NCBI GenBank assembly: GCA_011525625.1 | Contig: WYAX01000008.1 | Location: forward strand, 1 to 64,000 | Direction: 5' to 3' | From: Nitrospira defluvii | GTDB lineage: Bacteria > Nitrospirota > Nitrospiria > Nitrospirales > Nitrospiraceae | DNA: 64,000 bases | Shown here: positions 1 to 64,000 of the stretch, piece by piece | Position numbering within the stretch: position 1 is the stretch's first letter | How the letters are laid out: the number at the start of each line of letters is the position of its first letter | Made by a program: the position numbers and the translations under genes | Notes under the pieces: model-generated | Seen by the model: the letters and a program-made list of their open reading frames with translations, nothing else | Database searches by the model: none | What the model was told of the DNA's origin: nothing

Positions 1-213
<213 letters not shown>

Positions 214-340
214 CCTTTGCTCCTGATAGACGTGGTCTAATAAAGAATCAATGTAGTTCTATTCTATGTCACTGCTGACTTGGTTTAGGCCTAGGAATGT
301 TAGCGGATGTGGTTTTTCGAACCCTTGATTCTTGAGAAGT

Positions 341-458
341 TCCCGGTGGCCTTGCCGGAGGGGTCACACCCGTTCCCATACCGAACACGGAAGTTAAGCC
401 CTCCAAGGCCGATGATACTGCTGCCGTGAGGCAGTGGGACAGTAGGACGCTGCCGGGT
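341..458 (+). rRNA. 5S ribosomal RNA
   Basis: A ~118-base block carries the conserved 5S core CCCGTTCCCATACCGAACAC and AAGTTAAGCCC, and its ends (CCCGGTGGCC and GCTGCCGGG) pair to form helix I. It follows the 23S gene by about 130 bases in the usual 23S-5S order and is followed directly by a strong terminator, so it is the last gene of the rrn operon. Confidence 0.96.
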
Positions 459-466
459 TACAAAAG

Positions 467-497
467 AGCCTGCTCGAGAAATCGAGCAGGCTTTTTT
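467..497 (+). terminator. Rho-independent terminator of the rrn operon
   Basis: An 11-bp perfect stem, AGCCTGCTCGA/TCGAGCAGGCT, with a GAAA tetraloop is followed by a T-run, immediately downstream of 5S rRNA. This is a textbook intrinsic terminator. Confidence 0.93.
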
Positions 498-603
498 ATT
501 TTACCCTTGTTGCTGTTTGCGATACATGTTTCTCTGGCTGTCGAGTCTCACCGCTATGTTGAGGTGTTTGCTCAATGTTTCCGATCCCCGAGAGACTCGC
601 TTT

Positions 604-1284
604 ATGCTGCCCTCAGTACCTTCTTCTTGGAAGCACCTGCTAGCCAAACAGCTGCAGAGTGTGAATTACCGAGATCTTGAGACGTTTCTGGCTCAGGAAG
701 CCGAGGCAGGCCACATGACCCTGCCTCCGTCTCGAGATGTTTTCGCGGCTTTGCGGGAAACATCATTTGATGAAGTCAAAGTAGTGGTCCTCGGGCAGGA
801 TCCCTATCATACGCCGGGCTTGGCGCACGGTCTTTCTTTTTCAGTCGCATCACACATCCGGTCCTTACCGCCATCCCTCAAGAACATTTACAAAGAGCTC
901 CACGACGATCTCAGATGCCGAATCCCGAACAACGGCTGTCTGGAACCCTGGGCCAGGCAGGGAGTGCTACTGTTAAACGCCGTCCTGACGGTTCGAGCCC
1001 ATTCCGCGAATTCTCATCGGGGACGAGGCTGGGAGTCCATCACCGATCGCGTCATAGAGGTTGTGAATCGGAAGTCGACGCGCGTGGTATACGTACTCTG
1101 GGGTGAGGAGGCGAAAAAAAAACAACCGCTGATTACGAATCCGCAGCACGTCGTCATTGCCTGCGCCCATCCCTCTCCGTTGTCAGCGAGGAACTTCTTC
1201 GGCTCACGTTGTTTTTCGAGGGCCAATGGAGCTCTCATCGATGTTGGGATTGAGCCAATCGATTGGCAAATTCCTGATGTCTGA
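604..1284 (+). CDS. ung: Uracil-DNA glycosylase, family 1 (Ung)
   Basis: Removes uracil from DNA as the first step of base-excision repair. The sequence shows the family 1 water-activating motif GQDPYH at about residue 60 and the C-terminal DNA-intercalation motif HPSPLSA, in the expected order and spacing. From the ATG at 604 the product is 226 aa, close to E. coli Ung. An upstream in-frame ATG at 517 would add 29 unrelated residues that reach back towards the rrn terminator, so 604 is preferred, although its Shine-Dalgarno sequence is weak. A second, unrelated UDG of family 4 lies at 48503-49174. Confidence 0.95.
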   Translation: MLPSVPSSWKHLLAKQLQSVNYRDLETFLAQEAEAGHMTLPPSRDVFAALRETSFDEVKVVVLGQDPYHTPGLAHGLSFSVASHIRSLPPSLKNIYKELHDDLRCRIPNNGCLEPWARQGVLLLNAVLTVRAHSANSHRGRGWESITDRVIEVVNRKSTRVVYVLWGEEAKKKQPLITNPQHVVIACAHPSPLSARNFFGSRCFSRANGALIDVGIEPIDWQIPDV

Positions 1285-2318
1285 TCGTCGGCCCATCGCT
1301 TCATAGAAAAACGTCTCGAGACAGAATACTCCAAGCAGTGTGACCGTGCCGTCCGACTACTCCCCTGAAAGTTCCCCGATCTTCAATAAGGCCGATTCCG
1401 TGTGTCCTCGATGCTTAACTTCCGAGATCTATCCTTCACCGCTGAGATTGTCTCATTCGTTGGAGCGAAGTGCTTCATCCATTGTGAGCTCCTTGTAGTC
1501 GGCGGCGGACAGGCGCTCGAAAAGACCTGTCATGTGCTGCTCACGCAGGTCGGAACATTCGCCCTGGATGCTTCTCCTTCTGACATGACGGAACAGTCTG
1601 TCCAAGACCGTGCTGAAGACAAGAGTCTTGAATAACTCGTCCCCAGCCTGCAGCACGCCTGTTTCTGGTCACGATGAGACTGGCCACCCCCACGGCCTAT
1701 CCATAAGCGGCGGTACAGGCTTGCCAGTATCAAAGCCTTTTGCCGTTCGACGTATACGGTTGCTTACGCGGATCTGCGCGTCAGATGGCCTGGGAGCTTG
1801 TTCGACAGACGCCTGTAACTGGTCGGTACCGTCTTTCGCTCTCACCTTTGGATTCATTGGGTATCTCCTCTTATTGGTGCGTACGGCCGCAAAGCCCGAT
1901 CCGGGCTGATCATTCGGAGATGGCGCCCTCGTGCAGAGACCTTCCATCAGTGAAGGGCGTCGAGGAGCTTCGGAGAGGTATAGCGTGCAGGCACCATTTC
2001 CGCCGACATCTCACTCGGAAGCACTCGGCTGCCAACCGAAAGAAAGTGCTGTGCGTCGGATCAATGGCCTGTCCGGTCACGAGCATCAGCTCCATTGACA
2101 TGGCCGGTGGCACCCTGTAGGGTGCAGCATGACGTGTTGAGCCTCGCCGACTGTCCCATCTTGCGAGCCTGCTTCAATCTTTAGCGCGTCTGATTCCCCG
2201 GTCTCCGCCGCTTTTGCGCCAGAGTTCCCATTCCAGGCCATCAGGTCTTGCATGCGCTCGCGCGTGCTCACTTCACAACGGTGTGGCGAGGTATTCGCTA
2301 CCGATAAAGGAGAATGCA
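1285..2318. other. About 1 kb with no convincing gene
   Basis: Between ung and the CsbD-like gene there are only short open frames on both strands that overlap one another, lack a good ribosome-binding site and match no family I recognise. The best is a 67-codon frame on the minus strand (1453-1656, GTG start) with a protein-like composition, possibly a gene remnant. No tRNA, terminator or repeat is evident. Confidence 0.4.
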
Positions 2319-2561
2319 ATGACACAGGAACAGTTTCAACAGTTTTGGTTGCAACTGAAGACTCCCCTCAAAGCCAGCTGGGGGAACATCACGGAGAGCG
2401 ATCTGGGCGAAATCCAGGGCAATTTAGCGATCTTCGGGGAGGTGCTTCAGAAACGGTATGGTGAGGGCCATAAGGATGAGGTTAGGTTGTGGGTCGAACG
2501 TCGACACGCGCATTGGAGCGGTAACTATATCGGATACCAAGACCCGAAACCGACCGCCTGA
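2319..2561 (+). CDS. CsbD-like stress protein
   Basis: An 80-aa hydrophilic protein. The segment from W18 to about residue 58 (WGNITESDLGEIQG, then a loop and LQKRYG) matches the CsbD/YjbJ pattern, in which a helix starting with W is followed by LT..DL..I.G and a second helix Q.RYG. Members are small, abundant, stress-induced proteins of unknown molecular function. The ATG at 2319 has a strong AAAGGAG six bases upstream, whereas the longer open frame from 2214 has none. The C-terminal tail (HWSGNYIGYQDPKPT) is an extension beyond the domain. It is followed 86 bases later by another small gene of unknown function. Confidence 0.8.
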   Translation: MTQEQFQQFWLQLKTPLKASWGNITESDLGEIQGNLAIFGEVLQKRYGEGHKDEVRLWVERRHAHWSGNYIGYQDPKPTA

Positions 2562-2647
2562 ATCGGTGTCACCGTCCTGAGCATCGATGTCTCGGCGAGG
2601 CTTTGCGCCCGCGCGGGCGATAGGAGCCAAAAGGAGGGGCACCTGTC

Positions 2648-2992
2648 GTGCGAAAGATCGTCAATAGCAAGAGTTATGATCAGTTCTGCCTAAGCCATAA
2701 GGCGTCTCTGCGTTTGCGTGAGGTAGGCCAGCTGGATGCGCTTAATGAGACCGACCCGGGCGCCTACTGGCCTGCGGCGGCAGGTCCTCGGGAGCTAAGC
2801 CTCAACCGGTGCTGGGTATCGATTCCGCGTGACGACAAGCGGCTGGTGCAAGTGGTGGAAGAACTCCAAGGAGAGGCGAATGGCCATTGTGCTGAGCTTA
2901 AGGTCGTGTCGATTCCGGACGTTGTGTCGTGGATCATCGTAACAGCGAATGGAAGCGAGCATGTCAGCGAACAACTTCGCACATGGGCTTGA
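2648..2992 (+). CDS. Hypothetical protein (114 aa)
   Basis: I do not recognise the family. The frame starts at GTG 2648, preceded by AAAGGAGGGGCACCTGTC, whose AGGAGG is at a workable distance. The protein is soluble, with no signal peptide or membrane segment. The C-terminal half (KVVSIPDVVSWIIVTANG) has an alternating beta-strand look. It lies just downstream of the CsbD-like gene on the same strand and could share its transcript. Shadow frames on the minus strand in the same region are less protein-like. Confidence 0.55.
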   Translation: MRKIVNSKSYDQFCLSHKASLRLREVGQLDALNETDPGAYWPAAAGPRELSLNRCWVSIPRDDKRLVQVVEELQGEANGHCAELKVVSIPDVVSWIIVTANGSEHVSEQLRTWA

Positions 2993-3146
2993 CCCGATGG
3001 GGGACAGGGCCAAGCTTCGGGGGTAAACCGGACCGGCCAGGTGGATGTGGATAGGCCCGGAGATGTCCCGCCCTGTGCGAGTCTCCGGGCCTGCTCCGTC
3101 CTTAAATCCGCGCTTCACCGTGTCGCGTGTGATCTGCATGGCAAGG

Positions 3147-4811
3147 TCAATACGACCAGGTGAGAAGGGTTGTAACGACGTTCTTGCTGTAGGCATACAC
3201 GGGAATATTGGAGCTGTTGAGGACTCCCTGATATTGCAGCGCAAGGTTGAGGTTGTGAGGCAATGGCTTGACGATTTGGCAGAAAATGTCTTGCTCGATA
3301 TCCCGGCGCGCGGATAATTCTCCGGTATTGTCTAGGAAAATGCCTTGGACATGGTTGTACGCCCGCCAGTGTACTTCGTAGTCGAGTCTGAGGTTGAGGT
3401 CATACCAAGGAAGCACAATTTGCACTCCTGCCTGAATTCGATCTCCTGAATAGGCGAAACTGGATCCGCTGGCGGCCTCGACGTCGTGCTGGTACCCCAA
3501 CCGGAGGATGTACTGATCTTGCCGGAAGCGAAAGGCCTGGAGAACTCCGAGCATGCTGTTGAACGCATCGCGTGATTCCGGGGCAAATCGAAGATCGTTA
3601 TTGCCGGGCTCCGCGTAGAAGTCCTTTCGCTGATACCGATACAGGAGGGTGGTGAGGTTTTCCATCCGACCGAGTGCCGGCACTGTCACCGCTGGCGGAA
3701 CGAATGCGGCGGGGAAGGTGAGTGTGTGACGGGAGAGAAATCCCTTTAGCCCGAGAAGCATGTAGTCATAGCTGTATTGCCCGCCGATCTCATAGGGGAT
3801 GCTTCCCAACGTGCCTCGATAGACGCCGGACAGCGCGCCCAGGTGGTCTTGGATGTCGAAGGCGCCCACGCCGCTGTTGGTGTTCACCGTCTGGTAGTAC
3901 GAGTAGGCCACCGTCGACTCAATCGGCCCATTGCGATACCAGGAGTAGTCGCCCCTAGCGGAGGTGACGAAGCCCGGGGACTGTGTGGTGCGTGCACGGA
4001 GAATCTCCGCAACCACGTCGCTGCTTGTGCGAGGGTTCACAGCCACGTTGTCGTCGTAATACCCTCCAACTGCGAGTTGCACATGAAGTCGCTGGGTATC
4101 CGGCATTCGTGTCGCGGCGGCGGTCAGTGCTTCCTGGATGCGGACGGATGCACCGGTGATCGGAGAGTTGGGCTGGACGCGTTGCGCGGAGATCAATTCC
4201 GCCTGTGCCTGGTCGGAAAGGCCGAGTATTCCCAGGGCCAGGCCTCGATAAAACATCACAAGTTGATGAATGTCCGGATCGGATGATCGGTTGCTCGTCA
4301 GAGCAGCCACGGCACCGTCATAATCCTTCTTCCGATAACGAAGTACGCCCACAGCAAAGCCTAAGTCCTTCCGACTCGGCTCCCGCTGAAACACCTCCTC
4401 CAAGAGCGGCGCCGCCTTCTCGTCGGCCCGCAGCGCAAAATGTGCGATTCCCAATTGGTAGGTCGCATCCAGATCGTTCGGACGAAGCTGGTGAAGAGTC
4501 GTGAGGGGAGCAATGGCCAGGTCCGGCCTTCCTTGCGCCAGATGGCAACGCGCAAGATAGTAATAGGCTCGCCCATGTCCTGGATCCAGTGAAATGGCTC
4601 GTGCGAAGAACGCGCGCGCTTCGTCAAACTGCTTGGTGTCAAAGGCCAGAATTCCCTCAGCGACGAGTACCTCTGCATCAGCCTGCTGCGCCAGGGAGCA
4701 CACAGGAAACCATACCAGCATGACCACGACCATGAATATTTCGGCGAGAAGCGGTCGTAGCTGAATGTAAGAGTGACATGGAGGGATGGTCGGTAACCAT
4801 TGCGAATGCAT
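3147..4811 (-). CDS. TPR protein with C-terminal outer-membrane beta-barrel
   Basis: A 554-aa exported protein. A hydrophobic segment at about residues 22-40 ending in SLAQQ is a signal peptide. Residues ~45-230 hold at least four tetratricopeptide-like repeats (for example AEGILAFDTKQFDEARAFFA and YYLARCHLAQGRPDLAIAPL). From about residue 240 to the end the sequence turns into alternating polar/aromatic strands (LAVGGYYDDN, DYSWYRNG, LRLGYQHD) and finishes in an aromatic residue, typical of a barrel inserted by Bam. The architecture resembles surface-lipoprotein assembly modifiers and other periplasmic-TPR/barrel secretion proteins, but the substrate is unknown. It is divergent from the FecR-domain gene at 5004. 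Confidence 0.75.
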   Translation of the reverse strand: MHSQWLPTIPPCHSYIQLRPLLAEIFMVVVMLVWFPVCSLAQQADAEVLVAEGILAFDTKQFDEARAFFARAISLDPGHGRAYYYLARCHLAQGRPDLAIAPLTTLHQLRPNDLDATYQLGIAHFALRADEKAAPLLEEVFQREPSRKDLGFAVGVLRYRKKDYDGAVAALTSNRSSDPDIHQLVMFYRGLALGILGLSDQAQAELISAQRVQPNSPITGASVRIQEALTAAATRMPDTQRLHVQLAVGGYYDDNVAVNPRTSSDVVAEILRARTTQSPGFVTSARGDYSWYRNGPIESTVAYSYYQTVNTNSGVGAFDIQDHLGALSGVYRGTLGSIPYEIGGQYSYDYMLLGLKGFLSRHTLTFPAAFVPPAVTVPALGRMENLTTLLYRYQRKDFYAEPGNNDLRFAPESRDAFNSMLGVLQAFRFRQDQYILRLGYQHDVEAASGSSFAYSGDRIQAGVQIVLPWYDLNLRLDYEVHWRAYNHVQGIFLDNTGELSARRDIEQDIFCQIVKPLPHNLNLALQYQGVLNSSNIPVYAYSKNVVTTLLTWSY

Positions 4812-4847
4812 GCGAGATGAGTTCCTCCCTGCCTGCAGGTTCTCCGC

Positions 4848-4877
4848 TTGACGTGTAGCTGTGCGCCTCCCTACTAT
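4848..4877 (+). promoter_or_regulatory. Candidate sigma-70 promoter for the FecR-domain gene
   Basis: TTGACG at 4848-4853 and TACTAT at 4872-4877 are separated by 18 bases, resembling -35 and -10 elements. Transcription would leave a leader of about 120 bases before the ATG at 5004. It lies in the divergent intergenic region. Prediction from motif only. Confidence 0.4.
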
Positions 4878-5003
4878 ACGATACGGGGTTTGTATTTTCC
4901 GAGATCAAATCTCTGCAAAGTGGCTATGGGCATGGCCTCGCGGAGATCACATGATTGGTGCTGTGATTCAAGTCGGCAGTGTACGGCGAGGGATATCGAT
5001 CTC

Positions 5004-6068
5004 ATGGACACGCGTAGTAGGTGGGTAAGGGGAGTTGAGTGGAGTGTGGCGGTTCTGTTGGGCGCGGCCATCCCGGTAGCGGCCCAAGAGGCGCCACGCC
5101 CCCTCTCCAATCCTAAGCCGGCGGTTGGCCTCGTGACGGATCTTCTCGGGACGCCGGTGAAGACGCGCGCATCTGATCCGTCAGGCATGGTTCCGCTGAA
5201 GCTCGGCGATCTCATATCTGCCGGCGATGAACTCCGGACAGGACAAGGCGGGAAACTAGAACTACTGTGGGATCATCGGGCGATTGTGGCCTTACATCAT
5301 GATGCACAAGTGACGATTGGGCAGGTGCAATATGGGCAGACAGACGTGCGACTGCATCAAGGGACCGTGCGGATTGCCCTGTCTTACAATGCCGGGAGAG
5401 TGACTGATACCCTGACGCTACGAACACCGCTTACAACGGTGAGAACACGGGGAGGAATCATAGAGTCGATGGTTCCCGGGGCAGAACGGCAATCATTTTT
5501 TAGTGGCCTGCTGAACGGGATTCCTGGCGAAACAGTTCGAGTGCTCGAAGGAATTGCCCGCATTGAATCGTTGACGGAAGAGGGGAAGGTCCTGACTCTG
5601 AAGGCCGGGAGTGACGTATCGGTGAAGATGGGAAAATTCTTGGCCGTGTCCGAGCACGAGGTGAATCAGGCGCCGGCACAGCCGCTCGCCATCAGGGAGG
5701 AGCATCGCCAAATCCCGGGGACGGTCCTGCACCAAATCGTCAATGCGCAGGTAAGTGCCGCGCTTGAAACGGGGCAGGTTTTTGTGGCTTCTGCGGTGGG
5801 AACTGAGAAGGAACCGGTCGGCACAAGTTCGAAGGGTGTCATTCTGGCGACCACTGCCGGCGTGCCGCTGACAAGCCTGTTCCCACCTTCCCCAACCGCG
5901 GGGACCGTCTCGCCAAGCTCCACTCCTCAGGCCGCGCCGCCTCCCTTACAAGGGATTAATGTGAGCAGCTTGGGCCCGGCCCAGTCCGGTGGATTGAACA
6001 GCCGTGGCATCCTCACAGAAATCCTGAAAGACGTGGGAAAGCGAGGGCGGGGATCTCGAAAGGAATAG
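5004..6068 (+). CDS. Exported FecR-domain protein
   Basis: A 354-aa product with an N-terminal signal peptide (hydrophobic core VAVLLGAAIPVAA, cut near AQEA). Residues ~65-165 match the FecR beta-sandwich: LRTGQGGKLELLW, a strand pair, then RLHQGTVRIAL and TPLTTVRTRGG. In classical FecR this domain signals across the membrane with a sigma factor, but many bacteria have free-standing periplasmic versions, and no sigma factor or anti-sigma helix is present here. The C-terminal third is low-complexity (Pro/Ser/Thr/Ala) and ends in a basic tail. The ATG at 5004 has GAGGG 11 bases upstream; longer in-frame starts would put 25-52 polar residues in front of the signal peptide. It is divergent from the TPR/barrel gene, which suggests a joint role at the cell surface. 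Confidence 0.8.
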   Translation: MDTRSRWVRGVEWSVAVLLGAAIPVAAQEAPRPLSNPKPAVGLVTDLLGTPVKTRASDPSGMVPLKLGDLISAGDELRTGQGGKLELLWDHRAIVALHHDAQVTIGQVQYGQTDVRLHQGTVRIALSYNAGRVTDTLTLRTPLTTVRTRGGIIESMVPGAERQSFFSGLLNGIPGETVRVLEGIARIESLTEEGKVLTLKAGSDVSVKMGKFLAVSEHEVNQAPAQPLAIREEHRQIPGTVLHQIVNAQVSAALETGQVFVASAVGTEKEPVGTSSKGVILATTAGVPLTSLFPPSPTAGTVSPSSTPQAAPPPLQGINVSSLGPAQSGGLNSRGILTEILKDVGKRGRGSRKE

Positions 6069-6096
6069 GGTATGTGGCGATTCCTCAGAAGTGATC

Positions 6097-6525
6097 TCAC
6101 AAGGACCGACAGACCTGCGAGCGAATCCGCATGACGGCTTCCTGGCGAAACCGCGATTTGTACGTGTGGATGATGCGTTGAAGGCCGCGTTCTCGCTCCT
6201 GGTTCCCGTCATGTGCGAGTTGGAGCACGTGAGAGGTTTCTGTCGAAGCTGAGCCATTCGCGTTTCTCCAACGTCCCTGGGCCATCCAGAATGTTAGTCC
6301 CTCGGGAAACTCCCCACTCACCGTGTCGTTCAGGAAGCTAGTCCATTCCTGGTCCGTCACGATGCCATCCGGCTTCGCGGTTCCGAAATAGAGTGAGTCG
6401 AGCACGATCGGGTGTGTTCCCGGTAAGCAAATGGGGACGGACGATGCACATCCGCTCATCAGCAGGGCAATGAGTAGCGGGGGCTGCCACAGGGAAGCTT
6501 GTATGATGGGATGGCGGGCAAGCAT
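6097..6525 (-). CDS. DUF3574-domain lipoprotein
   Basis: A 142-aa product whose hydrophobic stretch LLIALLMSGC ends in a lipobox cysteine near residue 26, so it is probably a lipoprotein. The rest matches the DUF3574 pattern: SLYFGTAKPDG, then TDQEWTSFLNDTVSGEFPEGLT and GRWR, and a conserved E before VLQLAHD. The function of this family is unknown. The annotated ATG has no clear ribosome-binding site, so the start is uncertain. The next gene upstream on the same strand (6554-6883) ends 28 bases away. Confidence 0.8.
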   Translation of the reverse strand: MLARHPIIQASLWQPPLLIALLMSGCASSVPICLPGTHPIVLDSLYFGTAKPDGIVTDQEWTSFLNDTVSGEFPEGLTFWMAQGRWRNANGSASTETSHVLQLAHDGNQERERGLQRIIHTYKSRFRQEAVMRIRSQVCRSL

Positions 6526-6553
6526 AGGTGGTAGCCGAGAGCGCTGCGCAGTG

Positions 6554-6883
6554 TTACGTCTTCGGCTTGGTGGAGCGCTGCGGCGCCTCCTTCGGCTTGC
6601 CGGCCTCTTTCTCTCTGCCGGTCACGTGCTTGAATGCTTTCCCGACGGCCGGTCCGATCTTGAGGATTTCTTCCTCGATGTGTTTCGCGGCACTCTTCAC
6701 GCCGCATCCGACCTCGTCAAGGTTGAGGCTCGGACCGGAATCGGTTTTGGCCCGTCCGGTTGATTCGGAGGTTGCGTGAACCGGCAATGCGACTGCGGGA
6801 GTGATCAGAATTTCAAAGGGAAAGATCGCGCGAGTTTCATGACCAATTTCCACAGCCCTGGACAAATTATAAGAAAATCTCAT
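6554..6883 (-). CDS. Hypothetical exported protein, N-terminus uncertain
   Basis: The open frame from the ATG at 6883 gives 109 aa. The stretch ILITPAVALPVHA looks like the hydrophobic core and cleavage site of a signal peptide. The mature part contains a helix (SAAKHIEEEILKIG, GKAFKHVTG) and a Lys/Pro-rich tail. No ribosome-binding site precedes 6883. In the neighbouring frame an ATG at 6840 opens MKLARSFPLKF, a typical signal-peptide start, and runs into a stop exactly where the present frame continues the hydrophobic core. A one-base deletion near 6805-6815 may therefore have broken the original start. No family recognised. Confidence 0.5.
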   Translation of the reverse strand: MRFSYNLSRAVEIGHETRAIFPFEILITPAVALPVHATSESTGRAKTDSGPSLNLDEVGCGVKSAAKHIEEEILKIGPAVGKAFKHVTGREKEAGKPKEAPQRSTKPKT

Positions 6884-7144
6884 CGCTGAACCAATCGTTT
6901 CTTGTGGACGCAACGTGGCAGGAGCGTCGGAAAACGGCCGACCTGTTGACCGATAGGGGCACCCTGCGGTAGAGTGAGCAACTACTGCAGCATTGTATCG
7001 GTCCACCAATGCTGTATCTCCTCAACGTGGACCGCGCGATCGCATCGCGACCAGGTCCAGTTTGGAGCTGACTCCCTCCGGATTCACCCTCCCCTCGGTT
7101 CTCTGATCCCGTCTTAATGCGATCCACAACGAAAGGATAGCTGC

Positions 7145-8440
7145 GTGCAGACGACTGCGTGTACGAGTTTTGAGTCTATTGGTGTGTCTCCTACCCTGTT
7201 GCGAAATTTAACCAAAGCAGGCTTTGTTGAACCGACGGCGATCCAGGCTCAGGCGATTCCTCAGGCATTGGCGGGACGAGATGTGTTGGGCTGCGCCCAG
7301 ACCGGCACAGGAAAAACCGCAGCCTTCGTGATTCCCATGCTGGAGCGGTTGAGCGGAACCCCCAAAGGGCAGCCACGTGCCCTCATTCTGGCACCTACCC
7401 GTGAGTTGGCCATCCAGATTCAGGCCACGATCGACGCCTTAGGCCGCGACTTGCAATTGTTCGCTACCACGGTGGTCGGTGGGGCTGATATGCAAGCTCA
7501 GGTTCGGGGGTTGAGACAACGTCCGGATATCATTGTCGCCACTCCAGGGCGATTGCTTGATCATATGTGGAATGGCACGATCAGCCTGCTTGCCATGACC
7601 ATCCTGGTGCTCGACGAGGCCGACCGGATGTTGGACATGGGCTTTGCGCCGCAAATCAATCAGATCCTGGACGCCATGCCTGAGGAGCGGCAGACGTTGC
7701 TGTTTTCCGCGACCATGCCGACGGATCTTGCGCGATTGGCCCAGGCCAGCGTGAAAGATCCGGTGCGGGTGATGGTGACCAAATCAGCCACGACGGCCGA
7801 CGGGGTTTCGCAAGCCGTGCACCACACGACGCACGACCGTAAAAATGCGCTTCTCATGTCCCTCCTGCACCCGGAGGACGATACGGTGCTGGTCTTTACT
7901 AGAACCAAGCATCGGGCGGATCGCCTCGGAAACCTCCTCGGTTCCGCCGGGCATCGGGTCGCAGTGCTTCATGGTGGACGGACGCTCCCGCAACGTCGGG
8001 CGGCTCTGGAGGGGTTCCGTCGGGGAACCTATCGGGTGTTAGTGGCGACGGATATTGCCGCACGAGGCATCGATGTGGCAAATATTGGGCATGTGATCAA
8101 CTATGATGTGCCGAACTGCCCGGAAGACTATGTACATCGGATCGGGCGTACGGCACGAATGAGAACGACCGGCCGTGCGACGACGTTCGTCACGGTTGAA
8201 GATCAAGAACAATTGCGAGCCATTGAACGCCTGCTCGGGCAGGCGGTGCCTCATGCGGAAGGAAGCTCGGCATTTCAAAGCCGTCCCCCACGCTCTGAGG
8301 GCCATGTGCCGAGAAGTGACATGCAGCCTCGTCGCCGACGCGGTCGCTCCGCTCAAGGATGGCGACAAACCAGCGAAGGCGGGCCCAGGGAGGCCGACGG
8401 AGGTATCAGGAACGGAAGCGATCTCGGACCGGTGTCTTAA
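7145..8440 (+). CDS. rhlE: DEAD-box RNA helicase, RhlE type
   Basis: A 431-aa ATP-dependent RNA helicase. The ordered motifs are all visible: the Q motif (PTAIQAQAIP), Walker A AQTGTGKT, PTRELA, TPGRLLDH, the DEAD box VLDEADRMLDMGF, SAT, then the second RecA domain with ARGIDV and HRIGRTAR. The short N-terminus beginning at FESIGVS and the basic Arg/Gly-rich C-terminal tail fit the RhlE group, which acts in ribosome assembly and RNA turnover. It starts at GTG 7145 with AAAGGA upstream. A small unknown gene follows 34 bases downstream on the same strand. Confidence 0.9.
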   Translation: MQTTACTSFESIGVSPTLLRNLTKAGFVEPTAIQAQAIPQALAGRDVLGCAQTGTGKTAAFVIPMLERLSGTPKGQPRALILAPTRELAIQIQATIDALGRDLQLFATTVVGGADMQAQVRGLRQRPDIIVATPGRLLDHMWNGTISLLAMTILVLDEADRMLDMGFAPQINQILDAMPEERQTLLFSATMPTDLARLAQASVKDPVRVMVTKSATTADGVSQAVHHTTHDRKNALLMSLLHPEDDTVLVFTRTKHRADRLGNLLGSAGHRVAVLHGGRTLPQRRAALEGFRRGTYRVLVATDIAARGIDVANIGHVINYDVPNCPEDYVHRIGRTARMRTTGRATTFVTVEDQEQLRAIERLLGQAVPHAEGSSAFQSRPPRSEGHVPRSDMQPRRRRGRSAQGWRQTSEGGPREADGGIRNGSDLGPVS

Positions 8441-8474
8441 TTGGGCCAGCATACGTTGTAAGGGAGGAACGAAG

Positions 8475-8816
8475 GTGAGTGACCAGAACCAGGAAGGACC
8501 GCGGGCTGCAAGTCAATGGGTGAGGATTCCAGACGGGACGATGGTGCAGCATCGTCTGGACGGGCAGAAGGGCCATATCGACGGCCTGACGGAGATCGTC
8601 AATGGTCCGAGCAGAAACCCCGATGGACGAACGCAGTATCGAATCAATGTCGGGAAAGGGGATCGGGTGTTGATTGCAGAGGAAGACCTCCTCATTTTGA
8701 CCGATTCGGAGGGGCTGGTCCGGATGGCGAAAGAGAAGGGGGAGTATCGCTCTCTTGTCAGCAAGCAGCTACGCGGGGTCTTCGGGGAAGACCGGTTCAT
8801 CGTGAAGTCGTCGTAG
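8475..8816 (+). CDS. Hypothetical protein downstream of rhlE (113 aa)
   Basis: GTG start at 8475, preceded by GGGAGG eight bases upstream, which supports it over the longer open frame that begins inside rhlE. The protein is soluble and mixed-charge. Its centre (HRLDGQKGHIDGLTEIV, then GRTQYRINVG and RVLIAEEDLLIL) reads as short beta strands resembling a small SH3/KOW-like barrel, but I do not recognise a named family. It is probably cotranscribed with rhlE, so an RNA- or ribosome-related role is conceivable but unproven. Confidence 0.7.
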   Translation: MSDQNQEGPRAASQWVRIPDGTMVQHRLDGQKGHIDGLTEIVNGPSRNPDGRTQYRINVGKGDRVLIAEEDLLILTDSEGLVRMAKEKGEYRSLVSKQLRGVFGEDRFIVKSS

Positions 8817-8842
8817 TCCGAGCGGAGATTCGTGCCCTGCCC

Positions 8843-8871
8843 AGGAGCCGCTGTTCAATACAGCGGCTCCT
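8843..8871. terminator. 12-bp hairpin between convergent genes
   Basis: AGGAGCCGCTGT and ACAGCGGCTCCT pair perfectly around a 5-base loop. The stop codon of the minus-strand gene (8855-8857) lies in the loop. There is no T-run on either side, so it is not a canonical intrinsic terminator. It could serve both convergent transcripts as a 3'-end stabiliser. Confidence 0.45.
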
Positions 8872-9380
8872 GCGGTCCCCACCTCAGTCCTTCCAGGTCA
8901 GGATCTTCTCCAGTCGATGGCGCGGGTCGGTCAGGTTTATCGGCCTTGCGTTGCACACGACGGGCTTCTTTTTCCCGCTGCTTGGCTTGTTTGGCCTTCT
9001 CTCGATCTCGTTTCGCGATGGTGGTCTTGCCTGCTCGTGCGATGGTGGCCTCCTTGTGTTCGACTTTCCGTTCGGGCAGAACGACGGGACTGGCCCGGTT
9101 ACGACTGCGGTGGTCGACGAGTGGGTCGGACCTTGTTGGTACGCGGACGGGAGTGACTCGCGCGCACTGGAGGCTGCTCAGAACGCGCGCGGGTTTCTTC
9201 GCCGAATCCAGTACTTGCCAAGGCTGTCACCTCGCGTCGGATCTGCTCCATCGACCGCTCTTGCGAGACGACGGAAGGATCAATCAGGCCGAGCTCGCTC
9301 CAAGGAATTCTCAGCTTGGGCACCGCTCGTTTCTGCTTACGATTTGGTTTATTGCCGCGCCAGACGGACGTCATTTTCAT
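8855..9380 (-). pseudogene. Small basic hypothetical protein, broken by a frameshift
   Basis: The minus strand starts well: ATG at 9380 with AAAGGAG seven bases upstream, giving MKMTSVWRGNKPNRKQKRAV and onward, but this frame ends at 9099 in low-quality sequence. The adjacent frame from about 9235 down to the stop at 8855 encodes a highly charged C-terminal part (KEATIARAG, then KRDREKAKQAKQREKEARR, GEDPDLEG and PGPQ-like GPQEP) but has no usable start codon upstream. The second half resembles a widespread small Lys/Arg-rich protein ending in an acidic GEDPD motif. The simplest reading is one gene of ~175 codons with a one-base indel between about 9110 and 9230, either a real pseudogene or an assembly error. 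Confidence 0.6.
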
Positions 9381-9716
9381 CAGGTACTCCTTTCGACGAA
9401 CGATAGAACGGCGGTGTCCAGGCCATTCAACTGGTGCAGGAGGCACGAATACCGTGACCCGCGATGTCGCCGATGTCCAGATCCGGAGCAGGGACAATGG
9501 GCCGTAGGAGGAGCGTACCGTAAGGAAGCACTCGCGCAGCGATCACAGGGAAGCGCGAACTGTGGGGGATTCGCTCATGACTCGTACGGTTGATCACCCT
9601 ATCATGCTTTCGACAATTTGGTCAAACGCGCATCCGGTGGGGGGATTCAACAGAAGCCGCTCGGACTGCTGCTGTCACCGCGCGATGACATGAACGAATA
9701 CGTCACTGACGGGCAT
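9381..9716. other. Non-coding stretch
   Basis: About 340 bases between the start of the frameshifted gene and the end of the sigma-54 activator gene. I see no credible open frame with a ribosome-binding site, no tRNA and no strong terminator. It should contain the promoter of the minus-strand gene ending at 8855. Confidence 0.4.
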
Positions 9717-11276
9717 TCATCGCTCGGGATTGGCATGCGGTTCAGGCGAACCGGTCGCCGGCCGTCGGATGCCCAGTTTTCTCAATCGGCTACGAAGCGT
9801 TTCCGGGTTCAGCCCCAGCAGATCGGCGGCCCCTTGATCGCCATAAATTCGCCACTTTGTTCGCTGGAGGACCTCAATAATATGGTGCCGTTCGACATCG
9901 CCAAGGTTGACGGGTGCGATGCCCTGCTGGGTGGAAGGAGTCTTTCCGGCCGGAAGCAGCATCTCTTCCACCGTCACTCGGGATGAGTGGGAGAGAATGA
10001 TAGCCCGCTCGATCACGTTTTGGAGTTCCCGTACGTTGCCCGGCCAGTTGTAGGTCAACAAGCGGGCCATCGACTGCGTGTCGAAAGTGAGATGAGGCCG
10101 TTTGAGCTTGGCGCCGATCTGCGCGAGGAAATGCTGCGCAAGGAGTGGGATGTCCTCCCGACGCTCGCGAAGCGGAGGGACCGAGATCGGGAAAATATGA
10201 AGCCGGTAGTACAGATCCGCCCGGAAAGTGCCCTGCCGAATTGCGGCCGATAGGTCGGCGTTTGTGGCGGCAATGACGCGCACGTCGACGGCAAGAGGCT
10301 GGGTACCGCCGATGCGATCCACCATGCCGTCCTGTAGCACGCGCAGCAGTTTGGCTTGGGTCTCCATCGGCATTTCACCGATTTCGTCCAGGAACAATGT
10401 GCCGGTGTGGGCCAATTCAAAGCGTCCGGGTCGTCGCAATTGCGCCCCGGTAAACGCGCCCCGCTCATGACCAAACAGCTCGCTTTCGATCAGACCGGAG
10501 GGGAGCGCGGCACAGTTCACCCGAATAAACGGCTTGTCGCAGCGAATGCTGAGGTCGTGCAGCGCCTGCGCCAAGACCTCTTTCCCGGTGCCCGTTTCCC
10601 CGAGCAGAAGGACGGTCGTGTCGGTAGGCGCCACGGCTTTGACCAGGTCTACCACCTTCGTGAACGCCGGGGATGTCCCCACGACGAGGCGAAGGTCGCG
10701 GCTTGCCTTCACCTCTGCGGCCAGGTACTCGTTCTCCCGTCGCAGTTGTTCGCTGAGTTGTTTGATTTGCTGATAGGCGAGCACATGGTCGATGGCGTAG
10801 GCAATCTGGGTGGCGACCTGCTGGAGGAATTTGCAGTCGTCCGGATCGGGAGGTCCCGGCTGGACACTGCCGATGTTGAGTGTGCCGAGACAATGTTCCC
10901 GAACGAGGAGGGGAAGATTGATCATCCGTCCCAAGCCCTCTCGGACGTAGTAGGCATCCTCCAGGAACACCTGCTCCTGTTGCAGATCCTCTCTGATGTG
11001 CAGGCGGCGATTGTCATACACCCAACCCACGGCGCTGCCCTCACGCGGAATGACGCTATCGTGCGCGAGCGCCGGTGTGGCCATGTTTGTAATGACCGCG
11101 TAGAACCGGAAGGAATCGGTACTTGGTTCATATAAGGTAATGCCGGCTCGGTCCCAGGGAATGACCTTTTGGATTTGATCGGCAATCACGCGCCAGAGGC
11201 TTTCAATGTCCCGTTGCGAGTTCAGGGCATTCGTCACTTCCAGCAGCGTCTCAAAGTTGAGGGTGGCGCGTTGCAT
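9717..11276 (-). CDS. GAF-domain sigma-54-dependent transcriptional activator
   Basis: A 519-aa enhancer-binding protein. Residues ~1-170 form a GAF sensor domain. A coiled linker (residues ~170-195) precedes the AAA+ domain (~200-430) with Walker A GETGTGKE, the sigma-54 contact loop GAFTGA, Walker [10 protein letters not shown] and arginine-finger region. The C-terminus (~460-500) holds a Fis-type helix-turn-helix ([22 protein letters not shown]). The GAF-AAA-Fis layout is like FhlA or NorR; the ligand cannot be read from sequence. The gene begins 6 bases after the stop of the alginate-export porin gene on the same strand, so the two form an operon and the activator may control surface export or biofilm functions. 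Confidence 0.92.
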
Positions 11277-11282
11277 GGGTGT

Positions 11283-12983
11283 TCAGAAATTGGTCCAGAG
11301 TTGCACGATGCCCCAGTCCTGGTCCTTGGTTGTGCCCAGCTGTTCCCGAATGTAGGGCCCGGAAAAGAAATGCCCGTACATGACCGCCAGTGAAATCTTT
11401 CCGTCGGCGAACATATGACTCCATGCGACGTCGAGCTCGTCGCCGATGTGAGTGGTGGTATTGTCGGAGCGTGAGAAGATCAGCGGCCCCTGTGAACCAC
11501 GGTACCAATTATCCCGCGCGCTTGCCAAGTACTTGCGCAATGCCCAGATTTCGATGTGGTCCCGGGCGCTCGGGCGGGCTTGGAAGTTAATCTGTGGTTG
11601 GACACTGTTGCGCCAGGCCCCGTTCAACATATAGCCGACGTGGAGAAAGTTGGTCGGGAAAAAATTCTCAAAGGTGTTGGCGTTGCCGCCGCAACTCCGT
11701 GCGAGCGTTCCGCCTGGCGTGGCGCAATTGCTGTCGCCGTCTCCCGAGGCATAGTCGAACCCGATCGCCACACGAGGTTTCCAGGTATGTTGATACCATG
11801 TGTGGCCCAGTGAGGTACCGGAGGCCCAGGCATTGATCCGGAGGTTGTGTCGGTTATCGACACCGAATCCGTCGGCCATTTGACCGAATTGATAGGCCGT
11901 TTCGTGGAGCATGTCCCAGTTGCCGTGTCGGACTTCGACGCGGAGGCCGACCATGTGTCGAAGTTGCGACGAGGATTTCGCCAGATACTGCCCGGGATTG
12001 GCCCGCTCGGGGAGTCGATTGGAGTACAGCACGTAGTAGGGTTCCACGACCATGCGCGGGAGGCTGCGGATTTGGTTGTAGAACACCACCATGTCCACAT
12101 CACTGCCCGCGTCGGTTGCATGTTGTGCCAGCGCAGGATTGCAGGGCGGTGCGGAGGGGGCCGGCGTACAAGTCAGGATATTGGGGGTGAGACTTCCGCC
12201 GGGGTCGGCCTGTCCCAGATCCGTTTCCGAGTGCCGGAACCAACCGAGCTTCGTATCAAACGCCGATGTGGCGTAGCTGAGCATGATGCCGTCGTGGGAG
12301 TAGCCGGTATTGGCCCAATCGAAATGTCCGAACAGCCGTTGGTTGCCGAACACAAGGTACTGGCGTCCCAGCTTAAGGCTTAAGCCGTCGATGCCACCGA
12401 GGTTGCGAAGCAGCCCGTACGCCGCGCGTAGGCCCAACCGGCACTGGCCTGGACGCAGTACGGCGCATTGATGATTGGAGGCGTCTCCACCGTGGAGTGC
12501 ATTGGTCGGGCTGCCGTTGCCGCCCCAAGTTGCCGAATCTTGCAGCTCGATGTAAAAGTTGACGTCGGGGGACGGATCGTAGCCGAAGCCCACGCGTGCC
12601 CATTGCTGGATGAAAGCGTCGTTCGCCTTGCTCCCGCTGAATGCGGAGGTGCCGGATCCTGCCGTATTGAGACTGTTGCAGGCGCTGGCGATCGGCGGCC
12701 CGCCCCCGAAGCAGACACCGTTCCGCCATTCGGGTCTGACTCGCAGGTCCGCACGCATCCAGAAGCGCTGAAGGTCGAACAGCGATGTGGCCGTCCCGGT
12801 GTGAAGGCTGCTGGTCTCGGCGCCGCGCGTTTCGTACGACGAGGTAAACAGGGGGGAAGGGGGGCCATAGCCGATCTGCCCGGCTTCGGCATAGACCAAG
12901 GGGGCGTCGAGAACGGCCCAGGATTGGTGTATCAGGGCGAGGCACAGCAGCAACAGGCTCCGCATGGCGATGTGATGGCGCAT
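11283..12983 (-). CDS. Alginate-export-family outer-membrane porin
   Basis: A 566-aa outer-membrane beta-barrel. An N-terminal signal peptide (RSLLLLCLALIHQSWA) is followed by strands rich in W, Y, F and R. The stretch LSLKLGRQYLVFGNQRLFGH and the following WANTGYSHDG match the alginate_exp (AlgE-like) family, as does the closing pattern ending in a terminal phenylalanine (VQLWTNF). AlgE lets polyanionic exopolysaccharide cross the outer membrane, but family members in non-pseudomonads may carry other anionic or hydrophobic solutes. No alginate polymerase genes are nearby. The start may be 12983 or the ATG at 12965; neither has a good ribosome-binding site. A sigma-54 activator follows 6 bases downstream. 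Confidence 0.85.
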   Translation of the reverse strand: MRHHIAMRSLLLLCLALIHQSWAVLDAPLVYAEAGQIGYGPPSPLFTSSYETRGAETSSLHTGTATSLFDLQRFWMRADLRVRPEWRNGVCFGGGPPIASACNSLNTAGSGTSAFSGSKANDAFIQQWARVGFGYDPSPDVNFYIELQDSATWGGNGSPTNALHGGDASNHQCAVLRPGQCRLGLRAAYGLLRNLGGIDGLSLKLGRQYLVFGNQRLFGHFDWANTGYSHDGIMLSYATSAFDTKLGWFRHSETDLGQADPGGSLTPNILTCTPAPSAPPCNPALAQHATDAGSDVDMVVFYNQIRSLPRMVVEPYYVLYSNRLPERANPGQYLAKSSSQLRHMVGLRVEVRHGNWDMLHETAYQFGQMADGFGVDNRHNLRINAWASGTSLGHTWYQHTWKPRVAIGFDYASGDGDSNCATPGGTLARSCGGNANTFENFFPTNFLHVGYMLNGAWRNSVQPQINFQARPSARDHIEIWALRKYLASARDNWYRGSQGPLIFSRSDNTTTHIGDELDVAWSHMFADGKISLAVMYGHFFSGPYIREQLGTTKDQDWGIVQLWTNF

Positions 12984-13102
12984 CGGTGGTCAAGGAACAT
13001 GGAATCCTTCATTTCTCCTCAGCGGAGAGGTGCGGGCCGGTGATCCATTCGGTGATCCCCCGGCCCGTCGAGAGATTCGCTGTTCGACGCAGCGAACGGT
13101 GT

Positions 13103-13594
13103 TCAGAAACTCATGCCGGCCCGCTCTTCCATGTTGCGCATAAAATCTTCGTGCTGTTTTACGGTCTCCGCGCCTTTGGCGCGAATGTGGCGGTCGCGAG
13201 CATGAAATTCATCGGGCGTCACGCGGTAGCAGAAGTCCCACAAGGCCTCGGCACTGTGTTCATCGATGCCGCCCACTCGCGCCTCGAGCATAACCATCAG
13301 GGCGTTGACGCCCTCATAGGTGGCGCGACGATTGCCCGATCGGTGCAATTCGCGGATCTTGCTGGTTTGATCGACATAGGCTTGAAAATCACCGGGAATC
13401 AGGCTTTTTTCAGCCATGGTTTGGTAGGTGACGACCTGGCCGAGCAACTCTTCAGCCCAGGCAGAGGATTTTGGCTGGCTGTTCCACAGGACCGGCTCAA
13501 TCACGCTGGAAAATCCGTGCGCCGGTTGAAGGCCTAAGAGGGTGCAGGCTCCGAGCAGCAACGCCGTGGAGTAGATCGTGAGATGACGGGTCAT
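13103..13594 (-). CDS. Exported hypothetical protein (163 aa)
   Basis: ATG at 13594 is preceded by GGGAGGAG at good spacing. The N-terminus is a signal peptide with core TALLLGACTLLGL ending near AHG. The mature part is helical and contains no motif I recognise; short notable strings are EEHLGQ-like EELLGQVVTYQTMAEKSLI and DEFHARDRH. It lies upstream of the alginate-export porin on the same strand (119 bases apart) and could belong to the same transcript. A GC-rich inverted repeat (about 13033-13065, GGGCCGG with CCGGCCC) lies between them, without a T-tract. Confidence 0.7.
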   Translation of the reverse strand: MTRHLTIYSTALLLGACTLLGLQPAHGFSSVIEPVLWNSQPKSSAWAEELLGQVVTYQTMAEKSLIPGDFQAYVDQTSKIRELHRSGNRRATYEGVNALMVMLEARVGGIDEHSAEALWDFCYRVTPDEFHARDRHIRAKGAETVKQHEDFMRNMEERAGMSF

Positions 13595-14110
13595 AGTCTC
13601 CTCCCTGAGATGTATCCGGGGCGTCATGCCACCGGGTGAAATTGTTCACGCGTATGAGTCAACGTCAGCGTCTATGAACCACAGGAGTAGCAACGCCCAT
13701 GCCATGATGATTGCACGGGACCTGCGCGCTAACATATTGATTTATTGTGACTGCGATCATGAGGGCTCTGTGGGGTGCGGTGCGGCCGTTCAGAGAAACG
13801 GTTGCAGCGTGAAATGAAACGATCTATCGTGTCCGAGGCTAACGTCTACCTCTCTTCGATCGCACTCCAAGGGATGACGGTGCGATGCGGCGGTGCTGGT
13901 GTCGGCAGACGGGCGCTCGGGCCGTCTCCGCGTCGGTCCGCACACACCACAAAATTGATTCCCAACCCTGGATGTCTTCTGTTGGGTAGGAAGCGCATCC
14001 CTGCATGGCGGAGATGTCGTGGTATGGAGACAGGTGTGGGATGGACGGGACGATGATCGCGGCTTGTATGGAGCTGTGGTTCATGGATGCGCAGTGTTCG
14101 GCCGGGTGTG
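13595..14110. other. Intergenic region between divergent genes
   Basis: About 515 bases separate the exported protein gene (minus) from the hydroxylase gene (plus). The part around 13730-13750 is AT-rich (ACATATTGATTTATTGTGACT) and is the likeliest promoter area. I see no tRNA, no credible open frame and no terminator. Confidence 0.4.
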
Positions 14111-14836
14111 ATGAATAACAGCCTGTATCCCTATCTCCTCTTCTGGGGCGTCGGCCTCCTGTGTTTCGTAGCCGAGTGGCTCTATCCCGCCCGCCCTATC
14201 AGCTATCGGTCGGTCCTATGGAAGGACCTGCTCGCATTGGGCCTGTATAACGTGTCGTTTCTGCTGGTCGTGCAGGTCACCGACCGCATCCCGATTCCGC
14301 AATACCTCCCGATGGGCCTGAGCAATCTGCCTTCGGTCTGGAAGCTGCTGCTGTTTTATCTCGTGGAGGATTTCGGGCTGTACTGGGTGCATCGATTGAT
14401 GCATTCCCGCCCGGTCTGGCCGGTTCATCGATGGCATCATTCTCCGACGTCCCTTTACTGGCTGGGGGGCATTCGCGCAACCATTCCTCACATCGCACTG
14501 TTCAATCTCATCTATGTCGCGGCCTTGCCCTTACTCCATGAGGCCTCCGCGTGGGTCTTTCAGGTCATCATGGTCGAGCACATCGTGCGGAATAACTGGA
14601 TGCATCTGAATGTGACCTGGCATTCTGCCTGGCTGGAATGGGTCTTCGTGACGCCGCGTTACCACCACATCCATCACAGCAGCGACCCGGCCCATCAGTC
14701 CAAGAATTTGGGCGCGTTGCTGACGATCTGGGATCGCCTCTTCGGCACCTACTACAACCCCGACCGGGTTCAGGGACCGCTCTCGTTTGGGCTCAACGAG
14801 CGAGTCGCGCCCGCAAGGCTTGTGATCGGCGTGTAG
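14111..14836 (+). CDS. Membrane fatty-acid hydroxylase / sterol desaturase family protein
   Basis: A 241-aa integral membrane di-iron oxygenase. Four or more hydrophobic segments lie in the N-terminal half. The histidine clusters HRLMH (~residue 96), HRWHH (~residue 108) and HHIHH (~residue 188) bind the di-iron centre. Family members hydroxylate or desaturate lipids, hopanoids or carotenoids; the substrate here is unknown. The hopanoid-related genes hpnD and hpnE are 35 kb away, so a link is only speculative. The ATG at 14111 was preferred over 14087 because the membrane domain begins right after it. A glycosyltransferase gene follows 42 bases later. Confidence 0.87.
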   Translation: MNNSLYPYLLFWGVGLLCFVAEWLYPARPISYRSVLWKDLLALGLYNVSFLLVVQVTDRIPIPQYLPMGLSNLPSVWKLLLFYLVEDFGLYWVHRLMHSRPVWPVHRWHHSPTSLYWLGGIRATIPHIALFNLIYVAALPLLHEASAWVFQVIMVEHIVRNNWMHLNVTWHSAWLEWVFVTPRYHHIHHSSDPAHQSKNLGALLTIWDRLFGTYYNPDRVQGPLSFGLNERVAPARLVIGV

Positions 14837-14878
14837 CGCTGTTCTGTTGCTCCAAGGCGGCCTTCGCAATCACTCACC

Positions 14879-16012
14879 ATGCAGATGTCGACACAAGGAC
14901 GGAGCGTTGCCGATCCCCAGCCGGGCCCGGACTTATCCATCGTCGTCCCCACCTTCAATGAGCGTGAAAACATCGGCCGACTGGTCGACCTCCTCGAATC
15001 CTGCTTGGCCGGGGTGTGTTGGGAATTGATCGTGGAGGACGATGACTCACCCGACAATACCGCCGATCTGGTGCGCGGCCTTGCTTGTGTCAACGCACAC
15101 GTATGCTGTGTGCAACGGATCGGTCGGCGGGGGTTGGCGTCTGCGTGCCTCGCGGGGATGTTGGCGAGCTCGGCGCCGTTTCTGGCCGTCATGGATGGTG
15201 ATCTGCAACACGATGAGCGGCTCTTGCCGGAGATGCTTCGCCAGCTGAAGGAAGGGAACGACGACCTCGTCATCGGGAGCCGCTACATGGCCGGCGGGAG
15301 TATCGGGCAGTGGGCTGGGATGCGGGCAAAGACGACCCAGTGGGCGACCGCCCTGAGCCGTCCCTGGGTACCGGAGGGACGCACCGATCCCATGAGCGGG
15401 TTCTTCGCGTTATGTCGTGACACCTTCGATCTGCTGGTCCGGCGGACTTCCGGACTCGGATGTAGGCTGCTGCTCGACGTGTTTGCGTCCTCGCCTCGGC
15501 CGCTGCGATTCAAGGAACTTCCATTTGAATTCAGAACCCGGCAGGCTGGGGAGAGTAAGGTCGATGGCCAGGTGATGTGGGAGTACGTCATGCTCCTGCT
15601 CGACAAGTCGATCGGCCGCTATGTGCCGGTGCGATTCGTCGCTTTTGCCTTGGTCGATGGGTCGGGAGTGGTCGTGCACTTTGCCGCGTTGCTGCTGTTT
15701 CATCGTGGCTTCTCTCTGCCCTTCGTGTGGGGGCAAGGCCGTGCGACCGTGCTGGCCATGACCAGCAATTTTGCATTGAATAATCTGATCACCTATCGCG
15801 ACCGGCGGCTCACGGGATGGCGTTGGCTTCGGGGGTGGCTCTCGTTCGCGCTTGTGTGCGGCCTCGGCGCGATTGGGAACGTGGGAGTGGCGTCCTATCT
15901 CTTCGGACAGGATCTTCACTGGGGCCTCTCGGCAATGGCGGGTATTGTCGTGGGGACGGTGTGGAACGATGTCGTAACCGCCTCGTATACCTGGAAAGCC
16001 AAGAGCCGATAG
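14879..16012 (+). CDS. Family 2 glycosyltransferase fused to GtrA-like membrane domain
   Basis: A 377-aa protein. Residues ~20-245 form a GT-A domain of the dolichol-phosphate mannose synthase type (LSIVVPTFNERENI, VEDDDSPDNT, VMDGDLQHDERLLPEML with the DxD-like metal site, GSRYM, GESKV). Residues ~245-375 contain four hydrophobic helices typical of GtrA (RFVAFALVDGSGVVV, NFALNNLITYRDRR). Such fusions load a sugar onto polyprenyl phosphate and help flip it for cell-envelope glycosylation. No clear ribosome-binding site is seen before ATG 14879 or 14885. It converges on the membrane protein gene ending at 16019, which may be the glycosyltransferase using the lipid-linked sugar. Confidence 0.9.
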   Translation: MQMSTQGRSVADPQPGPDLSIVVPTFNERENIGRLVDLLESCLAGVCWELIVEDDDSPDNTADLVRGLACVNAHVCCVQRIGRRGLASACLAGMLASSAPFLAVMDGDLQHDERLLPEMLRQLKEGNDDLVIGSRYMAGGSIGQWAGMRAKTTQWATALSRPWVPEGRTDPMSGFFALCRDTFDLLVRRTSGLGCRLLLDVFASSPRPLRFKELPFEFRTRQAGESKVDGQVMWEYVMLLLDKSIGRYVPVRFVAFALVDGSGVVVHFAALLLFHRGFSLPFVWGQGRATVLAMTSNFALNNLITYRDRRLTGWRWLRGWLSFALVCGLGAIGNVGVASYLFGQDLHWGLSAMAGIVVGTVWNDVVTASYTWKAKSR

Positions 16013-16018
16013 CGTCGG

Positions 16019-17644
16019 TCAGGGCAGCCGTGCGGGAATCCGGTACAGCGCGAACTCCTCCCCCTGGGTGACTGGAACAAAGTCTGAGGGGACCGGTGGG
16101 CGAAGCGTCTGGGTGCGTCGCACGACCACATAGTCGTATTGTGTGCGATACCGGTCCCAAGGGATGGGGACGCCTTGCGCGAGAAATTCCTCCACCGTGG
16201 GAGAGGGGCGCATCGCCGGAGTCAGCTGCACCGGCTGTTGGCCGGGTGCCGTGAACAGATTGGACACAAACGCCGATCGACGGATGATGCCCCAGCAGGA
16301 CAGGTTGACCATTGGCCTGGTCTCAGGAATTCTCGAGTCTCGTGGCGAGTTGGCATCGTAGGAGGCCAGTTTAATTGCCGACAGCAAACGGGTTCCTTCC
16401 GGAAGTCGATCGAGTGCCGCGATGAATTGGCGATAGTGACGGTCCGTGTCCAGCCATCCTTCGGTCATCACTGCCGTCCGCATCACAAAGAGTAGGCTGA
16501 ACGCGAGGGCCACAGGAATAAACCAGCGCCGCCGCCGGTTCGGCCAATCCGAACTCGCAATCGCGAGTAACACCACGACCACGGGCATACGAATATCGAC
16601 GACTGCCGTTGTCCCGATCGAGGCGGGCATCGCCAGTGCCGCTCCCAGCGTCACGGCCAATGGAAGGTACATGGTGGGCTGCAGCGACCACTGCCGCCGC
16701 CACAGGCCCACCCCGACAAGACCGACCAATAGCCCCGCCGTCACTCGATCCAATGTTTGGTGTTCCGTCCGCAATGTTCCCTTGAAGGCTTCGAGCTTCA
16801 CGTTCAAAGGCAGAAAGGTCACTGCAGGTGGGGGGGGCAATCCGCGGAGCCAGAATGGATAGTCGGCCGGATTGGTTCTGAACGTCGGTGAAAGCGTGAG
16901 CAAGAGCAGCGGTAATACGATTGTCGGAAGGGCCTTTGCGAGTGAGGTGTCGCTGTCACGCCCGCCTGTCTTCCGCTCGCTCAACCAGGCTCCACCTTCA
17001 TACGACAGCACGACCAGAGCGAATACGCCGAAGGCGAACAGATGGGCGAAGAAGAGTCCCACCGCCAGAACGGAAAAGAGTGGAATCAAGAGGCGAGCGG
17101 AACGGTCACGGAGGGTGATCCAGAGTGCGCAGGTGAGCAGGGCTAGGCCGAGACCGAACAGATAATTCAGAAATCCCCACAGGAAGACACTGTTGTAGAG
17201 AAAGAAGAATGCCAAGAGCGGCCATGGCGACCACCGCTGATGAAGGGCCCGATGCAAGGCCATGGTGCCGACGATCAGGAAAGTAAGAATGAAACCGAGA
17301 AACAGTTTCCCGGCTGTTTCGATCGACACAACGGTCAGCAGGGGAGGCAGGAGGATATCGATCGCCAGGTTGGGGAGGAGGTCCCAATGGATCTCGTAGT
17401 ACTGCCGGAGGAACGGGTGCTGTCCGTTGTCGGCCAGAATGTGCACGCGGGCCAGGTGATTGGGATAGTCCACCAGCGGCGGTATCTGCACTAGCACGAG
17501 GGGGATCAGCGCGATGAGCAGCAAAGCTCCAGCCGCGCCCAGAATGCTCCAGGGGAGGTGTCTCTCGGATGAACGCTCTATCGTGACTCCTCCTTTCAAG
17601 GTCGGTGGTGCGATGGTTGTTGCGACGAACGGTCTCTCACCCAA
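16019..17644 (-). CDS. Large integral membrane protein, possible GT-C-type glycosyltransferase
   Basis: A ~520-540-aa protein with about ten hydrophobic helices and a soluble C-terminal part beginning near WLDTDRHYR. An early loop (IPPLVDYPNHLARVHIL, HFLRQYYEIHWD-like) resembles the first periplasmic loop of GT-C enzymes such as PMT/ArnT, with acidic D in DYPNH, but I cannot assign a substrate. The only standard start near the 5' end is TTG at 17644, which has no ribosome-binding site. A strong AAAGGAGGAG lies inside the frame and points at an ATA codon (17579-17581), so the true start may be non-standard. It sits convergently next to the GT2-GtrA gene (6-base gap), a common pairing of sugar donor and acceptor enzymes. 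Confidence 0.7.
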   Translation of the reverse strand: MGERPFVATTIAPPTLKGGVTIERSSERHLPWSILGAAGALLLIALIPLVLVQIPPLVDYPNHLARVHILADNGQHPFLRQYYEIHWDLLPNLAIDILLPPLLTVVSIETAGKLFLGFILTFLIVGTMALHRALHQRWSPWPLLAFFFLYNSVFLWGFLNYLFGLGLALLTCALWITLRDRSARLLIPLFSVLAVGLFFAHLFAFGVFALVVLSYEGGAWLSERKTGGRDSDTSLAKALPTIVLPLLLLTLSPTFRTNPADYPFWLRGLPPPPAVTFLPLNVKLEAFKGTLRTEHQTLDRVTAGLLVGLVGVGLWRRQWSLQPTMYLPLAVTLGAALAMPASIGTTAVVDIRMPVVVVLLAIASSDWPNRRRRWFIPVALAFSLLFVMRTAVMTEGWLDTDRHYRQFIAALDRLPEGTRLLSAIKLASYDANSPRDSRIPETRPMVNLSCWGIIRRSAFVSNLFTAPGQQPVQLTPAMRPSPTVEEFLAQGVPIPWDRYRTQYDYVVVRRTQTLRPPVPSDFVPVTQGEEFALYRIPARLP

Positions 17645-17664
17645 TAGACGGTGGCCAGAAGAAT

Positions 17665-18915
17665 CTAGCGGGGGCCGTTCTCGCCAAGACTCACGAATTG
17701 CTTGCGGTAGCCTACCACCTTGGCGAGGTAGTCGCGGGTTTCCTGATAGGGGAGCGATGAGCGGAGCCGATCGTAGAGGGCGGATGGCTGCAGCCTGTTG
17801 ATCTGGTCCACTGCAGCACGCTGATCTTTAGAGAAGGTCTTGAACACGTTGCCGGCGCCGGTGTTATAGGCGGAAATAACGCAGTACTCCCGCGAGACAA
17901 GATCGGCGACGTCGTCCAGCTGCGTGTACGTCAGTACGTTGAGATAGGCGGTTCCCAGCTCGATGTTGTTGTCGGGGTCGAACAGGTAGTCGCGCGTGGG
18001 CGCCTTGTCTTCCCCCTTCGCTTTGCGATAAGCATCCCGCCCGCCGCTTGTCGGCACGAGTTGCATCAACCCATAGGCCGGAGCGGAACTGACGGCAAAG
18101 GGGTTGAAGTTGCTTTCCGTCCGGATAATCGCAAAGACAAGGCTCGGACTGATCTGATATCGCTCGGCAAACTGGCCGACCACGGCACGGTATTTTTCCG
18201 CCTGCTTGTGGGAGAAATTGCTGACCATGGGAATCGTCACGACCTGCGCGGTTTTCTCCCCGTTGTCCTGGTCGACTTTCCGCGTTGTCGCGCTCTCGGC
18301 GACAAGCGACGCCGCAAATTGCTCGGCGTCGGTCGGGGTGCGTATCGGTTTTCCTGCCTGATCCACGACCAGGCCAAGCAGGTAGGGCTCCTTGTCGCTG
18401 GTCAGCGTGACTTCCTTGTCTGAAAAGAGGTCGACGCTCCGCGGGTCATTCGGAGTCAGGAGGGTGGTGACCACGGCATTTTTTAGACTGGTCCGCGGGT
18501 CTCGCTCGTCGAGGGTTTCGATGAGAATCTTCCCCGCATCGAAATCGACGATCGCCCGGCTCCGATAATTCTGCGTATACTTCACATACTTTTTCTGCTC
18601 GGGCAGTTTGACCTCTTTGGTGCCCCACTTTTTACCGACCTCCCCGGTCAGCGCGGCCATCAGCGCTTGGAAGTCCCGCTGAACGGCCCGGAGGTCTCTC
18701 AGCAATGCTTGAGGGTCGCGGCCGTACTGCTCGACCCGTTGCCGTGCGATGTCGGCCGGATCCTTGCCTTGGACAATGCCCAGCACGGTCCGGCCGGTTG
18801 AGCTGCCGACGGCCCGCTCTGCGGCCCCGAGCATCTTATCGGTGGTTTCGCAGCCGGCGGAGAGGATTGAAACGGCTAAGCTGAATAGGAGTAATGGCCA
18901 TCGTCGAGCAGGCAT
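17665..18915 (-). CDS. MltC-like membrane-bound lytic murein transglycosylase
   Basis: A 416-aa lipoprotein: after the ATG at 18915 a signal peptide ends in the lipobox LSAGC. An N-terminal MltC-type domain (~residues 30-200; FDAGKILIETLDERDP) is followed by an SLT domain (~225-400) with the catalytic glutamate in RTESNFNPFAVSSAPAYGLMQLVP and the later AYNTGAG motif. It cleaves peptidoglycan glycan strands, forming 1,6-anhydro-MurNAc ends, at the inner face of the outer membrane. A longer frame to 18984 would add 23 residues that spoil the signal peptide. It lies downstream of the large membrane protein's divergent neighbour and is transcribed away from mlaC. Confidence 0.88.
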   Translation of the reverse strand: MPARRWPLLLFSLAVSILSAGCETTDKMLGAAERAVGSSTGRTVLGIVQGKDPADIARQRVEQYGRDPQALLRDLRAVQRDFQALMAALTGEVGKKWGTKEVKLPEQKKYVKYTQNYRSRAIVDFDAGKILIETLDERDPRTSLKNAVVTTLLTPNDPRSVDLFSDKEVTLTSDKEPYLLGLVVDQAGKPIRTPTDAEQFAASLVAESATTRKVDQDNGEKTAQVVTIPMVSNFSHKQAEKYRAVVGQFAERYQISPSLVFAIIRTESNFNPFAVSSAPAYGLMQLVPTSGGRDAYRKAKGEDKAPTRDYLFDPDNNIELGTAYLNVLTYTQLDDVADLVSREYCVISAYNTGAGNVFKTFSKDQRAAVDQINRLQPSALYDRLRSSLPYQETRDYLAKVVGYRKQFVSLGENGPR

Positions 18916-19113
18916 GGCGGGAGTATACCGAAGCTTGGTCGGCGAGGAAAAGACATTTTCACAATGTGCGAAGGCATACGCCACAAGCGGGGGGGGCTGG
19001 CTGGGAGAAGGCAGGTAGCTCTACGTGCTTGACGGAAGATTTTTGCGGTCGGTAGGATACCCTGGCGAGAAAGCCCGACAGGCAACGGCGGTGACACGGG
19101 GGGAGGCGGAGCC

Positions 19114-19734
19114 GTGAATGGTTGGTGGAAAGTGAGAGTCGACGCAGCGGTGTGGTGCGTAGGGCTCTTGTGTCTGGCTACCCTGTTGTCTGTGCCGAGA
19201 CCGGGACGGGCAGCGCAGACGGCCACCGATACCGTGCAAGAGACGGTCAACGACGTCCTGTATCTTCTGGCCGAGTTGAAAGAGAACAGCCGGGCAGGGC
19301 AACGTCAGTGGGAAATCGAACAGGTTGTCCGGCGCGCGTTCAACTATCGAGATATGGCCGAACGTGCGTTGGGTGAAGCAGGGGCGGGAGCGACCGCCGC
19401 CGACCGTCGGCAGTTCGTTCGCCTCTTTGTGCAGGTGTTGCGCGACGATCTGACCGATCGGTTGCGTGACTACTCTGTCTCGCAAGTCGTGTACCTTGCC
19501 GAGCGGGAAGAGGCCGAAGGGGTGCAGGTGGTGGTCGCTCCTGCAGGGCTGGCGATCGATGCCAGAATGGCCTTTCATATGGTCGTGAGAAACGGAGGGT
19601 GGCTGGTCGACGACGTCAGCATCGATGGTACCAGCATCGTGGCGAGTTATCGCACACAGTTTACCCGCATTCTCCGCGAAGGTTCCTTTTCGGATCTGAT
19701 GGAATACCTGAAGCTGAAGGCGCCGGTCGCCTAG
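19114..19734 (+). CDS. MlaC/Ttg2D-family periplasmic phospholipid-binding protein
   Basis: A 206-aa protein with a signal peptide (LLCLATLLSVPRPGRAAQ). The mature part follows the MlaC pattern: a helical N-terminus, FNYRDMAERALG, RRQFVRLFVQVLRDDL, then beta strands and the segment GGWLVDDVSIDGTSIVASYRTQFTRIL near the C-terminus. MlaC shuttles phospholipids between the outer membrane and the MlaFED complex. The GTG at 19114 has GGGGAGG upstream. The mlaE, mlaF and mlaD genes are about 13 kb away (32789-35330), so the carrier is detached from the transporter operon. Confidence 0.88.
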   Translation: MNGWWKVRVDAAVWCVGLLCLATLLSVPRPGRAAQTATDTVQETVNDVLYLLAELKENSRAGQRQWEIEQVVRRAFNYRDMAERALGEAGAGATAADRRQFVRLFVQVLRDDLTDRLRDYSVSQVVYLAEREEAEGVQVVVAPAGLAIDARMAFHMVVRNGGWLVDDVSIDGTSIVASYRTQFTRILREGSFSDLMEYLKLKAPVA

Positions 19735-19810
19735 CTGCCCGGTATAGCCTTCGATGCCCATCCACGAGGTGCTACTGTCCCTCCGTGCGTTGTTCCTCAC
19801 GCGCAGCCCC

Positions 19811-20512
19811 CTACCCGTTGTCATTCAGTTGCAGGAGCCCATGCTGCTGTGCCCGCAGGAGAAGCTGTTGCCGACTGTTCACATCAAACTTGCTGAATAT
19901 GTGGCTGAGGTGATGGCGAACAGTGGTGGGGCAAATGAAGAGTCGGCGGGCAATATCTTTATTGGTCAGACCCTCACCAAGTAGTGCCAGCACGTCAGAC
20001 TCACGTTTGGTCAGGACCTCGGCCGCGCTCGACAGGACTGCGCCGCCGTCTGAGAGTCGGGCCGGCCGGGCTCGCTGTAGGGGGGCGTCACGTTGAACGA
20101 GGACAGCTTCGCCCTCCGTCGAATGAAGTCGCAGGACTGCATGGATGGCCGCGCACAGGGCTGTCAGTGGCTGATTCGTCAGTACGACACGGTCGACCGT
20201 CGGTGATCGGTCGGTCACCATGCAGTCCTTGTTCCTTGCACTGGAGAGCAGGATGATCCGGATGGTCGGAAGAATGGCACGCACGGTGCGAACACAGTCT
20301 CCGGTCTCAAAGGTCGTGTCCGGTTCGATGAGCAAGATCTGTGGTCTGGCTCGCGTGACGAGGGCCTCTGCTTCCTCTCCATTGACAGCGTGACCAATGA
20401 GCCGGATCTCCCGGTGTTGGGCAAGAAAGGACTGCAAACCGAGACGCGTCAGCTGATTCCTGCTCACGAGCGCAACGGTTGGGCCTGCCGGGCGTACGGG
20501 CGGTTCGGGCAT
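19811..20512 (-). CDS. LuxR-family regulator with atypical receiver domain
   Basis: A 233-aa protein. Residues ~170-225 are a clear LuxR helix-turn-helix (LTKRESDVLALLGEGLTNKDIARRLFI, then VRHHLSHIFSKFDV). Residues ~12-130 have the fold pattern of a receiver domain, but the acidic pocket is LVSRNQ instead of VDD, the phospho-acceptor position reads LLIEPD (Glu-Pro instead of Asp) and the conserved lysine is replaced (VVLTNQ). Phosphorylation is therefore unlikely; it may be permanently active or respond to another signal. The ATG at 20512 has AAGGAG at good spacing. It lies directly downstream of the zinc-ribbon protein on the same strand. Confidence 0.85.
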   Translation of the reverse strand: MPEPPVRPAGPTVALVSRNQLTRLGLQSFLAQHREIRLIGHAVNGEEAEALVTRARPQILLIEPDTTFETGDCVRTVRAILPTIRIILLSSARNKDCMVTDRSPTVDRVVLTNQPLTALCAAIHAVLRLHSTEGEAVLVQRDAPLQRARPARLSDGGAVLSSAAEVLTKRESDVLALLGEGLTNKDIARRLFICPTTVRHHLSHIFSKFDVNSRQQLLLRAQQHGLLQLNDNG

Positions 20513-20535
20513 CGGCGGTTCTCCTTGGTGATCGA

Positions 20536-20943
20536 CTACACCGGTGACACTCCCGAGTGGTGGTTCGCCTGCTGTTGGCAATATGTATAACAGCTGGAGA
20601 GGACCAGGTCGCCGGAGAAGCGTACGGTGCCGCAGGCTTGTCCAGTGAGCAGGGCCCAATCGGCAACATGCCGAGCCAGTTGAGCCGGATGAATTCCCTG
20701 AACGCGGAAGAGGTTGATGGCTACCGTCGAGAGAATGACCTTGAGGTGCGACAGGGACGGTCCATAGCTGAAGACATATTCATGCTGCCCGGTGAACAGC
20801 AGTTGCACTCCGTCCCGTGCCTTCATGCCGCGATGTCCGCAACGAGGACAAAAGAGGCATTCGAGACCGCTGACCGCAGCGTACCCGGCACGAGAGTCCG
20901 GTTGCATCGCTTCCTTGCAGTCCGTCGTTGGGCAGCGCATCAT
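20536..20943 (-). CDS. Hypothetical protein with cysteine motifs (possible zinc ribbon)
   Basis: A 135-aa protein starting at tandem ATGs (20943/20940), preceded by GGGAGA. The N-terminal half contains CPTTDC and CLFCPRCGH, spaced to bind a metal in a zinc-ribbon-like fold. The C-terminal half has a hydrophobic stretch (LKVILSTVAINLFRV) and two further cysteine groups. I do not recognise the family. It ends 23 bases before the LuxR regulator begins and is probably in the same operon, suggesting a regulatory role. Confidence 0.6.
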   Translation of the reverse strand: MMRCPTTDCKEAMQPDSRAGYAAVSGLECLFCPRCGHRGMKARDGVQLLFTGQHEYVFSYGPSLSHLKVILSTVAINLFRVQGIHPAQLARHVADWALLTGQACGTVRFSGDLVLSSCYTYCQQQANHHSGVSPV

Positions 20944-21088
20944 CCTGTCTCCCTCATGCAGATCGCTAGAATATTCGACTCTCATCTCTGCTCTGCCGTT
21001 CCCGTCTCACTTTTCATCTGCACATCTTCGGCAAGGTGTTGCGATACCTCGCCCCTTATCGACCCGTGACAGGGGGAAGAAAATCGAG

Positions 21089-21517
21089 TTACTGTACGCG
21101 CATGCAGGGAATCCCGAGTTGTGCACGAAGGACGTCCTCGACACAGTGCTGTTGCAAGGCCGGAGGTGGAGGGGACGAGGGGAGGTCTGATGACTGCAAG
21201 CTAGCTGTCCTGTGTGCATTTCGTGATCGATTCAACGTGAGAACCGGGGCCTGGGGGCAGAACCTGCTGATGATCCGAAGTGAGTCGATGCCGGCGGAAG
21301 GCGGATGCCCGTCGGAAGAATCCTGGTTCAGGAGAATGATCGCAGGTTGAATTTCGCCGAGTTGAGCCAGTGTCGATTCGAGATCTCGAACCAGAACCGC
21401 CTGGTATCCGCTCGTCGCAAGGTAATCGGCCAGTCTGAGTCCGAGCTGCAACTCAGGATCGACGATCATGACCCGGACCCGTCCGGCCGGTTTGGTGTAG
21501 GTGCTGGTTGCGCTCAT
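21089..21517 (-). CDS. Degenerate response-regulator receiver protein
   Basis: A 142-aa stand-alone receiver-like protein. The first strand (VRVMIVDPE) keeps one of the two pocket acids, but the phospho-acceptor position is asparagine (IILLNQD) and the C-terminal part lacks the usual strand 5 lysine region, ending in a Pro/Ser-rich tail. It is likely not phosphorylated. The ATG at 21517 overlaps the stop of the upstream wHTH-like gene (ATGA), with GGAGG before it, so the two are translationally coupled and probably work together. Confidence 0.65.
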   Translation of the reverse strand: MSATSTYTKPAGRVRVMIVDPELQLGLRLADYLATSGYQAVLVRDLESTLAQLGEIQPAIILLNQDSSDGHPPSAGIDSLRIISRFCPQAPVLTLNRSRNAHRTASLQSSDLPSSPPPPALQQHCVEDVLRAQLGIPCMRVQ

Positions 21518-21870
21518 CACCCTGCCTCCTTCATGCCCCTAGGTATGTGACACGTGATCAGGCCGGTCGCCTCCGTTGTCCCGGCTGGGCTCAGAGGGCG
21601 GTTCGCGTCTCTCTGAGGTACGGCGAGCGATACGAGGTATTGGGATCGAGCCTGCGGCCGGAGACACAACGTTCCTTCTCGCGACAGCATATCGACGGCC
21701 ATGAATAGTTGGTTCCAGGAGCAATGGGGAAGGGTGGAGGTTAGAGTTTCAAACGTGCAAGGTCCGCGATGCTTCAGCTCGTGAAGAATACGCGCCTCGA
21801 CGGTGGGCGAGGCGTCGGCCCCGTTTCTCGCCGACTGCGCCGTGCTCCGTGTATCCTCGATCAGCCTCAT
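21517..21870 (-). CDS. Small winged-helix-like protein coupled to the pseudo-receiver
   Basis: A 117-aa protein starting at ATG 21870 with GGGGAGA upstream. Residues ~25-80 (ARILHELKHRGPCTFETL, then WNQLFMAVDMLSREGTL and a strand pair) have the helix-turn-helix-wing pattern of small DNA-binding proteins. No ligand domain is visible. Its stop codon overlaps the start of the degenerate receiver gene by four bases. It may be a DNA-binding partner of that protein; the family is not one I can name. Confidence 0.6.
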   Translation of the reverse strand: MRLIEDTRSTAQSARNGADASPTVEARILHELKHRGPCTFETLTSTLPHCSWNQLFMAVDMLSREGTLCLRPQARSQYLVSLAVPQRDANRPLSPAGTTEATGLITCHIPRGMKEAG

Positions 21871-22028
21871 CCGGGTTCTCCCCCACCGCCAGCTGCCATG
21901 GTGGTATTTCTACCCGAGATAGACCCGCACCAGCATCGCTCTTTGCGGAAATTCCGCGTCGCCGGTTGTGCGATCCGGGCTGTCGACGTTTATGCTACGA
22001 GCGATGACGGTGTCGGAGGGAGCGCGGT

Positions 22029-22673
22029 TCAGGAGACGAGCCGGTTCACGAGACGATTCTCGAGCGCATAATGGGTCAGTTCGGTATTGTTGCGGAGCTG
22101 CATTTTTTCGAGGATTCGTGCTCGATAGGTGTTGATGGTGCTGACGCCGACGCACAGGTCGTCAGCGATTTCTTTCAAGCTTTTTCCGACGGCGATCAAG
22201 CACATGACTTGATATTCACGGTCGGACAATTGCTCATGCAGCGGTTTTTCGCAATGGTCGTCCAAATTTGATGCCAAGAGTTCCGCGACTGCGGCGCTGA
22301 CGAATTTGCCGCCGCCTAGAATCTTCCGCAAGGCACGTACGAGCTCGTTCGGGGCACTGTCTTTGTTCAGGTAGCCGGCGGCTCCCGCCTTCAACATGCG
22401 TCGCGCGAGCTGATCCTCAGGATAGGCGCTGAGCACGAGGACCGGGAGCTTGGGAGAGGCTTGCTTGAGATCCTTGAGCGCATCGAGTCCGCTTTTCCCC
22501 GGCATCCCCACATCGAGGACGACGACATCCCAATTGTGCGTGCGCATCTGCTCCATCATCTCCTGTGCACTGGCCGCTTCGCCGACGACCGCCTCCTGAA
22601 ATTGCTCGCTGAGGATCTGCCGGACGCCCTGCCGCACGACTGCGTGATCGTCTACGACGAGAATGTGTGTCAC
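22029..22673 (-). CDS. NarL/FixJ-type response regulator
   Basis: A 214-aa two-component regulator. The receiver domain (1-120) has the full acidic pocket (VVDDH), the phospho-acceptor Asp in VVLDVGMPG and the conserved lysine in YLNKDS. The C-terminal LuxR helix-turn-helix (~150-205; LSDREYQVMCLIAVGKSLKEIA) binds DNA. It lies 69 bases downstream of a HisKA_3-type hybrid histidine kinase, the kinase class that normally pairs with NarL-type regulators, so the two probably form one system. The ATG at 22673 has AAGGAG upstream. Confidence 0.92.
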   Translation of the reverse strand: MTHILVVDDHAVVRQGVRQILSEQFQEAVVGEAASAQEMMEQMRTHNWDVVVLDVGMPGKSGLDALKDLKQASPKLPVLVLSAYPEDQLARRMLKAGAAGYLNKDSAPNELVRALRKILGGGKFVSAAVAELLASNLDDHCEKPLHEQLSDREYQVMCLIAVGKSLKEIADDLCVGVSTINTYRARILEKMQLRNNTELTHYALENRLVNRLVS

Positions 22674-22742
22674 GATGAGCTCCTTTCTTTCCGCTTCATC
22701 GATGCTCGGAGGAACTGGTCTGCTCTTGTGTTGCCGCAGGGA

Positions 22743-24986
22743 TCATGCCGATTGCGATGGGCGAAGGGGAATCCGGACCTTCACCGTCGTGCCGCCGCGC
22801 GGAATTCCCGTCAGTATGGTCTCACCGCCAAGAAGCAGGGCCCGTTCCCGCATCCCGACCAACCCGAGCGAGTGTGGATTGGAGAGTTCGGACTCGGTCA
22901 CTCCCCGACCGTTGTCGTGAACCTCCAACACCAGGTGGCCGGCCTGTTCCTGAAGGGTGATGGCGACGGCCGTCGCCTGGGAATGTCGGGCCACGTTGGT
23001 CAGAATTTCCTGAAAGATTCTGAACATCGCATTGGAGCCGGCATGGGACAACGCCACGGCTCTTAGGTAGATATCCAGCGTGCATTGAATACCCGTCCGC
23101 GTCTGGAACTCATGAGTCTGCCATTCGATGGCGGGGATAAGCCCGAGTTGATCCAACACGACGGGGCGCAATTCGGTGGCAATGCGTTGCACCGATTGGA
23201 TGGCGGCGTCCACGAGCATGGCAATCGAGTGCAGTTTCTGGCGATGTGTCGACCCGGCTGCTTGCAGGTGGTCGCTCAGTGATGCCAGCTCGAGCTTCAT
23301 GCCGGTCAGTTCCTGTCCGAGTTCGTCATGGATCTCACGGGCGATCCGGATGCGTTCTTCTTCGCGTACGAGTTCGAGACGGGCGGAGAGATTTCGCAGC
23401 TGGTCATGCGAGAGGGTCAATTGTTGTTCTGCCCGTTTGCGCTCGGTAATATCGAGGAACACCACGACGGCCCCGGTAATCTGTTCCTGCTCAATGACGG
23501 GAAAGGAAGAGTACTCCACCGGAAATGCGGTCCCGTCTTTCCGCCAGTAGACTTCGTGGTCGATCTTGCACCCGGTACCGCTGTTGAGCGTGTCGTGGAT
23601 GTAGCAGCGTTCACGTGGATACGCGGCCCCATCCGGATAGCGGGAATGGATGCATGTATGCATGTCCTTCCCGAGGAGTTCATCCGGCACATAGCCCAGC
23701 ATCCGCGCCGCCGCCGAGTTGATGAACGTACAGCGGCCGGCCTTGTCCATCCCGTAGATGCCTTCTCCTGTGGATTCCAGCAGGAGCAGGCGATCTTTGG
23801 CGAGTCGTTGTCGTGTTTCCTCCGCGCGCTTCCGGTCAGTGATATCGGTGGCGATTCCGCACAGCGCGTAGCACTGGCCCTGGGCATTGCGCAGGGGAAA
23901 CTTGACGACAATGCTGGTATGGAGCCCGTCGGCATGAAGCGCCGACTCCTCGAACCACATCGGGGTGTCGGCCTCAAGGACTTGGCGATCATTCGCTCGG
24001 TACGCCTGAGCTTGGTTGGGAGGGAAGACCTGCTCATCCGTTTTCCCGACCAGATCGTGGTGCGACAACCGGGCGACGGTTGCAAATTGGCGGTTCGCCT
24101 GCAGGTAGCGTCCCTCGAGATTCTTGATGAAGATCAGCGCGGGGCTGTTGTCCATGATCGCACGAAAGCGTTCCTCGCTGTCCCGCAATGCTTCATCGGT
24201 GCGTTTGCCGGCGGTGATGTCGCGAAAGACCACGACTCCGCCCCTCGCCTGTCCGGTCTCGTCGCGTAGCGGCTGGGCGGACACGTCGAGCCAGAGCCCA
24301 TCGGCCTCAGCCGACGGTCGGAAGAAGATCAGGGCATGGCTGACAGATTCGCCGCGGATCGCCTTAGCCAGCGGGACGTCCTCCGGCGGGTAGGGCGTGA
24401 CTTTGTCCGGAAGGAAGATGGCAAAGTGCTCGGACCACTGGCCGATTTTCCTGCCGGCCGGCCTGCTCCCAAGAATGCGTTCGGCGGTGGGATTCCAGAT
24501 TCGAAAGGCTCCCGTTTCATCCGCCATCACCACTCCGTCGTCCATGCTGTTCAGGACGGATTGGAGAAACCGCGTTTGTTCGTGAAGGGTTTCTTCCAGC
24601 CGCTTGCGGCCGACGGCGTATTTCAGTGTGCGAGCCAGCAGGGAGGCGGTCGTCTGGCCCTTGACGAGATAGTCTTGGGCTCCCGCCTGAATGAGTCGGA
24701 GACCTAATTCTTCGTCCTCCGTTCCGGTCATGACCACAATGGGAACCCCATGCGCTGCCGCATGTGCTTTGAGCAGTGTCTCGATGCCGTGACTGTCGGG
24801 CAGAGAAAGGTCCAGGAGTAGGACATCGATGGCGCACTCATCCAGATGCCGAATGCCGGCAGCCAGACGATCGACCTGGGTGAGAACAAATGCTCCGGCT
24901 CGGATGTTCCCCAGCCATTCACGCAACAGGCGAACGTCGCCCGGATTGTCCTCGATCAACAGCACATGCATCGGACCACTGCTCAT
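22743..24986 (-). CDS. Hybrid histidine kinase with N-terminal receiver and three PAS domains
   Basis: A 747-aa soluble kinase (no membrane helix). In order: receiver domain (~6-125, LLIEDNPGD and [11 protein letters not shown]), three PAS domains (~145-260, ~270-390, ~395-520, with recognisable cores such as [14 protein letters not shown] and [12 protein letters not shown]), a HisKA_3 dimerisation domain with phospho-His in [13 protein letters not shown] (~545-610) and an HATPase domain (N box, then DNGRG and [14 protein letters not shown]). The third PAS contains a Cys-rich insert ([15 protein letters not shown]), a possible cofactor or redox site. The ATG at 24986 overlaps the stop of the upstream Rcp-type regulator gene. 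The NarL regulator downstream is the likely target. Confidence 0.9.
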
Positions 24987-25444
24987 GTTCCTCCATGTTG
25001 CGAGGCCGGCAACACCACGATGCCCAGCCAGAAGTCTTCGATCGATCGCACGACCCGGACGAATTGATCCAGGTCCACCGGTTTTGAGATGTAGCAATTG
25101 GCGTGAAGGTTATAACTTTTTAGCACGTCCTGTTCGTCTTGTGAGGTCGTCAGTACGACGACCGGGATGTGCTTCAGGCTCTCGTCGGCTTTGATGGCGG
25201 CTAGGACTTCGCGACCGTCCATTCTGGGAAGGTTCAAGTCGAGAAGCATGAGGTGGGGGCGTGGCGCCGCTGAGTACGGCGCCTGGCGGCGGAGAAACGC
25301 GAGCGCCTCCACGCCGTCCTTGAGCACGGTCAGATGGTTGATGACTTTCGCATCCTTCAGCGCCTCAACGGTCAAACGGACATCCCCCGGGTTGTCCTCC
25401 ACCAGGAGAATTTCGATCGGTCTCACCAGATTGGGACTGGCCAT
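24983..25444 (-). CDS. Rcp-type single-domain response regulator
   Basis: A 153-aa stand-alone receiver. The pocket is [11 protein letters not shown], the phospho-acceptor is in [13 protein letters not shown], with VLTTS and the conserved lysine in YISKPVDL. The form with NPGDVRL and a long loop is typical of Rcp1-like regulators that serve phytochrome-type kinases. ATG 25444 has AAAGGAG upstream. It lies 31 bases after the end of the Cph1-like sensor kinase gene and its stop overlaps the hybrid kinase start, so it may link the two kinases. Confidence 0.92.
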
Positions 25445-25475
25445 AGGTAATACTCCTTTGCGTGCTGTCGCGACT

Positions 25476-27287
25476 TCACTCGGACCATGCGGTCTCACGT
25501 GTGTGGTGAACGGCTGATGGGGCCTGCGCAGGGTCAGGGATGCTGAACCAGAACGTGGCGCCTTTCCCGAGTTCCGACTCCACCCAGATGCGTCCGCCGT
25601 GGCGTTCGACGATCTTTTTGCAGATCGCCAGGCCGATTCCGGTGCCCGGATACTCCGCTCTGGTGTGAAGCCTTTGGAAAATGACGAAGATGCGGCCCGC
25701 ATATTGGGGGTCGATGCCGATGCCTTCATCTCGTACCGAAAAGCGCCACTCCTCCCCCTCCCGCCGGGCGGAGATGTGAATGTGCGGGGGGGCGTTCCCG
25801 TTGAATTTAATGGCATTGCTCAGCAGGTTCTGGAATACGTGTGCCAACTGCTGGGCGTCGCCCCGTACCGTCGGCAGCCGGTCGTGGGTGATCACGGCGT
25901 GGCTTTCTTTTACGGCGTTGACCATGTTGTCCAGGGCACAGTTCAGCACCGCCCCCATCGGGGCCGGTTCGAACTCCCGTGCCGTCGTGCTGAGACGAGA
26001 ATAGGCCAGGAGATCCTGAATCAGCTTTTGCATGCGGGTTGCCCCGTCTACGGCGTACCCGATGAATTCATCTGCATCGGCGTCGAGTTTGCCCCGGTAC
26101 CGCTTTGCGATGAGTTGGGTATAGCTACTGACCATGCGGAGCGGCTCTTGGAGATCGTGCGAGGCGACATAGGCAAATTGTTGGAGATCGGCATTGGATC
26201 GCCCCAGCTCCGTCACGGACTGTCTCAGGGTGTGCTGCGTCAGGAGCAACCTGTTGCGTTCCCGTCCGAGTTGCCACGAAACCCAGATACCGAATCCCGT
26301 CAACGGTAGGATTACCAGGAGGCCCACTCCGCCCACTGTCCAGAGGAGTCGGTCGATCGGCGCATAGACCTGGTCGTGGGTTTGGCGGAACAGCACGATC
26401 CAGTCGAGCCCGGCAAAATTGTGATACCCCCTGGTTGAGGCGTAGCCGGTGACGACGGAATCCCCACGACGGTGGTGCGTCTCCTCGACAAAGCCCGGTT
26501 GATCGCGGTGAGCTGCCGCTTTTCCCACTGAGGGGATGTCCAGTTTCACCGGGTCCTCGGCCGTGCTGTCCTTAAGGTGTTTTTCGCTGATCAGGAGGCC
26601 ATCTCGTGTGAGTAAGAGCCAGTCATAGGTTTCCTGGCCGTATCGCAGTCGGCCCTCCCGTTCGAAGATCGTCTTCAGATTCTCAATCGGGACGTACGAC
26701 GCCACGGCTCCACGAAACGTGCCTTCAGGTCCATAGAGTGGAGCCATGAATCCTACGGCGTTCTGCCGCGCCGGGCTTGCAGCCGGAGGGAGCGTACTCA
26801 CGAAAATGGTTCCCGTCCGACGTACGAACGCAAGCGCCTCGGGAGGGAGTGCGGTGGTGCCGGACGGGGCAAGCGAATCGGTCGCGGCGATGACATGGCC
26901 CTCGGCGTCGACCACGCCCAACCAGGAGTAGTACCAGTACAGCTGCTTATAGTGGAGAAGCCTGCGGTGCTGCTCATCCCGGGGGCCGTTCCGGAGGATG
27001 CCGTCGTTCGCAAACAATTGAATATCGCCGAATCGTTCGAAGAGGACACGATCGAGCGTATCCGCGACGGCAGCCGCGTTTCTTGCGAGCTCGTGTCCTC
27101 GCTCCGTGACCAGCATGGAGCGAAGGAACAATAAGGCATACAGCCCCAACGCGGTGGCGATGAGGAAACAGAGCAGAAGCAGCATCGGGAGGATGCTGCC
27201 GGTCCATCTGTTGCGGTGTGAGGGGAGGTCTGCCTGCGATGTCATGTGGTTCACGCGGTTGCTCATGGGCCTGTCCGGGCTGGTCAT
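25476..27287 (-). CDS. Membrane sensor histidine kinase
   Basis: About 603 aa from the ATG at 27287 (alternative ATGs at 27266 and 27245; none has a strong ribosome-binding site). One N-terminal transmembrane helix ([19 protein letters not shown]), a ~260-residue periplasmic sensor region of dCache type ([47 protein letters not shown]), a second helix ([18 protein letters not shown]), a HisKA domain with [12 protein letters not shown] and an HATPase domain ([24 protein letters not shown]). The HDLQEPLR signature is typical of Cph1-like kinases that pair with Rcp regulators, and such a regulator follows immediately. The ligand of the dCache region is unknown. Confidence 0.9.
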
Positions 27288-27460
27288 CTGCGGGTAACAC
27301 CTTAGATATAGTAGCCGGTTCCCGTTCTCAGATCCAATCGGAAGCCTTCGGCCCGGTCCATTCAACGAACGGTCTCGTCCTCGCAGCCGGCGCGTGGCTG
27401 AAGAGTTGACTCGTCTGGTCTGGCCCGAGTACGTTCCTGGCACTGAGAGGTTCGATAGAG

Positions 27461-27877
27461 ATGCTATTCATTTCGGCTCACGTGACGATTCCGGACGACG
27501 ACATCGAATTGACGGCCGTGCGCGCCCAGGGGGCGGGCGGGCAGCATGTCAATAAGGTGTCGTCGGCGATCCATCTTCGCTTCGATATCCGAGCCTCATC
27601 CCTTCCTTCTGCTTACAAGGAGCGTCTGCTGGCGTTGCGCGACCATCGTGTCTCCCGTGAGGGCGTCATCATCATCAAGGCGCAGGACTCACGGAGTCAG
27701 GAGCGCAATCGCGAGTTGGCTTTGGAGCGTCTGCGAGAGATGATTCAGCAGGCAATGGTTTCACGCCCGCCGCGGCGTCAGACCAAGCCGACGCAAGGGG
27801 CCAAGAAGCGGCGTGTGGAGGAAAAGACAAAACGGGGGCGGCTGAAGGCATTGCGGGGACGGCCCGACAACGAGTGA
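27461..27877 (+). CDS. arfB: Alternative ribosome-rescue factor B (peptidyl-tRNA hydrolase ArfB)
   Basis: A 138-aa RF-1-type hydrolase. It has the catalytic GGQ motif ([15 protein letters not shown], ~residue 27), but no codon-recognition domain. The C-terminal basic tail ([29 protein letters not shown]) is the part that in E. coli YaeJ enters the empty mRNA channel of stalled ribosomes. It releases peptides from ribosomes lacking a stop codon, as a backup to tmRNA. It is divergent from the sensor kinase and converges on the RRM gene, sharing a hairpin. Confidence 0.93.
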
Positions 27878-27890
27878 TGCGACGGCGGTC

Positions 27891-27926
27891 AAAAAAGGAA
27901 GGGGCGCGTCTGATGACGCGCCCCTT
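27891..27926 (-). terminator. Intrinsic terminator of the RRM gene
   Basis: A 12-bp perfect stem, AAGGGGCGCGTC/GACGCGCCCCTT, with a TGAT loop. On the minus strand it is followed by CC and six Ts, so it terminates the RNA-binding-protein gene. The hairpin alone may also mark the end of arfB. Confidence 0.85.
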
Positions 27927-27953
27927 CAGCGCTCAAACGATGTTCGTTGTCGA

Positions 27954-28268
27954 TTAGAAGCGGGACCGTCCGCCTCGGTCACCGCCGCCGAAACGTCCAC
28001 CGCCGCCACCAGAACGGGACTCCTGCGGTTTCGCTTCATTGACGGTCAGTTGGCGTCCGCCCATGTCCGAACCGTTCAAGGCCGTGATGGCTGCCTTCGC
28101 CTCGTCCTCGGTCGACATTTCCACGAAGCCGAAGCCGCGTGATTGTCCGGTAAACTTGTCCGTGATCACGCGCGCCGATTCAACGGTGCCGTGAGCCGAA
28201 AACAAGTCGCTCAGTTGCGATTCAGTGGCAGCATACGGCAGTCCGCCGACATACAATTTAGTACCCAT
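27954..28268 (-). CDS. RRM-domain glycine-rich RNA-binding protein
   Basis: A 104-aa single-RRM protein. RNP2 (LYVGGLP) and RNP1 (RGFGFVEM) are intact, with the aromatic positions needed to stack on RNA bases. Residues ~82-104 are a Gly/Arg-rich tail (SGGGGGRFGGGDRGGRSRF). Such proteins in bacteria are usually cold- or stress-induced RNA chaperones. ATG 28268 has AAGGAGA upstream. A roughly 300-base region without genes lies 5', which may include a regulated leader. Confidence 0.93.
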   Translation of the reverse strand: MGTKLYVGGLPYAATESQLSDLFSAHGTVESARVITDKFTGQSRGFGFVEMSTEDEAKAAITALNGSDMGGRQLTVNEAKPQESRSGGGGGRFGGGDRGGRSRF

Positions 28269-28580
28269 AGGGGTCTCTCCTTTTGAAAAATGACATTGTC
28301 GGCGACACGAGAACAGAGGAATGAGGGGAATGAGCGGGCCGAAGGCGCAATCATTGAGGCGACTTGGGTCTGACTTCCGATCAACTGCTCGCTAACAAAC
28401 AATATCGGTGATGGGCCGTTTAGTGATGTGACCTTATGTGGCCCGTCATAAGCTCACAGGTCATCCTACCAGATGTTCAATGCGATTGCTAGAGCCGTGA
28501 CAAAAGGTGGTTTCGTTATTCGGTGTCAAGTCTGGTCGTGCGGTGCATGAGTGGCACGGGCAACATCGGATGCGGCCGGA
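28269..28580. other. Upstream region of the RRM gene
   Basis: About 310 bases with no open frame of note between the desaturase stop and the RRM start. On the minus strand the section 28380-28460 is AT-richer (GATATTGTTTGTTAGC) and is the likely promoter area, leaving a leader of about 100 bases. Whether it is temperature-responsive cannot be read from sequence. Confidence 0.4.
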
Positions 28581-29450
28581 TCAATTACCCGAGGAGGCCG
28601 TCCGGAGTGATGAGGCCAATCCCAATTTTGACAGGGTGTAGATAAGCCACTTCGACGGATCGAAGTTGTACCAGAGCGGGCCGTTGCGGTAATCGCTCGG
28701 GTACGTGTGGTGGTAGTTGTGATAACCCTCGCCGAACGTGAGCAGGGAGACGAGCCAGGAGTTGCGGCTCGAATCGGCTGTCCCATACGGTTGATCGCCC
28801 CAGATGTGACAGACGGAATTGATGCAGAATGTGGAATTCAGCACGGCAAAGGTACGCCCGACCCCTGCCAGCATGAATCCGCCGATCCCTCCCTGCCAGC
28901 CGTTATGGAGAAAACCGACGACAAAGGGCAGTGCCAGGCCGATCAGGACGATGGTTGCGTAGTTCCGGTGTTGCCACATGGCGACTGGGTCCTGCATTAC
29001 GCGAGAACCGAAGCGCTCGTCATTGCAAGGAACAGGGTTCAGCAACCATCCGCAGTGGCTATACCAGAATCCTCGTTTGGCGTTGTAGGGATCTTGCGGG
29101 TCGTCGCAATGGGCGTGATGGCGTAAGTGATCGGCGGTCCATTTGGCGCCGGAGTTCTGCAAGGCCCATCCACCGGCGATCAAGAGGCAGGCTTTAACCC
29201 AGTCTGGACATTCGAAACTACGATGAGTCAACAGCCGGTGGTACCCGACTGTGATCCCGAGTCCGGTGACCACATAGAGCACGGCGAACATGGTCCAATC
29301 CAGCCACGAATAGCCGTACAGCAGTCCGTAACCCGGGACGGCAATGACGGAACCGGCTACGACCGACCAGAAGAGCAGGTAGGTCCAGAATTTATGATGA
29401 ACCCGGTGGACAATGTGGGCTGGAATGGGGTTCGGGGACGCCTGTTGCAT
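28581..29450 (-). CDS. Acyl-lipid / acyl-CoA delta-9-type desaturase
   Basis: A 289-aa integral membrane di-iron desaturase. The three histidine boxes are HRLLTH (~residue 71), HLRHHAH (~residue 108) and HNYHH (~residue 243), plus a conserved His in the C-terminal half (HIWGDQPYG). About four hydrophobic segments fit two membrane hairpins. It introduces a cis double bond in saturated acyl chains and adjusts membrane fluidity. It lies upstream of the RRM gene on the same strand, but with about 310 bases between, so separate transcription is likely. The ATG at 29450 has only a weak ribosome-binding site. Confidence 0.9.
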   Translation of the reverse strand: MQQASPNPIPAHIVHRVHHKFWTYLLFWSVVAGSVIAVPGYGLLYGYSWLDWTMFAVLYVVTGLGITVGYHRLLTHRSFECPDWVKACLLIAGGWALQNSGAKWTADHLRHHAHCDDPQDPYNAKRGFWYSHCGWLLNPVPCNDERFGSRVMQDPVAMWQHRNYATIVLIGLALPFVVGFLHNGWQGGIGGFMLAGVGRTFAVLNSTFCINSVCHIWGDQPYGTADSSRNSWLVSLLTFGEGYHNYHHTYPSDYRNGPLWYNFDPSKWLIYTLSKLGLASSLRTASSGN

Positions 29451-29688
29451 CCCGTTACAATAGATAAGCAGGCGGGATTTCGCAAGAGGTCCACCTGGAC
29501 TGGAGCTTCATGATGGGTGTGAGGGGGCGCGTCAGTCGTGGGTGTGGTGTGGTGCCCCTGCATTCGTCAACCGTTCGTGCCGGGAGACGTTGAGTGGAGC
29601 AGAGGGAACAACGGCACCTGGCGTCACGACCGGGCCGGTCGCGGCAAGTGATGGTTGTCACCCAGTATCGAAGGGAGTGTGTAGGCGA

Positions 29689-30042
29689 ATGGAATGCGAG
29701 AAACAAGGAACATGCAGGTTGGTGGTGCTCGTGTGCAGCGTCGTGCTTGGGATCGTGGGGACATGCGGGGTCGCCTGGTCGGCCGGCGATGCGGCTGTCC
29801 CGTCTGTACAAGATGCGCCGTCGGTATCCTCCGCGCCATCCGATGCAAACGGGGCGAAAGTTGAAGGCCGGAGGCGGGGTGGTCGTCCGGGGCGGAAAGC
29901 CTGCGCCGAGGATGTGAAGCGACTGTGTGCTAACGTCAAGCCGGGAGAGGGGAGAATCGCCCAGTGCTTGAGGGCCCATACGCAGGATCTGTCCCCCGCG
30001 TGCGCAGAAAGCGTGCAACAACGAAGCAAGCGCCGGCCATAG
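29689..30042 (+). CDS. Exported protein with one cysteine-rich repeat (GLG1-like)
   Basis: A 117-aa protein with a signal peptide (VVLVCSVVLGIVGTCGVAWSAG). After a low-complexity linker, residues ~72-110 match the cysteine-rich repeat known from the eukaryotic Golgi protein GLG1 and many bacterial periplasmic proteins: CAEDVKRLCANVKPGEGRIAQCLRAH, then LSPAC. Four cysteines could form two disulfides. The function in bacteria is unknown. A second protein with the same kind of repeat is encoded at 56001-56606. Confidence 0.75.
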   Translation: MECEKQGTCRLVVLVCSVVLGIVGTCGVAWSAGDAAVPSVQDAPSVSSAPSDANGAKVEGRRRGGRPGRKACAEDVKRLCANVKPGEGRIAQCLRAHTQDLSPACAESVQQRSKRRP

Positions 30043-30206
30043 GCGTGTGGACGTGTCGAGGCGCGGATTGGTCACGTAGACGATCCGTGTCTGCGTGACC
30101 GTCTCACGGTTCGTGTGTCCCATGGCCGTCGGTCGATTTCGTCAATTTATTTTCGGAACCCCGTCCCGTGCGATAGAGTGACCGCTGGACATACGGGAGG
30201 GTACGT

Positions 30207-30587
30207 ATGAGTGGCACTACGGGGCAGGAACAGTTCTCCGTCGACTTGCGTCAGCATCCCAGATTGCGCGTGCCGGCGCCATTTGTCTGCTCGTTGTCGC
30301 GCTTGGGCCTGGCCAAATGGCTCGGTCGCGGCGGCGATGGTATCGGTGTGGTGTTTGACGTGTCGATGAGGGGTGCCAAGGTCATGAGCGAGGCGGGGAT
30401 TCAGCGGGGGGATAGGCTCTCGGTCAGTCTGTCCCTGCCGAATCAAGTGTCGCCGATGACGGTTGAGGAAGCTACCGTGCGGTGGGAGCGGGAGCAGGTG
30501 TACGGATTGGAGTTCGTCAATCTGTCGTCGGTGGCCGAGATGCGGCTGCGGAAGTTTATCACGCTCGCAACGAAGCCCACCTCCTAG
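30207..30587 (+). CDS. PilZ-domain protein (first of three)
   Basis: A 126-aa single-domain PilZ protein. Both parts of the c-di-GMP-binding signature are present: RxxxR in RQHPRLRV (~residue 15) and DxSxxG in DVSMRGAKV (~residue 50). The C-terminal part (VRWEREQVYGLEFVNLS) completes the barrel. It probably binds cyclic di-GMP. It starts with ATG 30207 after GGGAGGGTACGT. It heads a co-directional run with an LpxL-like acyltransferase, two more PilZ proteins and the Mla genes. Confidence 0.9.
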   Translation: MSGTTGQEQFSVDLRQHPRLRVPAPFVCSLSRLGLAKWLGRGGDGIGVVFDVSMRGAKVMSEAGIQRGDRLSVSLSLPNQVSPMTVEEATVRWEREQVYGLEFVNLSSVAEMRLRKFITLATKPTS

Positions 30588-30744
30588 CGCCACTGCGTGG
30601 CTGCCGTCTCTGATCACGCGCGTACCGGTGGGCTTGGTTGGAGCGGCTCCTCGTTCAATCGCGTTCACCGTGTCCCCGTCTCACAGCCTCCTTCGAGATT
30701 GCGCTCGCCGCGCCGTTTCCCTACAATGGCCTCCCCATTCGGCC

Positions 30745-31683
30745 ATGTCTAGGACACTGACCCCACATACTCGGCGCCAGCCGCGCAGTCCCTACCACCC
30801 CATGTATTGGCCTACCTGGGTCGGCATTGCTCTGTTTCGTCTGCTGTCCTGGCTTCCCTATCGGTCACAACTGGCGTTCGGACGGCAGTGCGGCCGGCTG
30901 CTGCACGGTCTGCTCACCAAGCGACGGGAGATCGTGCGGGTCAACCTGAAACTCTGTTTCCCCGGACAGACGCAGGATGAACGGAACGCGGTGGCGTTGC
31001 ATTGTTTCGAGTCCATGGGAATGGGAGTATTGGAAATTGCAATGGCCTGGTGGGCAAAGGACCCTCGGGAGCATTGCGAATGTACGATCAAAGGGTTGGA
31101 CCATCTCCGGGAGGCGCTCCAGGCCGGGCGAGGTGTTTTGCTCTGCGGGGCACATTTACATTCGGCCGAACTGGCCGGCCGGTTTATGGCCTTGGAGCAG
31201 CCGGTCGCCATCGTGTATCGACCCCAAAACGATATCGTGGCGGACATGATCGCCAATCGCTGCCGGAGCCGGTACTATTCAGACCTGATTCAACACCGTG
31301 ATATGCGGGGCATCCTCCGCGCGTTGGCGAGAAATCAGGTGGTCTGGTACGCCCCGGACATCGACGCGGGTACCAAGCGCAGTGTCTTTGCGCCATTCTT
31401 CGGGGTGCCGGCCGCATCATTGACTGCCACCTCCAGACTGGCCAAGGTCAGTGGCGCGGCGGTGGTTCCCTGTTTCTACTATCGACGAGCCGATGGGTCC
31501 GGGTATGACATCGAAGTCGGGCAGGCCCTCAATCAGTTTCCGTCAGGAGAAATGATCGAGGATGCCACACGGATCAATCGCTTGATCGAAGACGCCGTTC
31601 GTCGGGTGCCGGAGCAATATTTCTGGCAACATCGCCGCTTCAAGAGTCGTCCTCCCGGTGAACCGCCGCTCTACAGGCGGTAG
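30745..31683 (+). CDS. LpxL/HtrB-family lysophospholipid acyltransferase
   Basis: About 312 aa. One N-terminal membrane anchor (YWPTWVGIALFRLLSWLP) and the lipid A acyltransferase pattern: VRVNLKLCFPG, GRGVLLCGAHLHSAELAG with the catalytic H-x4-E, VYRPQND, PDIDAG and FFGVPAAS. It likely adds a secondary acyl chain to lipid A or a related lipid at the inner membrane. The usual HFGNWE-type active site reads HLHSAE, a variant. The start is uncertain: ATG 30745 or the internal ATG at about 30802. It lies between two PilZ genes, suggesting c-di-GMP-linked lipid modification. Confidence 0.85.
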   Translation: MSRTLTPHTRRQPRSPYHPMYWPTWVGIALFRLLSWLPYRSQLAFGRQCGRLLHGLLTKRREIVRVNLKLCFPGQTQDERNAVALHCFESMGMGVLEIAMAWWAKDPREHCECTIKGLDHLREALQAGRGVLLCGAHLHSAELAGRFMALEQPVAIVYRPQNDIVADMIANRCRSRYYSDLIQHRDMRGILRALARNQVVWYAPDIDAGTKRSVFAPFFGVPAASLTATSRLAKVSGAAVVPCFYYRRADGSGYDIEVGQALNQFPSGEMIEDATRINRLIEDAVRRVPEQYFWQHRRFKSRPPGEPPLYRR

Positions 31684-31827
31684 GGAGTGCCGCAGAGCCC
31701 GACTGAGCTGCAGCGAGGCTCACCGGCGAGACGCCGGTGGATTCTCGCGAAGTACTCGGCGACGGCTCCCTTCTGCGATATACTGACCCTGCTGCGTCAT
31801 ACAGGCGTTCGCATCATCCGTTCCGTT

Positions 31828-32208
31828 ATGGATCAATTCAGCAAGCGTCCCCCCGCTCAAAAGGAGCTGCGTCAGCATCAACGGCGTCTCGCGCCGCCCG
31901 GGTGTCTGCTGTCCTTCGCACCGTTTGCCCCGACCGTCAGTTTTAACGGCGACGTAGAAGGGGAGGGCATGATTCTTAATCTCTCGCCAGGTGGCTGCAA
32001 AATCAGCAGCGACGTGGGCGTGAAGGTGGGGGATGCGATGTCACTCATTCTCCTGTTGCCTGGAGAGTCGTCTCCCACGTCGGTGGATCTGGCGTTGGTG
32101 CGTTGGGGCGGTGAGGCCTGTTTCGGTGTGGAGTTCGTCTCCATGGGAACGGTCGAGCAGGCTCGCTTACGGCAGTTCGTGGCAGTCGCTCCAGTCGGGG
32201 GCTCCTAG
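31828..32208 (+). CDS. PilZ-domain protein (second of three)
   Basis: A 126-aa protein. RxxxR is present in RQHQRRLAPP (~residue 16) and NxSxxG in NLSPGGCKI (~residue 53), so c-di-GMP binding is expected. The middle region (FNGDVEGEG) differs from the other two copies, so this is not a recent duplicate. The ATG at 31828 is preferred over the longer frame from 31687. Only 34 bases separate it from the third PilZ gene. Confidence 0.85.
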   Translation: MDQFSKRPPAQKELRQHQRRLAPPGCLLSFAPFAPTVSFNGDVEGEGMILNLSPGGCKISSDVGVKVGDAMSLILLLPGESSPTSVDLALVRWGGEACFGVEFVSMGTVEQARLRQFVAVAPVGGS

Positions 32209-32242
32209 GCCACAGGAGTCGGCAGTGAGAGGGGAGGGGTAC

Positions 32243-32575
32243 GTGGAACAGACGAACACGCTGCGCAAGTCTCGTCGGGTCGCTACCGATTGTCGCCTGG
32301 AGTTTCTCGGAGAGGATGAGGTCGACGGGGATGCGGAAATGCTCGATGTCTCTTCCACCGGATGTATGGCACGATCGGAGCGGACCATGCCTCCGGGTTT
32401 TCGCATGCGGGTCTCCCTGTTCCTCGCGGACGGTCTGGACTGGCCGGTCCGTGTGGACGAGGCGGTGGTCCGATGGGCGCGGGGAGGCGAGTTCGGAATC
32501 GAGTTTCTGGTCATGCGACCTCCGCAACTCCAGCGTATTCAGCAGTTTGTCATCAAGCATCGGCCGGTCTCGTAG
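32243..32575 (+). CDS. PilZ-domain protein (third of three)
   Basis: A 110-aa protein starting at GTG 32243 with GGGGAGGGG just upstream. RxxxR in RKSRRVATD (~residue 8) and DxSxxG in DVSSTGCMA (~residue 38) are intact. It is followed by an alternating strand pattern and ends in a helix (PPQLQRIQQFVIKH) as in the other copies. It is in the same run as the acyltransferase and Mla genes; 213 bases separate it from mlaE, so a separate promoter there is possible. Confidence 0.85.
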   Translation: MEQTNTLRKSRRVATDCRLEFLGEDEVDGDAEMLDVSSTGCMARSERTMPPGFRMRVSLFLADGLDWPVRVDEAVVRWARGGEFGIEFLVMRPPQLQRIQQFVIKHRPVS

Positions 32576-32788
32576 TCTTTCACTGAGCCGTTCGGCATCC
32601 TCCTTCCTTGTACCGAGAAGGTCCGGCTCAGGTCCTCGCTCCCATATCTCATCTCTCCGCCTCATGACGCCTGCCGGGGCCGGCCTCGTTGCTTTACGGG
32701 TAATGCTTCCCTACAATTTCGCCGTGACGCAAGGTGCGGAAGCAACGGCTTGGTGCATGCTGCCGCGTGGGGAGGCGCCGCACATCCG

Positions 32789-33568
32789 ATGATCGAGTGG
32801 GTAGGACGGAAGACCGTCGCCGGATATGCCTACCTGGCGGCGTTGGCCACACTTTTCATACAAGCGGTGTTGGATCTGATATCCCCGGCGCGACAGGGGC
32901 GGCGGGAAACGTTGCGAGTGTTGATCCGTCAAATTCTCTTCACGGGTGTCGACGCGCTGCCCGTCACCAGCGTCATTGCGCTCTTGCTCGGCATCATCAT
33001 TGTGACGCAGGCCGGGACGCAGCTTCCCAAGCTCGGGGCCGGCGGACTGGTGGGCAGCATCATCGTGGTCACGGTGATTCGGGAGCTCGGTCCCCTGATC
33101 ACCGCCTTCATCGTCGTGGGGCGATCGGGCACGGCCATCGCGACCGAACTGGGCAACATGTCGGTGACGCGGGAAGTGGTCGCGCTCCGACTCATGGGAA
33201 TTCCCATCAGCCAATTTGTCATTATGCCTCGTATGGTCGGCATGGTGCTCTCGATGTTGTGCCTGACCTTCTACTTTGACGTGGTGGCGGTGTTCGGCGG
33301 GTACCTGGTCGCCGATGCGCAACTGACCATTCCTTTTTCCGCATTTGTCGACAGTGTCACTCGGGCGTTGTCGACCACCGACCTGCTCATGACGGCGATC
33401 AAGGGACTCGGGTTCGGATCGGCCGTCGCGGCGGTCTGTTGTTACCATGGCCTGGCGGTGCGGTCTTCCTATACGGAAGTGCCGCAACAGACGACCCGAG
33501 CAGTAATCAATTCGTTCGTGCTGTGTCTGCTGGTGGATGTCGTCGTGACGGTGCCGCTCTACTTATGA
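32789..33568 (+). CDS. mlaE: MlaE-type ABC transporter permease
   Basis: A 259-aa membrane protein with about five helices. The conserved MlaE core is visible (VTSVIALLLGIIIVTQAGTQLPKLGA, then VIRELGPLITAFIVVGRSGTAIATELGNMSVTREV and ALRLMGI), including the E-x-x-x-M region that contacts the ATPase. It forms the membrane core of the MlaFED phospholipid transporter. The start is ATG 32789 or GTG 32750. Its stop overlaps the mlaF start by four bases. Confidence 0.93.
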   Translation: MIEWVGRKTVAGYAYLAALATLFIQAVLDLISPARQGRRETLRVLIRQILFTGVDALPVTSVIALLLGIIIVTQAGTQLPKLGAGGLVGSIIVVTVIRELGPLITAFIVVGRSGTAIATELGNMSVTREVVALRLMGIPISQFVIMPRMVGMVLSMLCLTFYFDVVAVFGGYLVADAQLTIPFSAFVDSVTRALSTTDLLMTAIKGLGFGSAVAAVCCYHGLAVRSSYTEVPQQTTRAVINSFVLCLLVDVVVTVPLYL

Positions 33569-34296
33569 GCGAAACAGCGATCAGCTTTGTGCAGGTTCGA
33601 GCGCCTCTCGCCGGGAGCACGTCCTGCTTGCATCTGGACCTTCGCATCGCGGCGGGACAGTTCGTTGCGCTGGTCGGGCCGAGCCGCTCGGGGAAAAGCC
33701 TGGCCATCGAGTTGGCGGCAGGGCTGTTGCCGCCGCAATCCGGGAAGGTGATGGTCTTAGGACAGGATTGGAGTGCTCTTGAGGAAGCAGGCGACGGCTC
33801 GATGCGACTCCGGGTGGGGACCGTGCTGCAACAGCCGGGGTTGCTGAGCAACATGACCCTCTTCAACAACGTGCTCCTCCCGCTGCGGTATCATCGCGGG
33901 GCGATGCCGGATCCTCAGCGAGAGCAGGCGGCGATGGCGCAGTTGGAACGATTGGGATTGGCCTCGTTACGGGACCGCTTTCCCGCGGAGCTCAATCACG
34001 GGGAGATTCGCCGAGGCGCCATTGCGCGGTCGTTGATGTTAGAGCCGGACGTCCTGCTGTTGGACGATCCCGTGGCAGGCTTGGATGCGGACATGGTGTT
34101 GGTCCTGAAACAGTATGTCGACGCGCGACGGCAGCAGCAGCCCTTGACGGTGGTGGCGGCGTTGCGTTCGTTTTCGCCTTTCATCGAAGGCGCGGATCGA
34201 CTGATCGTCTTGCAGGACGGGCGGGTGGAGGCCGACGGCAGTGTGGAGTCGGTGGGCCGGACGGTCCCTCCTGCGTTACGACGATATGCGGGGTAG
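33565..34296 (+). CDS. mlaF: MlaF-like ABC ATPase with degenerate catalytic motifs
   Basis: A 243-aa ABC ATPase. Walker A is intact (GPSRSGKS) and the Q-loop glutamine is present (VLQQPGLLSN). The signature motif reads LNHGE instead of LSGGQ. Walker B reads LLLDDPVAGLD, so the catalytic Glu is Asp. The H-loop position reads VAALRSFSPF with no histidine. These changes predict very weak or no ATP hydrolysis by this subunit, unusual for a transporter with an otherwise normal MlaE and MlaD. It overlaps mlaE by four bases. Confidence 0.88.
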   Translation: MSETAISFVQVRAPLAGSTSCLHLDLRIAAGQFVALVGPSRSGKSLAIELAAGLLPPQSGKVMVLGQDWSALEEAGDGSMRLRVGTVLQQPGLLSNMTLFNNVLLPLRYHRGAMPDPQREQAAMAQLERLGLASLRDRFPAELNHGEIRRGAIARSLMLEPDVLLLDDPVAGLDADMVLVLKQYVDARRQQQPLTVVAALRSFSPFIEGADRLIVLQDGRVEADGSVESVGRTVPPALRRYAG

Positions 34297-34340
34297 GCGG
34301 CTTCGGATCACGTTGTGGTCGCCGGGTCAAAGAGGAGCGC

Positions 34341-35330
34341 ATGCATTATTCACATCGGCTGTCGAGCGGGCGACTGGCACAGATTGTCGGGACCTTTGTG
34401 GTGATCCCCCTGCTGATCCTGGCCGGGGCGGGGTTTTGGATGTCGCGGGCTGAACATCTCTTTGAGCCGAAGTATTCGCTCAAGGCCAGTCTCAGCAAAT
34501 CCTATGGTCTGGAGCCTGGAGCGCCGGTGGTGGTCTCGGGCATTTCGATCGGGCGGGTCAAGCGGGTGGATTTGAACGATCGCGGAACCGTCGATGTGAT
34601 GCTGCAGGTGTTGACGCGATACCAGAATATGGTGAAGGACAATTCGGAATTACGGATCACGAAGAGCGGTGTCGTGGTAGGGCAGACGCAAGTCGACATC
34701 GGAATGGGAACGGCCGGTAGCCCGGCGTTATCCGATGGCGCGACGATTCGAGCGGTGGAACCGAGGGACATCGGCGATCTGCTCAACGAGGTCGAGCCGG
34801 TGTTGATGGCGGTCAAGCAGACGTTGCTTCGGGTGGAAACGATCACGCAGGATGTGCAGGGCGGGCTCAAAGCCGGCGGGAAGGCCCTTGAGCAGGTGGC
34901 CGCGGCGACGCAGGATTTGCCCTCGGTGGTGGCATCGGTTCAGCGGACGATTGCCTCGGTCGAGCAAACGGCGACCGCACTGCCGACCATGACCGGCTCA
35001 ATCACGCGAACCTTGAGCGTGGTGGATCGAGTGACCGCGGACGTGCAGCAGGCCACCGGCCGTCTACCGGCTATCTTGAATAGTGCCGAATCCACCCTGG
35101 CAAGCGTGAAGCGCCTCTCGGATTCCGTGGATGAGGTGAGCCAGGAATTAATCCCTGTCATTCGGACGGCCGAAGGCACCTTGACCGATGTCTCGACTCT
35201 GGTACGAGGCGCGAAGCAGACGTTTCCCTTCAACCGGTTTGCGCAGAACGCCGGGCCGCCACCGAAGGACTCGCCGATGCGGTCCCAGCCGGGAACTCAG
35301 AGCTTGAGAGGAGATCAACTGCGTCGATGA
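34341..35330 (+). CDS. mlaD: MlaD-family MCE-domain phospholipid-binding protein
   Basis: A 329-aa protein with one N-terminal membrane anchor (IVGTFVVIPLLILAGAGFWM), an MCE domain (~residues 45-125; SYGLEPGAPVVVSGISIGRVKRVDL, LRITKSGVVVGQTQVDI) and a long helical, coiled-coil-like C-terminal region (~145-300). It forms the periplasmic ring above MlaE. It begins 44 bases after mlaF, and its stop overlaps the next gene's ATG by four bases. Confidence 0.92.
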   Translation: MHYSHRLSSGRLAQIVGTFVVIPLLILAGAGFWMSRAEHLFEPKYSLKASLSKSYGLEPGAPVVVSGISIGRVKRVDLNDRGTVDVMLQVLTRYQNMVKDNSELRITKSGVVVGQTQVDIGMGTAGSPALSDGATIRAVEPRDIGDLLNEVEPVLMAVKQTLLRVETITQDVQGGLKAGGKALEQVAAATQDLPSVVASVQRTIASVEQTATALPTMTGSITRTLSVVDRVTADVQQATGRLPAILNSAESTLASVKRLSDSVDEVSQELIPVIRTAEGTLTDVSTLVRGAKQTFPFNRFAQNAGPPPKDSPMRSQPGTQSLRGDQLRR

Positions 35331-36286
35331 AGTCCCGACGAGTAGGGTTCCACGCAGGCATGAGCGTTCTGGCGCTCTGCGCGTTGCTGGGATGTGCGAC
35401 TGCTCAGCCACCCGCGCCTCTGGAACCTCAGCCTGGTCTATGGGCGACACAGGGTGAGTCTCTGCGGCGGCAGGGCGATCGTTGGTTGACACGGGGGGAT
35501 CCCGCCCGTGCAGCGGAGGCGTATGAGGCGGCGCGTCGCGTGGCGGAAAGTCTCGACGACAGAAGAACCCTCGTCGGCACGCTGAATGATATCGGTCGTG
35601 TGGCTCTCGGGCGTGGGGACTCGACTCTCGCGATCACCTCGCATGGGCGGGCGGTTACCCTGGCCCGGGAACTGGGCGCGTCAGACCTCTTACTCGAGAG
35701 CCTGACGGCGTTGGGGACGGCAACGCATGAGGCCGGACAGACCGAGGAGGCCGAGCCGCTCTATCAGGAGGCGCTGGACTTGGCTCAACAGAAGGCGGAT
35801 CAAGCGGCGGAGGCGACGCTGCGGAACAACCTGGGTCTGCTGCGACAGGCGAAGGGAGACCTTGAGCAGGCTGCCCTGCAGTTCCGTCACGCCATGGCGT
35901 TGAATCAGGCTGCCGGCAACCTTCCCTCCGAAGCGAGCAACCACGTGAACCTGGGCATGGTCGCCGAGGCACGCCAGGCCTACGATGTGGCCGAGCAGGA
36001 GTTCGAACGGGCGCTGGAGCTAGACAAAGTCGCGGAACATCGGACCGGGATTGCCGCAGACCTCTCGCGGTTGGGACGGGTAGCCGACCGCCGGGGATTT
36101 CCCGATCGCGGCCTCGCTTTGTTTGAGCGTGCCTACCGCAGCTATCTAGCGCAGGGTGATCGGGGCGGCGCCGTGGCCGCTCTGACTCAGGCCGTGGCCT
36201 GCGCGAAGAAGTTGGGCCGAGATGCAGATGTCGCGCGATTAGGGCAGGCACTGAGCCGACTGTCCGTGCCTGCTTCTGCGAGGTAG
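35327..36286 (+). CDS. TPR-repeat lipoprotein of the Mla operon
   Basis: A 319-aa protein. The signal peptide ends in a lipobox (VLALCALLGC, ~residue 23). The mature part is made of about five tetratricopeptide repeats (GDRWLTRGDPARAAEAYEAA, LRNNLGLLRQAKGDLEQAAL, NHVNLGMVAEARQAYDVAE). Coupling to mlaD by an ATGA overlap suggests it acts with the transporter, perhaps as an outer-membrane docking lipoprotein in place of MlaA, which is absent here. Confidence 0.85.
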   Translation: MKSRRVGFHAGMSVLALCALLGCATAQPPAPLEPQPGLWATQGESLRRQGDRWLTRGDPARAAEAYEAARRVAESLDDRRTLVGTLNDIGRVALGRGDSTLAITSHGRAVTLARELGASDLLLESLTALGTATHEAGQTEEAEPLYQEALDLAQQKADQAAEATLRNNLGLLRQAKGDLEQAALQFRHAMALNQAAGNLPSEASNHVNLGMVAEARQAYDVAEQEFERALELDKVAEHRTGIAADLSRLGRVADRRGFPDRGLALFERAYRSYLAQGDRGGAVAALTQAVACAKKLGRDADVARLGQALSRLSVPASAR

Positions 36287-36313
36287 GTCGTATGACGATC
36301 AGAGGCAGGCCGC

Positions 36314-38626
36314 CTACTTGATGGCGACGGCCTTGACCTCCTTGTAGGTCGTGTGCCCCTGCAGCACCTTCTGAATGCCGTCCTGCACCAGCGTAGTCAT
36401 CCCGTCGTCCATGGCGGCTTTGAGCATTTCATCGGTCTTGGCTTTGTTCTGGATCAACTTTTTCATGTGATCCGTGCCCAGCAACAACTCGTGCAGCGCC
36501 ACGCGGCCTTTCAGGCCGGTCCGGTTGCAGGTATCACACCCCTTCCCCCGATAGAGTCGAAAGTTGGCATCGAAGGGGACCTTCAGGGTGTCCCAATAAT
36601 CCGGACCATACCCCAGCCGCAATTCCTCATATTCTTCCTTGGACGGTTGATACGCTTCCTTGCAATCTTTACAGATGCGTCGCGCCAACCGCTGGGCCAG
36701 TACGCCCAGCATGGCGTCGGCAAAACTGAAGGAGTCGCAGCCCATGTCCAACAGACGAGTAATAGTTTCCACCGCGCTGTTCGTGTGCAACGTGCTGAGC
36801 ACCAAGTGGCCTGTCAGCGAGGCTTCGATGCCGGTATCCGCCGTTTCTTTATCCCGCATTTCTCCGACCATAATCACGTCCGGGTCGGCGCGGAGGAAGG
36901 CGCGCATGGCCGCCGCGAAGGTAAATCCGATTTTAGAATGGACCTGTACCTGGCGCAGTCCGTATTGCGTGATTTCGACCGGGTCTTCCGCCGTCCAGAT
37001 TTTGATGTCCGGAGTGTTGATGTACCCGAGCACGGAGTGCAGCGTGGTGGTTTTTCCGGATCCGGTCGGTCCGACGCAGAGAATGATGCCGTAGGGTTTT
37101 TCGGCGATACTCTTAATTTCACGCAGGTTTCGATCCGAGAAGCCCATCTTATCGACCGGCAACGGTTCGCTCGCGGCCAGAATACGCATGACGACGTCTT
37201 CGTTGTAGCCGGCGGTCGGGATGGTGGCGACGCGCAGCTCGATTTCCTTGTTCTCACCGATCTTGAATTTGATTTTCCCGTCCTGGGGCTTCCGGCGTTC
37301 CGCGATGTCGAGGCTGGCCATGATCTTCAGTCGCGAGACGATGGCGCGGCGATAACTCGGCGGAATTTTCATGTACTCGAAGCAGTCGCCGTCGACTCGG
37401 AACCGCACGAGGGTATCGCGTTTTTCTCCATAGGGCTCGATATGAATATCTGACGTCCCTTGCCGGAAGGCATCGGCGATGATCTGGTTGGCGAGACGCA
37501 CGATGGCGTTGTCGTTCTCATCGAGTCCTGCGCTGGATGCTTCCTCCTGCGCTTCCAGCTGGGACTCGCTGACCAACTCGCCGAGAATGTCGGAGACATT
37601 CTCGTTCATTTTGTTGCTGACCTCGGGACCGCCGGTGGTGCTCGTGAGAAAGAGGGCGATGTCGCGGCGCAGACTGACGGCGAAGCGGATATTGAGGCCA
37701 GGGAAGGTGCGCTTGATGTCCTGGACGCGATCCAAATCGCCGGGATCGTCGGTCAGAATCTCGATTGCGGCCCGGTCCCGCTTCAGGGGCATCCAGTGAT
37801 TTTTCTTCAGGTAGTCGACGTTGAGGTTCTTAAGGAGTTCGATGTCGACGATGGTCCGTTCGTTGTACTCGATGTAGGGGCATTTGTGGAAATTGGCGAG
37901 CGATTTACCGATTTCGGCTTTCGGTACCTTATATTTCTCAATCAGGAGCGATTCGATGTCCGTCGTGCCCTTCTTCGCTTCGTTGAGGGCGACATCCAGA
38001 TCTTGTTGTGAAATCTTGCCGTTGGTCAGCAGGTAATCGAATTTCGACGGCGGCTTCTTGGAGGTTTTGCGTAAGGTGTGAAATGCCGTGCCCAGGGCCT
38101 TGGCGATTTCCGCGACACACTCCTCGTCCTTGCGGGTGAATCGTCCGCCGCTTTTCTTGTTGAGGAGCTGGATGACGCCCATGAGATATTTGTTCTCGGC
38201 CACGACGGGATAGGTGAGGACCTGTTTGGTTTTGAACCCCGTGTTCTTGTCGTAGGTGGCGTCATGGGTCAGCGCAGGGTGAATCGTGGCAAGCTCCGGC
38301 AGGCTATAGGCGTCACCGACATTGACCGGGCGGAGGTATTTGGCGCAGAACCCCGGAAGACTTTGTTCCGTAATCGGTGTGCGGACTTCCTGGACCGTAT
38401 CGAGGTGGGGAATTTTGGAAAAGATTTCCTTTTTTTCAGAGTCCACGACGAAGAGCGTGAGGTCTTCCGCGTCAAAACAGCCGAGAATGTCGTGGCGGAG
38501 ATCCAGGAGGATTTGATCGATGTCTGCGGCGGCGAGAATCTGTGCGCTGATTCGCTTGACGTTTTCGGCGTTGCCGGCCTTGAGCGTGGTCTCACTGACA
38601 CCAGGCAGCGGAGCTTTGGGCTGCAT
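36314..38626 (-). CDS. GAF-domain GspE/PilB-family secretion ATPase
   Basis: A 770-aa protein. Residues ~20-190 form a GAF domain (LILLDLRHDILGCFDAEDLTLFVVD-like segment, VVAENKYLMGVIQLLNK). Residues ~195-320 resemble the MshEN/T2SSE N-domain (YLLTNGKISQQDLDVAL), which in relatives can bind c-di-GMP. The T2SSE ATPase core (~390-760) has Walker A GPTGSGKTTTLH, Asp box, Walker B VIMVGEMRD, His box (LSTLHTN) and the tetracysteine zinc motif (CKDC, CDTC). It may drive a type II or type IV pilus-like machine, but no pseudopilin or pilus genes are adjacent. ATG 38626 has GGAGAG upstream. Confidence 0.9.
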   Translation of the reverse strand: MQPKAPLPGVSETTLKAGNAENVKRISAQILAAADIDQILLDLRHDILGCFDAEDLTLFVVDSEKKEIFSKIPHLDTVQEVRTPITEQSLPGFCAKYLRPVNVGDAYSLPELATIHPALTHDATYDKNTGFKTKQVLTYPVVAENKYLMGVIQLLNKKSGGRFTRKDEECVAEIAKALGTAFHTLRKTSKKPPSKFDYLLTNGKISQQDLDVALNEAKKGTTDIESLLIEKYKVPKAEIGKSLANFHKCPYIEYNERTIVDIELLKNLNVDYLKKNHWMPLKRDRAAIEILTDDPGDLDRVQDIKRTFPGLNIRFAVSLRRDIALFLTSTTGGPEVSNKMNENVSDILGELVSESQLEAQEEASSAGLDENDNAIVRLANQIIADAFRQGTSDIHIEPYGEKRDTLVRFRVDGDCFEYMKIPPSYRRAIVSRLKIMASLDIAERRKPQDGKIKFKIGENKEIELRVATIPTAGYNEDVVMRILAASEPLPVDKMGFSDRNLREIKSIAEKPYGIILCVGPTGSGKTTTLHSVLGYINTPDIKIWTAEDPVEITQYGLRQVQVHSKIGFTFAAAMRAFLRADPDVIMVGEMRDKETADTGIEASLTGHLVLSTLHTNSAVETITRLLDMGCDSFSFADAMLGVLAQRLARRICKDCKEAYQPSKEEYEELRLGYGPDYWDTLKVPFDANFRLYRGKGCDTCNRTGLKGRVALHELLLGTDHMKKLIQNKAKTDEMLKAAMDDGMTTLVQDGIQKVLQGHTTYKEVKAVAIK

Positions 38627-38880
38627 CAAGTTCTCTCCAAACAGGCTGAACGGGGAGCTACGCGTGGTGTCGGAATCGCACTCCTGAATCGGGAACCTGC
38701 TCCTGGCACGAGTTCCTGGCCGGGCTTCTTCCTTGTGTGTCAGTGTATCGCAACAGCGGGTCAAGGCAAGCAAAAGGCATTTTCTCAAACCTGTCTGCGG
38801 AGGCTCGGCTTCGCCGGTCAGGCCGAGACGTGCTGGGGGAGAGGGCCGTGAGGGTGGTGACGCGTGGGAGAGCGGAACAG

Positions 38881-40587
38881 CTACGATGCGGCGTGGATCA
38901 GCGCCGTGAGCGTGGGGAGCACCTGGTCGGGAGCGATTTTTTTGGTGTCGCCGGTCAGACGGACTTTGAGTTCGACCTGTCCTTGCGCCAGCCCTTTTTC
39001 TCCGATCACCAGATGGAAGGGAGCGCCGATCAGGTCGGCATCGTTGAATTTCACACCGGCGCGTTCGTCACGGTCGTCCCACAGCACCTCGATACCGGAT
39101 TCCTGCATCGAGCGATAGAGGGAGCTGGCAAGTTGGGCGACCGGCTCGGACTGACTCAGCGGCAGAAGGGTGACGTGAAACGGCGCGATGGGAATCGGCC
39201 ACTTGATGCCTTTGGCATCGTGGTTTTGCTCAACCGATGCGGCCGCCACCCGGCTCACCCCGATGCCGTAACAGCCCATGACGGCGAGCTGTTCTTGCCC
39301 CTGAGCGTCGAGGAAGGTGGCCTTCATGGCCTGGCTGTATTTCGTGCCTAGCATGAATACGTGACCGACCTCGATGCCTTTGGCCGTCTTCAACGTTCCG
39401 TCCCGGCGGGGCGAGGGGTCACCGGCCTGGGCATTCCGTAGATCGGCAAAGTGATCGACCGTAAAGTCACGTGCCCAGTTGGCGTCGACGAAGTGAGTGT
39501 CGGCCCGGTTGGCTCCCACGACAAAGTTGGCCATGGCTTTCACGGCCCAGTCGGCCAGGACCCGGATGTGTTTCAGCCCGACAGGCCCGGCGTATCCGAC
39601 CGGCGCGCCGGTCAATTCTGGAACTCGTTCCGGTGCGACCAGCTCAACGTCGGTCACACCGAGGAGGCGCTTGACCTTGATTTCATTCACGTCGTGATCG
39701 CCACGAACCAAAACGGCGACGGTCTCTTTCCCTGACGTGTACAAAAGCGTTTTGACCAGTTGCGTCGGTGCGATCTTGAGGAACGTGGTCACTTCCTCGA
39801 CCGTCCGTCGGCCCGGCGTCGAGACGGCTGTGAGCGGACGAGGAGCAGGCAACTCGGAGGCATCCGGCGGCAGGACCTCGGCGCGCTCGACGTTGGCGGC
39901 GTAGGTGCCTTCTTCGCTGTAGACGATGGTTTCTTCTCCGGTCTCAGCCAGGACCATGAATTCGTGCGAGGATGTCCCGCCGATGAGGCCGGTGTCCGCC
40001 TCTACGGGTCTGAACGTGAGCCCGCAGCGGGCGAAGATCCGGTTGTACGCGTCGTACATTTTTTGATAACTCAGCTTGGCCCCGGCTTCATCCCTGTCGA
40101 AACTATAGGCATCCTTCATGATGAATTCGCGTCCGCGCATCAACCCGAAACGGGGACGGATTTCATCCCGGAACTTGGTTTGGATCTGGTAGAAGTTGAG
40201 CGGCATTTGGCGATAGGAACGCACCTCGCGGCGAAAGAGGTCCGTAATTACCTCCTCGTGCGTCGGACCCAGGCAGAAGTCCCGTTCGTGCCGATCCTTG
40301 AAACGCAGGAGTTCCTTGCCATAAAAGTCCCATCGTCCTGTCTCTCGCCACAGTTCCGCCGGGGAGGCGACCGGCATGAGGACTTCCTGTGCGCCGGCGC
40401 GGTTCATTTCCTCGCGGACGATCTTCTCGATTTTTCGCAGCACCCGCAGTCCAAGCGGTAGATAGGTATAGATGCCGGCCGCGACCTTTCGAATCATGCC
40501 GGCACGCAGCATGTATCGATGGCTGACGGTTTCAGCTTCGCCTGGATCTTCTCGTAGAGTTGGAATGAGGGTTTCAGAGACGCGCAT
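38881..40587 (-). CDS. proS: Prolyl-tRNA synthetase
   Basis: A 568-aa class II aminoacyl-tRNA synthetase of bacterial type. Motif 1/2 regions (VLMPVASPAELWRETGRW, FCLGPTHEEVITDLFRREVRSYRQ, PRFGLMRGREFIMKDAYSFD), the internal editing domain (~225-405) and motif 3 (MGCYGIGVSRVAAASVEQNHD) are present, followed by the anticodon-binding domain. Charges tRNA-Pro. It is the last gene of the uppS-cdsA-dxr-rseP-proS operon, 6 bases after rseP. Confidence 0.97.
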   Translation of the reverse strand: MRVSETLIPTLREDPGEAETVSHRYMLRAGMIRKVAAGIYTYLPLGLRVLRKIEKIVREEMNRAGAQEVLMPVASPAELWRETGRWDFYGKELLRFKDRHERDFCLGPTHEEVITDLFRREVRSYRQMPLNFYQIQTKFRDEIRPRFGLMRGREFIMKDAYSFDRDEAGAKLSYQKMYDAYNRIFARCGLTFRPVEADTGLIGGTSSHEFMVLAETGEETIVYSEEGTYAANVERAEVLPPDASELPAPRPLTAVSTPGRRTVEEVTTFLKIAPTQLVKTLLYTSGKETVAVLVRGDHDVNEIKVKRLLGVTDVELVAPERVPELTGAPVGYAGPVGLKHIRVLADWAVKAMANFVVGANRADTHFVDANWARDFTVDHFADLRNAQAGDPSPRRDGTLKTAKGIEVGHVFMLGTKYSQAMKATFLDAQGQEQLAVMGCYGIGVSRVAAASVEQNHDAKGIKWPIPIAPFHVTLLPLSQSEPVAQLASSLYRSMQESGIEVLWDDRDERAGVKFNDADLIGAPFHLVIGEKGLAQGQVELKVRLTGDTKKIAPDQVLPTLTALIHAAS

Positions 40588-40593
40588 GTGGGG

Positions 40594-41988
40594 TTATGGG
40601 GAAATCAGCCGCTCGATGTCGTTCCAGAAGGCGAAAATCATGATACCGACCAACAGTACCAATCCAACCTGTTGTGCCAGTTCTCGCTGCCGATCTTCAA
40701 GAGGTTTCCGTCGAATCGCTTCGATGAAGAAAAATAACAGGTGACCGCCGTCCAGAATGGGAATCGGCAGCAGGTTGAGCACACCCAGGTTGATGCTCAG
40801 CATAGCCATGAGGAACACCAGGCTCGAGGTCCCCTGTTCCGCGGCATCACCCGCCGTTTTCGCGATGGTGAGCGGTCCACCGATATTCTTGCGGGAAATG
40901 TCTCCGGTAATGATCTTGTAAATCCCCACCACTGTGAGTTCAGTCCATCCCCAGGTCGCTTGCGCTCCCAACCAGGGCGCCTTCAACGGTTCGTTGGTCT
41001 GGAGAATCGTCTGGTTCTGGGCCGAAATGCCGATCTTCCCGACCTCGGTCGGTTTCCCGTCCACGGTCGTCTTTTCGCCCATCGGAGTGACGGAGACCGT
41101 CTGTGCGGACCCGCTCCGTTGAACCTCAAACTGCAAGGCGTGATTCGGATTCTCTCGCACCAGTGCGGTCATTTGAGACCAAGTAAAGATGTCGTGTCCG
41201 TCGATGCGGATGACACGGTCTCCGGCAAGGAGCCCGGCCGCCTGGGCGCGCGATCCGGGGATGACGGCGGTGATGACCGGCGCCCGTTCTTCGATGCCGA
41301 GCTGGTAGATCGTCGTAGGCTTGCCGTTGCCCTGCACGGTGCTTTTACTCGGCGTCACAAGCACCGTCTTGATCTGTTCCCCGCGCGTGAGGTCCAGGGT
41401 CAGTTGTTTGCCGTTGCTCTGGGCGATGAATTTCAATAACTCCGCATTGGTGGAGATGTCCTTTTCATTGACCCGGATGATGCGGTCGCCGGGCTTCAAC
41501 CCGGCCTGGTCGGCCGGTGATCCGGGAAGCACGGCTTCGATTTCCGGAATAATGTCCTTGAAGCTGGGAACCGGCAGGGTATAGCCCAGTCCGATATAGG
41601 TCGTATAAATCAAATAGGCCAGGATGAAGTTGAAGATCGGTCCGGCTGCCACGATGAGGGTCTTGCCCCAGAGCGATTGATGCACAAACGCGCGCTTTTT
41701 TTCTTCGGGGGTCAGGGGTTCGTGTTCGTCCTCGCCGAAGAGCTTGACGTAGCCACCGAGTGGAACGATCGAGAGAAGATATTCGGTTTCACCGATTTGC
41801 CGTCCGAAGATTTTGGGCCCGAAACCGAGGGAGAACTTGAGCACCTTGACCCCGACCCAGCGCGCGGCCAGGAAATGCCCCATTTCATGAAAGGCCACGA
41901 GGACGCCCAGTACCACCAGAAATGGAAGCGCCCAGTGGGTCAGAAGCGACACGATGTCAGGGGACCAGGCAAAGGTTGTTCCCACCAC
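40594..41988 (-). CDS. rseP: Site-2 protease RseP
   Basis: A 464-aa membrane zinc protease. The N-terminal HEMGH (~residue 35) and C-terminal LDGGH motif are the metal site. Two PDZ domains (~130-210 and ~220-290; VLPGSPADQAGLKPGDRI and VIPGSRAQAAGLLAGDRV) lie between membrane helices. In E. coli it cleaves anti-sigma factor RseA in the envelope-stress pathway and trims signal peptides. It starts at GTG 41988 (or the adjacent GTG 41985) after AAGGAG, in the usual dxr-rseP order. Confidence 0.96.
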   Translation of the reverse strand: MVGTTFAWSPDIVSLLTHWALPFLVVLGVLVAFHEMGHFLAARWVGVKVLKFSLGFGPKIFGRQIGETEYLLSIVPLGGYVKLFGEDEHEPLTPEEKKRAFVHQSLWGKTLIVAAGPIFNFILAYLIYTTYIGLGYTLPVPSFKDIIPEIEAVLPGSPADQAGLKPGDRIIRVNEKDISTNAELLKFIAQSNGKQLTLDLTRGEQIKTVLVTPSKSTVQGNGKPTTIYQLGIEERAPVITAVIPGSRAQAAGLLAGDRVIRIDGHDIFTWSQMTALVRENPNHALQFEVQRSGSAQTVSVTPMGEKTTVDGKPTEVGKIGISAQNQTILQTNEPLKAPWLGAQATWGWTELTVVGIYKIITGDISRKNIGGPLTIAKTAGDAAEQGTSSLVFLMAMLSINLGVLNLLPIPILDGGHLLFFFIEAIRRKPLEDRQRELAQQVGLVLLVGIMIFAFWNDIERLISP

Positions 41989-42010
41989 AACACTCCTTGG
42001 GTTCAGGGTA

Positions 42011-43171
42011 TTACCGCGTCAGGGAATGGACCAGGGACTCTGCCGTTTCGCGAGCCCACCGGTCGGCCTCGAGTGCATCATCCAGCCCGGTGATCGGTCT
42101 CGGCGTGTGAGCTTTCATTGTACTCCGAATAATCTCCGGAATATCCAGAAAACGAATTCCGTTCTGGAGGAAGGCGTCCACGGCGACTTCGTTGGCGGCA
42201 TTCATGGTGGCGGGCATGGTGCCTCCGATCCGTAAGGCATCAAACCCCAGCTGCAAACAGGGAAATCGGTCGTGGTCCGGCTTGTAAAACGTCAAGGTCG
42301 CGATCTCGGTCAAATCCAAGGATGGAAGGTCCAGCGGCATCCGCTCCGGGTACCGCATCGCATAGGAGATCGGCGTACGCATGTCCGGCAGCCCCAGTTG
42401 CGCGATCACCGATCGGTCTCTGTATTCTACCAGAGAATGGATGATGCTTTCCCGGTGCACCAGTACTTCGATCTGCGTCTCCGGAATATCGAACAGCCAC
42501 CGGGCTTCGATGACTTCCAACCCCTTGTTCATCAAGGTGGCCGAGTCGATGGTGATCTTCGCTCCCATTTTCCAGTTGGGATGTTGCAAGGCACGCTCGG
42601 GCGCGACGTCCTGCAACTGTTCGCGGGAAAAGTTCCAGAGCGGTCCGCCCGATGCGGTCAGAATCACGCGTTTGACATCCTCGCGGCGATGTCCTTCCAG
42701 TGACTGAAAGATGGCGCTGTGCTCGCTGTCGATGGGAAAAATGCGGACATGGTGTTTCTTGGCCTCCGCTTGCATCAGCTCCCCGGCCATGACCATCGGT
42801 TCCTTATTGGCGAGGGCGATCTGTTTGCCGGCTCGGATGGCCGCTAACGTCGGGAGCAACCCGGCCCCGCCGACGATGGCGGAGATCACCAGCTCGGCGT
42901 CCGGCGATTGTGCGACCTGCGCCACCCCTTCCGGCCCCGCGAAGATTGTTACGGGAAAGTCGGTGCAGCGCCGGCGCAACCGTTCTGCGGCGGCTTCGCT
43001 GGCGAGGGCTGCGAATGCGGGACGGAAGCGGCGAATCTGGGCCTCAAGTTTGTCATCGTTCGAGCCGGCGGTCAGGCCAATGACGCGGAAGTCCTCAGGA
43101 AACCGATCCACAATATCGAGCGTGTTCGTGCCGATCGAGCCGGTCGAACCGAGAATGACGATGTTCTTCAT
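42011..43171 (-). CDS. dxr: 1-deoxy-D-xylulose-5-phosphate reductoisomerase
   Basis: A 386-aa enzyme of the MEP isoprenoid pathway that makes 2-C-methyl-D-erythritol 4-phosphate with NADPH. The N-terminal nucleotide-binding motif is LGSTGSIGTNTLDI; the substrate and metal sites are seen in DSEHSAIFQ, TASGGPLW, GAKITIDSATLMNKGLEVIEA and the flexible loop WKMG. Length is normal. Isoprenoids from this pathway feed UppS and hopanoid synthesis (hpnD/hpnE) in the same window. Confidence 0.97.
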   Translation of the reverse strand: MKNIVILGSTGSIGTNTLDIVDRFPEDFRVIGLTAGSNDDKLEAQIRRFRPAFAALASEAAAERLRRRCTDFPVTIFAGPEGVAQVAQSPDAELVISAIVGGAGLLPTLAAIRAGKQIALANKEPMVMAGELMQAEAKKHHVRIFPIDSEHSAIFQSLEGHRREDVKRVILTASGGPLWNFSREQLQDVAPERALQHPNWKMGAKITIDSATLMNKGLEVIEARWLFDIPETQIEVLVHRESIIHSLVEYRDRSVIAQLGLPDMRTPISYAMRYPERMPLDLPSLDLTEIATLTFYKPDHDRFPCLQLGFDALRIGGTMPATMNAANEVAVDAFLQNGIRFLDIPEIIRSTMKAHTPRPITGLDDALEADRWARETAESLVHSLTR

Positions 43172-43203
43172 GGCGTGCTCCAGAGCAGGCGGACAATCAT
43201 GCG

Positions 43204-44052
43204 TTACACGGCGCCGACCATCGCGACATAGTAGTAGAACGCCGGTCCTGTGAACAAGAGGCTATCGAGTCGATCCAACATTCCGCCATGGCCGGGAATC
43301 AGTGCGCCGGAATCTTTGAATCCCGTGCTGCGTTTCATGGCCGATTCCGCGAGGTCGCCGATGAGGCCGGCGATCGTGAGCAGCACCCCGAGCGCGAGGC
43401 AATCGACCAACGAGAAGCGCGGCAGAAACCAGGCCCGTGCGAGGATGGCTGCCAGGCAGGCAAGGGCAAGTCCCCCGGCCAATCCTTCATACGTTTTCTT
43501 CGGGCTGATGATCGGCGCGAGCCTGTGCCGCCCCATGGATTTTCCCGCGATGTAGGCGCCGGTGTCCCCGGCCCAGGTCACGAGGACCACGAAAAAAATC
43601 AGCATGGCTCCATCCGGCTGGGCTCTCGTGAGCAGGAGATACCCGAGGGAAAGGCCGACGTACAAGACGCCCATGATCAGCACCATGCCGTCCTGCAGCG
43701 ACTCCTTCAATGGCTTGTCGGAGAGCAGCGGCAGGCAGAGGGCTGTCGCCAGAGTCCCCATCAGCACGGTACGGTCGCTCAAGGATGCAGGCCACTGGGT
43801 ACTGCTCAAGAGGAGACCGGTGGCGGCGACTCCCACCCAGCCCCACCAGGGCCACGCGGTAGGCCCGAGATGCAGGCGGTAAAACTCTCCCACGGCACAC
43901 AAGCCTGACAGGGCGACCAGTAGGAAAAAGGCGATCGGCCCCAGGTCGTGCACGAGGACGACGAAGATCGGAACGAACACCACCGCAGCCAACACGCGGC
44001 GAATCGTTTCCGACGACGAACGGGGGCGCGCTTGGTCCTGGGGGGGCGGCAT
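43204..44052 (-). CDS. cdsA: Phosphatidate cytidylyltransferase
   Basis: A 282-aa integral membrane enzyme that makes CDP-diacylglycerol for phospholipid synthesis. The CdsA signature is present near the C-terminus: SAMKRSTGFKDSGALIPGHGG. At least seven hydrophobic helices precede it. ATG 44052 has GAGGAG upstream; a longer frame from 44154 would overlap uppS and add a Cys-rich, unlikely N-terminus. It lies between uppS and dxr. Confidence 0.95.
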   Translation of the reverse strand: MPPPQDQARPRSSSETIRRVLAAVVFVPIFVVLVHDLGPIAFFLLVALSGLCAVGEFYRLHLGPTAWPWWGWVGVAATGLLLSSTQWPASLSDRTVLMGTLATALCLPLLSDKPLKESLQDGMVLIMGVLYVGLSLGYLLLTRAQPDGAMLIFFVVLVTWAGDTGAYIAGKSMGRHRLAPIISPKKTYEGLAGGLALACLAAILARAWFLPRFSLVDCLALGVLLTIAGLIGDLAESAMKRSTGFKDSGALIPGHGGMLDRLDSLLFTGPAFYYYVAMVGAV

Positions 44053-44095
44053 CGTCTCCTCGCACTGGCATGCTCCCGGTTCCACCACGAAGAGG

Positions 44096-44881
44096 CTAGG
44101 AGGACACGCTGCTGAACACTCGACCGAAACGGCGCTCGCGCCGCTGGTATTCAATCAGCGCGACTAACGTTTCGCGTCGACGGAAATCCGGCCAGAGAGT
44201 CGGGGTGAAGTAGAGTTCCGTGTAGGCCAGTTGCCATAACAGAAAATTGCTGATTCGAGTCTCCCCGCTGGTCCGAATCAGGAGATCGGGGTCGGGGAGA
44301 TCGTGGGTATAGAGTGCCCCTTCCATCCTACGTTCGTCGATCTGATCGATCGAGAGCCGACCGTCTTGTACGGCCCGCGCGAGGTCCTTGGCCGCATCGA
44401 CCAGTTCCGCCCGGCCGCCGTAACTGAGGGCGACGTTCAGGATCAGCTTGTCCAGATGCGCGGTGTCCTGTTCGGTAGTGCGGACCCACTGCAGTGCCGA
44501 CGCAGGCAGTGCCGTGACGCGGCCGATCGTCTGGAAGCGTACGCCCTTTTCGACCAGGCTCGACCGTTCCGTCGAGAGATAATGTTCTAATAGTCCCATC
44601 AACGCCGTGATTTCCTGGGCCGGCCGGTTCCAATTCTCCTGCGAAAACGCATAGATCGTCAGGATTTTAATGCCGAGCTCCAGCGAGAGCGAAATAAGCT
44701 CCCGTACGGATTTGATGCCTTCCTGATGACCGGCGATGCGAGGCAATCCCCGGAGCTCGGCCCATCGACCGTTGCCGTCCATAATCACGGCCAGATGTTT
44801 GGGCAGCAGGTCCGGGTCGAGTTGCGAAAGCAGGTCGGCGTCGGGTGGTGGCTCAATGTCGGGGGATTGCGGATCGTTCAT
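44096..44881 (-). CDS. uppS: Undecaprenyl diphosphate synthase (isoprenyl transferase)
   Basis: A 261-aa cis-prenyltransferase that makes the C55 lipid carrier for peptidoglycan and polysaccharide synthesis. The catalytic Asp is in VIMDGNGRWAELRGLPRIAGH; further motifs are YAFSQENWNRP, LNVALSYGGR and RTSGETRISNFLLWQLAYTELYF. It is the first gene of the operon and is divergent from tldD, with about 200 bases between them for two promoters. Confidence 0.96.
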   Translation of the reverse strand: MNDPQSPDIEPPPDADLLSQLDPDLLPKHLAVIMDGNGRWAELRGLPRIAGHQEGIKSVRELISLSLELGIKILTIYAFSQENWNRPAQEITALMGLLEHYLSTERSSLVEKGVRFQTIGRVTALPASALQWVRTTEQDTAHLDKLILNVALSYGGRAELVDAAKDLARAVQDGRLSIDQIDERRMEGALYTHDLPDPDLLIRTSGETRISNFLLWQLAYTELYFTPTLWPDFRRRETLVALIEYQRRERRFGRVFSSVSS

Positions 44882-45029
44882 GGAGCGGCGTGCGCACCTG
44901 TTGCTGATGCACGTGATGTTTGCAGCGGAAGCCCTGATCTCGTAGGCCGAGTCTAGCGGTGAGGTCGGGTAAAGTCAAACAGTATTTCCCGATTTCGCTG
45001 TATTTGCCGATGGTTCGAGCGTGTTCGCA

Positions 45030-45059
45030 TTGCGCCTCCGGAAATGAGTACGTTATACT
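45030..45059 (+). promoter_or_regulatory. Candidate sigma-70 promoter for tldD
   Basis: TTGCGC at 45030-45035 and TATACT at 45054-45059 are 18 bases apart. A start near 45066 would leave a leader of about 20 bases that ends in AGAGGAG before ATG 45087. Confidence 0.5.
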
Positions 45060-45086
45060 CACGCACCGCAGAAGAGGAGAATATTC

Positions 45087-46523
45087 ATGGCCAAGGACGA
45101 ATCGGGGGCGTTGGCGCGTTTCGGGGTCACCGATCGAGACATCGAGCAGGCGTTGGGGCGCGTCAAGGTTTCCAACGTCGACTACGCCGACCTCTATTTC
45201 GAATATTGTCAGTCCGAGTCGGTCTCCATGGAAGAGGGGATCGTGAAACGGGCGACGAAGAGCATCGGTCAGGGAGTCGGGGTGCGGGCGACAGCCGGCG
45301 AGAAGACCGGATTTGCCTATTCCGATGAGCTGACTTCCAAAGATCTCAATATCGCTGCCGACACGGCGCGGTATATCGCGAATTCTGCCCAAGGAACCAC
45401 TCCCGTTCCCGTCACGCATCGACCGGCTCTGGCGCGCAATCTCTACCCTCACGATCGTGCGAATGTGGAAGTCGCGACCCGGGATCGCGTGACACTCTTG
45501 AATGCCATCGACGCGGAAGCCAGGCGCTACGATCCGCGGATTAAGAACGTCATGGCCGCTTACAATACCGAATATAAAGTCATGCTGGTGGCGACGTCCG
45601 ATGGGGTCATGGTCGGCGACATTCAGCCGTTGTCCCGGCTGCAGGTGACCTGTATCGCCGAAGAGAACGGAAACCGCCAAGTGGGCACCTTCGGTGGTGG
45701 AGGCCGGATCGGTTTGGAATATTTCCAGAACGATCAGCGGTATCTGCAGTTTGCTAGGGAAGCGGCTCGAGAGGCGATTCTGAATCTCAGTGCGGTGGAG
45801 GCTCCGGCAGGGGTCATGCCGGTCGTGCTGGGCGGAGGCTGGCCCGGGATTCTGCTGCACGAGGCCATCGGTCATGGGCTGGAAGCGGATTTCAACCGCA
45901 AGAAAACCTCGGCGTTTTCCAGTCTTGTGGGGAAACGCGTGGCCTCAGATGTCTGCACGATTGTGGATGACGGCACGCTCCCGTTCCGGCGCGGCTCGCT
46001 GAATGTCGACGACGAGGGAACGCCGACTAGCCGCACCGTGCTGATCGAACGGGGAATTTTGCGCGGCTACATTACCGATAAGTTGAATGCGCGGCTCATG
46101 GGCATACCCCTGACCGGCAACGGTCGGCGGGAAAGTTATCAGAGCGTGGTCTTGCCGCGCATGACCAACACCTTCATGCTGGCCGGGGAATCCGATCCGC
46201 AAGATATCATCAAGTCGGTGAAAAAGGGGTTGTACGCCGTCTCCTTCGGCGGCGGGCAGGTCGACATCACTAACGGCAAGTTCGTATTCTCGGCCAGCGA
46301 GGCCTATTTGATTGAAGACGGGAAGATCACCCGCCCGGTGAAGGGTGCCACCTTGATCGGCAGCGGCCCGGATATCCTGACCAAGGTCTCCATGGTGGGA
46401 CATGATTTGAAGCTCGATGAAGGCATCGGTACGTGCGGAAAGGAAGGGCAGTCGGTGCCGGTCGGCGTCGGGTTGCCGACCATTCGGATCGATGAAATCA
46501 CCGTCGGTGGAACGAAGGCATAA
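45087..46523 (+). CDS. tldD: Metalloprotease TldD
   Basis: A 478-aa subunit of the TldD-TldE protease, which trims modified peptides and unfolded small peptides. The zinc motif HEAIGH (~residue 257, followed by GLEADFNRKKTSAF) is intact. N-terminal and C-terminal domains follow the family pattern (VDDEGTPTSRTVLIE, GNGRRES, TNTFM). ATG 45087 has AGAGGAGAA upstream. It is followed by tldE with a gap of two bases. Confidence 0.96.
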   Translation: MAKDESGALARFGVTDRDIEQALGRVKVSNVDYADLYFEYCQSESVSMEEGIVKRATKSIGQGVGVRATAGEKTGFAYSDELTSKDLNIAADTARYIANSAQGTTPVPVTHRPALARNLYPHDRANVEVATRDRVTLLNAIDAEARRYDPRIKNVMAAYNTEYKVMLVATSDGVMVGDIQPLSRLQVTCIAEENGNRQVGTFGGGGRIGLEYFQNDQRYLQFAREAAREAILNLSAVEAPAGVMPVVLGGGWPGILLHEAIGHGLEADFNRKKTSAFSSLVGKRVASDVCTIVDDGTLPFRRGSLNVDDEGTPTSRTVLIERGILRGYITDKLNARLMGIPLTGNGRRESYQSVVLPRMTNTFMLAGESDPQDIIKSVKKGLYAVSFGGGQVDITNGKFVFSASEAYLIEDGKITRPVKGATLIGSGPDILTKVSMVGHDLKLDEGIGTCGKEGQSVPVGVGLPTIRIDEITVGGTKA

Positions 46524-46525
46524 CC

Positions 46526-47884
46526 ATGACACGTGAAATTGCAGCACCGGACTATACAGATGTCGCCCAGGATTTGTTGGCACGCGCCGCGAAGCACGGG
46601 GCGACAGCAGCAGACGTGATGGTCGCCGACGGAGAGACCCTCTCGGTGCAAGTTCGAATGGGGGCCGTCGATCGTCTGACGAAGGCGCGTGAGAAGCGAT
46701 TGGGACTGCGCGTCTTTTTCGGCCAACGCTCCGCGAGTGCCTCGACCTCCGACTTTTCTCTCGATTCCCTCGATCGGTTCGTGGGAGAGACCTGCGCCCT
46801 GGCCAAGGCGGTTGTTGAGGACCCCGTGTCCGGATTGCCCGAACCGGGTCACTATGCCACCGAATCTCCGGACCTGAACATCTACGATGCGACGAAACTT
46901 CAAACCGATCAGCAGATCGATCTCGCGCTTCGAGCTGAACGGGCAGCGTTTGCCGCGGATTCACGTATTACCAACTCGGAAGGCGGCGAATGCGATTCTT
47001 CCTCCGGGCGGATCATCCTGGCGAATAGTCACGGATTCTTCGGTCAGTATGCGAACAGTAGCTTTTCCCTATCGGTCTCGCCCATTGCCTCCAACGACGC
47101 AGGCATGCAGCGCGACTATTGGTACGGCGTCAATCGCGCATTCTCGAAGCTGGAGAGCCCGGAAGCCATCGGGCAGGAAGCGACAAGACGGACGGTCAGA
47201 AAACTGGGAGCGCGTAAAGTGCCGACCGGTCGCCTCCCGGTGATTTTCGATCCTGAGGTGGCCGGGAGTTTGCTCAGCCATCTTTGCAGTGCACTGTCGG
47301 GGTATGCGCTCTATAAAGGAGCGTCCTTCCTCATCGGGCAACTCGGCCGGCAAATCGCGCCGGACTTTGTGACCATTTATGACGATGGACGGATGCCTGG
47401 CGGGCTCGGTACGCGGCCGTTCGACGGTGAAGGCCTCCCGACGCGGAAGCAGGCGATGGTGGAACGCGGCCGCCTGGCGAGTTACTTGTTGGATACCTAT
47501 TCGGGGAAAAAACTGGGGTTGCCCTCCACCGGCAACGCGTCGCGCAGCATTGGTGAGAGTCCTTCTGCCGGCCCGACCAATTTCTACATGGTGCCGGGAA
47601 CCACCGGACCCGAGCAGATTCTCGCAACCGTGAAACAGGGACTGTATGTCACCGATTTGATCGGCTTCGGGATCAATATGGTGACCGGAGATTATTCACG
47701 CGGCGCGAGCGGGTTTTGGATCGAGAACGGCGAGTTGGCCTATCCGGTCGAAGAGATTACCATCGCCGGCAACCTCAAGCAGATGTACTCCACCATCGAG
47801 ACCATCGGGTCCGATTTGGTGTTCCGTGGACGAATTGCCAGCCCGACCGTGAAGATTGCGGAAATGATGGTGGCGGGCAACTAG
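46526..47884 (+). CDS. pmbA: TldE/PmbA subunit of the TldD-TldE protease
   Basis: A 452-aa partner of TldD. As usual for this subunit the HExxxH zinc motif is absent. Family hallmarks are RMGAVDRLTKAREKRLGLRVF, FDPEVAGSLLSHL, DGEGLPTRKQAMVERGRLASYL, and GASGFWIENGELAYPVEEITIAGNL at the C-terminus. It forms a heterodimer with TldD, in which TldE shapes the active-site channel. It begins two bases after the tldD stop. Confidence 0.95.
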   Translation: MTREIAAPDYTDVAQDLLARAAKHGATAADVMVADGETLSVQVRMGAVDRLTKAREKRLGLRVFFGQRSASASTSDFSLDSLDRFVGETCALAKAVVEDPVSGLPEPGHYATESPDLNIYDATKLQTDQQIDLALRAERAAFAADSRITNSEGGECDSSSGRIILANSHGFFGQYANSSFSLSVSPIASNDAGMQRDYWYGVNRAFSKLESPEAIGQEATRRTVRKLGARKVPTGRLPVIFDPEVAGSLLSHLCSALSGYALYKGASFLIGQLGRQIAPDFVTIYDDGRMPGGLGTRPFDGEGLPTRKQAMVERGRLASYLLDTYSGKKLGLPSTGNASRSIGESPSAGPTNFYMVPGTTGPEQILATVKQGLYVTDLIGFGINMVTGDYSRGASGFWIENGELAYPVEEITIAGNLKQMYSTIETIGSDLVFRGRIASPTVKIAEMMVAGN

Positions 47885-47981
47885 ATCGGTTGGAAGGCCG
47901 GTGATGCGCAACCTGGCTCAGGCTCAGGGCGCTCCGCACTCGGCGATCAGCAATTATCAGCAGACAGTGAGGACACACATT

Positions 47982-48437
47982 ATGGCGCTGGATGCCGAAC
48001 TCGGAAAAAGCATGTTGCAGATGATCACCTCACGGTACGACGATCGACATTGGCGGAAGAAAATTGAGAAGACGCTCAGTCTGCCGCAGAGCGGAGTCGG
48101 CGATGAGCGGCAGCAGCAGATTTTTGTGTACCTGAAGTTGCATCTCAAGGCGTACAAGTCGAGGCGGGCCGATCCGGATTCCTGGATTCTCGGGGGGTAT
48201 GCCACGAAAGAAGTGATCGATCAGGCAAAGTTCCAGCCGCATCTCGTCGGGCAGGGGATCACAGCCGAGGATGTCGCCTTTCTGGGGACCGACCCCGGGC
48301 CGGACATCGATGAGGCTTGGTGGGAAGAGATGCTTGTGCAGTGGTTCGGCGCTCCCGAGGATGAGGAGGCCGTCGAACCTGCGGCAGAGGAGACGGCCAC
48401 CGAAGCCGGCACGGAAAGCAGCCCCGCTCGCAGCTAG
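47982..48437 (+). CDS. Hypothetical protein downstream of tldE
   Basis: About 151 aa from ATG 47982 (GAGG nine bases upstream); an earlier start at 47901/47904 would add 27 residues. It is soluble and helical (LGKSMLQMITSRYDDRHWRKKIEKTLSL, YLKLHLKAYKS), with a tail rich in Glu and Ala. I recognise no family. It is close behind tldE (gap 97 bases) and could belong to that transcript. Confidence 0.65.
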   Translation: MALDAELGKSMLQMITSRYDDRHWRKKIEKTLSLPQSGVGDERQQQIFVYLKLHLKAYKSRRADPDSWILGGYATKEVIDQAKFQPHLVGQGITAEDVAFLGTDPGPDIDEAWWEEMLVQWFGAPEDEEAVEPAAEETATEAGTESSPARS

Positions 48438-48502
48438 CGATACCTCACCCCGGCCGTTCGCGTTTCCTGATCGGGCGAGGCGGGCGGCCCTTCTTCCTCC
48501 GG

Positions 48503-49174
48503 CTACGATCCGAATAATTCCATCTGCTGGGCCGCGGCGGCCGGCGGCTCGATCTGGACTGTCCGTGCGGTCCCGGACGAGTCGGCTGCCTCCGGTTCAG
48601 CAGGCGTGCTGTGCCGGTCGAGAAACGCCTTGAGTTTCTGGAAATCCTCACGCAACGGCGGCAGCATGGCCGCCTGATGCAACGCCGCGGCTGGATGCAG
48701 CAGAGGAAAGAGCACAAAATCTTTCAGGTAGAACACCTGTCCCCGCACTCGGGTAATGCCGACTTTACGTTCCAGTAACGTCTGGGTAGCCCAGTTGCCA
48801 AGCGAGCAGACAATCTTCGGGCGGATGAGCGCAATCTGTTTCAAGAGGAAGGGCTTGCAGGTATCGACTTCCTGAGGCTCGGGATCTCGATTATTGGGGG
48901 GCCGACACTTGATCACATTGGCGATATAGATGTCCGCCCGGGAGAGGCCGGCCGACTGGAGCAGTTCATTCAGCAATTGACCGGCCGCGCCGACAAACGG
49001 TTCCCCTTTCTGATCTTCGTGATATCCGGGCGCTTCCCCGACAAACATCACCGACGCCTGCGGGTTGCCCACGCCGAAAACGACTTGTCGCCGACCTAGC
49101 GTGGCGAGGGGACAGCGTTGGCAATTGTGTAATGACGCCGCAAGTTCTTGCAGCGCGATCTCAGGTGAGGACAT
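48503..49174 (-). CDS. Family 4 uracil-DNA glycosylase with C-terminal clamp-like motif
   Basis: A 223-aa enzyme of the 4Fe-4S UDG type. Motif A is GEAPGYHEDQKGEPFVGAAG (~residue 48), with iron-sulfur cysteines in CQRCPL (~residue 18) and CKP and motif B region LHPAAALH (~residue 162). It removes uracil from DNA. The last residues, QQMELFGS, resemble the QLxLF-type sliding-clamp-binding peptide, reached after a flexible, Pro/Ala-rich linker. Distinct from the family 1 Ung encoded at 604-1284. Confidence 0.9.
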   Translation of the reverse strand: MSSPEIALQELAASLHNCQRCPLATLGRRQVVFGVGNPQASVMFVGEAPGYHEDQKGEPFVGAAGQLLNELLQSAGLSRADIYIANVIKCRPPNNRDPEPQEVDTCKPFLLKQIALIRPKIVCSLGNWATQTLLERKVGITRVRGQVFYLKDFVLFPLLHPAAALHQAAMLPPLREDFQKLKAFLDRHSTPAEPEAADSSGTARTVQIEPPAAAAQQMELFGS

Positions 49175-49255
49175 GGAAGACAGATCCGATGGAGAGCCGA
49201 ATCTTAGTCGCGGCCTCCCGTCTTGTCAACGTGACGCCGGGGGGGACGACGAAGA

Positions 49256-50581
49256 TTACCGGTGTGAATCCGGCGGCGCGGCTGCGAGTGCGGTCGCGCA
49301 ACGCTGGCCGCTCAGAACGGCCGATTCATGATTGGCCGGCCATCCCGTATCGGTCCAGGCCCCGGCGACCAACAGATTGGCGAAAGGGCTGGTCGAGAGG
49401 GGGCGAAATTGTTGCGCGCCGGGTCTGGCCGAGAGCATGGCCGAGGGCAGGCGGAGCACCTCCGCGTCGAGGACATGGCGGGACGGTGTCTCTGCCGGAA
49501 AGGCGGCTGCCACATCTTCCCGCGCGAGTCGGATCAGGTCCTCTTGGGATAGCGGCAGAAGCCCCGGCTCCCCGACGGCCATGGCCCAGATCACCGACGC
49601 CTGGTTGTGTCGGGTCTCATCGGCGTGCCGGATCATCCAATGGAACGTTTTCCCTTCCAACAGCACGAGTTGTGTGCGGTCGGCCGGCCGGTCGACATGG
49701 AGGCGAACCGCCAGCATGGAGGATTCGCTGAGGTGGCTCAGTTGCTGGAAATAGGCATAGTGGGTCACGACCCGTTCCGGCAGCAACGGGGTCAGCCGGT
49801 TGTGGGGCAGTGCGGAGAGGTACCAGTCGGCGGTCAGCCTGGAGCGATCCGTCAACTCGACGTTCGTCACACGGTGTTGGGCAAAGTGCAGTTGAGCGAC
49901 CATGGCATTCAGACGGAATTGGACTCCCACTGCATCCAGGCGTGCCTTCAGCGGCGCCAGCAGGAACGTATCGACTCCCTGCGGAGGCACGATCAGCTTC
50001 GTGGCACGGGCACCGGTGAGGAAGCATCGCCGCAGGGTACGCATGAATAGACCCGCGGACACCGTCGGCAGCGCGGCTCCCAGCAACAACCGCGCGAGAC
50101 TGTTCCAGACGCCGTGACGGGCCTGCTCCGACTGGCCGATACTCGTGAGCCATTCGTCGGCGGCTCGTGTATCGAGGTCGTTCGGCAAGGGCGGATCCTG
50201 CTCCCACGTCCGTTCGAGAAACGACAGCAGATGCCACCGATCACGCATGGAAAGGCCTTGAAACAGCGTCGTTCCGAGCAGGGTGTTGAGCGGGCTGGGC
50301 AGGGGAAGATGAAGAAACTGGACGCGCGCGCCGGTGGCTTGCAGAAACTCGAGCGGCGTGTGTCGCAGTTGACGGGCCATGGTGTCCCGGCCGAGGCTGT
50401 TCAGGAGCGACCAGGTGGCGTGGTGGGATTCGAGGAGAATCGGTGGGGGCGCATGGTGGAGACGCCCGCCCACCTGGTCGGCCTGGTCGAGGACAGTAAC
50501 GGCATGGCCGGAAGTCGCAAGGTGCAGGGCGGCGGTGAGGCCTGCGAGTCCTCCGCCGAGAATGAGCACCTGACGCGTCAT
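49256..50581 (-). CDS. hpnE: Squalene-associated FAD-dependent desaturase HpnE
   Basis: A 441-aa flavoprotein with the N-terminal FAD motif LILGGGLAGLTAALHLA and the C-terminal GAWTDTGWPANHESAVLSGQRCA typical of phytoene-desaturase-like enzymes of the hpn operon. HpnE acts with HpnC/HpnD to make squalene for hopanoids. Its start overlaps the hpnD stop by four bases. No hpnC or squalene-hopene cyclase gene is seen in the window. Confidence 0.92.
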   Translation of the reverse strand: MTRQVLILGGGLAGLTAALHLATSGHAVTVLDQADQVGGRLHHAPPPILLESHHATWSLLNSLGRDTMARQLRHTPLEFLQATGARVQFLHLPLPSPLNTLLGTTLFQGLSMRDRWHLLSFLERTWEQDPPLPNDLDTRAADEWLTSIGQSEQARHGVWNSLARLLLGAALPTVSAGLFMRTLRRCFLTGARATKLIVPPQGVDTFLLAPLKARLDAVGVQFRLNAMVAQLHFAQHRVTNVELTDRSRLTADWYLSALPHNRLTPLLPERVVTHYAYFQQLSHLSESSMLAVRLHVDRPADRTQLVLLEGKTFHWMIRHADETRHNQASVIWAMAVGEPGLLPLSQEDLIRLAREDVAAAFPAETPSRHVLDAEVLRLPSAMLSARPGAQQFRPLSTSPFANLLVAGAWTDTGWPANHESAVLSGQRCATALAAAPPDSHR

Positions 50582-51453
50582 GGCGACGTGGACGGCAAGC
50601 GCGAGCGCAACCAGACGCCGGCGGCCACCGCTAATCGGTGGCTGGAAGACAGGGTGACGCGATCGCCCAGCACGCGATAGCCGGATTCCTCGATGCGCTG
50701 CAAAATTCGGCCATACACGCCGCGCATGATTTCAGCCACCGTCAGGGCCTGGCGTTCGTTCCGCGGCAGCGACTCCAGGGCCCGTGCGGCCTTGGCGTAA
50801 TAGTCCTTGGCCCGCGCGACTTCGAATTGCATGAGTGCCGTGAATTCAGGCTTGTATCGCCGGTGAAGCAGGTCTTCCTCACGATAGCCGAAGCGCGCGA
50901 AATCTTCCTGCGGGAGGTATACGCGGCCGCATTCAGCGTCGTTGCCCAGATCGCGCAGAATGTTGGTCAATTGAAACGCCATGCCGAGATTGACCGCATA
51001 GTCCTGCGCCCGAGGTGAGGTGGTGCCGAATACATGGAGACAAATCAACCCCACGACCGAGGCGACACGATAACAGTAGAGCGATAGCTGATCGAAGGTG
51101 GCGTAGCGCTTGGTGGTGAGGTCCATCTCCACGCCCTTGATGAGTTCCTCGAAGTAAGCGTGTGGAATGGACAGGTCGCGGACGTGTTGCGCGAGGCTGA
51201 TCGTGACGGGAACGGTTGGGGTCCCGTCGTACGCTGCGGCCAGTTCTCGACGCCAGCGTGCCAACTCCTCTTGGGGGTGGCTGCCGGGAGGCGGTTCATC
51301 GACCGCGTTATCCACCTCTTTGCAGAATGCGTAGACCGTGTACATGGCCTCCCGCCTGGCTTTCGGCAGAAACAGGAACGAGTAGTAAAAGTTACTCCCG
51401 CTTGTTTTCGTGAGGGTCGTGCAATAAGTTTGGGCTTGAGTCGGTGTCATCAT
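50578..51453 (-). CDS. hpnD: Presqualene diphosphate synthase HpnD
   Basis: A 291-aa squalene/phytoene synthase family enzyme. First acidic motif is DNAVDE (in AFCKEVDNAVDEPP), second is DLGND in NILRDLGNDAECGRVYLP, and FFYSF-like NFYYSFLFLP starts the domain. HpnD condenses two farnesyl diphosphates to presqualene diphosphate. It starts at tandem ATGs (51453/51450), 20 bases after the end of the cobalamin-binding protein gene. Confidence 0.93.
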   Translation of the reverse strand: MMTPTQAQTYCTTLTKTSGSNFYYSFLFLPKARREAMYTVYAFCKEVDNAVDEPPPGSHPQEELARWRRELAAAYDGTPTVPVTISLAQHVRDLSIPHAYFEELIKGVEMDLTTKRYATFDQLSLYCYRVASVVGLICLHVFGTTSPRAQDYAVNLGMAFQLTNILRDLGNDAECGRVYLPQEDFARFGYREEDLLHRRYKPEFTALMQFEVARAKDYYAKAARALESLPRNERQALTVAEIMRGVYGRILQRIEESGYRVLGDRVTLSSSHRLAVAAGVWLRSRLPSTSP

Positions 51454-51473
51454 CGTGTCATCGGGGTGGAGGT

Positions 51474-52391
51474 CTACGGCATCGCCAGTCGTTCGACGGT
51501 CGCCGGGAGGCGGCGGGCATAACAGGCTGGGTGAAGGATGGCGGCCAGTTGTTCGACACCGTCAACCAATCTCGGGCCGGGCCGGCTGAAGTAGGAGAGG
51601 GCATCGACCAGATAGACCTCGCCTCGTCGGACAGCCGGAAGGTGCTGCCAGCCAGGATGTTCGGTCACTGCGGTCAATTCGGCTCTGGTGCGTGCGACGG
51701 TGAAGCCGCAGGGCATCAGCACGATCACATCCGGCGCGCAACCCGCGAGCGCCTCCCACTCAATTTTCCGGGAGGGGGTTCCCGCAGTCACCAGTGCGTC
51801 GGTGCCGCCCGCGGCTGCTACCATGTCGGGCACCCAATGGCCGGCGCTGTAAAGCGGGGCGAGCCATTCCAGGCAGGCGACCTTCGGGCGTGACGGCTCG
51901 GCACCGACGGTGGTTCGGACCGCATCGAGTCTGCGGCGCAGAGCGGCAGCCAACTGTCTCCCGGCCTCTTCCCGCTCCATCGCCTCGCCGAGCGTTTCAA
52001 TGTCGTGCAGCACATCGTCCAGCCGATGCGGACTGAGCGTAACCATGCGCGGTGAGGGCGACAGGGTCTGCACAACCCGGGCGAGCTGTGTCGGTGTGAT
52101 GGCACAAACATCACAGAGATCCTGCGTGATGAGGAGATCCGGCTTGGCGGCCAGGAGTCGCGCCTCGTCCAACTCGTAGAGCCCGGAACCACCTGCAAGC
52201 CACTCGCCGACTTGTGCATCGATCGCTGCGCTCGAACGCGCGTGGCTGTCGATGCGTCCACGCACCATCACCGGAACATGGGCCAGGGTCCTGGGCGTGT
52301 CGCATTCATGGCTGATGCCGACGAGCCGGTCTTGCAGGCCCAGTGCGGCCACGACTTCGGTGGCTCCCGGTACGAGCGAGCAGATATTCAT
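51474..52391 (-). CDS. BtuF-like cobalamin-binding (ABC substrate-binding) protein
   Basis: A 305-aa protein of the helical-backbone substrate-binding class. The start ICSLVPGATEVVAALGLQDRLVGISHECD is the standard BtuF-family opening, and C-terminal DALSYFSRPGPRLVDGVEQLA matches the class. No signal peptide precedes it, so it may be cytoplasmic or lack its own export signal, as in many family members annotated as cobalamin-binding. No BtuCD genes are adjacent. ATG 52391 overlaps the HAD gene stop, and it precedes hpnD. Confidence 0.85.
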   Translation of the reverse strand: MNICSLVPGATEVVAALGLQDRLVGISHECDTPRTLAHVPVMVRGRIDSHARSSAAIDAQVGEWLAGGSGLYELDEARLLAAKPDLLITQDLCDVCAITPTQLARVVQTLSPSPRMVTLSPHRLDDVLHDIETLGEAMEREEAGRQLAAALRRRLDAVRTTVGAEPSRPKVACLEWLAPLYSAGHWVPDMVAAAGGTDALVTAGTPSRKIEWEALAGCAPDVIVLMPCGFTVARTRAELTAVTEHPGWQHLPAVRRGEVYLVDALSYFSRPGPRLVDGVEQLAAILHPACYARRLPATVERLAMP

Positions 52392-53095
52392 GAGTGCCCT
52401 TGCGCCGGTCCCCAGAGCCGTGACTGGAGGTCGGCGAGCCGGGTGTCGGCGAGGGAATGGGTAATCGCATCGGCTTCGCCCAGATCCTGTACGGTGTGGG
52501 TGTTGGCGACGGCCAGCACTTTCATGCCTGCCGCCCGCGCGGCCCTGATGCCGGGCAAGGAGTCTTCGATCACCAGGCAATCTTGCGGGGTCAACGTCGG
52601 CTGGTCCGGCTGTCGATTCAATCCGGCCATGGCATGGAGAAACGGGTCAGGTGCGGGCTTCCCTCGCGTCACGTCTTCGGCGCTGGTGATATGAGAAAAC
52701 GCCTTCCGCAGTCCGGCCTCTTCCAAAATCACTTCGATTTCGTTCCGGAGCGCTCCCGAGGCGATGGCGAGCGGAACCCGCGCGGCGGCGTCGTGGACGA
52801 GTTCACGCACACCCGGGAAGATGGCGAGATGATCCCTGATGGCGGCAAGGTAGGCCTGCGCCTTGCGATCCATCAATTCGCCGACGAGTGTCGGTGAGGT
52901 CTCGCGTCGGTGCGCGCGCAAGGCTGCCAGGAAACAGCCGCGATCGTCGAAGCCGAGATAGTCTGCGTAATACTCCGCTTCTGTCAGCGTAATATCGATG
53001 CCGGCCAGAACCCGCTGGAGGGCGGCAAAGTGGAGCGGTTCGGTATCGGCAATCACTCCGTCGAAATCGAAAATAATGGCGCGTAGTGCATTCAT
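52388..53095 (-). CDS. HAD-superfamily phosphatase (beta-phosphoglucomutase-like)
   Basis: A 235-aa hydrolase. Motif I is FDFDGVIADTEPLHF with nucleophile and general-acid Asp; motif II IASGA; motif III GKPAPDPFLHA with the Lys; motif IV EDSLPGIRAARAAGM. The cap is of C1 type. The substrate is unknown; by family it could be a sugar phosphate or glycolate phosphate. It is the first gene of the HAD-cobalamin-binding-hpnD-hpnE operon. Confidence 0.88.
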   Translation of the reverse strand: MNALRAIIFDFDGVIADTEPLHFAALQRVLAGIDITLTEAEYYADYLGFDDRGCFLAALRAHRRETSPTLVGELMDRKAQAYLAAIRDHLAIFPGVRELVHDAAARVPLAIASGALRNEIEVILEEAGLRKAFSHITSAEDVTRGKPAPDPFLHAMAGLNRQPDQPTLTPQDCLVIEDSLPGIRAARAAGMKVLAVANTHTVQDLGEADAITHSLADTRLADLQSRLWGPAQGHS

Positions 53096-53181
53096 GGGTC
53101 GTCCAGAGACATCCTTGTGCGGAGATACGCACGAGTTGGGGCCGGTGGAGCGGGCGCGGCATTATAACAAGGGTAGCCCGG

Positions 53182-53222
53182 CAAAAAAAGAGAACGGCCC
53201 GTTCCGGGAAGGAACGGGCCGT
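53182..53222 (-). terminator. Intrinsic terminator for the SH3 protein gene
   Basis: A 12-bp perfect stem, ACGGCCCGTTCC/GGAACGGGCCGT, with a GGGAA loop. On the minus strand it ends in a stretch containing seven Ts, 30 bases after the stop codon of the SH3-domain gene. Confidence 0.9.
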
Positions 53223-53252
53223 GGCAGGGGGAGGCGACCGATCGAACGAAGG

Positions 53253-54008
53253 TCAGCGTTTCAGCCGCAAATGGCGTTCGGAGATCCAGCCCTTTTTCCC
53301 ATCCCGAGTGCGTACGGAATAGACCCACCCGCGTTTTTGATACTCGCCGTCCAGAACGGTGAGCGTCGCGCCCGCCGGTACGGTCGTGCTGGTCTTGCTG
53401 CCGACCGCATCGGTGAACAACGGCGTCGGGGCCTTGGGGCGAGTCGGATCGGCTACCACCGTCACTCGTTGGCTCTCGGCGAACAGCGGCCCGGGCACGC
53501 GCACAGTCGGCGGGGCCGGTTTGGCGACGGGTGCAGGAGCCGGGGCGGCGGCCGCAGGGATGGGCGTCGGGGCCGGCTTGTCCGGCGGGGGGGCAGGGGC
53601 GCTGTCAACTACCGCGGGTGGAGCGATCGTGTTCGGTGCGGGGGCCGGTGCTGCAAGGGGCGCAGGCGTCGGAACGGCGACCGGCTTCGGCACCGGCGGG
53701 GTAGGGCGTTGGGCGACCGGCGGACTGGGTTCCGCTCCGCCCTCAAGATATGGTTGGATGAGCTGCATGGCGCCGTCCGGATCCATGGCCACGTACCCGA
53801 TGCCGCCCACGAGCAGGAGCAGCAGGATCCACAATAGCGGTCCTTTTTTCGACTGCTTCGGCTCGGGCATCGGCGGAGCGGGCGGGGGCGCCGCGCCGTC
53901 CAAGTCGTCTTCCGTAAACTCCAGGTCGGGCTCGGGCTGAGTTGCGAACAGGAGACGCCAGTCTGTCCGTTCACTGCCGATCGCGGGAATGCCCATGGAT
54001 GACACCAT
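53253..54008 (-). CDS. Membrane-anchored protein with Pro/Ala linker and SH3 domain
   Basis: A 251-aa protein. A short acidic cytoplasmic N-terminus (~1-55) is followed by one transmembrane helix ([18 protein letters not shown]), a long Pro/Ala-rich linker (~85-165) and a C-terminal bacterial SH3 domain (~180-248; [35 protein letters not shown]). Topology suggests the SH3 domain reaches through the periplasm, perhaps to peptidoglycan. ATG 54008 has AGGAGG seven bases upstream. A strong terminator follows. Confidence 0.85.
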
Positions 54009-54297
54009 CGAAGGACCTCCTCATTCGGAACCACTGCTCGTTCATCGTAGGTACTTAGCACCGGTACCGGGGCCTGTCAATTTTGTTCGAGAAAGCGACA
54101 GGATACGTTCCTCGCGTCGATCGAGGTCCGCGTGGGGGCTCGCGCTGCGGCGGCGAGAACCGGGAGTGCACCGCCTCGCGAGGGCATCGAGCACTGCGGC
54201 GATCGCCTGCACGTGTCGAGGGTTCGAGGGTGCAAGGGCTTGCAACTTTGAACAGTGCCGTTGCAGAATCGCCCACCGGATGCGAGCGAGGAGGACG

Positions 54298-54711
54298 ATG
54301 AAATCGTATCGCGAGGAACTCTGGTTCGAGACGAACACCAGACGCGCCTATCTGAATATCACCGGGCAGGTGGAAGCCGCCGTGCGAAAAAGCGGCGTGC
54401 GCGAGGGACTGGTGTTGGTCAATGCCATGCACATCACCGCCAGCGTCTATATCAACGACGACGAGGGGGGACTGCTTCAGGATTACGATGCCTTTCTCGA
54501 ACGGCTCGCGCCGCAGCAGGCGACGTATCGCCACAACGAAACCGGCGAGGACAACGGCGACGCGCATATCAAACGGCAACTGATGGGGCGGGAAGTGCTG
54601 GTGGCGATTACGGATGGAAAGTTGGATTTTGGGCCTTGGGAACAAATTTTTTACGGTGAGTTCGACGGGCGGCGGCGCAAGCGCGTGCTGGTGAAAGTGA
54701 TCGGAGAGTAA
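54298..54711 (+). CDS. YjbQ-family (UPF0047) protein
   Basis: A 137-aa protein of the YjbQ family, whose members have shown secondary thiamine-phosphate synthase activity. Conserved pieces: [41 protein letters not shown] and [13 protein letters not shown], with the metal-binding His and Glu residues. ATG 54298 has GAGGAGG upstream. The longer open frame from 53989 would overlap the divergent SH3 gene. It stands alone, followed 149 bases later by an unknown gene. Confidence 0.9.
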
Positions 54712-54860
54712 GCTGCGGGCCTTCATGGAAACCGGCATCGGGATCCGTGCCACGAAGAACCGCATTCACGCTTGCCACGTCCCGGAAAGTTTGGCAACAT
54801 GAACAACAGGATGACCGCAGACCGTGCATCGCGACGTCGCATCGACCTGGGAGGCCAGCC

Positions 54861-55874
54861 ATGTTGAGTTGGTCACGACCGGATCCGCTGACGCGAGATT
54901 TGATTCACCTGATCAATGCCCGTCGTCACGACCATGGGGATACGGACGCGGCGATCGATACCCTGCAGGCGTTCATCGAGCAAGGGCGCGAACAGGATCT
55001 GCTGACGGTGCTGGCCGCGCTCGATGAAGAGATGGCCGAGTGGATGTTCGACCTGGTGGCGGAAGCCTCGTGCGCCGTCATCATGGACGGCCCGGACGAA
55101 GAGAAGGGCGCCTATGCGGTGATGGCCGCGTTGGAGTTGCCGTTGCAGGCCAATCTGGGGCAGCCGCTCGGGTTGAAAATCGATCCTGTCGCCACGGCAG
55201 ATCTTCTCCATCGGCATTTGAAGGTTCCTTCCGGCGTGGTGGTGCGCGTGGAGCCTCGCCTGCTGACGGATGCCACTCTCGAAGGCTTGACCCTCCAGAC
55301 CTTGAACGAGCATCTCGTCAGTATCGCCGATTCTCAACGAACCCAGCCGATCGCATCCCGGCTCTATCCCCCGGTGGAAAATACGGCATTCCTCTTTTTC
55401 CAACTGATCGGGCTGCCCGATCCGGGGCTGCCGGATGCATTGGAGGAACCGGAGCGCCGCGCATTGCTCGAAGGCCTGGTGACGCAATGCTCCGAGTTGG
55501 CCTTGGCGCCCGATACGCTGGAAGTGCCGGTGTATGCGTCTTATGCGTTGTTCGATGCGCAGAACGCGGTGCGATTACATCGACTGGCCGATGAAACGGC
55601 TGCGGTCTGGCGCGACCTCGACCCGATGGTGCGGGCGCGGACCATCGTCCATCTGCATACGCAGTGCGGGAACGGCGTGTACATGCCGGTCTGGACCGAC
55701 CTTTTCGATCCGGAGCTGCCTGAAGACCATGGTCCGGTCTGGACATCACCGGATGTGTGGGTGTTCACAGCCGACCTCCCGATCGAATGGCCCGGCGAAA
55801 TGCTGACGAATCGGCTGTTGGCCGAGGGCTGTACCCGGTTCGAGAATCACATCGTGGAAGCACCGGAAAACTGA
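54861..55874 (+). CDS. Hypothetical protein (337 aa)
   Basis: A soluble, acidic protein without a signal peptide. ATG 54861 has GGAGG at good spacing. Composition is rich in Leu, Asp and Glu, with helical N-terminal half (IDTLQAFIEQGREQDLLTVLAALDEEMAEW) and mixed C-terminal half (VYASYALFDAQNAVRLHRLA, WTDLFDPELPEDHGP). No motif recognised. It is between the YjbQ gene and the cysteine-rich protein gene on the same strand. Confidence 0.75.
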   Translation: MLSWSRPDPLTRDLIHLINARRHDHGDTDAAIDTLQAFIEQGREQDLLTVLAALDEEMAEWMFDLVAEASCAVIMDGPDEEKGAYAVMAALELPLQANLGQPLGLKIDPVATADLLHRHLKVPSGVVVRVEPRLLTDATLEGLTLQTLNEHLVSIADSQRTQPIASRLYPPVENTAFLFFQLIGLPDPGLPDALEEPERRALLEGLVTQCSELALAPDTLEVPVYASYALFDAQNAVRLHRLADETAAVWRDLDPMVRARTIVHLHTQCGNGVYMPVWTDLFDPELPEDHGPVWTSPDVWVFTADLPIEWPGEMLTNRLLAEGCTRFENHIVEAPEN

Positions 55875-56000
55875 CCGGCATCGGGCTCGCGGCGAGTCTG
55901 GCGAACCGGGTGTTTCTTTCGAGCGACAGCGATCGCGCGTCCGCGACGTTGGGCGTCACACTGATCCATCGGCACCGACTATCCGTCACCGAGGAGTTCC

Positions 56001-56606
56001 TTGGCTGGCTCATCTCGAATCGGCGCCGTGATTCTGGTGACAGTGCTGAGTTGTCTGGTTCTGGGAGGGGTTTGGGGCTTGGTCCTCCTGCTCCTGCCGG
56101 AGAGCGAGATGCTGCCTGAGACGGCGCCAGGTTCCCCTGCCGCCCTGCCGGTTCCCGCTCCTTCCTCTACTGTTCCCCCAGTCAAGACGGTGCCCAACAC
56201 ACCTCCAGCACCGGTCGTTGCACCGGCAGAGGCGTCGCCTGTCGTGCAGGAACGACCCCGTCCATCTTCGATCGAGACCGTCGGGGGCTCGGCGGGGAGG
56301 GCGGCCAAATGCGACCTGGAAATCGCCGCGCTCTGCCCCGAAGAAGAAGGCGAGCGGCACGTGTGTTTACAGCGCAAGACGGCGCAACTGTCTCAGCCCT
56401 GCCGACCGATGCTACGGGAGAAACTTGTGCGGATGAAAGAGCGCACGCAGCAGCTGCTGGTCGCCTGCGACGCAGACCGGCAGCAGTTCTGTCGAGATGT
56501 GCCTGCGGGCGACGGGGAGCTGGTCCGGTGTTTGGAGTCCCATGCCCAGTCCGTCTCGGACCAGTGCTTCCAACTGTTGCCGAAGCGTGGGCGGTTGCTC
56601 AACTGA
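56001..56606 (+). CDS. Membrane-anchored or exported protein with two cysteine-rich repeats
   Basis: A 201-aa protein. It starts at TTG 56001 with GAGGAG just upstream; the N-terminus has one hydrophobic segment (VILVTVLSCLVLGGVWGLVLLLL) as anchor or signal. After a Pro-rich linker (~35-90) two cysteine-rich repeats of GLG1 type follow (~103-135, CDLEIAALCP with VCLQRKTAQLSQPC; ~155-190, CDADRQQFCRDVPAGDGELVRCLESHAQSVSDQC). Related to the protein at 29689-30042. Function unknown. Confidence 0.7.
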   Translation: MAGSSRIGAVILVTVLSCLVLGGVWGLVLLLLPESEMLPETAPGSPAALPVPAPSSTVPPVKTVPNTPPAPVVAPAEASPVVQERPRPSSIETVGGSAGRAAKCDLEIAALCPEEEGERHVCLQRKTAQLSQPCRPMLREKLVRMKERTQQLLVACDADRQQFCRDVPAGDGELVRCLESHAQSVSDQCFQLLPKRGRLLN

Positions 56607-56691
56607 ATCGGTGTGTTGCAGGTGCCGCGGGCGGGTCCGCCTGATGGTGGGCAGAGGCAGGCGTCACGAAAGGCAGCGGCCCCTCTTTCGT

Positions 56692-57420
56692 TCAGATGTT
56701 CGGCGAGGCGGCGTTCCGGTCCCGCAGGAGAAACCGCATCGTAATCCCGGCCACTTCCAGGACATCCCCATGTCGTAACGCCTGCGCTCCCTGCGCCACA
56801 CGACCATTGATGAGAATGCGTTTCCCGCTCTCCGTCTGGCTCACCAGGTAGCTCTCGCCTTTTCGATTGATGACCGCCGCTGTTTTCGGTGCGAACCACC
56901 CGGTCAGGGTAATGACGGCGTCATCCTGTGCGCCGATCAGCGAGATCGGTCCGGTCAGCCGGTATTGGGACTGTCCGGTGTGTCCCGAGAGAATTTCCAC
57001 GATCCCGATGTGGCGATCAGCCACGGGAGCCGGCTCTTCCGGTCGGCGCGGCAAGGGCAGGGCTGGAGCCACGACCGGCGCCTCCCGACCAGGGGCTGAT
57101 TCTGCTGCCGTCCTCTGTTCCTGCCGGAAGATCAGACGATAGGTGCCAAGGCGGAGACGGTCCCCATGATGAAGCTGCCGACGGACGATTCGTTGTTCGT
57201 TGACGAAGGTGCCGCTGATGCTGCCCATGTCCTCGATGAACAGCGCGCCCTGCACCCGGACGATGCGAGCATGGCGGGACGAGACGGCGGTCTCTTTCAA
57301 ACACAGATCGTTGTCCCGTGATCGTCCCAGGGTGAAGGGCGTATGCGAGAGTACCGCGATTCGCGTGTCGCCGTGCGGCGCCTTCACGAGGAGTGTGGGG
57401 GGCGAGTGGGGCTGCGACAT
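56692..57420 (-). CDS. FHA-domain protein with two FHA modules
   Basis: A 242-aa protein. The first FHA domain (~25-105) carries the core motifs GRSRDNDLCL, SSRHARI and NEQRI. The second (~140-235) is divergent (LIGAQDDAVITLTG, NGRVAQGAQALRHGDVLEVAG) and lacks the first-loop Arg. FHA domains bind phosphothreonine, so this protein is a likely substrate reader of the adjacent Ser/Thr kinase. It starts nine bases after the stop of the PP2C phosphatase gene. Confidence 0.88.
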   Translation of the reverse strand: MSQPHSPPTLLVKAPHGDTRIAVLSHTPFTLGRSRDNDLCLKETAVSSRHARIVRVQGALFIEDMGSISGTFVNEQRIVRRQLHHGDRLRLGTYRLIFRQEQRTAAESAPGREAPVVAPALPLPRRPEEPAPVADRHIGIVEILSGHTGQSQYRLTGPISLIGAQDDAVITLTGWFAPKTAAVINRKGESYLVSQTESGKRILINGRVAQGAQALRHGDVLEVAGITMRFLLRDRNAASPNI

Positions 57421-57429
57421 GGCTGTGCC

Positions 57430-58266
57430 TTAGGATGGCTCCATTGCGGGCGAGGAACACAGTCGACCGTAGAGGCGATTCCACAAGCCCGGCTCCCGGT
57501 GCGTCACCTTCACGGCCACCACGGTCGTATTGTCGGACCCGCCCGCGTCGTTCGAGAGGGCGATGAGCCGGTTCGAGGCGGCCTGGAGATCGGGCGATTC
57601 CAGGAGGACACGGAGGATCGTGTCGGCGGAGACTCCGGCGGTCAATCCGTCGGAGCACAACAGGAAGAGATCCCCGTCCAAGACGGAAACCTCCCCCAGT
57701 TCCACCTCGACCTCGGGTTGGACGCCGACGGCGCGAGTCAGCACATGTTTGTGGGCGGCGCGCGGGGCGTCGGCCTCGGTCAACAGGCCGGCGCGCACCT
57801 GCTCCTGCACCAGGGAATGGTCTCGGGTGAGGAGCTGAATCGCCCGGTCGCGGATGAGGTAGAGCCGACTGTCTCCGACATGGGCAAGCGACATCGTCGA
57901 CCCTGTGAGCCAGGCGGCGACCACCGTTGTGCCCATGCCGGCATAGGCCGGGTTGTGCACGGACTCCTGGTGGACCCGGTGATTGGCCAGCCGTACGGCA
58001 CTCGCCAATCGGTTGGTTGCGGCCGACCACTCAGGCCGTGCGGGACCGAGCAGGGGCAACGTCGGCGCGGCAGCGGCGGCAGTCAGGTGCTGTGGAATCA
58101 GCGCCACGGTGCGGCTGCTGGCGACTTCTCCCGCTCGGTGTCCCCCCATGCCGTCGCAGACCAGAAACAGGCCGGCAGCCGGATCGGCATGAAAGCGGTC
58201 TTCATTGTGACGGCGGACGAGTCCGGTATCCGAAGCCGCGCTATGTGTGACGTGCCAGGTATGCAT
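57430..58266 (-). CDS. PP2C-family Ser/Thr protein phosphatase
   Basis: A 278-aa PPM-type phosphatase. Metal-binding motifs are RRHNEDRF, VCDGMGGHRAGE, HVGDSRLYLI, LLCSDGL and GGSDNTTVV, all intact. It dephosphorylates Ser/Thr sites placed by the adjacent kinase. The ATG at 58266 lies seven bases after the kinase stop; the longer frame from 58425 overlaps the kinase and is not supported. Confidence 0.92.
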   Translation of the reverse strand: MHTWHVTHSAASDTGLVRRHNEDRFHADPAAGLFLVCDGMGGHRAGEVASSRTVALIPQHLTAAAAAPTLPLLGPARPEWSAATNRLASAVRLANHRVHQESVHNPAYAGMGTTVVAAWLTGSTMSLAHVGDSRLYLIRDRAIQLLTRDHSLVQEQVRAGLLTEADAPRAAHKHVLTRAVGVQPEVEVELGEVSVLDGDLFLLCSDGLTAGVSADTILRVLLESPDLQAASNRLIALSNDAGGSDNTTVVAVKVTHREPGLWNRLYGRLCSSPAMEPS

Positions 58267-58273
58267 GGCGGCA

Positions 58274-59683
58274 TTATCTCGGCATGACCTGAAAGATGTC
58301 GCGAAGGTCTTGCGCCATGTCGCTCGCATGACGGTAGCGATTCGGAATCTCCTTCTGGAGAGCCCGATCCAGGATGCTCTGGACGCGTGTCGGCAAGTCT
58401 TGACGGTACTTGAGGAGCGGCGCATGCGGGGCCTTGGCGATGCGGGTCACGAGCGCGGGCATGTTGTCCGCGTCGAACGGCCGTTCTCCGGTCAACAACT
58501 CGAACAGCACCACACCGAGCGAAAACACATCGGACCGGCCGTCCACATCCTTGCCGGTCGCCTGCTCCGGCGACATGTAGCGCGGGGTGCCGACGATCAG
58601 GCTGGGCTGAGTTTTCGAGGCGCTGGCCATTTTGGCGATGCCGAAGTCCATCACTTTCACATGGCGTTGTTTGAGGATCATGATGTTCGGCGGCTTCACG
58701 TCTCGATGCACAACGCCTTGGCCATGCGCATAATCGAGCGCGTCGGCGACGGCCGCCACGATCTGCAGCACCTGTTTGGAGGGTAACAGCCTCGATTTCT
58801 GACAGTAACCGCTGAGCAGCGTGCCTTCGAGGTATTCCATGGCGATATAGGCCAGGCCGTCCTGCTCGCCGGCGTCGTACACCGTGACAATGTTGGGATG
58901 GGACAGGCGTCCGGTCGATTCCGCTTCGCGAAAAAAGCGCTCACGAAACTCTTTGAGCTCCTCCGCGCTGTCGATATCGTCCAGGCGCATGGTTTTGATG
59001 GCGACGAGCCGTTGAATCGTGGGGTCCTTCCCCAGATACACCACGCCCATCGCGCCGCGCCCCAATTCCTTCATGACCTGATAGCGCCCCAACGTGGCCG
59101 GTGTACGCCCGCCGTTGCGGACCACGGCGGTTCCGGCTTGGCGGGCCGGCGCGGGTGCGGCAGGCTCGGCGGCCGTGCGTGCATCGGGTGCCTGGTTGGC
59201 CGGCGGACCGGTGCGCTTCGTCGGGTGGCTGCCGGGGCGGCGCGTGAAGGCCTGGGTCAAGGCATCGACATGTCGAACCCAGGCGAACGTCAGCCAGGTA
59301 GCCGCCCCGATGAGACCGCCCGTCACCAGCCAGGTATAGAGCGGCTGCTTCGGCGGGCCCAGGACCGGAATCCCGTGGGCTTCGTAGGCGCGGGATGCCG
59401 TTACTACGATCAGCAGCAGCGCGGAGGGAAACAAAATGGCGCGAATGAACGTTTGCCCCCTGCCGTTGTCGCGGAGGTCCTGTCTGGCCCTGGCCGCTCC
59501 CATCCAGAGCATGAGCAGGCAGATACCGTCGGCGATCAACAGGACGAGTTGCGAGGCGTTCAGCCCGAACGGACGGATGAAGGTGTGGACAAACAACGGG
59601 AGCGAGGCCAGAAACGGCCCCACCAGAATCGCAAGGACAATGACGATGACATACGGGCCGATCCAGCCCCAGGATGTGGTCAT
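58274..59683 (-). CDS. Membrane Ser/Thr protein kinase
   Basis: A 469-aa Hanks-type kinase with an unusual layout: four or so N-terminal transmembrane helices (~residues 8-150) followed by a C-terminal kinase domain (~200-465). Kinase motifs are complete: GRGAMGVVYLG, the VAIKTM lysine, HRDVKPPNI, DFGIAKM, TPRYMSPEQA and RSDVFSLG. Most bacterial Pkn kinases have one membrane helix after the kinase domain. It is followed by PP2C and FHA genes in one operon. Confidence 0.92.
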   Translation of the reverse strand: MTTSWGWIGPYVIVIVLAILVGPFLASLPLFVHTFIRPFGLNASQLVLLIADGICLLMLWMGAARARQDLRDNGRGQTFIRAILFPSALLLIVVTASRAYEAHGIPVLGPPKQPLYTWLVTGGLIGAATWLTFAWVRHVDALTQAFTRRPGSHPTKRTGPPANQAPDARTAAEPAAPAPARQAGTAVVRNGGRTPATLGRYQVMKELGRGAMGVVYLGKDPTIQRLVAIKTMRLDDIDSAEELKEFRERFFREAESTGRLSHPNIVTVYDAGEQDGLAYIAMEYLEGTLLSGYCQKSRLLPSKQVLQIVAAVADALDYAHGQGVVHRDVKPPNIMILKQRHVKVMDFGIAKMASASKTQPSLIVGTPRYMSPEQATGKDVDGRSDVFSLGVVLFELLTGERPFDADNMPALVTRIAKAPHAPLLKYRQDLPTRVQSILDRALQKEIPNRYRHASDMAQDLRDIFQVMPR

Positions 59684-59822
59684 GAGTTGAAGTGACGCGT
59701 CGTTGTGACCCAGTGTAACGGAAGGTCCGGGGGTGTCAACGAAACGAGGGAATCATGCATCGCTGCAGGCGCGGCGAGGCCATGCCGGGAGGAGGGGGCG
59801 TGTCAGGCGGGGCCGACGTGTG

Positions 59823-60671
59823 TTAGGCGGCGGTCGCGGCTTTTTTTAGTGGATCGAGCAATTTGTGCGAAACCTTCAATTGGCCGCGTCCGATGCCGAC
59901 CTCGATGTCCGGTTTGGTGACGCCATGAAAATCGCTGCCTCCCGTCACGAGCAGGTCGCAGTGCTTGGCCAAGTCGAGATACTCGGTCGTCTGGCTCGGC
60001 GTATGGGTGCTGTAGTGGACCTCGATGCCTCCCAACCCGACGGCTTTGAGGTCGCGGACCAGCGTGCGTAACCCGTCGGCCGAAGTGCGAACCCAGGTCG
60101 GATGGGCGAGGACCGGGACCCCGCCTGCCTCACGGATCCAGCGCACGGCCTCGGCCGGTTCCGGCAAGTCCCGATCGACGAATGCCGGCCGACCGTTGGC
60201 CAGATAGCGATCGAACGCTTCTTTCGCCGAGGTCACGAACTTCTTCTCCATCAGCAGGCGGGCGATGTGTGGCCGCCCCACGGATTCCGTACCCGCCAGG
60301 GCCCGCACTTCCTCATACGTGATGGGAATGCCCAGTTCATTGAGGCGCTGCACGATGCGCGGATTGCGCAGGTGCCGGCTGTCGCGGAGCGTTTGCAAGC
60401 GTTGCGCCAGCAGAGCATCGGTCCAATCGAAACAATAACCCAGAATGTGCAGCTCGTTGTCGCCGAGGCGTGAACTGATTTCGACGCCGGGCACGACCTC
60501 GATGCCCAGTTCCTGTCCGATCGCCGTCGCTTCGGGAATGCCGTCGACGATGTCGTGGTCGGTGATCGCCAGCGCGGCCACTCCGGCCTGTTTGGCGAAG
60601 TCCATGACCGCACGCGTGGAGAAGCTGCCGTCCGAATGGGTCGTGTGGAGATGTAGGTCGATACGGCTCAT
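59823..60671 (-). CDS. PHP-domain phosphoesterase (RNase AM/YciV-like)
   Basis: A 282-aa member of the PHP family. Metal motifs are LHLHTTHSDG, ITDHD, PGVEIS, and GSDFHG near the C-terminus. Relatives such as E. coli YciV hydrolyse 3',5'-nucleoside bisphosphates and trim RNA 5' ends. The start overlaps the stop of the FolB-methyltransferase gene by four bases. Confidence 0.9.
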   Translation of the reverse strand: MSRIDLHLHTTHSDGSFSTRAVMDFAKQAGVAALAITDHDIVDGIPEATAIGQELGIEVVPGVEISSRLGDNELHILGYCFDWTDALLAQRLQTLRDSRHLRNPRIVQRLNELGIPITYEEVRALAGTESVGRPHIARLLMEKKFVTSAKEAFDRYLANGRPAFVDRDLPEPAEAVRWIREAGGVPVLAHPTWVRTSADGLRTLVRDLKAVGLGGIEVHYSTHTPSQTTEYLDLAKHCDLLVTGGSDFHGVTKPDIEVGIGRGQLKVSHKLLDPLKKAATAA

Positions 60672-61597
60672 GTTGTCTCGGGCCCCGCTTTCTGCGCGAC
60701 AAGGCGCGCGGTATCACTCGGTCCGCTGCCATGGCCGCCGTCGTGTTCACCTTCGTCGTAGTGCAGCACACGCAGTGGAGACGTGAGACGAAGGAGTTCG
60801 TTCGGCGCCAGGCAGAATTCCCGTCGCCGTGGATGACGATGGCGGAAATAGTTGTCGATGGTGAAGGTTTCGTAGAGCAACAGGCCGTTCGGTTTCAGCG
60901 CGTCGATGAGCGACGGAAACAGGGGACGGTGTAAGTAGTAGGAGACAAGGACTGCGTCGTAACAGGCCAAGCCCAGACTCGGCGGATGGTCCGGGTCGGT
61001 CTCCAAATCCAACACCCGGGTCGTGAGTCCGGTGAGATGCCGCGCCGTGGCTGCCGCCTGCAATTCGGCCAAGGCCTCCGCATCCCGGTCGAGGGCCTCA
61101 ACCTGCGATCCCTGCGACAGGAGATAGAGGGTATTGCGGCCCCGCCCTGCGGCCACATCCAGCATGCGGCCTTTGGGGAGACGTCCCTGTTGCTCGACAA
61201 GAAACGGCAACGGCATCGGTTGCGTCGGCGGCGGCGCGCTGCGCGTGCGCTCGAAGCGAACCCCGACCGATCCGGCCACCAGGGCCAACGGGGCGTGGAG
61301 CTTGCGAATCCAGATGGAAAGATGCTCGACGGGGAACTCAGCGAACAACATGTCGACCAGCTGCTCGGCGAGGGTTTCCAGAAGTCGGCAGGTGCGGCCG
61401 GTACCCAGGGCCACCACACGGTCGGCCACGCGCGCGTAGTCGATGGTGTCGTCGAGGCGGTCCGACAGACCTGCCGGCTCCACCGCCGCGTCCAGTTCAA
61501 GGTCGACGGCGAGCAACTGGGGTTTCCGCCGTTCTTCCTCCGTGACGCCGCAGCGGCCGTAAAACTCCAAGCGTTCGATGACGATGCGCGCAGCCAT
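60668..61597 (-). CDS. Fusion of dihydroneopterin aldolase (FolB) and SAM methyltransferase
   Basis: A 309-aa protein of two enzymes. Residues ~1-115 match FolB (IERLEFYGRCGVTEEERRKPQ, DTIDYARVADRVV, CRLLETLAEQL, WIRKLHAPL), which cleaves dihydroneopterin in folate synthesis. Residues ~130-305 form a class I SAM-dependent methyltransferase (RMLDVAAGRGRNTLYLL with the GxGxxN-like SAM motif, then LDRDAEAL and DAVLVSYYLHRPLF), TehB-like. The two halves are joined by a short linker. Whether the methyltransferase acts on a pterin or is unrelated is unknown. Confidence 0.85.
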   Translation of the reverse strand: MAARIVIERLEFYGRCGVTEEERRKPQLLAVDLELDAAVEPAGLSDRLDDTIDYARVADRVVALGTGRTCRLLETLAEQLVDMLFAEFPVEHLSIWIRKLHAPLALVAGSVGVRFERTRSAPPPTQPMPLPFLVEQQGRLPKGRMLDVAAGRGRNTLYLLSQGSQVEALDRDAEALAELQAAATARHLTGLTTRVLDLETDPDHPPSLGLACYDAVLVSYYLHRPLFPSLIDALKPNGLLLYETFTIDNYFRHRHPRRREFCLAPNELLRLTSPLRVLHYDEGEHDGGHGSGPSDTARLVAQKAGPETT

Positions 61598-61689
61598 GAC
61601 GCATTGTCATGGATGGGCTTTTGGACTGTCAAGCCGAGCGGAGGCGTCCGGCGCGGTAGGGTGCGGCGAGAGGACACTGTCGAGGCGCA

Positions 61690-62196
61690 TCATGGCTGGC
61701 GCTGCATCGAATGCGTGGCTGCATGCCAGAAGCGTGCGGTGAGGCGTCTGGCGAGGCCGTTCGCCGGTGACAAGATCCGGCGGAACGATGCGGCGATCAC
61801 GGCCGGAGCAAGTTTCGGTGTGAGTTCCTGCCACAGGCGTAGGCCCACGACGTGCAAGAGTTCCACCACCTGGCTTGCGGTCGGGTGCGCAGGGCGCGCC
61901 ACGCGGAGCTGCTGTAACTCTGCGCGATAGAGTTTCCGCCGGCGCCAGGCGACGTGAATGGCCACAGCTGCGGCGAACGTGAGCATCAGGGGATTCGGCG
62001 TCATCGAAAATAACCACCGCCACCATTCGTACAGCGCCAGCACGATCAGACAGAGCGGAAGCGACAAGGCGTCGCCCCAGGCTCCTTGCAGGGCGCGGAT
62101 CTGGTCGTCTACCGACTGCGTGTTCGAGCGGCGGGGTGTCCATTGCAGCGGCGCGCGGCGGTTTTTCGAACTGAAGAAACGGGCGGGGCGGAACAT
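61690..62196 (-). CDS. Hypothetical membrane protein
   Basis: A 168-aa protein starting at ATG 62196 with AGGAGG eight bases upstream. Two hydrophobic segments (LSLPLCLIVLALYEWW and MLTFAAAVAIHVAW) lie in the middle, with basic flanks. The rest is Arg-rich and helical. No family recognised. It is the third gene of the minus-strand caspase group. Confidence 0.65.
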   Translation of the reverse strand: MFRPARFFSSKNRRAPLQWTPRRSNTQSVDDQIRALQGAWGDALSLPLCLIVLALYEWWRWLFSMTPNPLMLTFAAAVAIHVAWRRRKLYRAELQQLRVARPAHPTASQVVELLHVVGLRLWQELTPKLAPAVIAASFRRILSPANGLARRLTARFWHAATHSMQRQP

Positions 62197-62324
62197 GTCG
62201 GATACCTCCTGTCGTGAAACCTGGGTGACAGAAGGCATTGTAGGACAGGTCGGCCGAACGGGACAGCAAAGAGCGAATTTCTGCAGACGGTGGCTCAGTA
62301 GTTTTGCCTGGGTCGGTCTGCCGT

Positions 62325-62846
62325 TCACCGCAGCCGGTGCAGGATGCCTTCGGCGACGACGGCGTTCGGATCGCCGCCCACCATCATGTCCTTATCGCCG
62401 AAGTGGCTGGCCGTGTGTGTCGTGATGCGCAACTTCAGTCCGTCCGACACGAGGGCATATTCGAAGAGGGCGGCTTCCTGCTGCTGGTCGAGGTAGCCCT
62501 GGCTTGCCCGCTCGAAGGAACCGGAGATCCCCACCGTCAATCGTCCCGAGCCTTTCTCCACACGTGTCACGACCGTCCGTTGCACGCCCCCGCCCGAGGG
62601 GACGTATTCCACCGTTTGGCCCACGTGGGACAGCTCGACCTGCCGCGTGAGTCCCTTGTTGTTGGTGTACGAATAGAGAGGAAAACCCTGCGGACTGAAA
62701 TCGATCTGGACTTCCGCCTGGCTGCCGTCGGCGCTGCTGAGCAGACCTTTCCAGGCGCCGGACATGTCCGCCGCGTACGGCATGCCGGAGACGGCACAGA
62801 CGAACACCAGCGTCATGGCCAGTGTCACGAACGATTTGCCGATCAT
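62325..62846 (-). CDS. Exported hypothetical protein
   Basis: A 173-aa protein with a signal peptide (VTLAMTLVFVCAVSGMPYAAD). ATG 62846 has AGGAGG upstream. The mature part is beta-rich (SGAWKGLLSS, FSPQGFPLYSYTN, VELSHVGQTVEYV) with a pattern that could be a lipocalin- or beta-sandwich fold. No family recognised. It follows the caspase gene by 45 bases and is probably cotranscribed with it. Confidence 0.7.
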   Translation of the reverse strand: MIGKSFVTLAMTLVFVCAVSGMPYAADMSGAWKGLLSSADGSQAEVQIDFSPQGFPLYSYTNNKGLTRQVELSHVGQTVEYVPSGGGVQRTVVTRVEKGSGRLTVGISGSFERASQGYLDQQQEAALFEYALVSDGLKLRITTHTASHFGDKDMMVGGDPNAVVAEGILHRLR

Positions 62847-62891
62847 GAGCCTGACCTCCTGAGCCACGGAACAGGGAAGGGGCGCGCCTCC

Positions 62892-63800
62892 TCAGACCTT
62901 GAACGGCGGTTGTCGCAGGAACCGTGCGACGGCCCCCAGCGTGAACAGGTTCGGCGTCTGGCTGGCCGGCAATTCCGCACGGACAGCCGCATGGAAGGTG
63001 GCATAGTTTCCACGATACCTGCCATGGTTCCAGACGTTCAGCACCTGTTCGGTGAAGGCGCCGTTGTGCTCGCCGTCCATCGAGGTCTGGTTATCCTGGC
63101 AGCCCGAGATCAGGATCACGGAGGCTTTGACGCGCGTGGCGATCGTCGTCAGACGCGGGCTCACGGCCAGTTGCGCCAGCACACTGTCCGGATCCACGGT
63201 CGCCTTGCCCGCCAATTTGGCCACGTCGCGTTGCAGCTTGTCGTAGAACTGCTGGTGTTCGCGATAGGTGCGGAGGGCCACGGCAGGCGGCATCATTTTC
63301 GAACGGCTGGTCGGGGCGGCGTCAACGGGGGTTCGTGGTCTGGCCCGGGTCACGGTGCCGCTATGGCAGCTGTCGGAGAACACCAGAATGCGCACGCCCG
63401 CCGCAAAGCGGCTGAGTTCAACATACAACTCGTCGTCGATCACTTGGCCGTCGTACAAGCACCAGGTCTCATCCTGCTTGTCCGTTTCTTCGCCTGTGAC
63501 ATCGGGCACCTGTCCGCCGTGGCCGGAATAGGTGAGAAAGAAAAAGTCGCCCTTCTTCAGCTGCTTCGCCGCTTTGCGCATGGCGGCCAGCGTTTTCGCC
63601 CGGGTGCCTTGCTTGGTCAGCAGCACCGTGGACTTCATGCCCTGCGATTTGGCGATGGCCGCCATGTCCTTCGCGTCGAACTCGCAGGCCGTCAGGTCGC
63701 CGCTCCATCCCCCATAGGCGGAGGGGCTCACCGCATTGAGGCCGATGTGCAGGGATAGTGCCTTCGGTTTGCTGACGGATGCTGATGTGCTGTTGGCCAT
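62892..63800 (-). CDS. Caspase-like protease (C14 family, orthocaspase type)
   Basis: A 302-aa cytoplasmic protein of the caspase/metacaspase fold. The catalytic dyad is visible: His in TYSGHGGQ (~residue 94) and Cys in FSDSCHSGT (~residue 145). The N-terminal strand [13 protein letters not shown] and the CQDNQTS motif fit the p20 domain, while the rest would be the p10-like part. There is no added repeat or sensor domain. ATG 63800 has AAGGAGG upstream. Bacterial orthocaspases cleave after Arg or Lys and are linked to stress and cell-death processes. Confidence 0.88.
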
Positions 63801-64000
63801 GGGTCCCTCCTTGGTCGACCGGATCGATGTCGTGCGTGTACGTGGAGATCATCGCGAATGATGGCGGTACGGTAATCGTTACGTCGACATCTGTCAACGG
63901 AGCCATGAGGGAAATCCTGGTATTTCACTCGCTCGGAGCAAGGGAGTCGTCGCTCGGGCCTCCCCGGAGTGTTCAATGCTCAGTGCGCAATGTTTATTCG
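63801..64000. other. Upstream region of the caspase gene (window edge)
   Basis: Two hundred bases before the start codon of the caspase-like gene, without a gene of its own. The promoter should be here; the remainder is cut by the window end. Confidence 0.4.

Follow-up and report, generated by a model that had tools for sequence, protein, structure and literature searches.

Three PilZ genes in a lipid gene neighbourhood of Nitrospira defluvii: a run that probably comprises four separate units

A run of eight genes in Nitrospira defluvii, lying in a window of 64,000 nucleotides that constitutes the whole stretch of DNA analysed, brings together three PilZ genes, a lipid A acyltransferase gene and an Mla-type transport operon. 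The arrangement is probably best understood as a lineage-specific lipid gene neighbourhood, made up of four separate units with independent c-di-GMP receptors, rather than as one signal-controlled lipid machine. Conserved promoters between the genes, together with repeated losses in relatives, point to units that became neighbours. The eight genes, whose calls, strand, order and coordinates had been given correctly in the initial annotation, and their neighbours are as follows:

28581-29450, minus strand: fatty acid desaturase (PF00487), a divergent neighbour kept in most of the genus
29689-30042, plus strand: small secreted Cys-rich repeat protein (PF00839), the upstream neighbour
30207-30587, plus strand: PilZ1, a single-domain PilZ protein with RxxxR and DxSxxG motifs (Pfam, 41.2 bits)
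30745-31683, plus strand: LpxL/LpxP-type lipid A late acyltransferase, ATG start (TIGR02207, PF03279)
31828-32208, plus strand: PilZ2 (Pfam, 35.9 bits), in trees the sister clade of PilZ1
32243-32575, plus strand: PilZ3, GTG start (Pfam, 38.2 bits), 34 bases after the co-directional PilZ2
32789-33568, plus strand: MlaE-family permease (PF02405, 214.8 bits)
33565-34296, plus strand: MlaF-like ABC ATPase with a non-consensus signature, Asp for the catalytic Glu and no H-loop His
34341-35330, plus strand: MlaD/MCE-domain protein (PF02470, 51.8 bits)
35327-36286, plus strand: TPR lipoprotein (lipobox LLGC), closing the Mla operon
36314-38638, minus strand: PilB/GspE-type ATPase with an MshEN domain, a convergent neighbour whose ortholog adjoins PilZ1-type genes in genus g2

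How many transcripts does the run produce? From gaps of 34-213 bases and the overlaps it had been read as one or two, and this reading is not supported. The gaps from PilZ1 to the TPR gene are, in order, 157, 144, 34, 213, -4, 44 and -4 bases, and cross-genome footprinting of the intergenic DNA found four conserved, sigma70-like blocks in sequence that is otherwise unalignable. (A simple sigma70 scan of the region had returned one weak match, no better than shuffles, and footprinting was used instead; an Rfam search gave no match in the gene cluster.) The blocks split the run into PilZ1, LpxL, PilZ2-PilZ3 and MlaEFD-TPR:

30125-30206, plus strand: promoter-like region and leader of PilZ1, identified by footprint, with TGCGATAGAGTG and ATACGGGAGGGTACGT ahead of the ATG
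30695-30728, plus strand: conserved lpxL promoter, TTGCGC-N17-TACAAT, whose best 12-base windows reach 0.98 conservation across 28 sequences
31749-31786, plus strand: promoter-like element of PilZ2-PilZ3, GAAGTACTCGGCG ... TGCGATATACTG, about 0.9 conserved in 29 sequences
32688-32722, plus strand: conserved mlaEFD-TPR promoter, TTGCTT-N17-TACAAT

The conserved -10 blocks are located at window positions 30185, 30727, 31785 and 32717. Between PilZ2 and PilZ3, and between MlaF and MlaD, footprinting found no conserved promoter-like block. From these blocks we infer four transcription units, PilZ1, LpxL, PilZ2-PilZ3 and MlaEFD-TPR, with room left for read-through between them. A site resembling the mlaE promoter also precedes the mlaE gene of another genus (L069). 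Exact TTGC-N14-19-CCTACAAT sites occur only twice in the 4.6 Mb genome, at the lpxL and mlaE promoters, and the TTGC/CCTACAAT core recurs at both positions across the genus. Given this near-unique common core, the lpxL and mlaE units may be co-regulated and expressed together.

The gene order recurs in the genus, which places the neighbourhood beyond chance: LpxL-PilZ2-PilZ3 is kept in 29 of 29 genomes, PilZ1 stands ahead of LpxL in 28 of them, and the Mla genes follow PilZ3 in 27. The expectation that PilZ genes would lie beside LpxL in relatives thus held throughout the genus, and beside Mla it held in all but two genomes, G012 and G016, from which mlaEFD-TPR is gone. These losses were separate events, since intact relatives lie between the two genomes in the LpxL tree. 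If PilZ proteins controlled the transporter, they would be expected to disappear along with it, but PilZ3 was kept in both genomes and PilZ2 in G012, under unchanged purifying selection. The dN/dS of PilZ3 is 0.07-0.12 whether Mla is present or absent, and that of PilZ2 in G012 is 0.14, the same as between intact relatives. In G016, PilZ2 is frameshifted, which together with the lost Mla genes could reflect joint decay or an assembly error. A genome of another genus, G029, has a pair of PilZ1-type genes with neither an LpxL ortholog nor an ortholog of the described Mla operon. The unchanged constraint after Mla loss and the G029 pair both weaken the case for PilZ control of Mla.

It is therefore highly improbable that the PilZ proteins, with c-di-GMP, control the MlaEFD transporter. 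Such control would fit the position of PilZ3, some 90-230 bases ahead of mlaE in all intact genus loci, and a PilZ1-type gene close to Mla in G030, a genome with no LpxL; the latter is also a point against separate units. However, other genera and families have mlaEFD-TPR without LpxL and without PilZ1-3, and mlaE has its own, older predicted promoter. The Mla operon predates the genus and is old in the order, whereas LpxL and PilZ2/3 are both limited to the genus at this locus. Presumably, LpxL and PilZ2-PilZ3 entered the space separating PilZ1 from mlaE when the genus arose, and the genus would thereby have gained a late lipid A acyltransferase missing from most of the order.

The acyltransferase itself resembles known LpxL/LpxP enzymes in several respects. 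It scores 319.6 bits against a TIGR02207 cut-off of 297.8, aligns at length with the solved lipid A acyltransferase 5kn7, and carries the catalytic HX4(D/E) motif as HLHSAE, in which only the S position varies within the genus. It is the sole PF03279 match in a genome that also encodes LpxK, the one upstream step of the lipid A pathway covered by the search. Most likely, it would add a secondary acyl chain to Kdo2-lipid IVA. It differs from known enzymes in being flanked by PilZ genes and in that, within the order, its close ortholog is limited to the Nitrospira-like genus. LpxK is present in 57 of 61 genomes, whereas a full-length LpxL occurs in all 29 members of the genus and in two genomes besides. 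When 84,980 species genomes were scanned for LpxL, with a bias set by the peptides used as queries, matches outside Nitrospira came mostly from Gemmatimonadota (25-33%), with one gammaproteobacterium at 38%; the scan singled out no donor lineage.

Could the PilZ proteins act on LpxL? The initial annotation had proposed c-di-GMP control of outer-membrane lipids; the Mla part of that proposal is weakened, while for the LpxL part the linkage is unbroken in the genus. One of PilZ1, PilZ2 or PilZ3, when bound to c-di-GMP, might bind LpxL and alter lipid A acylation, perhaps on a switch to surface growth, with Mla a mere neighbour. The linkage, which outlasts Mla loss, could mean function and counts against separate units; the shared confinement of LpxL and PilZ2/3 to the genus and the intact c-di-GMP motifs of all three PilZ proteins also speak for this possibility. 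On the other hand, the PilZ1, LpxL and PilZ2-PilZ3 units each have their own promoter-like block, PilZ1-type genes occur without LpxL in G029 and G030, and none of 59 LpxL loci outside Nitrospira has a PilZ gene beside it. Among the papers listed by a literature search on PilZ with lipid A and acyltransferase, none was relevant, and within the library searched none joined PilZ, LpxL and c-di-GMP. On this evidence, control of LpxL is distinctly unlikely.

The PilZ proteins are good candidates for c-di-GMP receptors in their own right. All three exceed the Pfam PilZ (PF07238) cut-off of 22.5 bits and, like other single-domain PilZ receptors, have both RxxxR and (D/N)xSxxG motifs: RQHPR and DVSMRG in PilZ1, RQHQR and NLSPGG in PilZ2, and RKSRR and DVSSTG in PilZ3. 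A motif check bore out the earlier claim that these are intact and extended it genus-wide, with substitutions only between the fixed positions. PilZ1 is tightly constrained: most pairs give a dN/dS of 0.00-0.07, and one gives 0.14. The three differ from other single-domain PilZ receptors in being one of many PilZ groups in the genome, which has 30 PilZ domains and other pairs or triples, so the cluster by itself is not unusual. Most likely, PilZ1-3 are free-standing putative c-di-GMP receptors whose partners are neither LpxL nor Mla.

Among the neighbours, the PilB-like ATPase would be the best candidate partner. PilZ1 and PilZ2 might act on it, tuning a type IV pilus or type II secretion, with the lipid genes as inserts. 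There is a precedent in the PilB-PilZ-FimX complex of type IV pili, where a Xanthomonas PilZ acts on PilB (PMC8389850). The PilB-like gene marks the end of the cluster across the genus, and the PilZ1-type pair of G029 is directly convergent with its ortholog. The locus resembles the Xanthomonas system in having PilZ genes close to a PilB-like ATPase; the MshE-related c-di-GMP motif of the local ATPase looks weak (20.5 against a cut-off of 38). A sequence search of solved structures with PilZ1 gave no PilZ match; weak fold matches of its model (best E 2e-3) were headed by pilus PilZ structures, PilB-PilZ complexes included, but the model is poor (pLDDT 63.8) and these matches served as a hint only. 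Moreover, the PilZ and PilB-like genes are convergent and do not form an operon, and no PilZ gene adjoins the PilB ortholog of G033 or of G032. The Xanthomonas PilZ does not bind c-di-GMP (PMC8389850), whereas PilZ1-3 keep the motifs. Action on the PilB-like ATPase is rather unlikely, and independent receptors beside separate lipid units remain the preferred reading.

The Mla operon, which would carry lipids between membranes, poses a different problem. As in E. coli MlaFEDB, MlaE, MlaF and MlaD are encoded together, and in a fold comparison E. coli MlaF is the best match of the MlaF model (TMq 0.89). Unlike that system, the operon ends in a TPR lipoprotein gene and, by gene calls and Pfam, has no STAS (MlaB) gene between 32789 and 36286, and its MlaE and MlaD score below the NCBIfam Mla equivalog cut-offs. 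MlaF retains Walker A and the Q-loop, but its signature is LNHGE in place of the LSGG consensus, its Walker B region (LLLDDP) has Asp for the catalytic Glu, and its H-loop region (VVAALRSF) has no His. The consensus signature, catalytic Glu and H-loop His are absent from 26 of 26 genus copies, and the His from every MlaF ortholog examined in the order. The protein is nevertheless under selection. (The initial annotation did not mention this degeneracy.) In E. coli, mutating Walker A or Walker B leaves MlaF unable to complement (PMC7367683). A conserved transporter that naturally has Asp for the Walker B Glu and lacks the H-loop His would therefore have to be energised in some other way. Tentatively, the operon may encode a selected MCE/Mla-type lipid transporter whose own ATPase has lost normal hydrolysis. 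Such a transporter might be driven merely by the binding of ATP, run slowly or passively, or use a canonical MlaF paralog encoded elsewhere in the genome.

The degenerate MlaF is a question apart from the c-di-GMP idea. Of that idea, the comparative data make the Mla half unlikely, and the LpxL half remains as a clear test. If c-di-GMP did feed into lipid A acylation or lipid transport, biofilm signalling would be tied to the make-up of the outer membrane.

The eight genes of the run (window 30207-36286, forward strand) are as described and placed in the initial annotation: PilZ1, LpxL, PilZ2, PilZ3, MlaE, MlaF, MlaD and a TPR lipoprotein. In Pfam, the three PilZ proteins score 41.2, 35.9 and 38.2 bits, respectively, as PilZ (cut-off 22.5), and the remaining five products are assigned to Lip_A_acyltrans, MlaE, ABC_tran, MlaD and TPR. 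In NCBIfam, the acyltransferase falls in the LpxL/LpxP subfamily (319.6 versus a cut-off of 297.8), and MlaE and MlaD score under the Mla equivalog cut-offs. RxxxR and (D/N)xSxxG are indeed intact in all three PilZ proteins, and the motifs are kept throughout the genus (here, the 29 compared Nitrospira-like genomes).

Features of the run (window positions, forward strand)
30699-30727: TTGC-N17-CCTACAAT-type core, 5' of lpxL
30745: LpxL start, ATG
32243: PilZ3 start, GTG
32689-32717: TTGC-N17-CCTACAAT-type core, 5' of mlaE
33565-34296: MlaF-like ATPase

The window itself begins with a 23S rRNA gene end and a 5S rRNA gene (1-458).

Gene order is conserved in relatives, and the cluster is a real feature of the genus. 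The order LpxL-PilZ2-PilZ3 is constant in 29 of 29 genomes (divided between two contigs in G006), PilZ1 lies upstream of LpxL in every genome except G028, and mlaEFD-TPR lies downstream in every genome except G012 and G016 (in G002, the contig end falls within mlaE). In all genus contigs that are long enough, the cluster is closed by a convergent gene for a PilB/GspE-type ATPase (36314-38638, reverse strand). Loci named in the contig search include Candidatus Nitrospira defluvii. In G028, a bin that is 66% complete, PilZ1, Cys-rich and desaturase genes are absent 5' of LpxL (locus L059), through either a real change or a misjoined contig.

Where did the cluster come from? Beyond the genus, mlaEFD-TPR occurs in other genera and other families of the order, there without LpxL and PilZ2/3; in G030, from another genus, a PilZ1 ortholog (59% identity) lies about 2.5 kb 5' of mlaE, with unrelated genes in between. 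Of the 61 genomes compared in the order, 57 carry LpxK, whereas full-length LpxL family members are limited to the genus plus two further genomes, and some others give partial matches. From this distribution, PilZ1 and the Mla operon would be the older parts, with LpxL and PilZ2/PilZ3 presumably gained between them at the base of the genus. It is on conservation that the weight rests, not on the presence of three PilZ genes together, which is unremarkable alone, since PilZ domains are matched 30 times in the genome, which also has other pairs or triples (on its contigs, for example, C3:24906-25671, C11:27480-28383 and C2:74572-75289) with neighbours of other kinds.

The run had been proposed to form one or two transcripts. 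When each intergenic gap was aligned across 23 to 29 genomes, short conserved blocks emerged within otherwise unalignable sequence (top 12-base windows 0.90 to 0.98 conserved, versus gap means of 0.47 to 0.57). These lie 5' of PilZ1 (TGCGATAGAGTG, mostly GATACAGTG, plus a conserved leader), LpxL (GATTGCGC-N17-TACAAT), PilZ2 (GAAGTACTCGGCG ... TGCGATATACTG) and MlaE (TTGCTT-N17/18-TACAAT); the PilZ2-PilZ3 and MlaF-MlaD gap alignments had no conserved block. A simple sigma70 scan missed the conserved blocks. Their promoter-like pattern would fit four units rather than one or two. The core TTGC-N14-19-CCTACAAT has exactly two sites in the 4.6 Mb genome, 5' of lpxL and of mlaE; as the pattern was drawn from these sites, only its genomic uniqueness is informative, not their match. 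Across the 29 genomes, 49 of 94 matches are at the lpxL and mlaE positions and the others are scattered (manual count), and the G030 mlaE site is present as TTGCGTTACCCGAATGGTTCACCTACAAT. The shared core reflects either a copied promoter or a common regulator of both lipid units.

MlaF is unusual. All 26 genus copies retain Walker A and the Q-loop (two with LEQPG). Their signature reads LNQGE, LNHGE, LSHGE or LHQGE rather than the consensus, Walker B ends in Asp-Asp, leaving the catalytic Glu missing, and none of the 26 has the H-loop His. The G030 pattern is identical; the His is likewise missing from orthologs of other genera and families, some of which keep the Glu. This genome's two paralogs have canonical motifs (LSGGM, DEP, THD/SHE). 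The AlphaFold model is of high confidence (pLDDT 91.7) and best matches E. coli MlaF, and dN/dS (0.15-0.23) is above that of MlaE, yet clearly purifying. In some degenerate ABC sites, Asp can stand in for Glu. E. coli MlaF K47A and E170Q do not complement (PMC7367683), which, with the substituted motifs, makes a loss of ATP hydrolysis plausible but unproven.

Do the PilZ proteins control Mla? Only fragments of mlaE and the TPR gene remain in G012 (L065), and fewer remains in G016 (L063); both retain PilZ1-LpxL-PilZ2-PilZ3 despite this decay. In the LpxL tree, G012 pairs with G028 (support 0.95), then G014 (0.94), both with intact Mla operons, and G016 stands apart, which is most simply explained by two losses. 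PilZ3 dN/dS is 0.08-0.12 in pairs involving the losers versus 0.07 between intact relatives, and PilZ2 dN/dS for G012 (0.14) equals the intact-relative value; PilZ2 of G016 is frameshifted, which is either genuine or an assembly error. G029, from another genus (one contig, 99% complete), is without orthologs of this Mla operon and of LpxL, and there a tandem PilZ1-type pair (L230 1372-2221) adjoins the same PilB-like gene. The losses with PilZ constraint kept, together with the G029 arrangement, make PilZ control of Mla unlikely. Thus, the c-di-GMP-controlled lipid module once suggested holds in part: the conserved gene order stands, while the four blocks speak against a shared transcript and the losses and G029 against PilZ-Mla coupling; a PilZ-LpxL coupling, on which these events do not bear, may exist.

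The PilZ1 clade is sister to that of PilZ2 (support 0.86), with PilZ3 apart; both PilZ1-type genes of G029 and the ortholog in G030 group with PilZ1, the strongest-constrained cluster protein in most comparisons (dN/dS 0.00-0.07, one pair 0.14). The PilB-like neighbour has T2SSE and MshEN domains, its MshE-type c-di-GMP motif scoring 20.5 versus a cut-off of 38. No PilZ gene adjoins the PilB ortholog in G033 or G032. By analogy with the PilB-PilZ complexes described from Xanthomonas (PMC8389850), the PilB-like protein is the leading candidate partner of PilZ.
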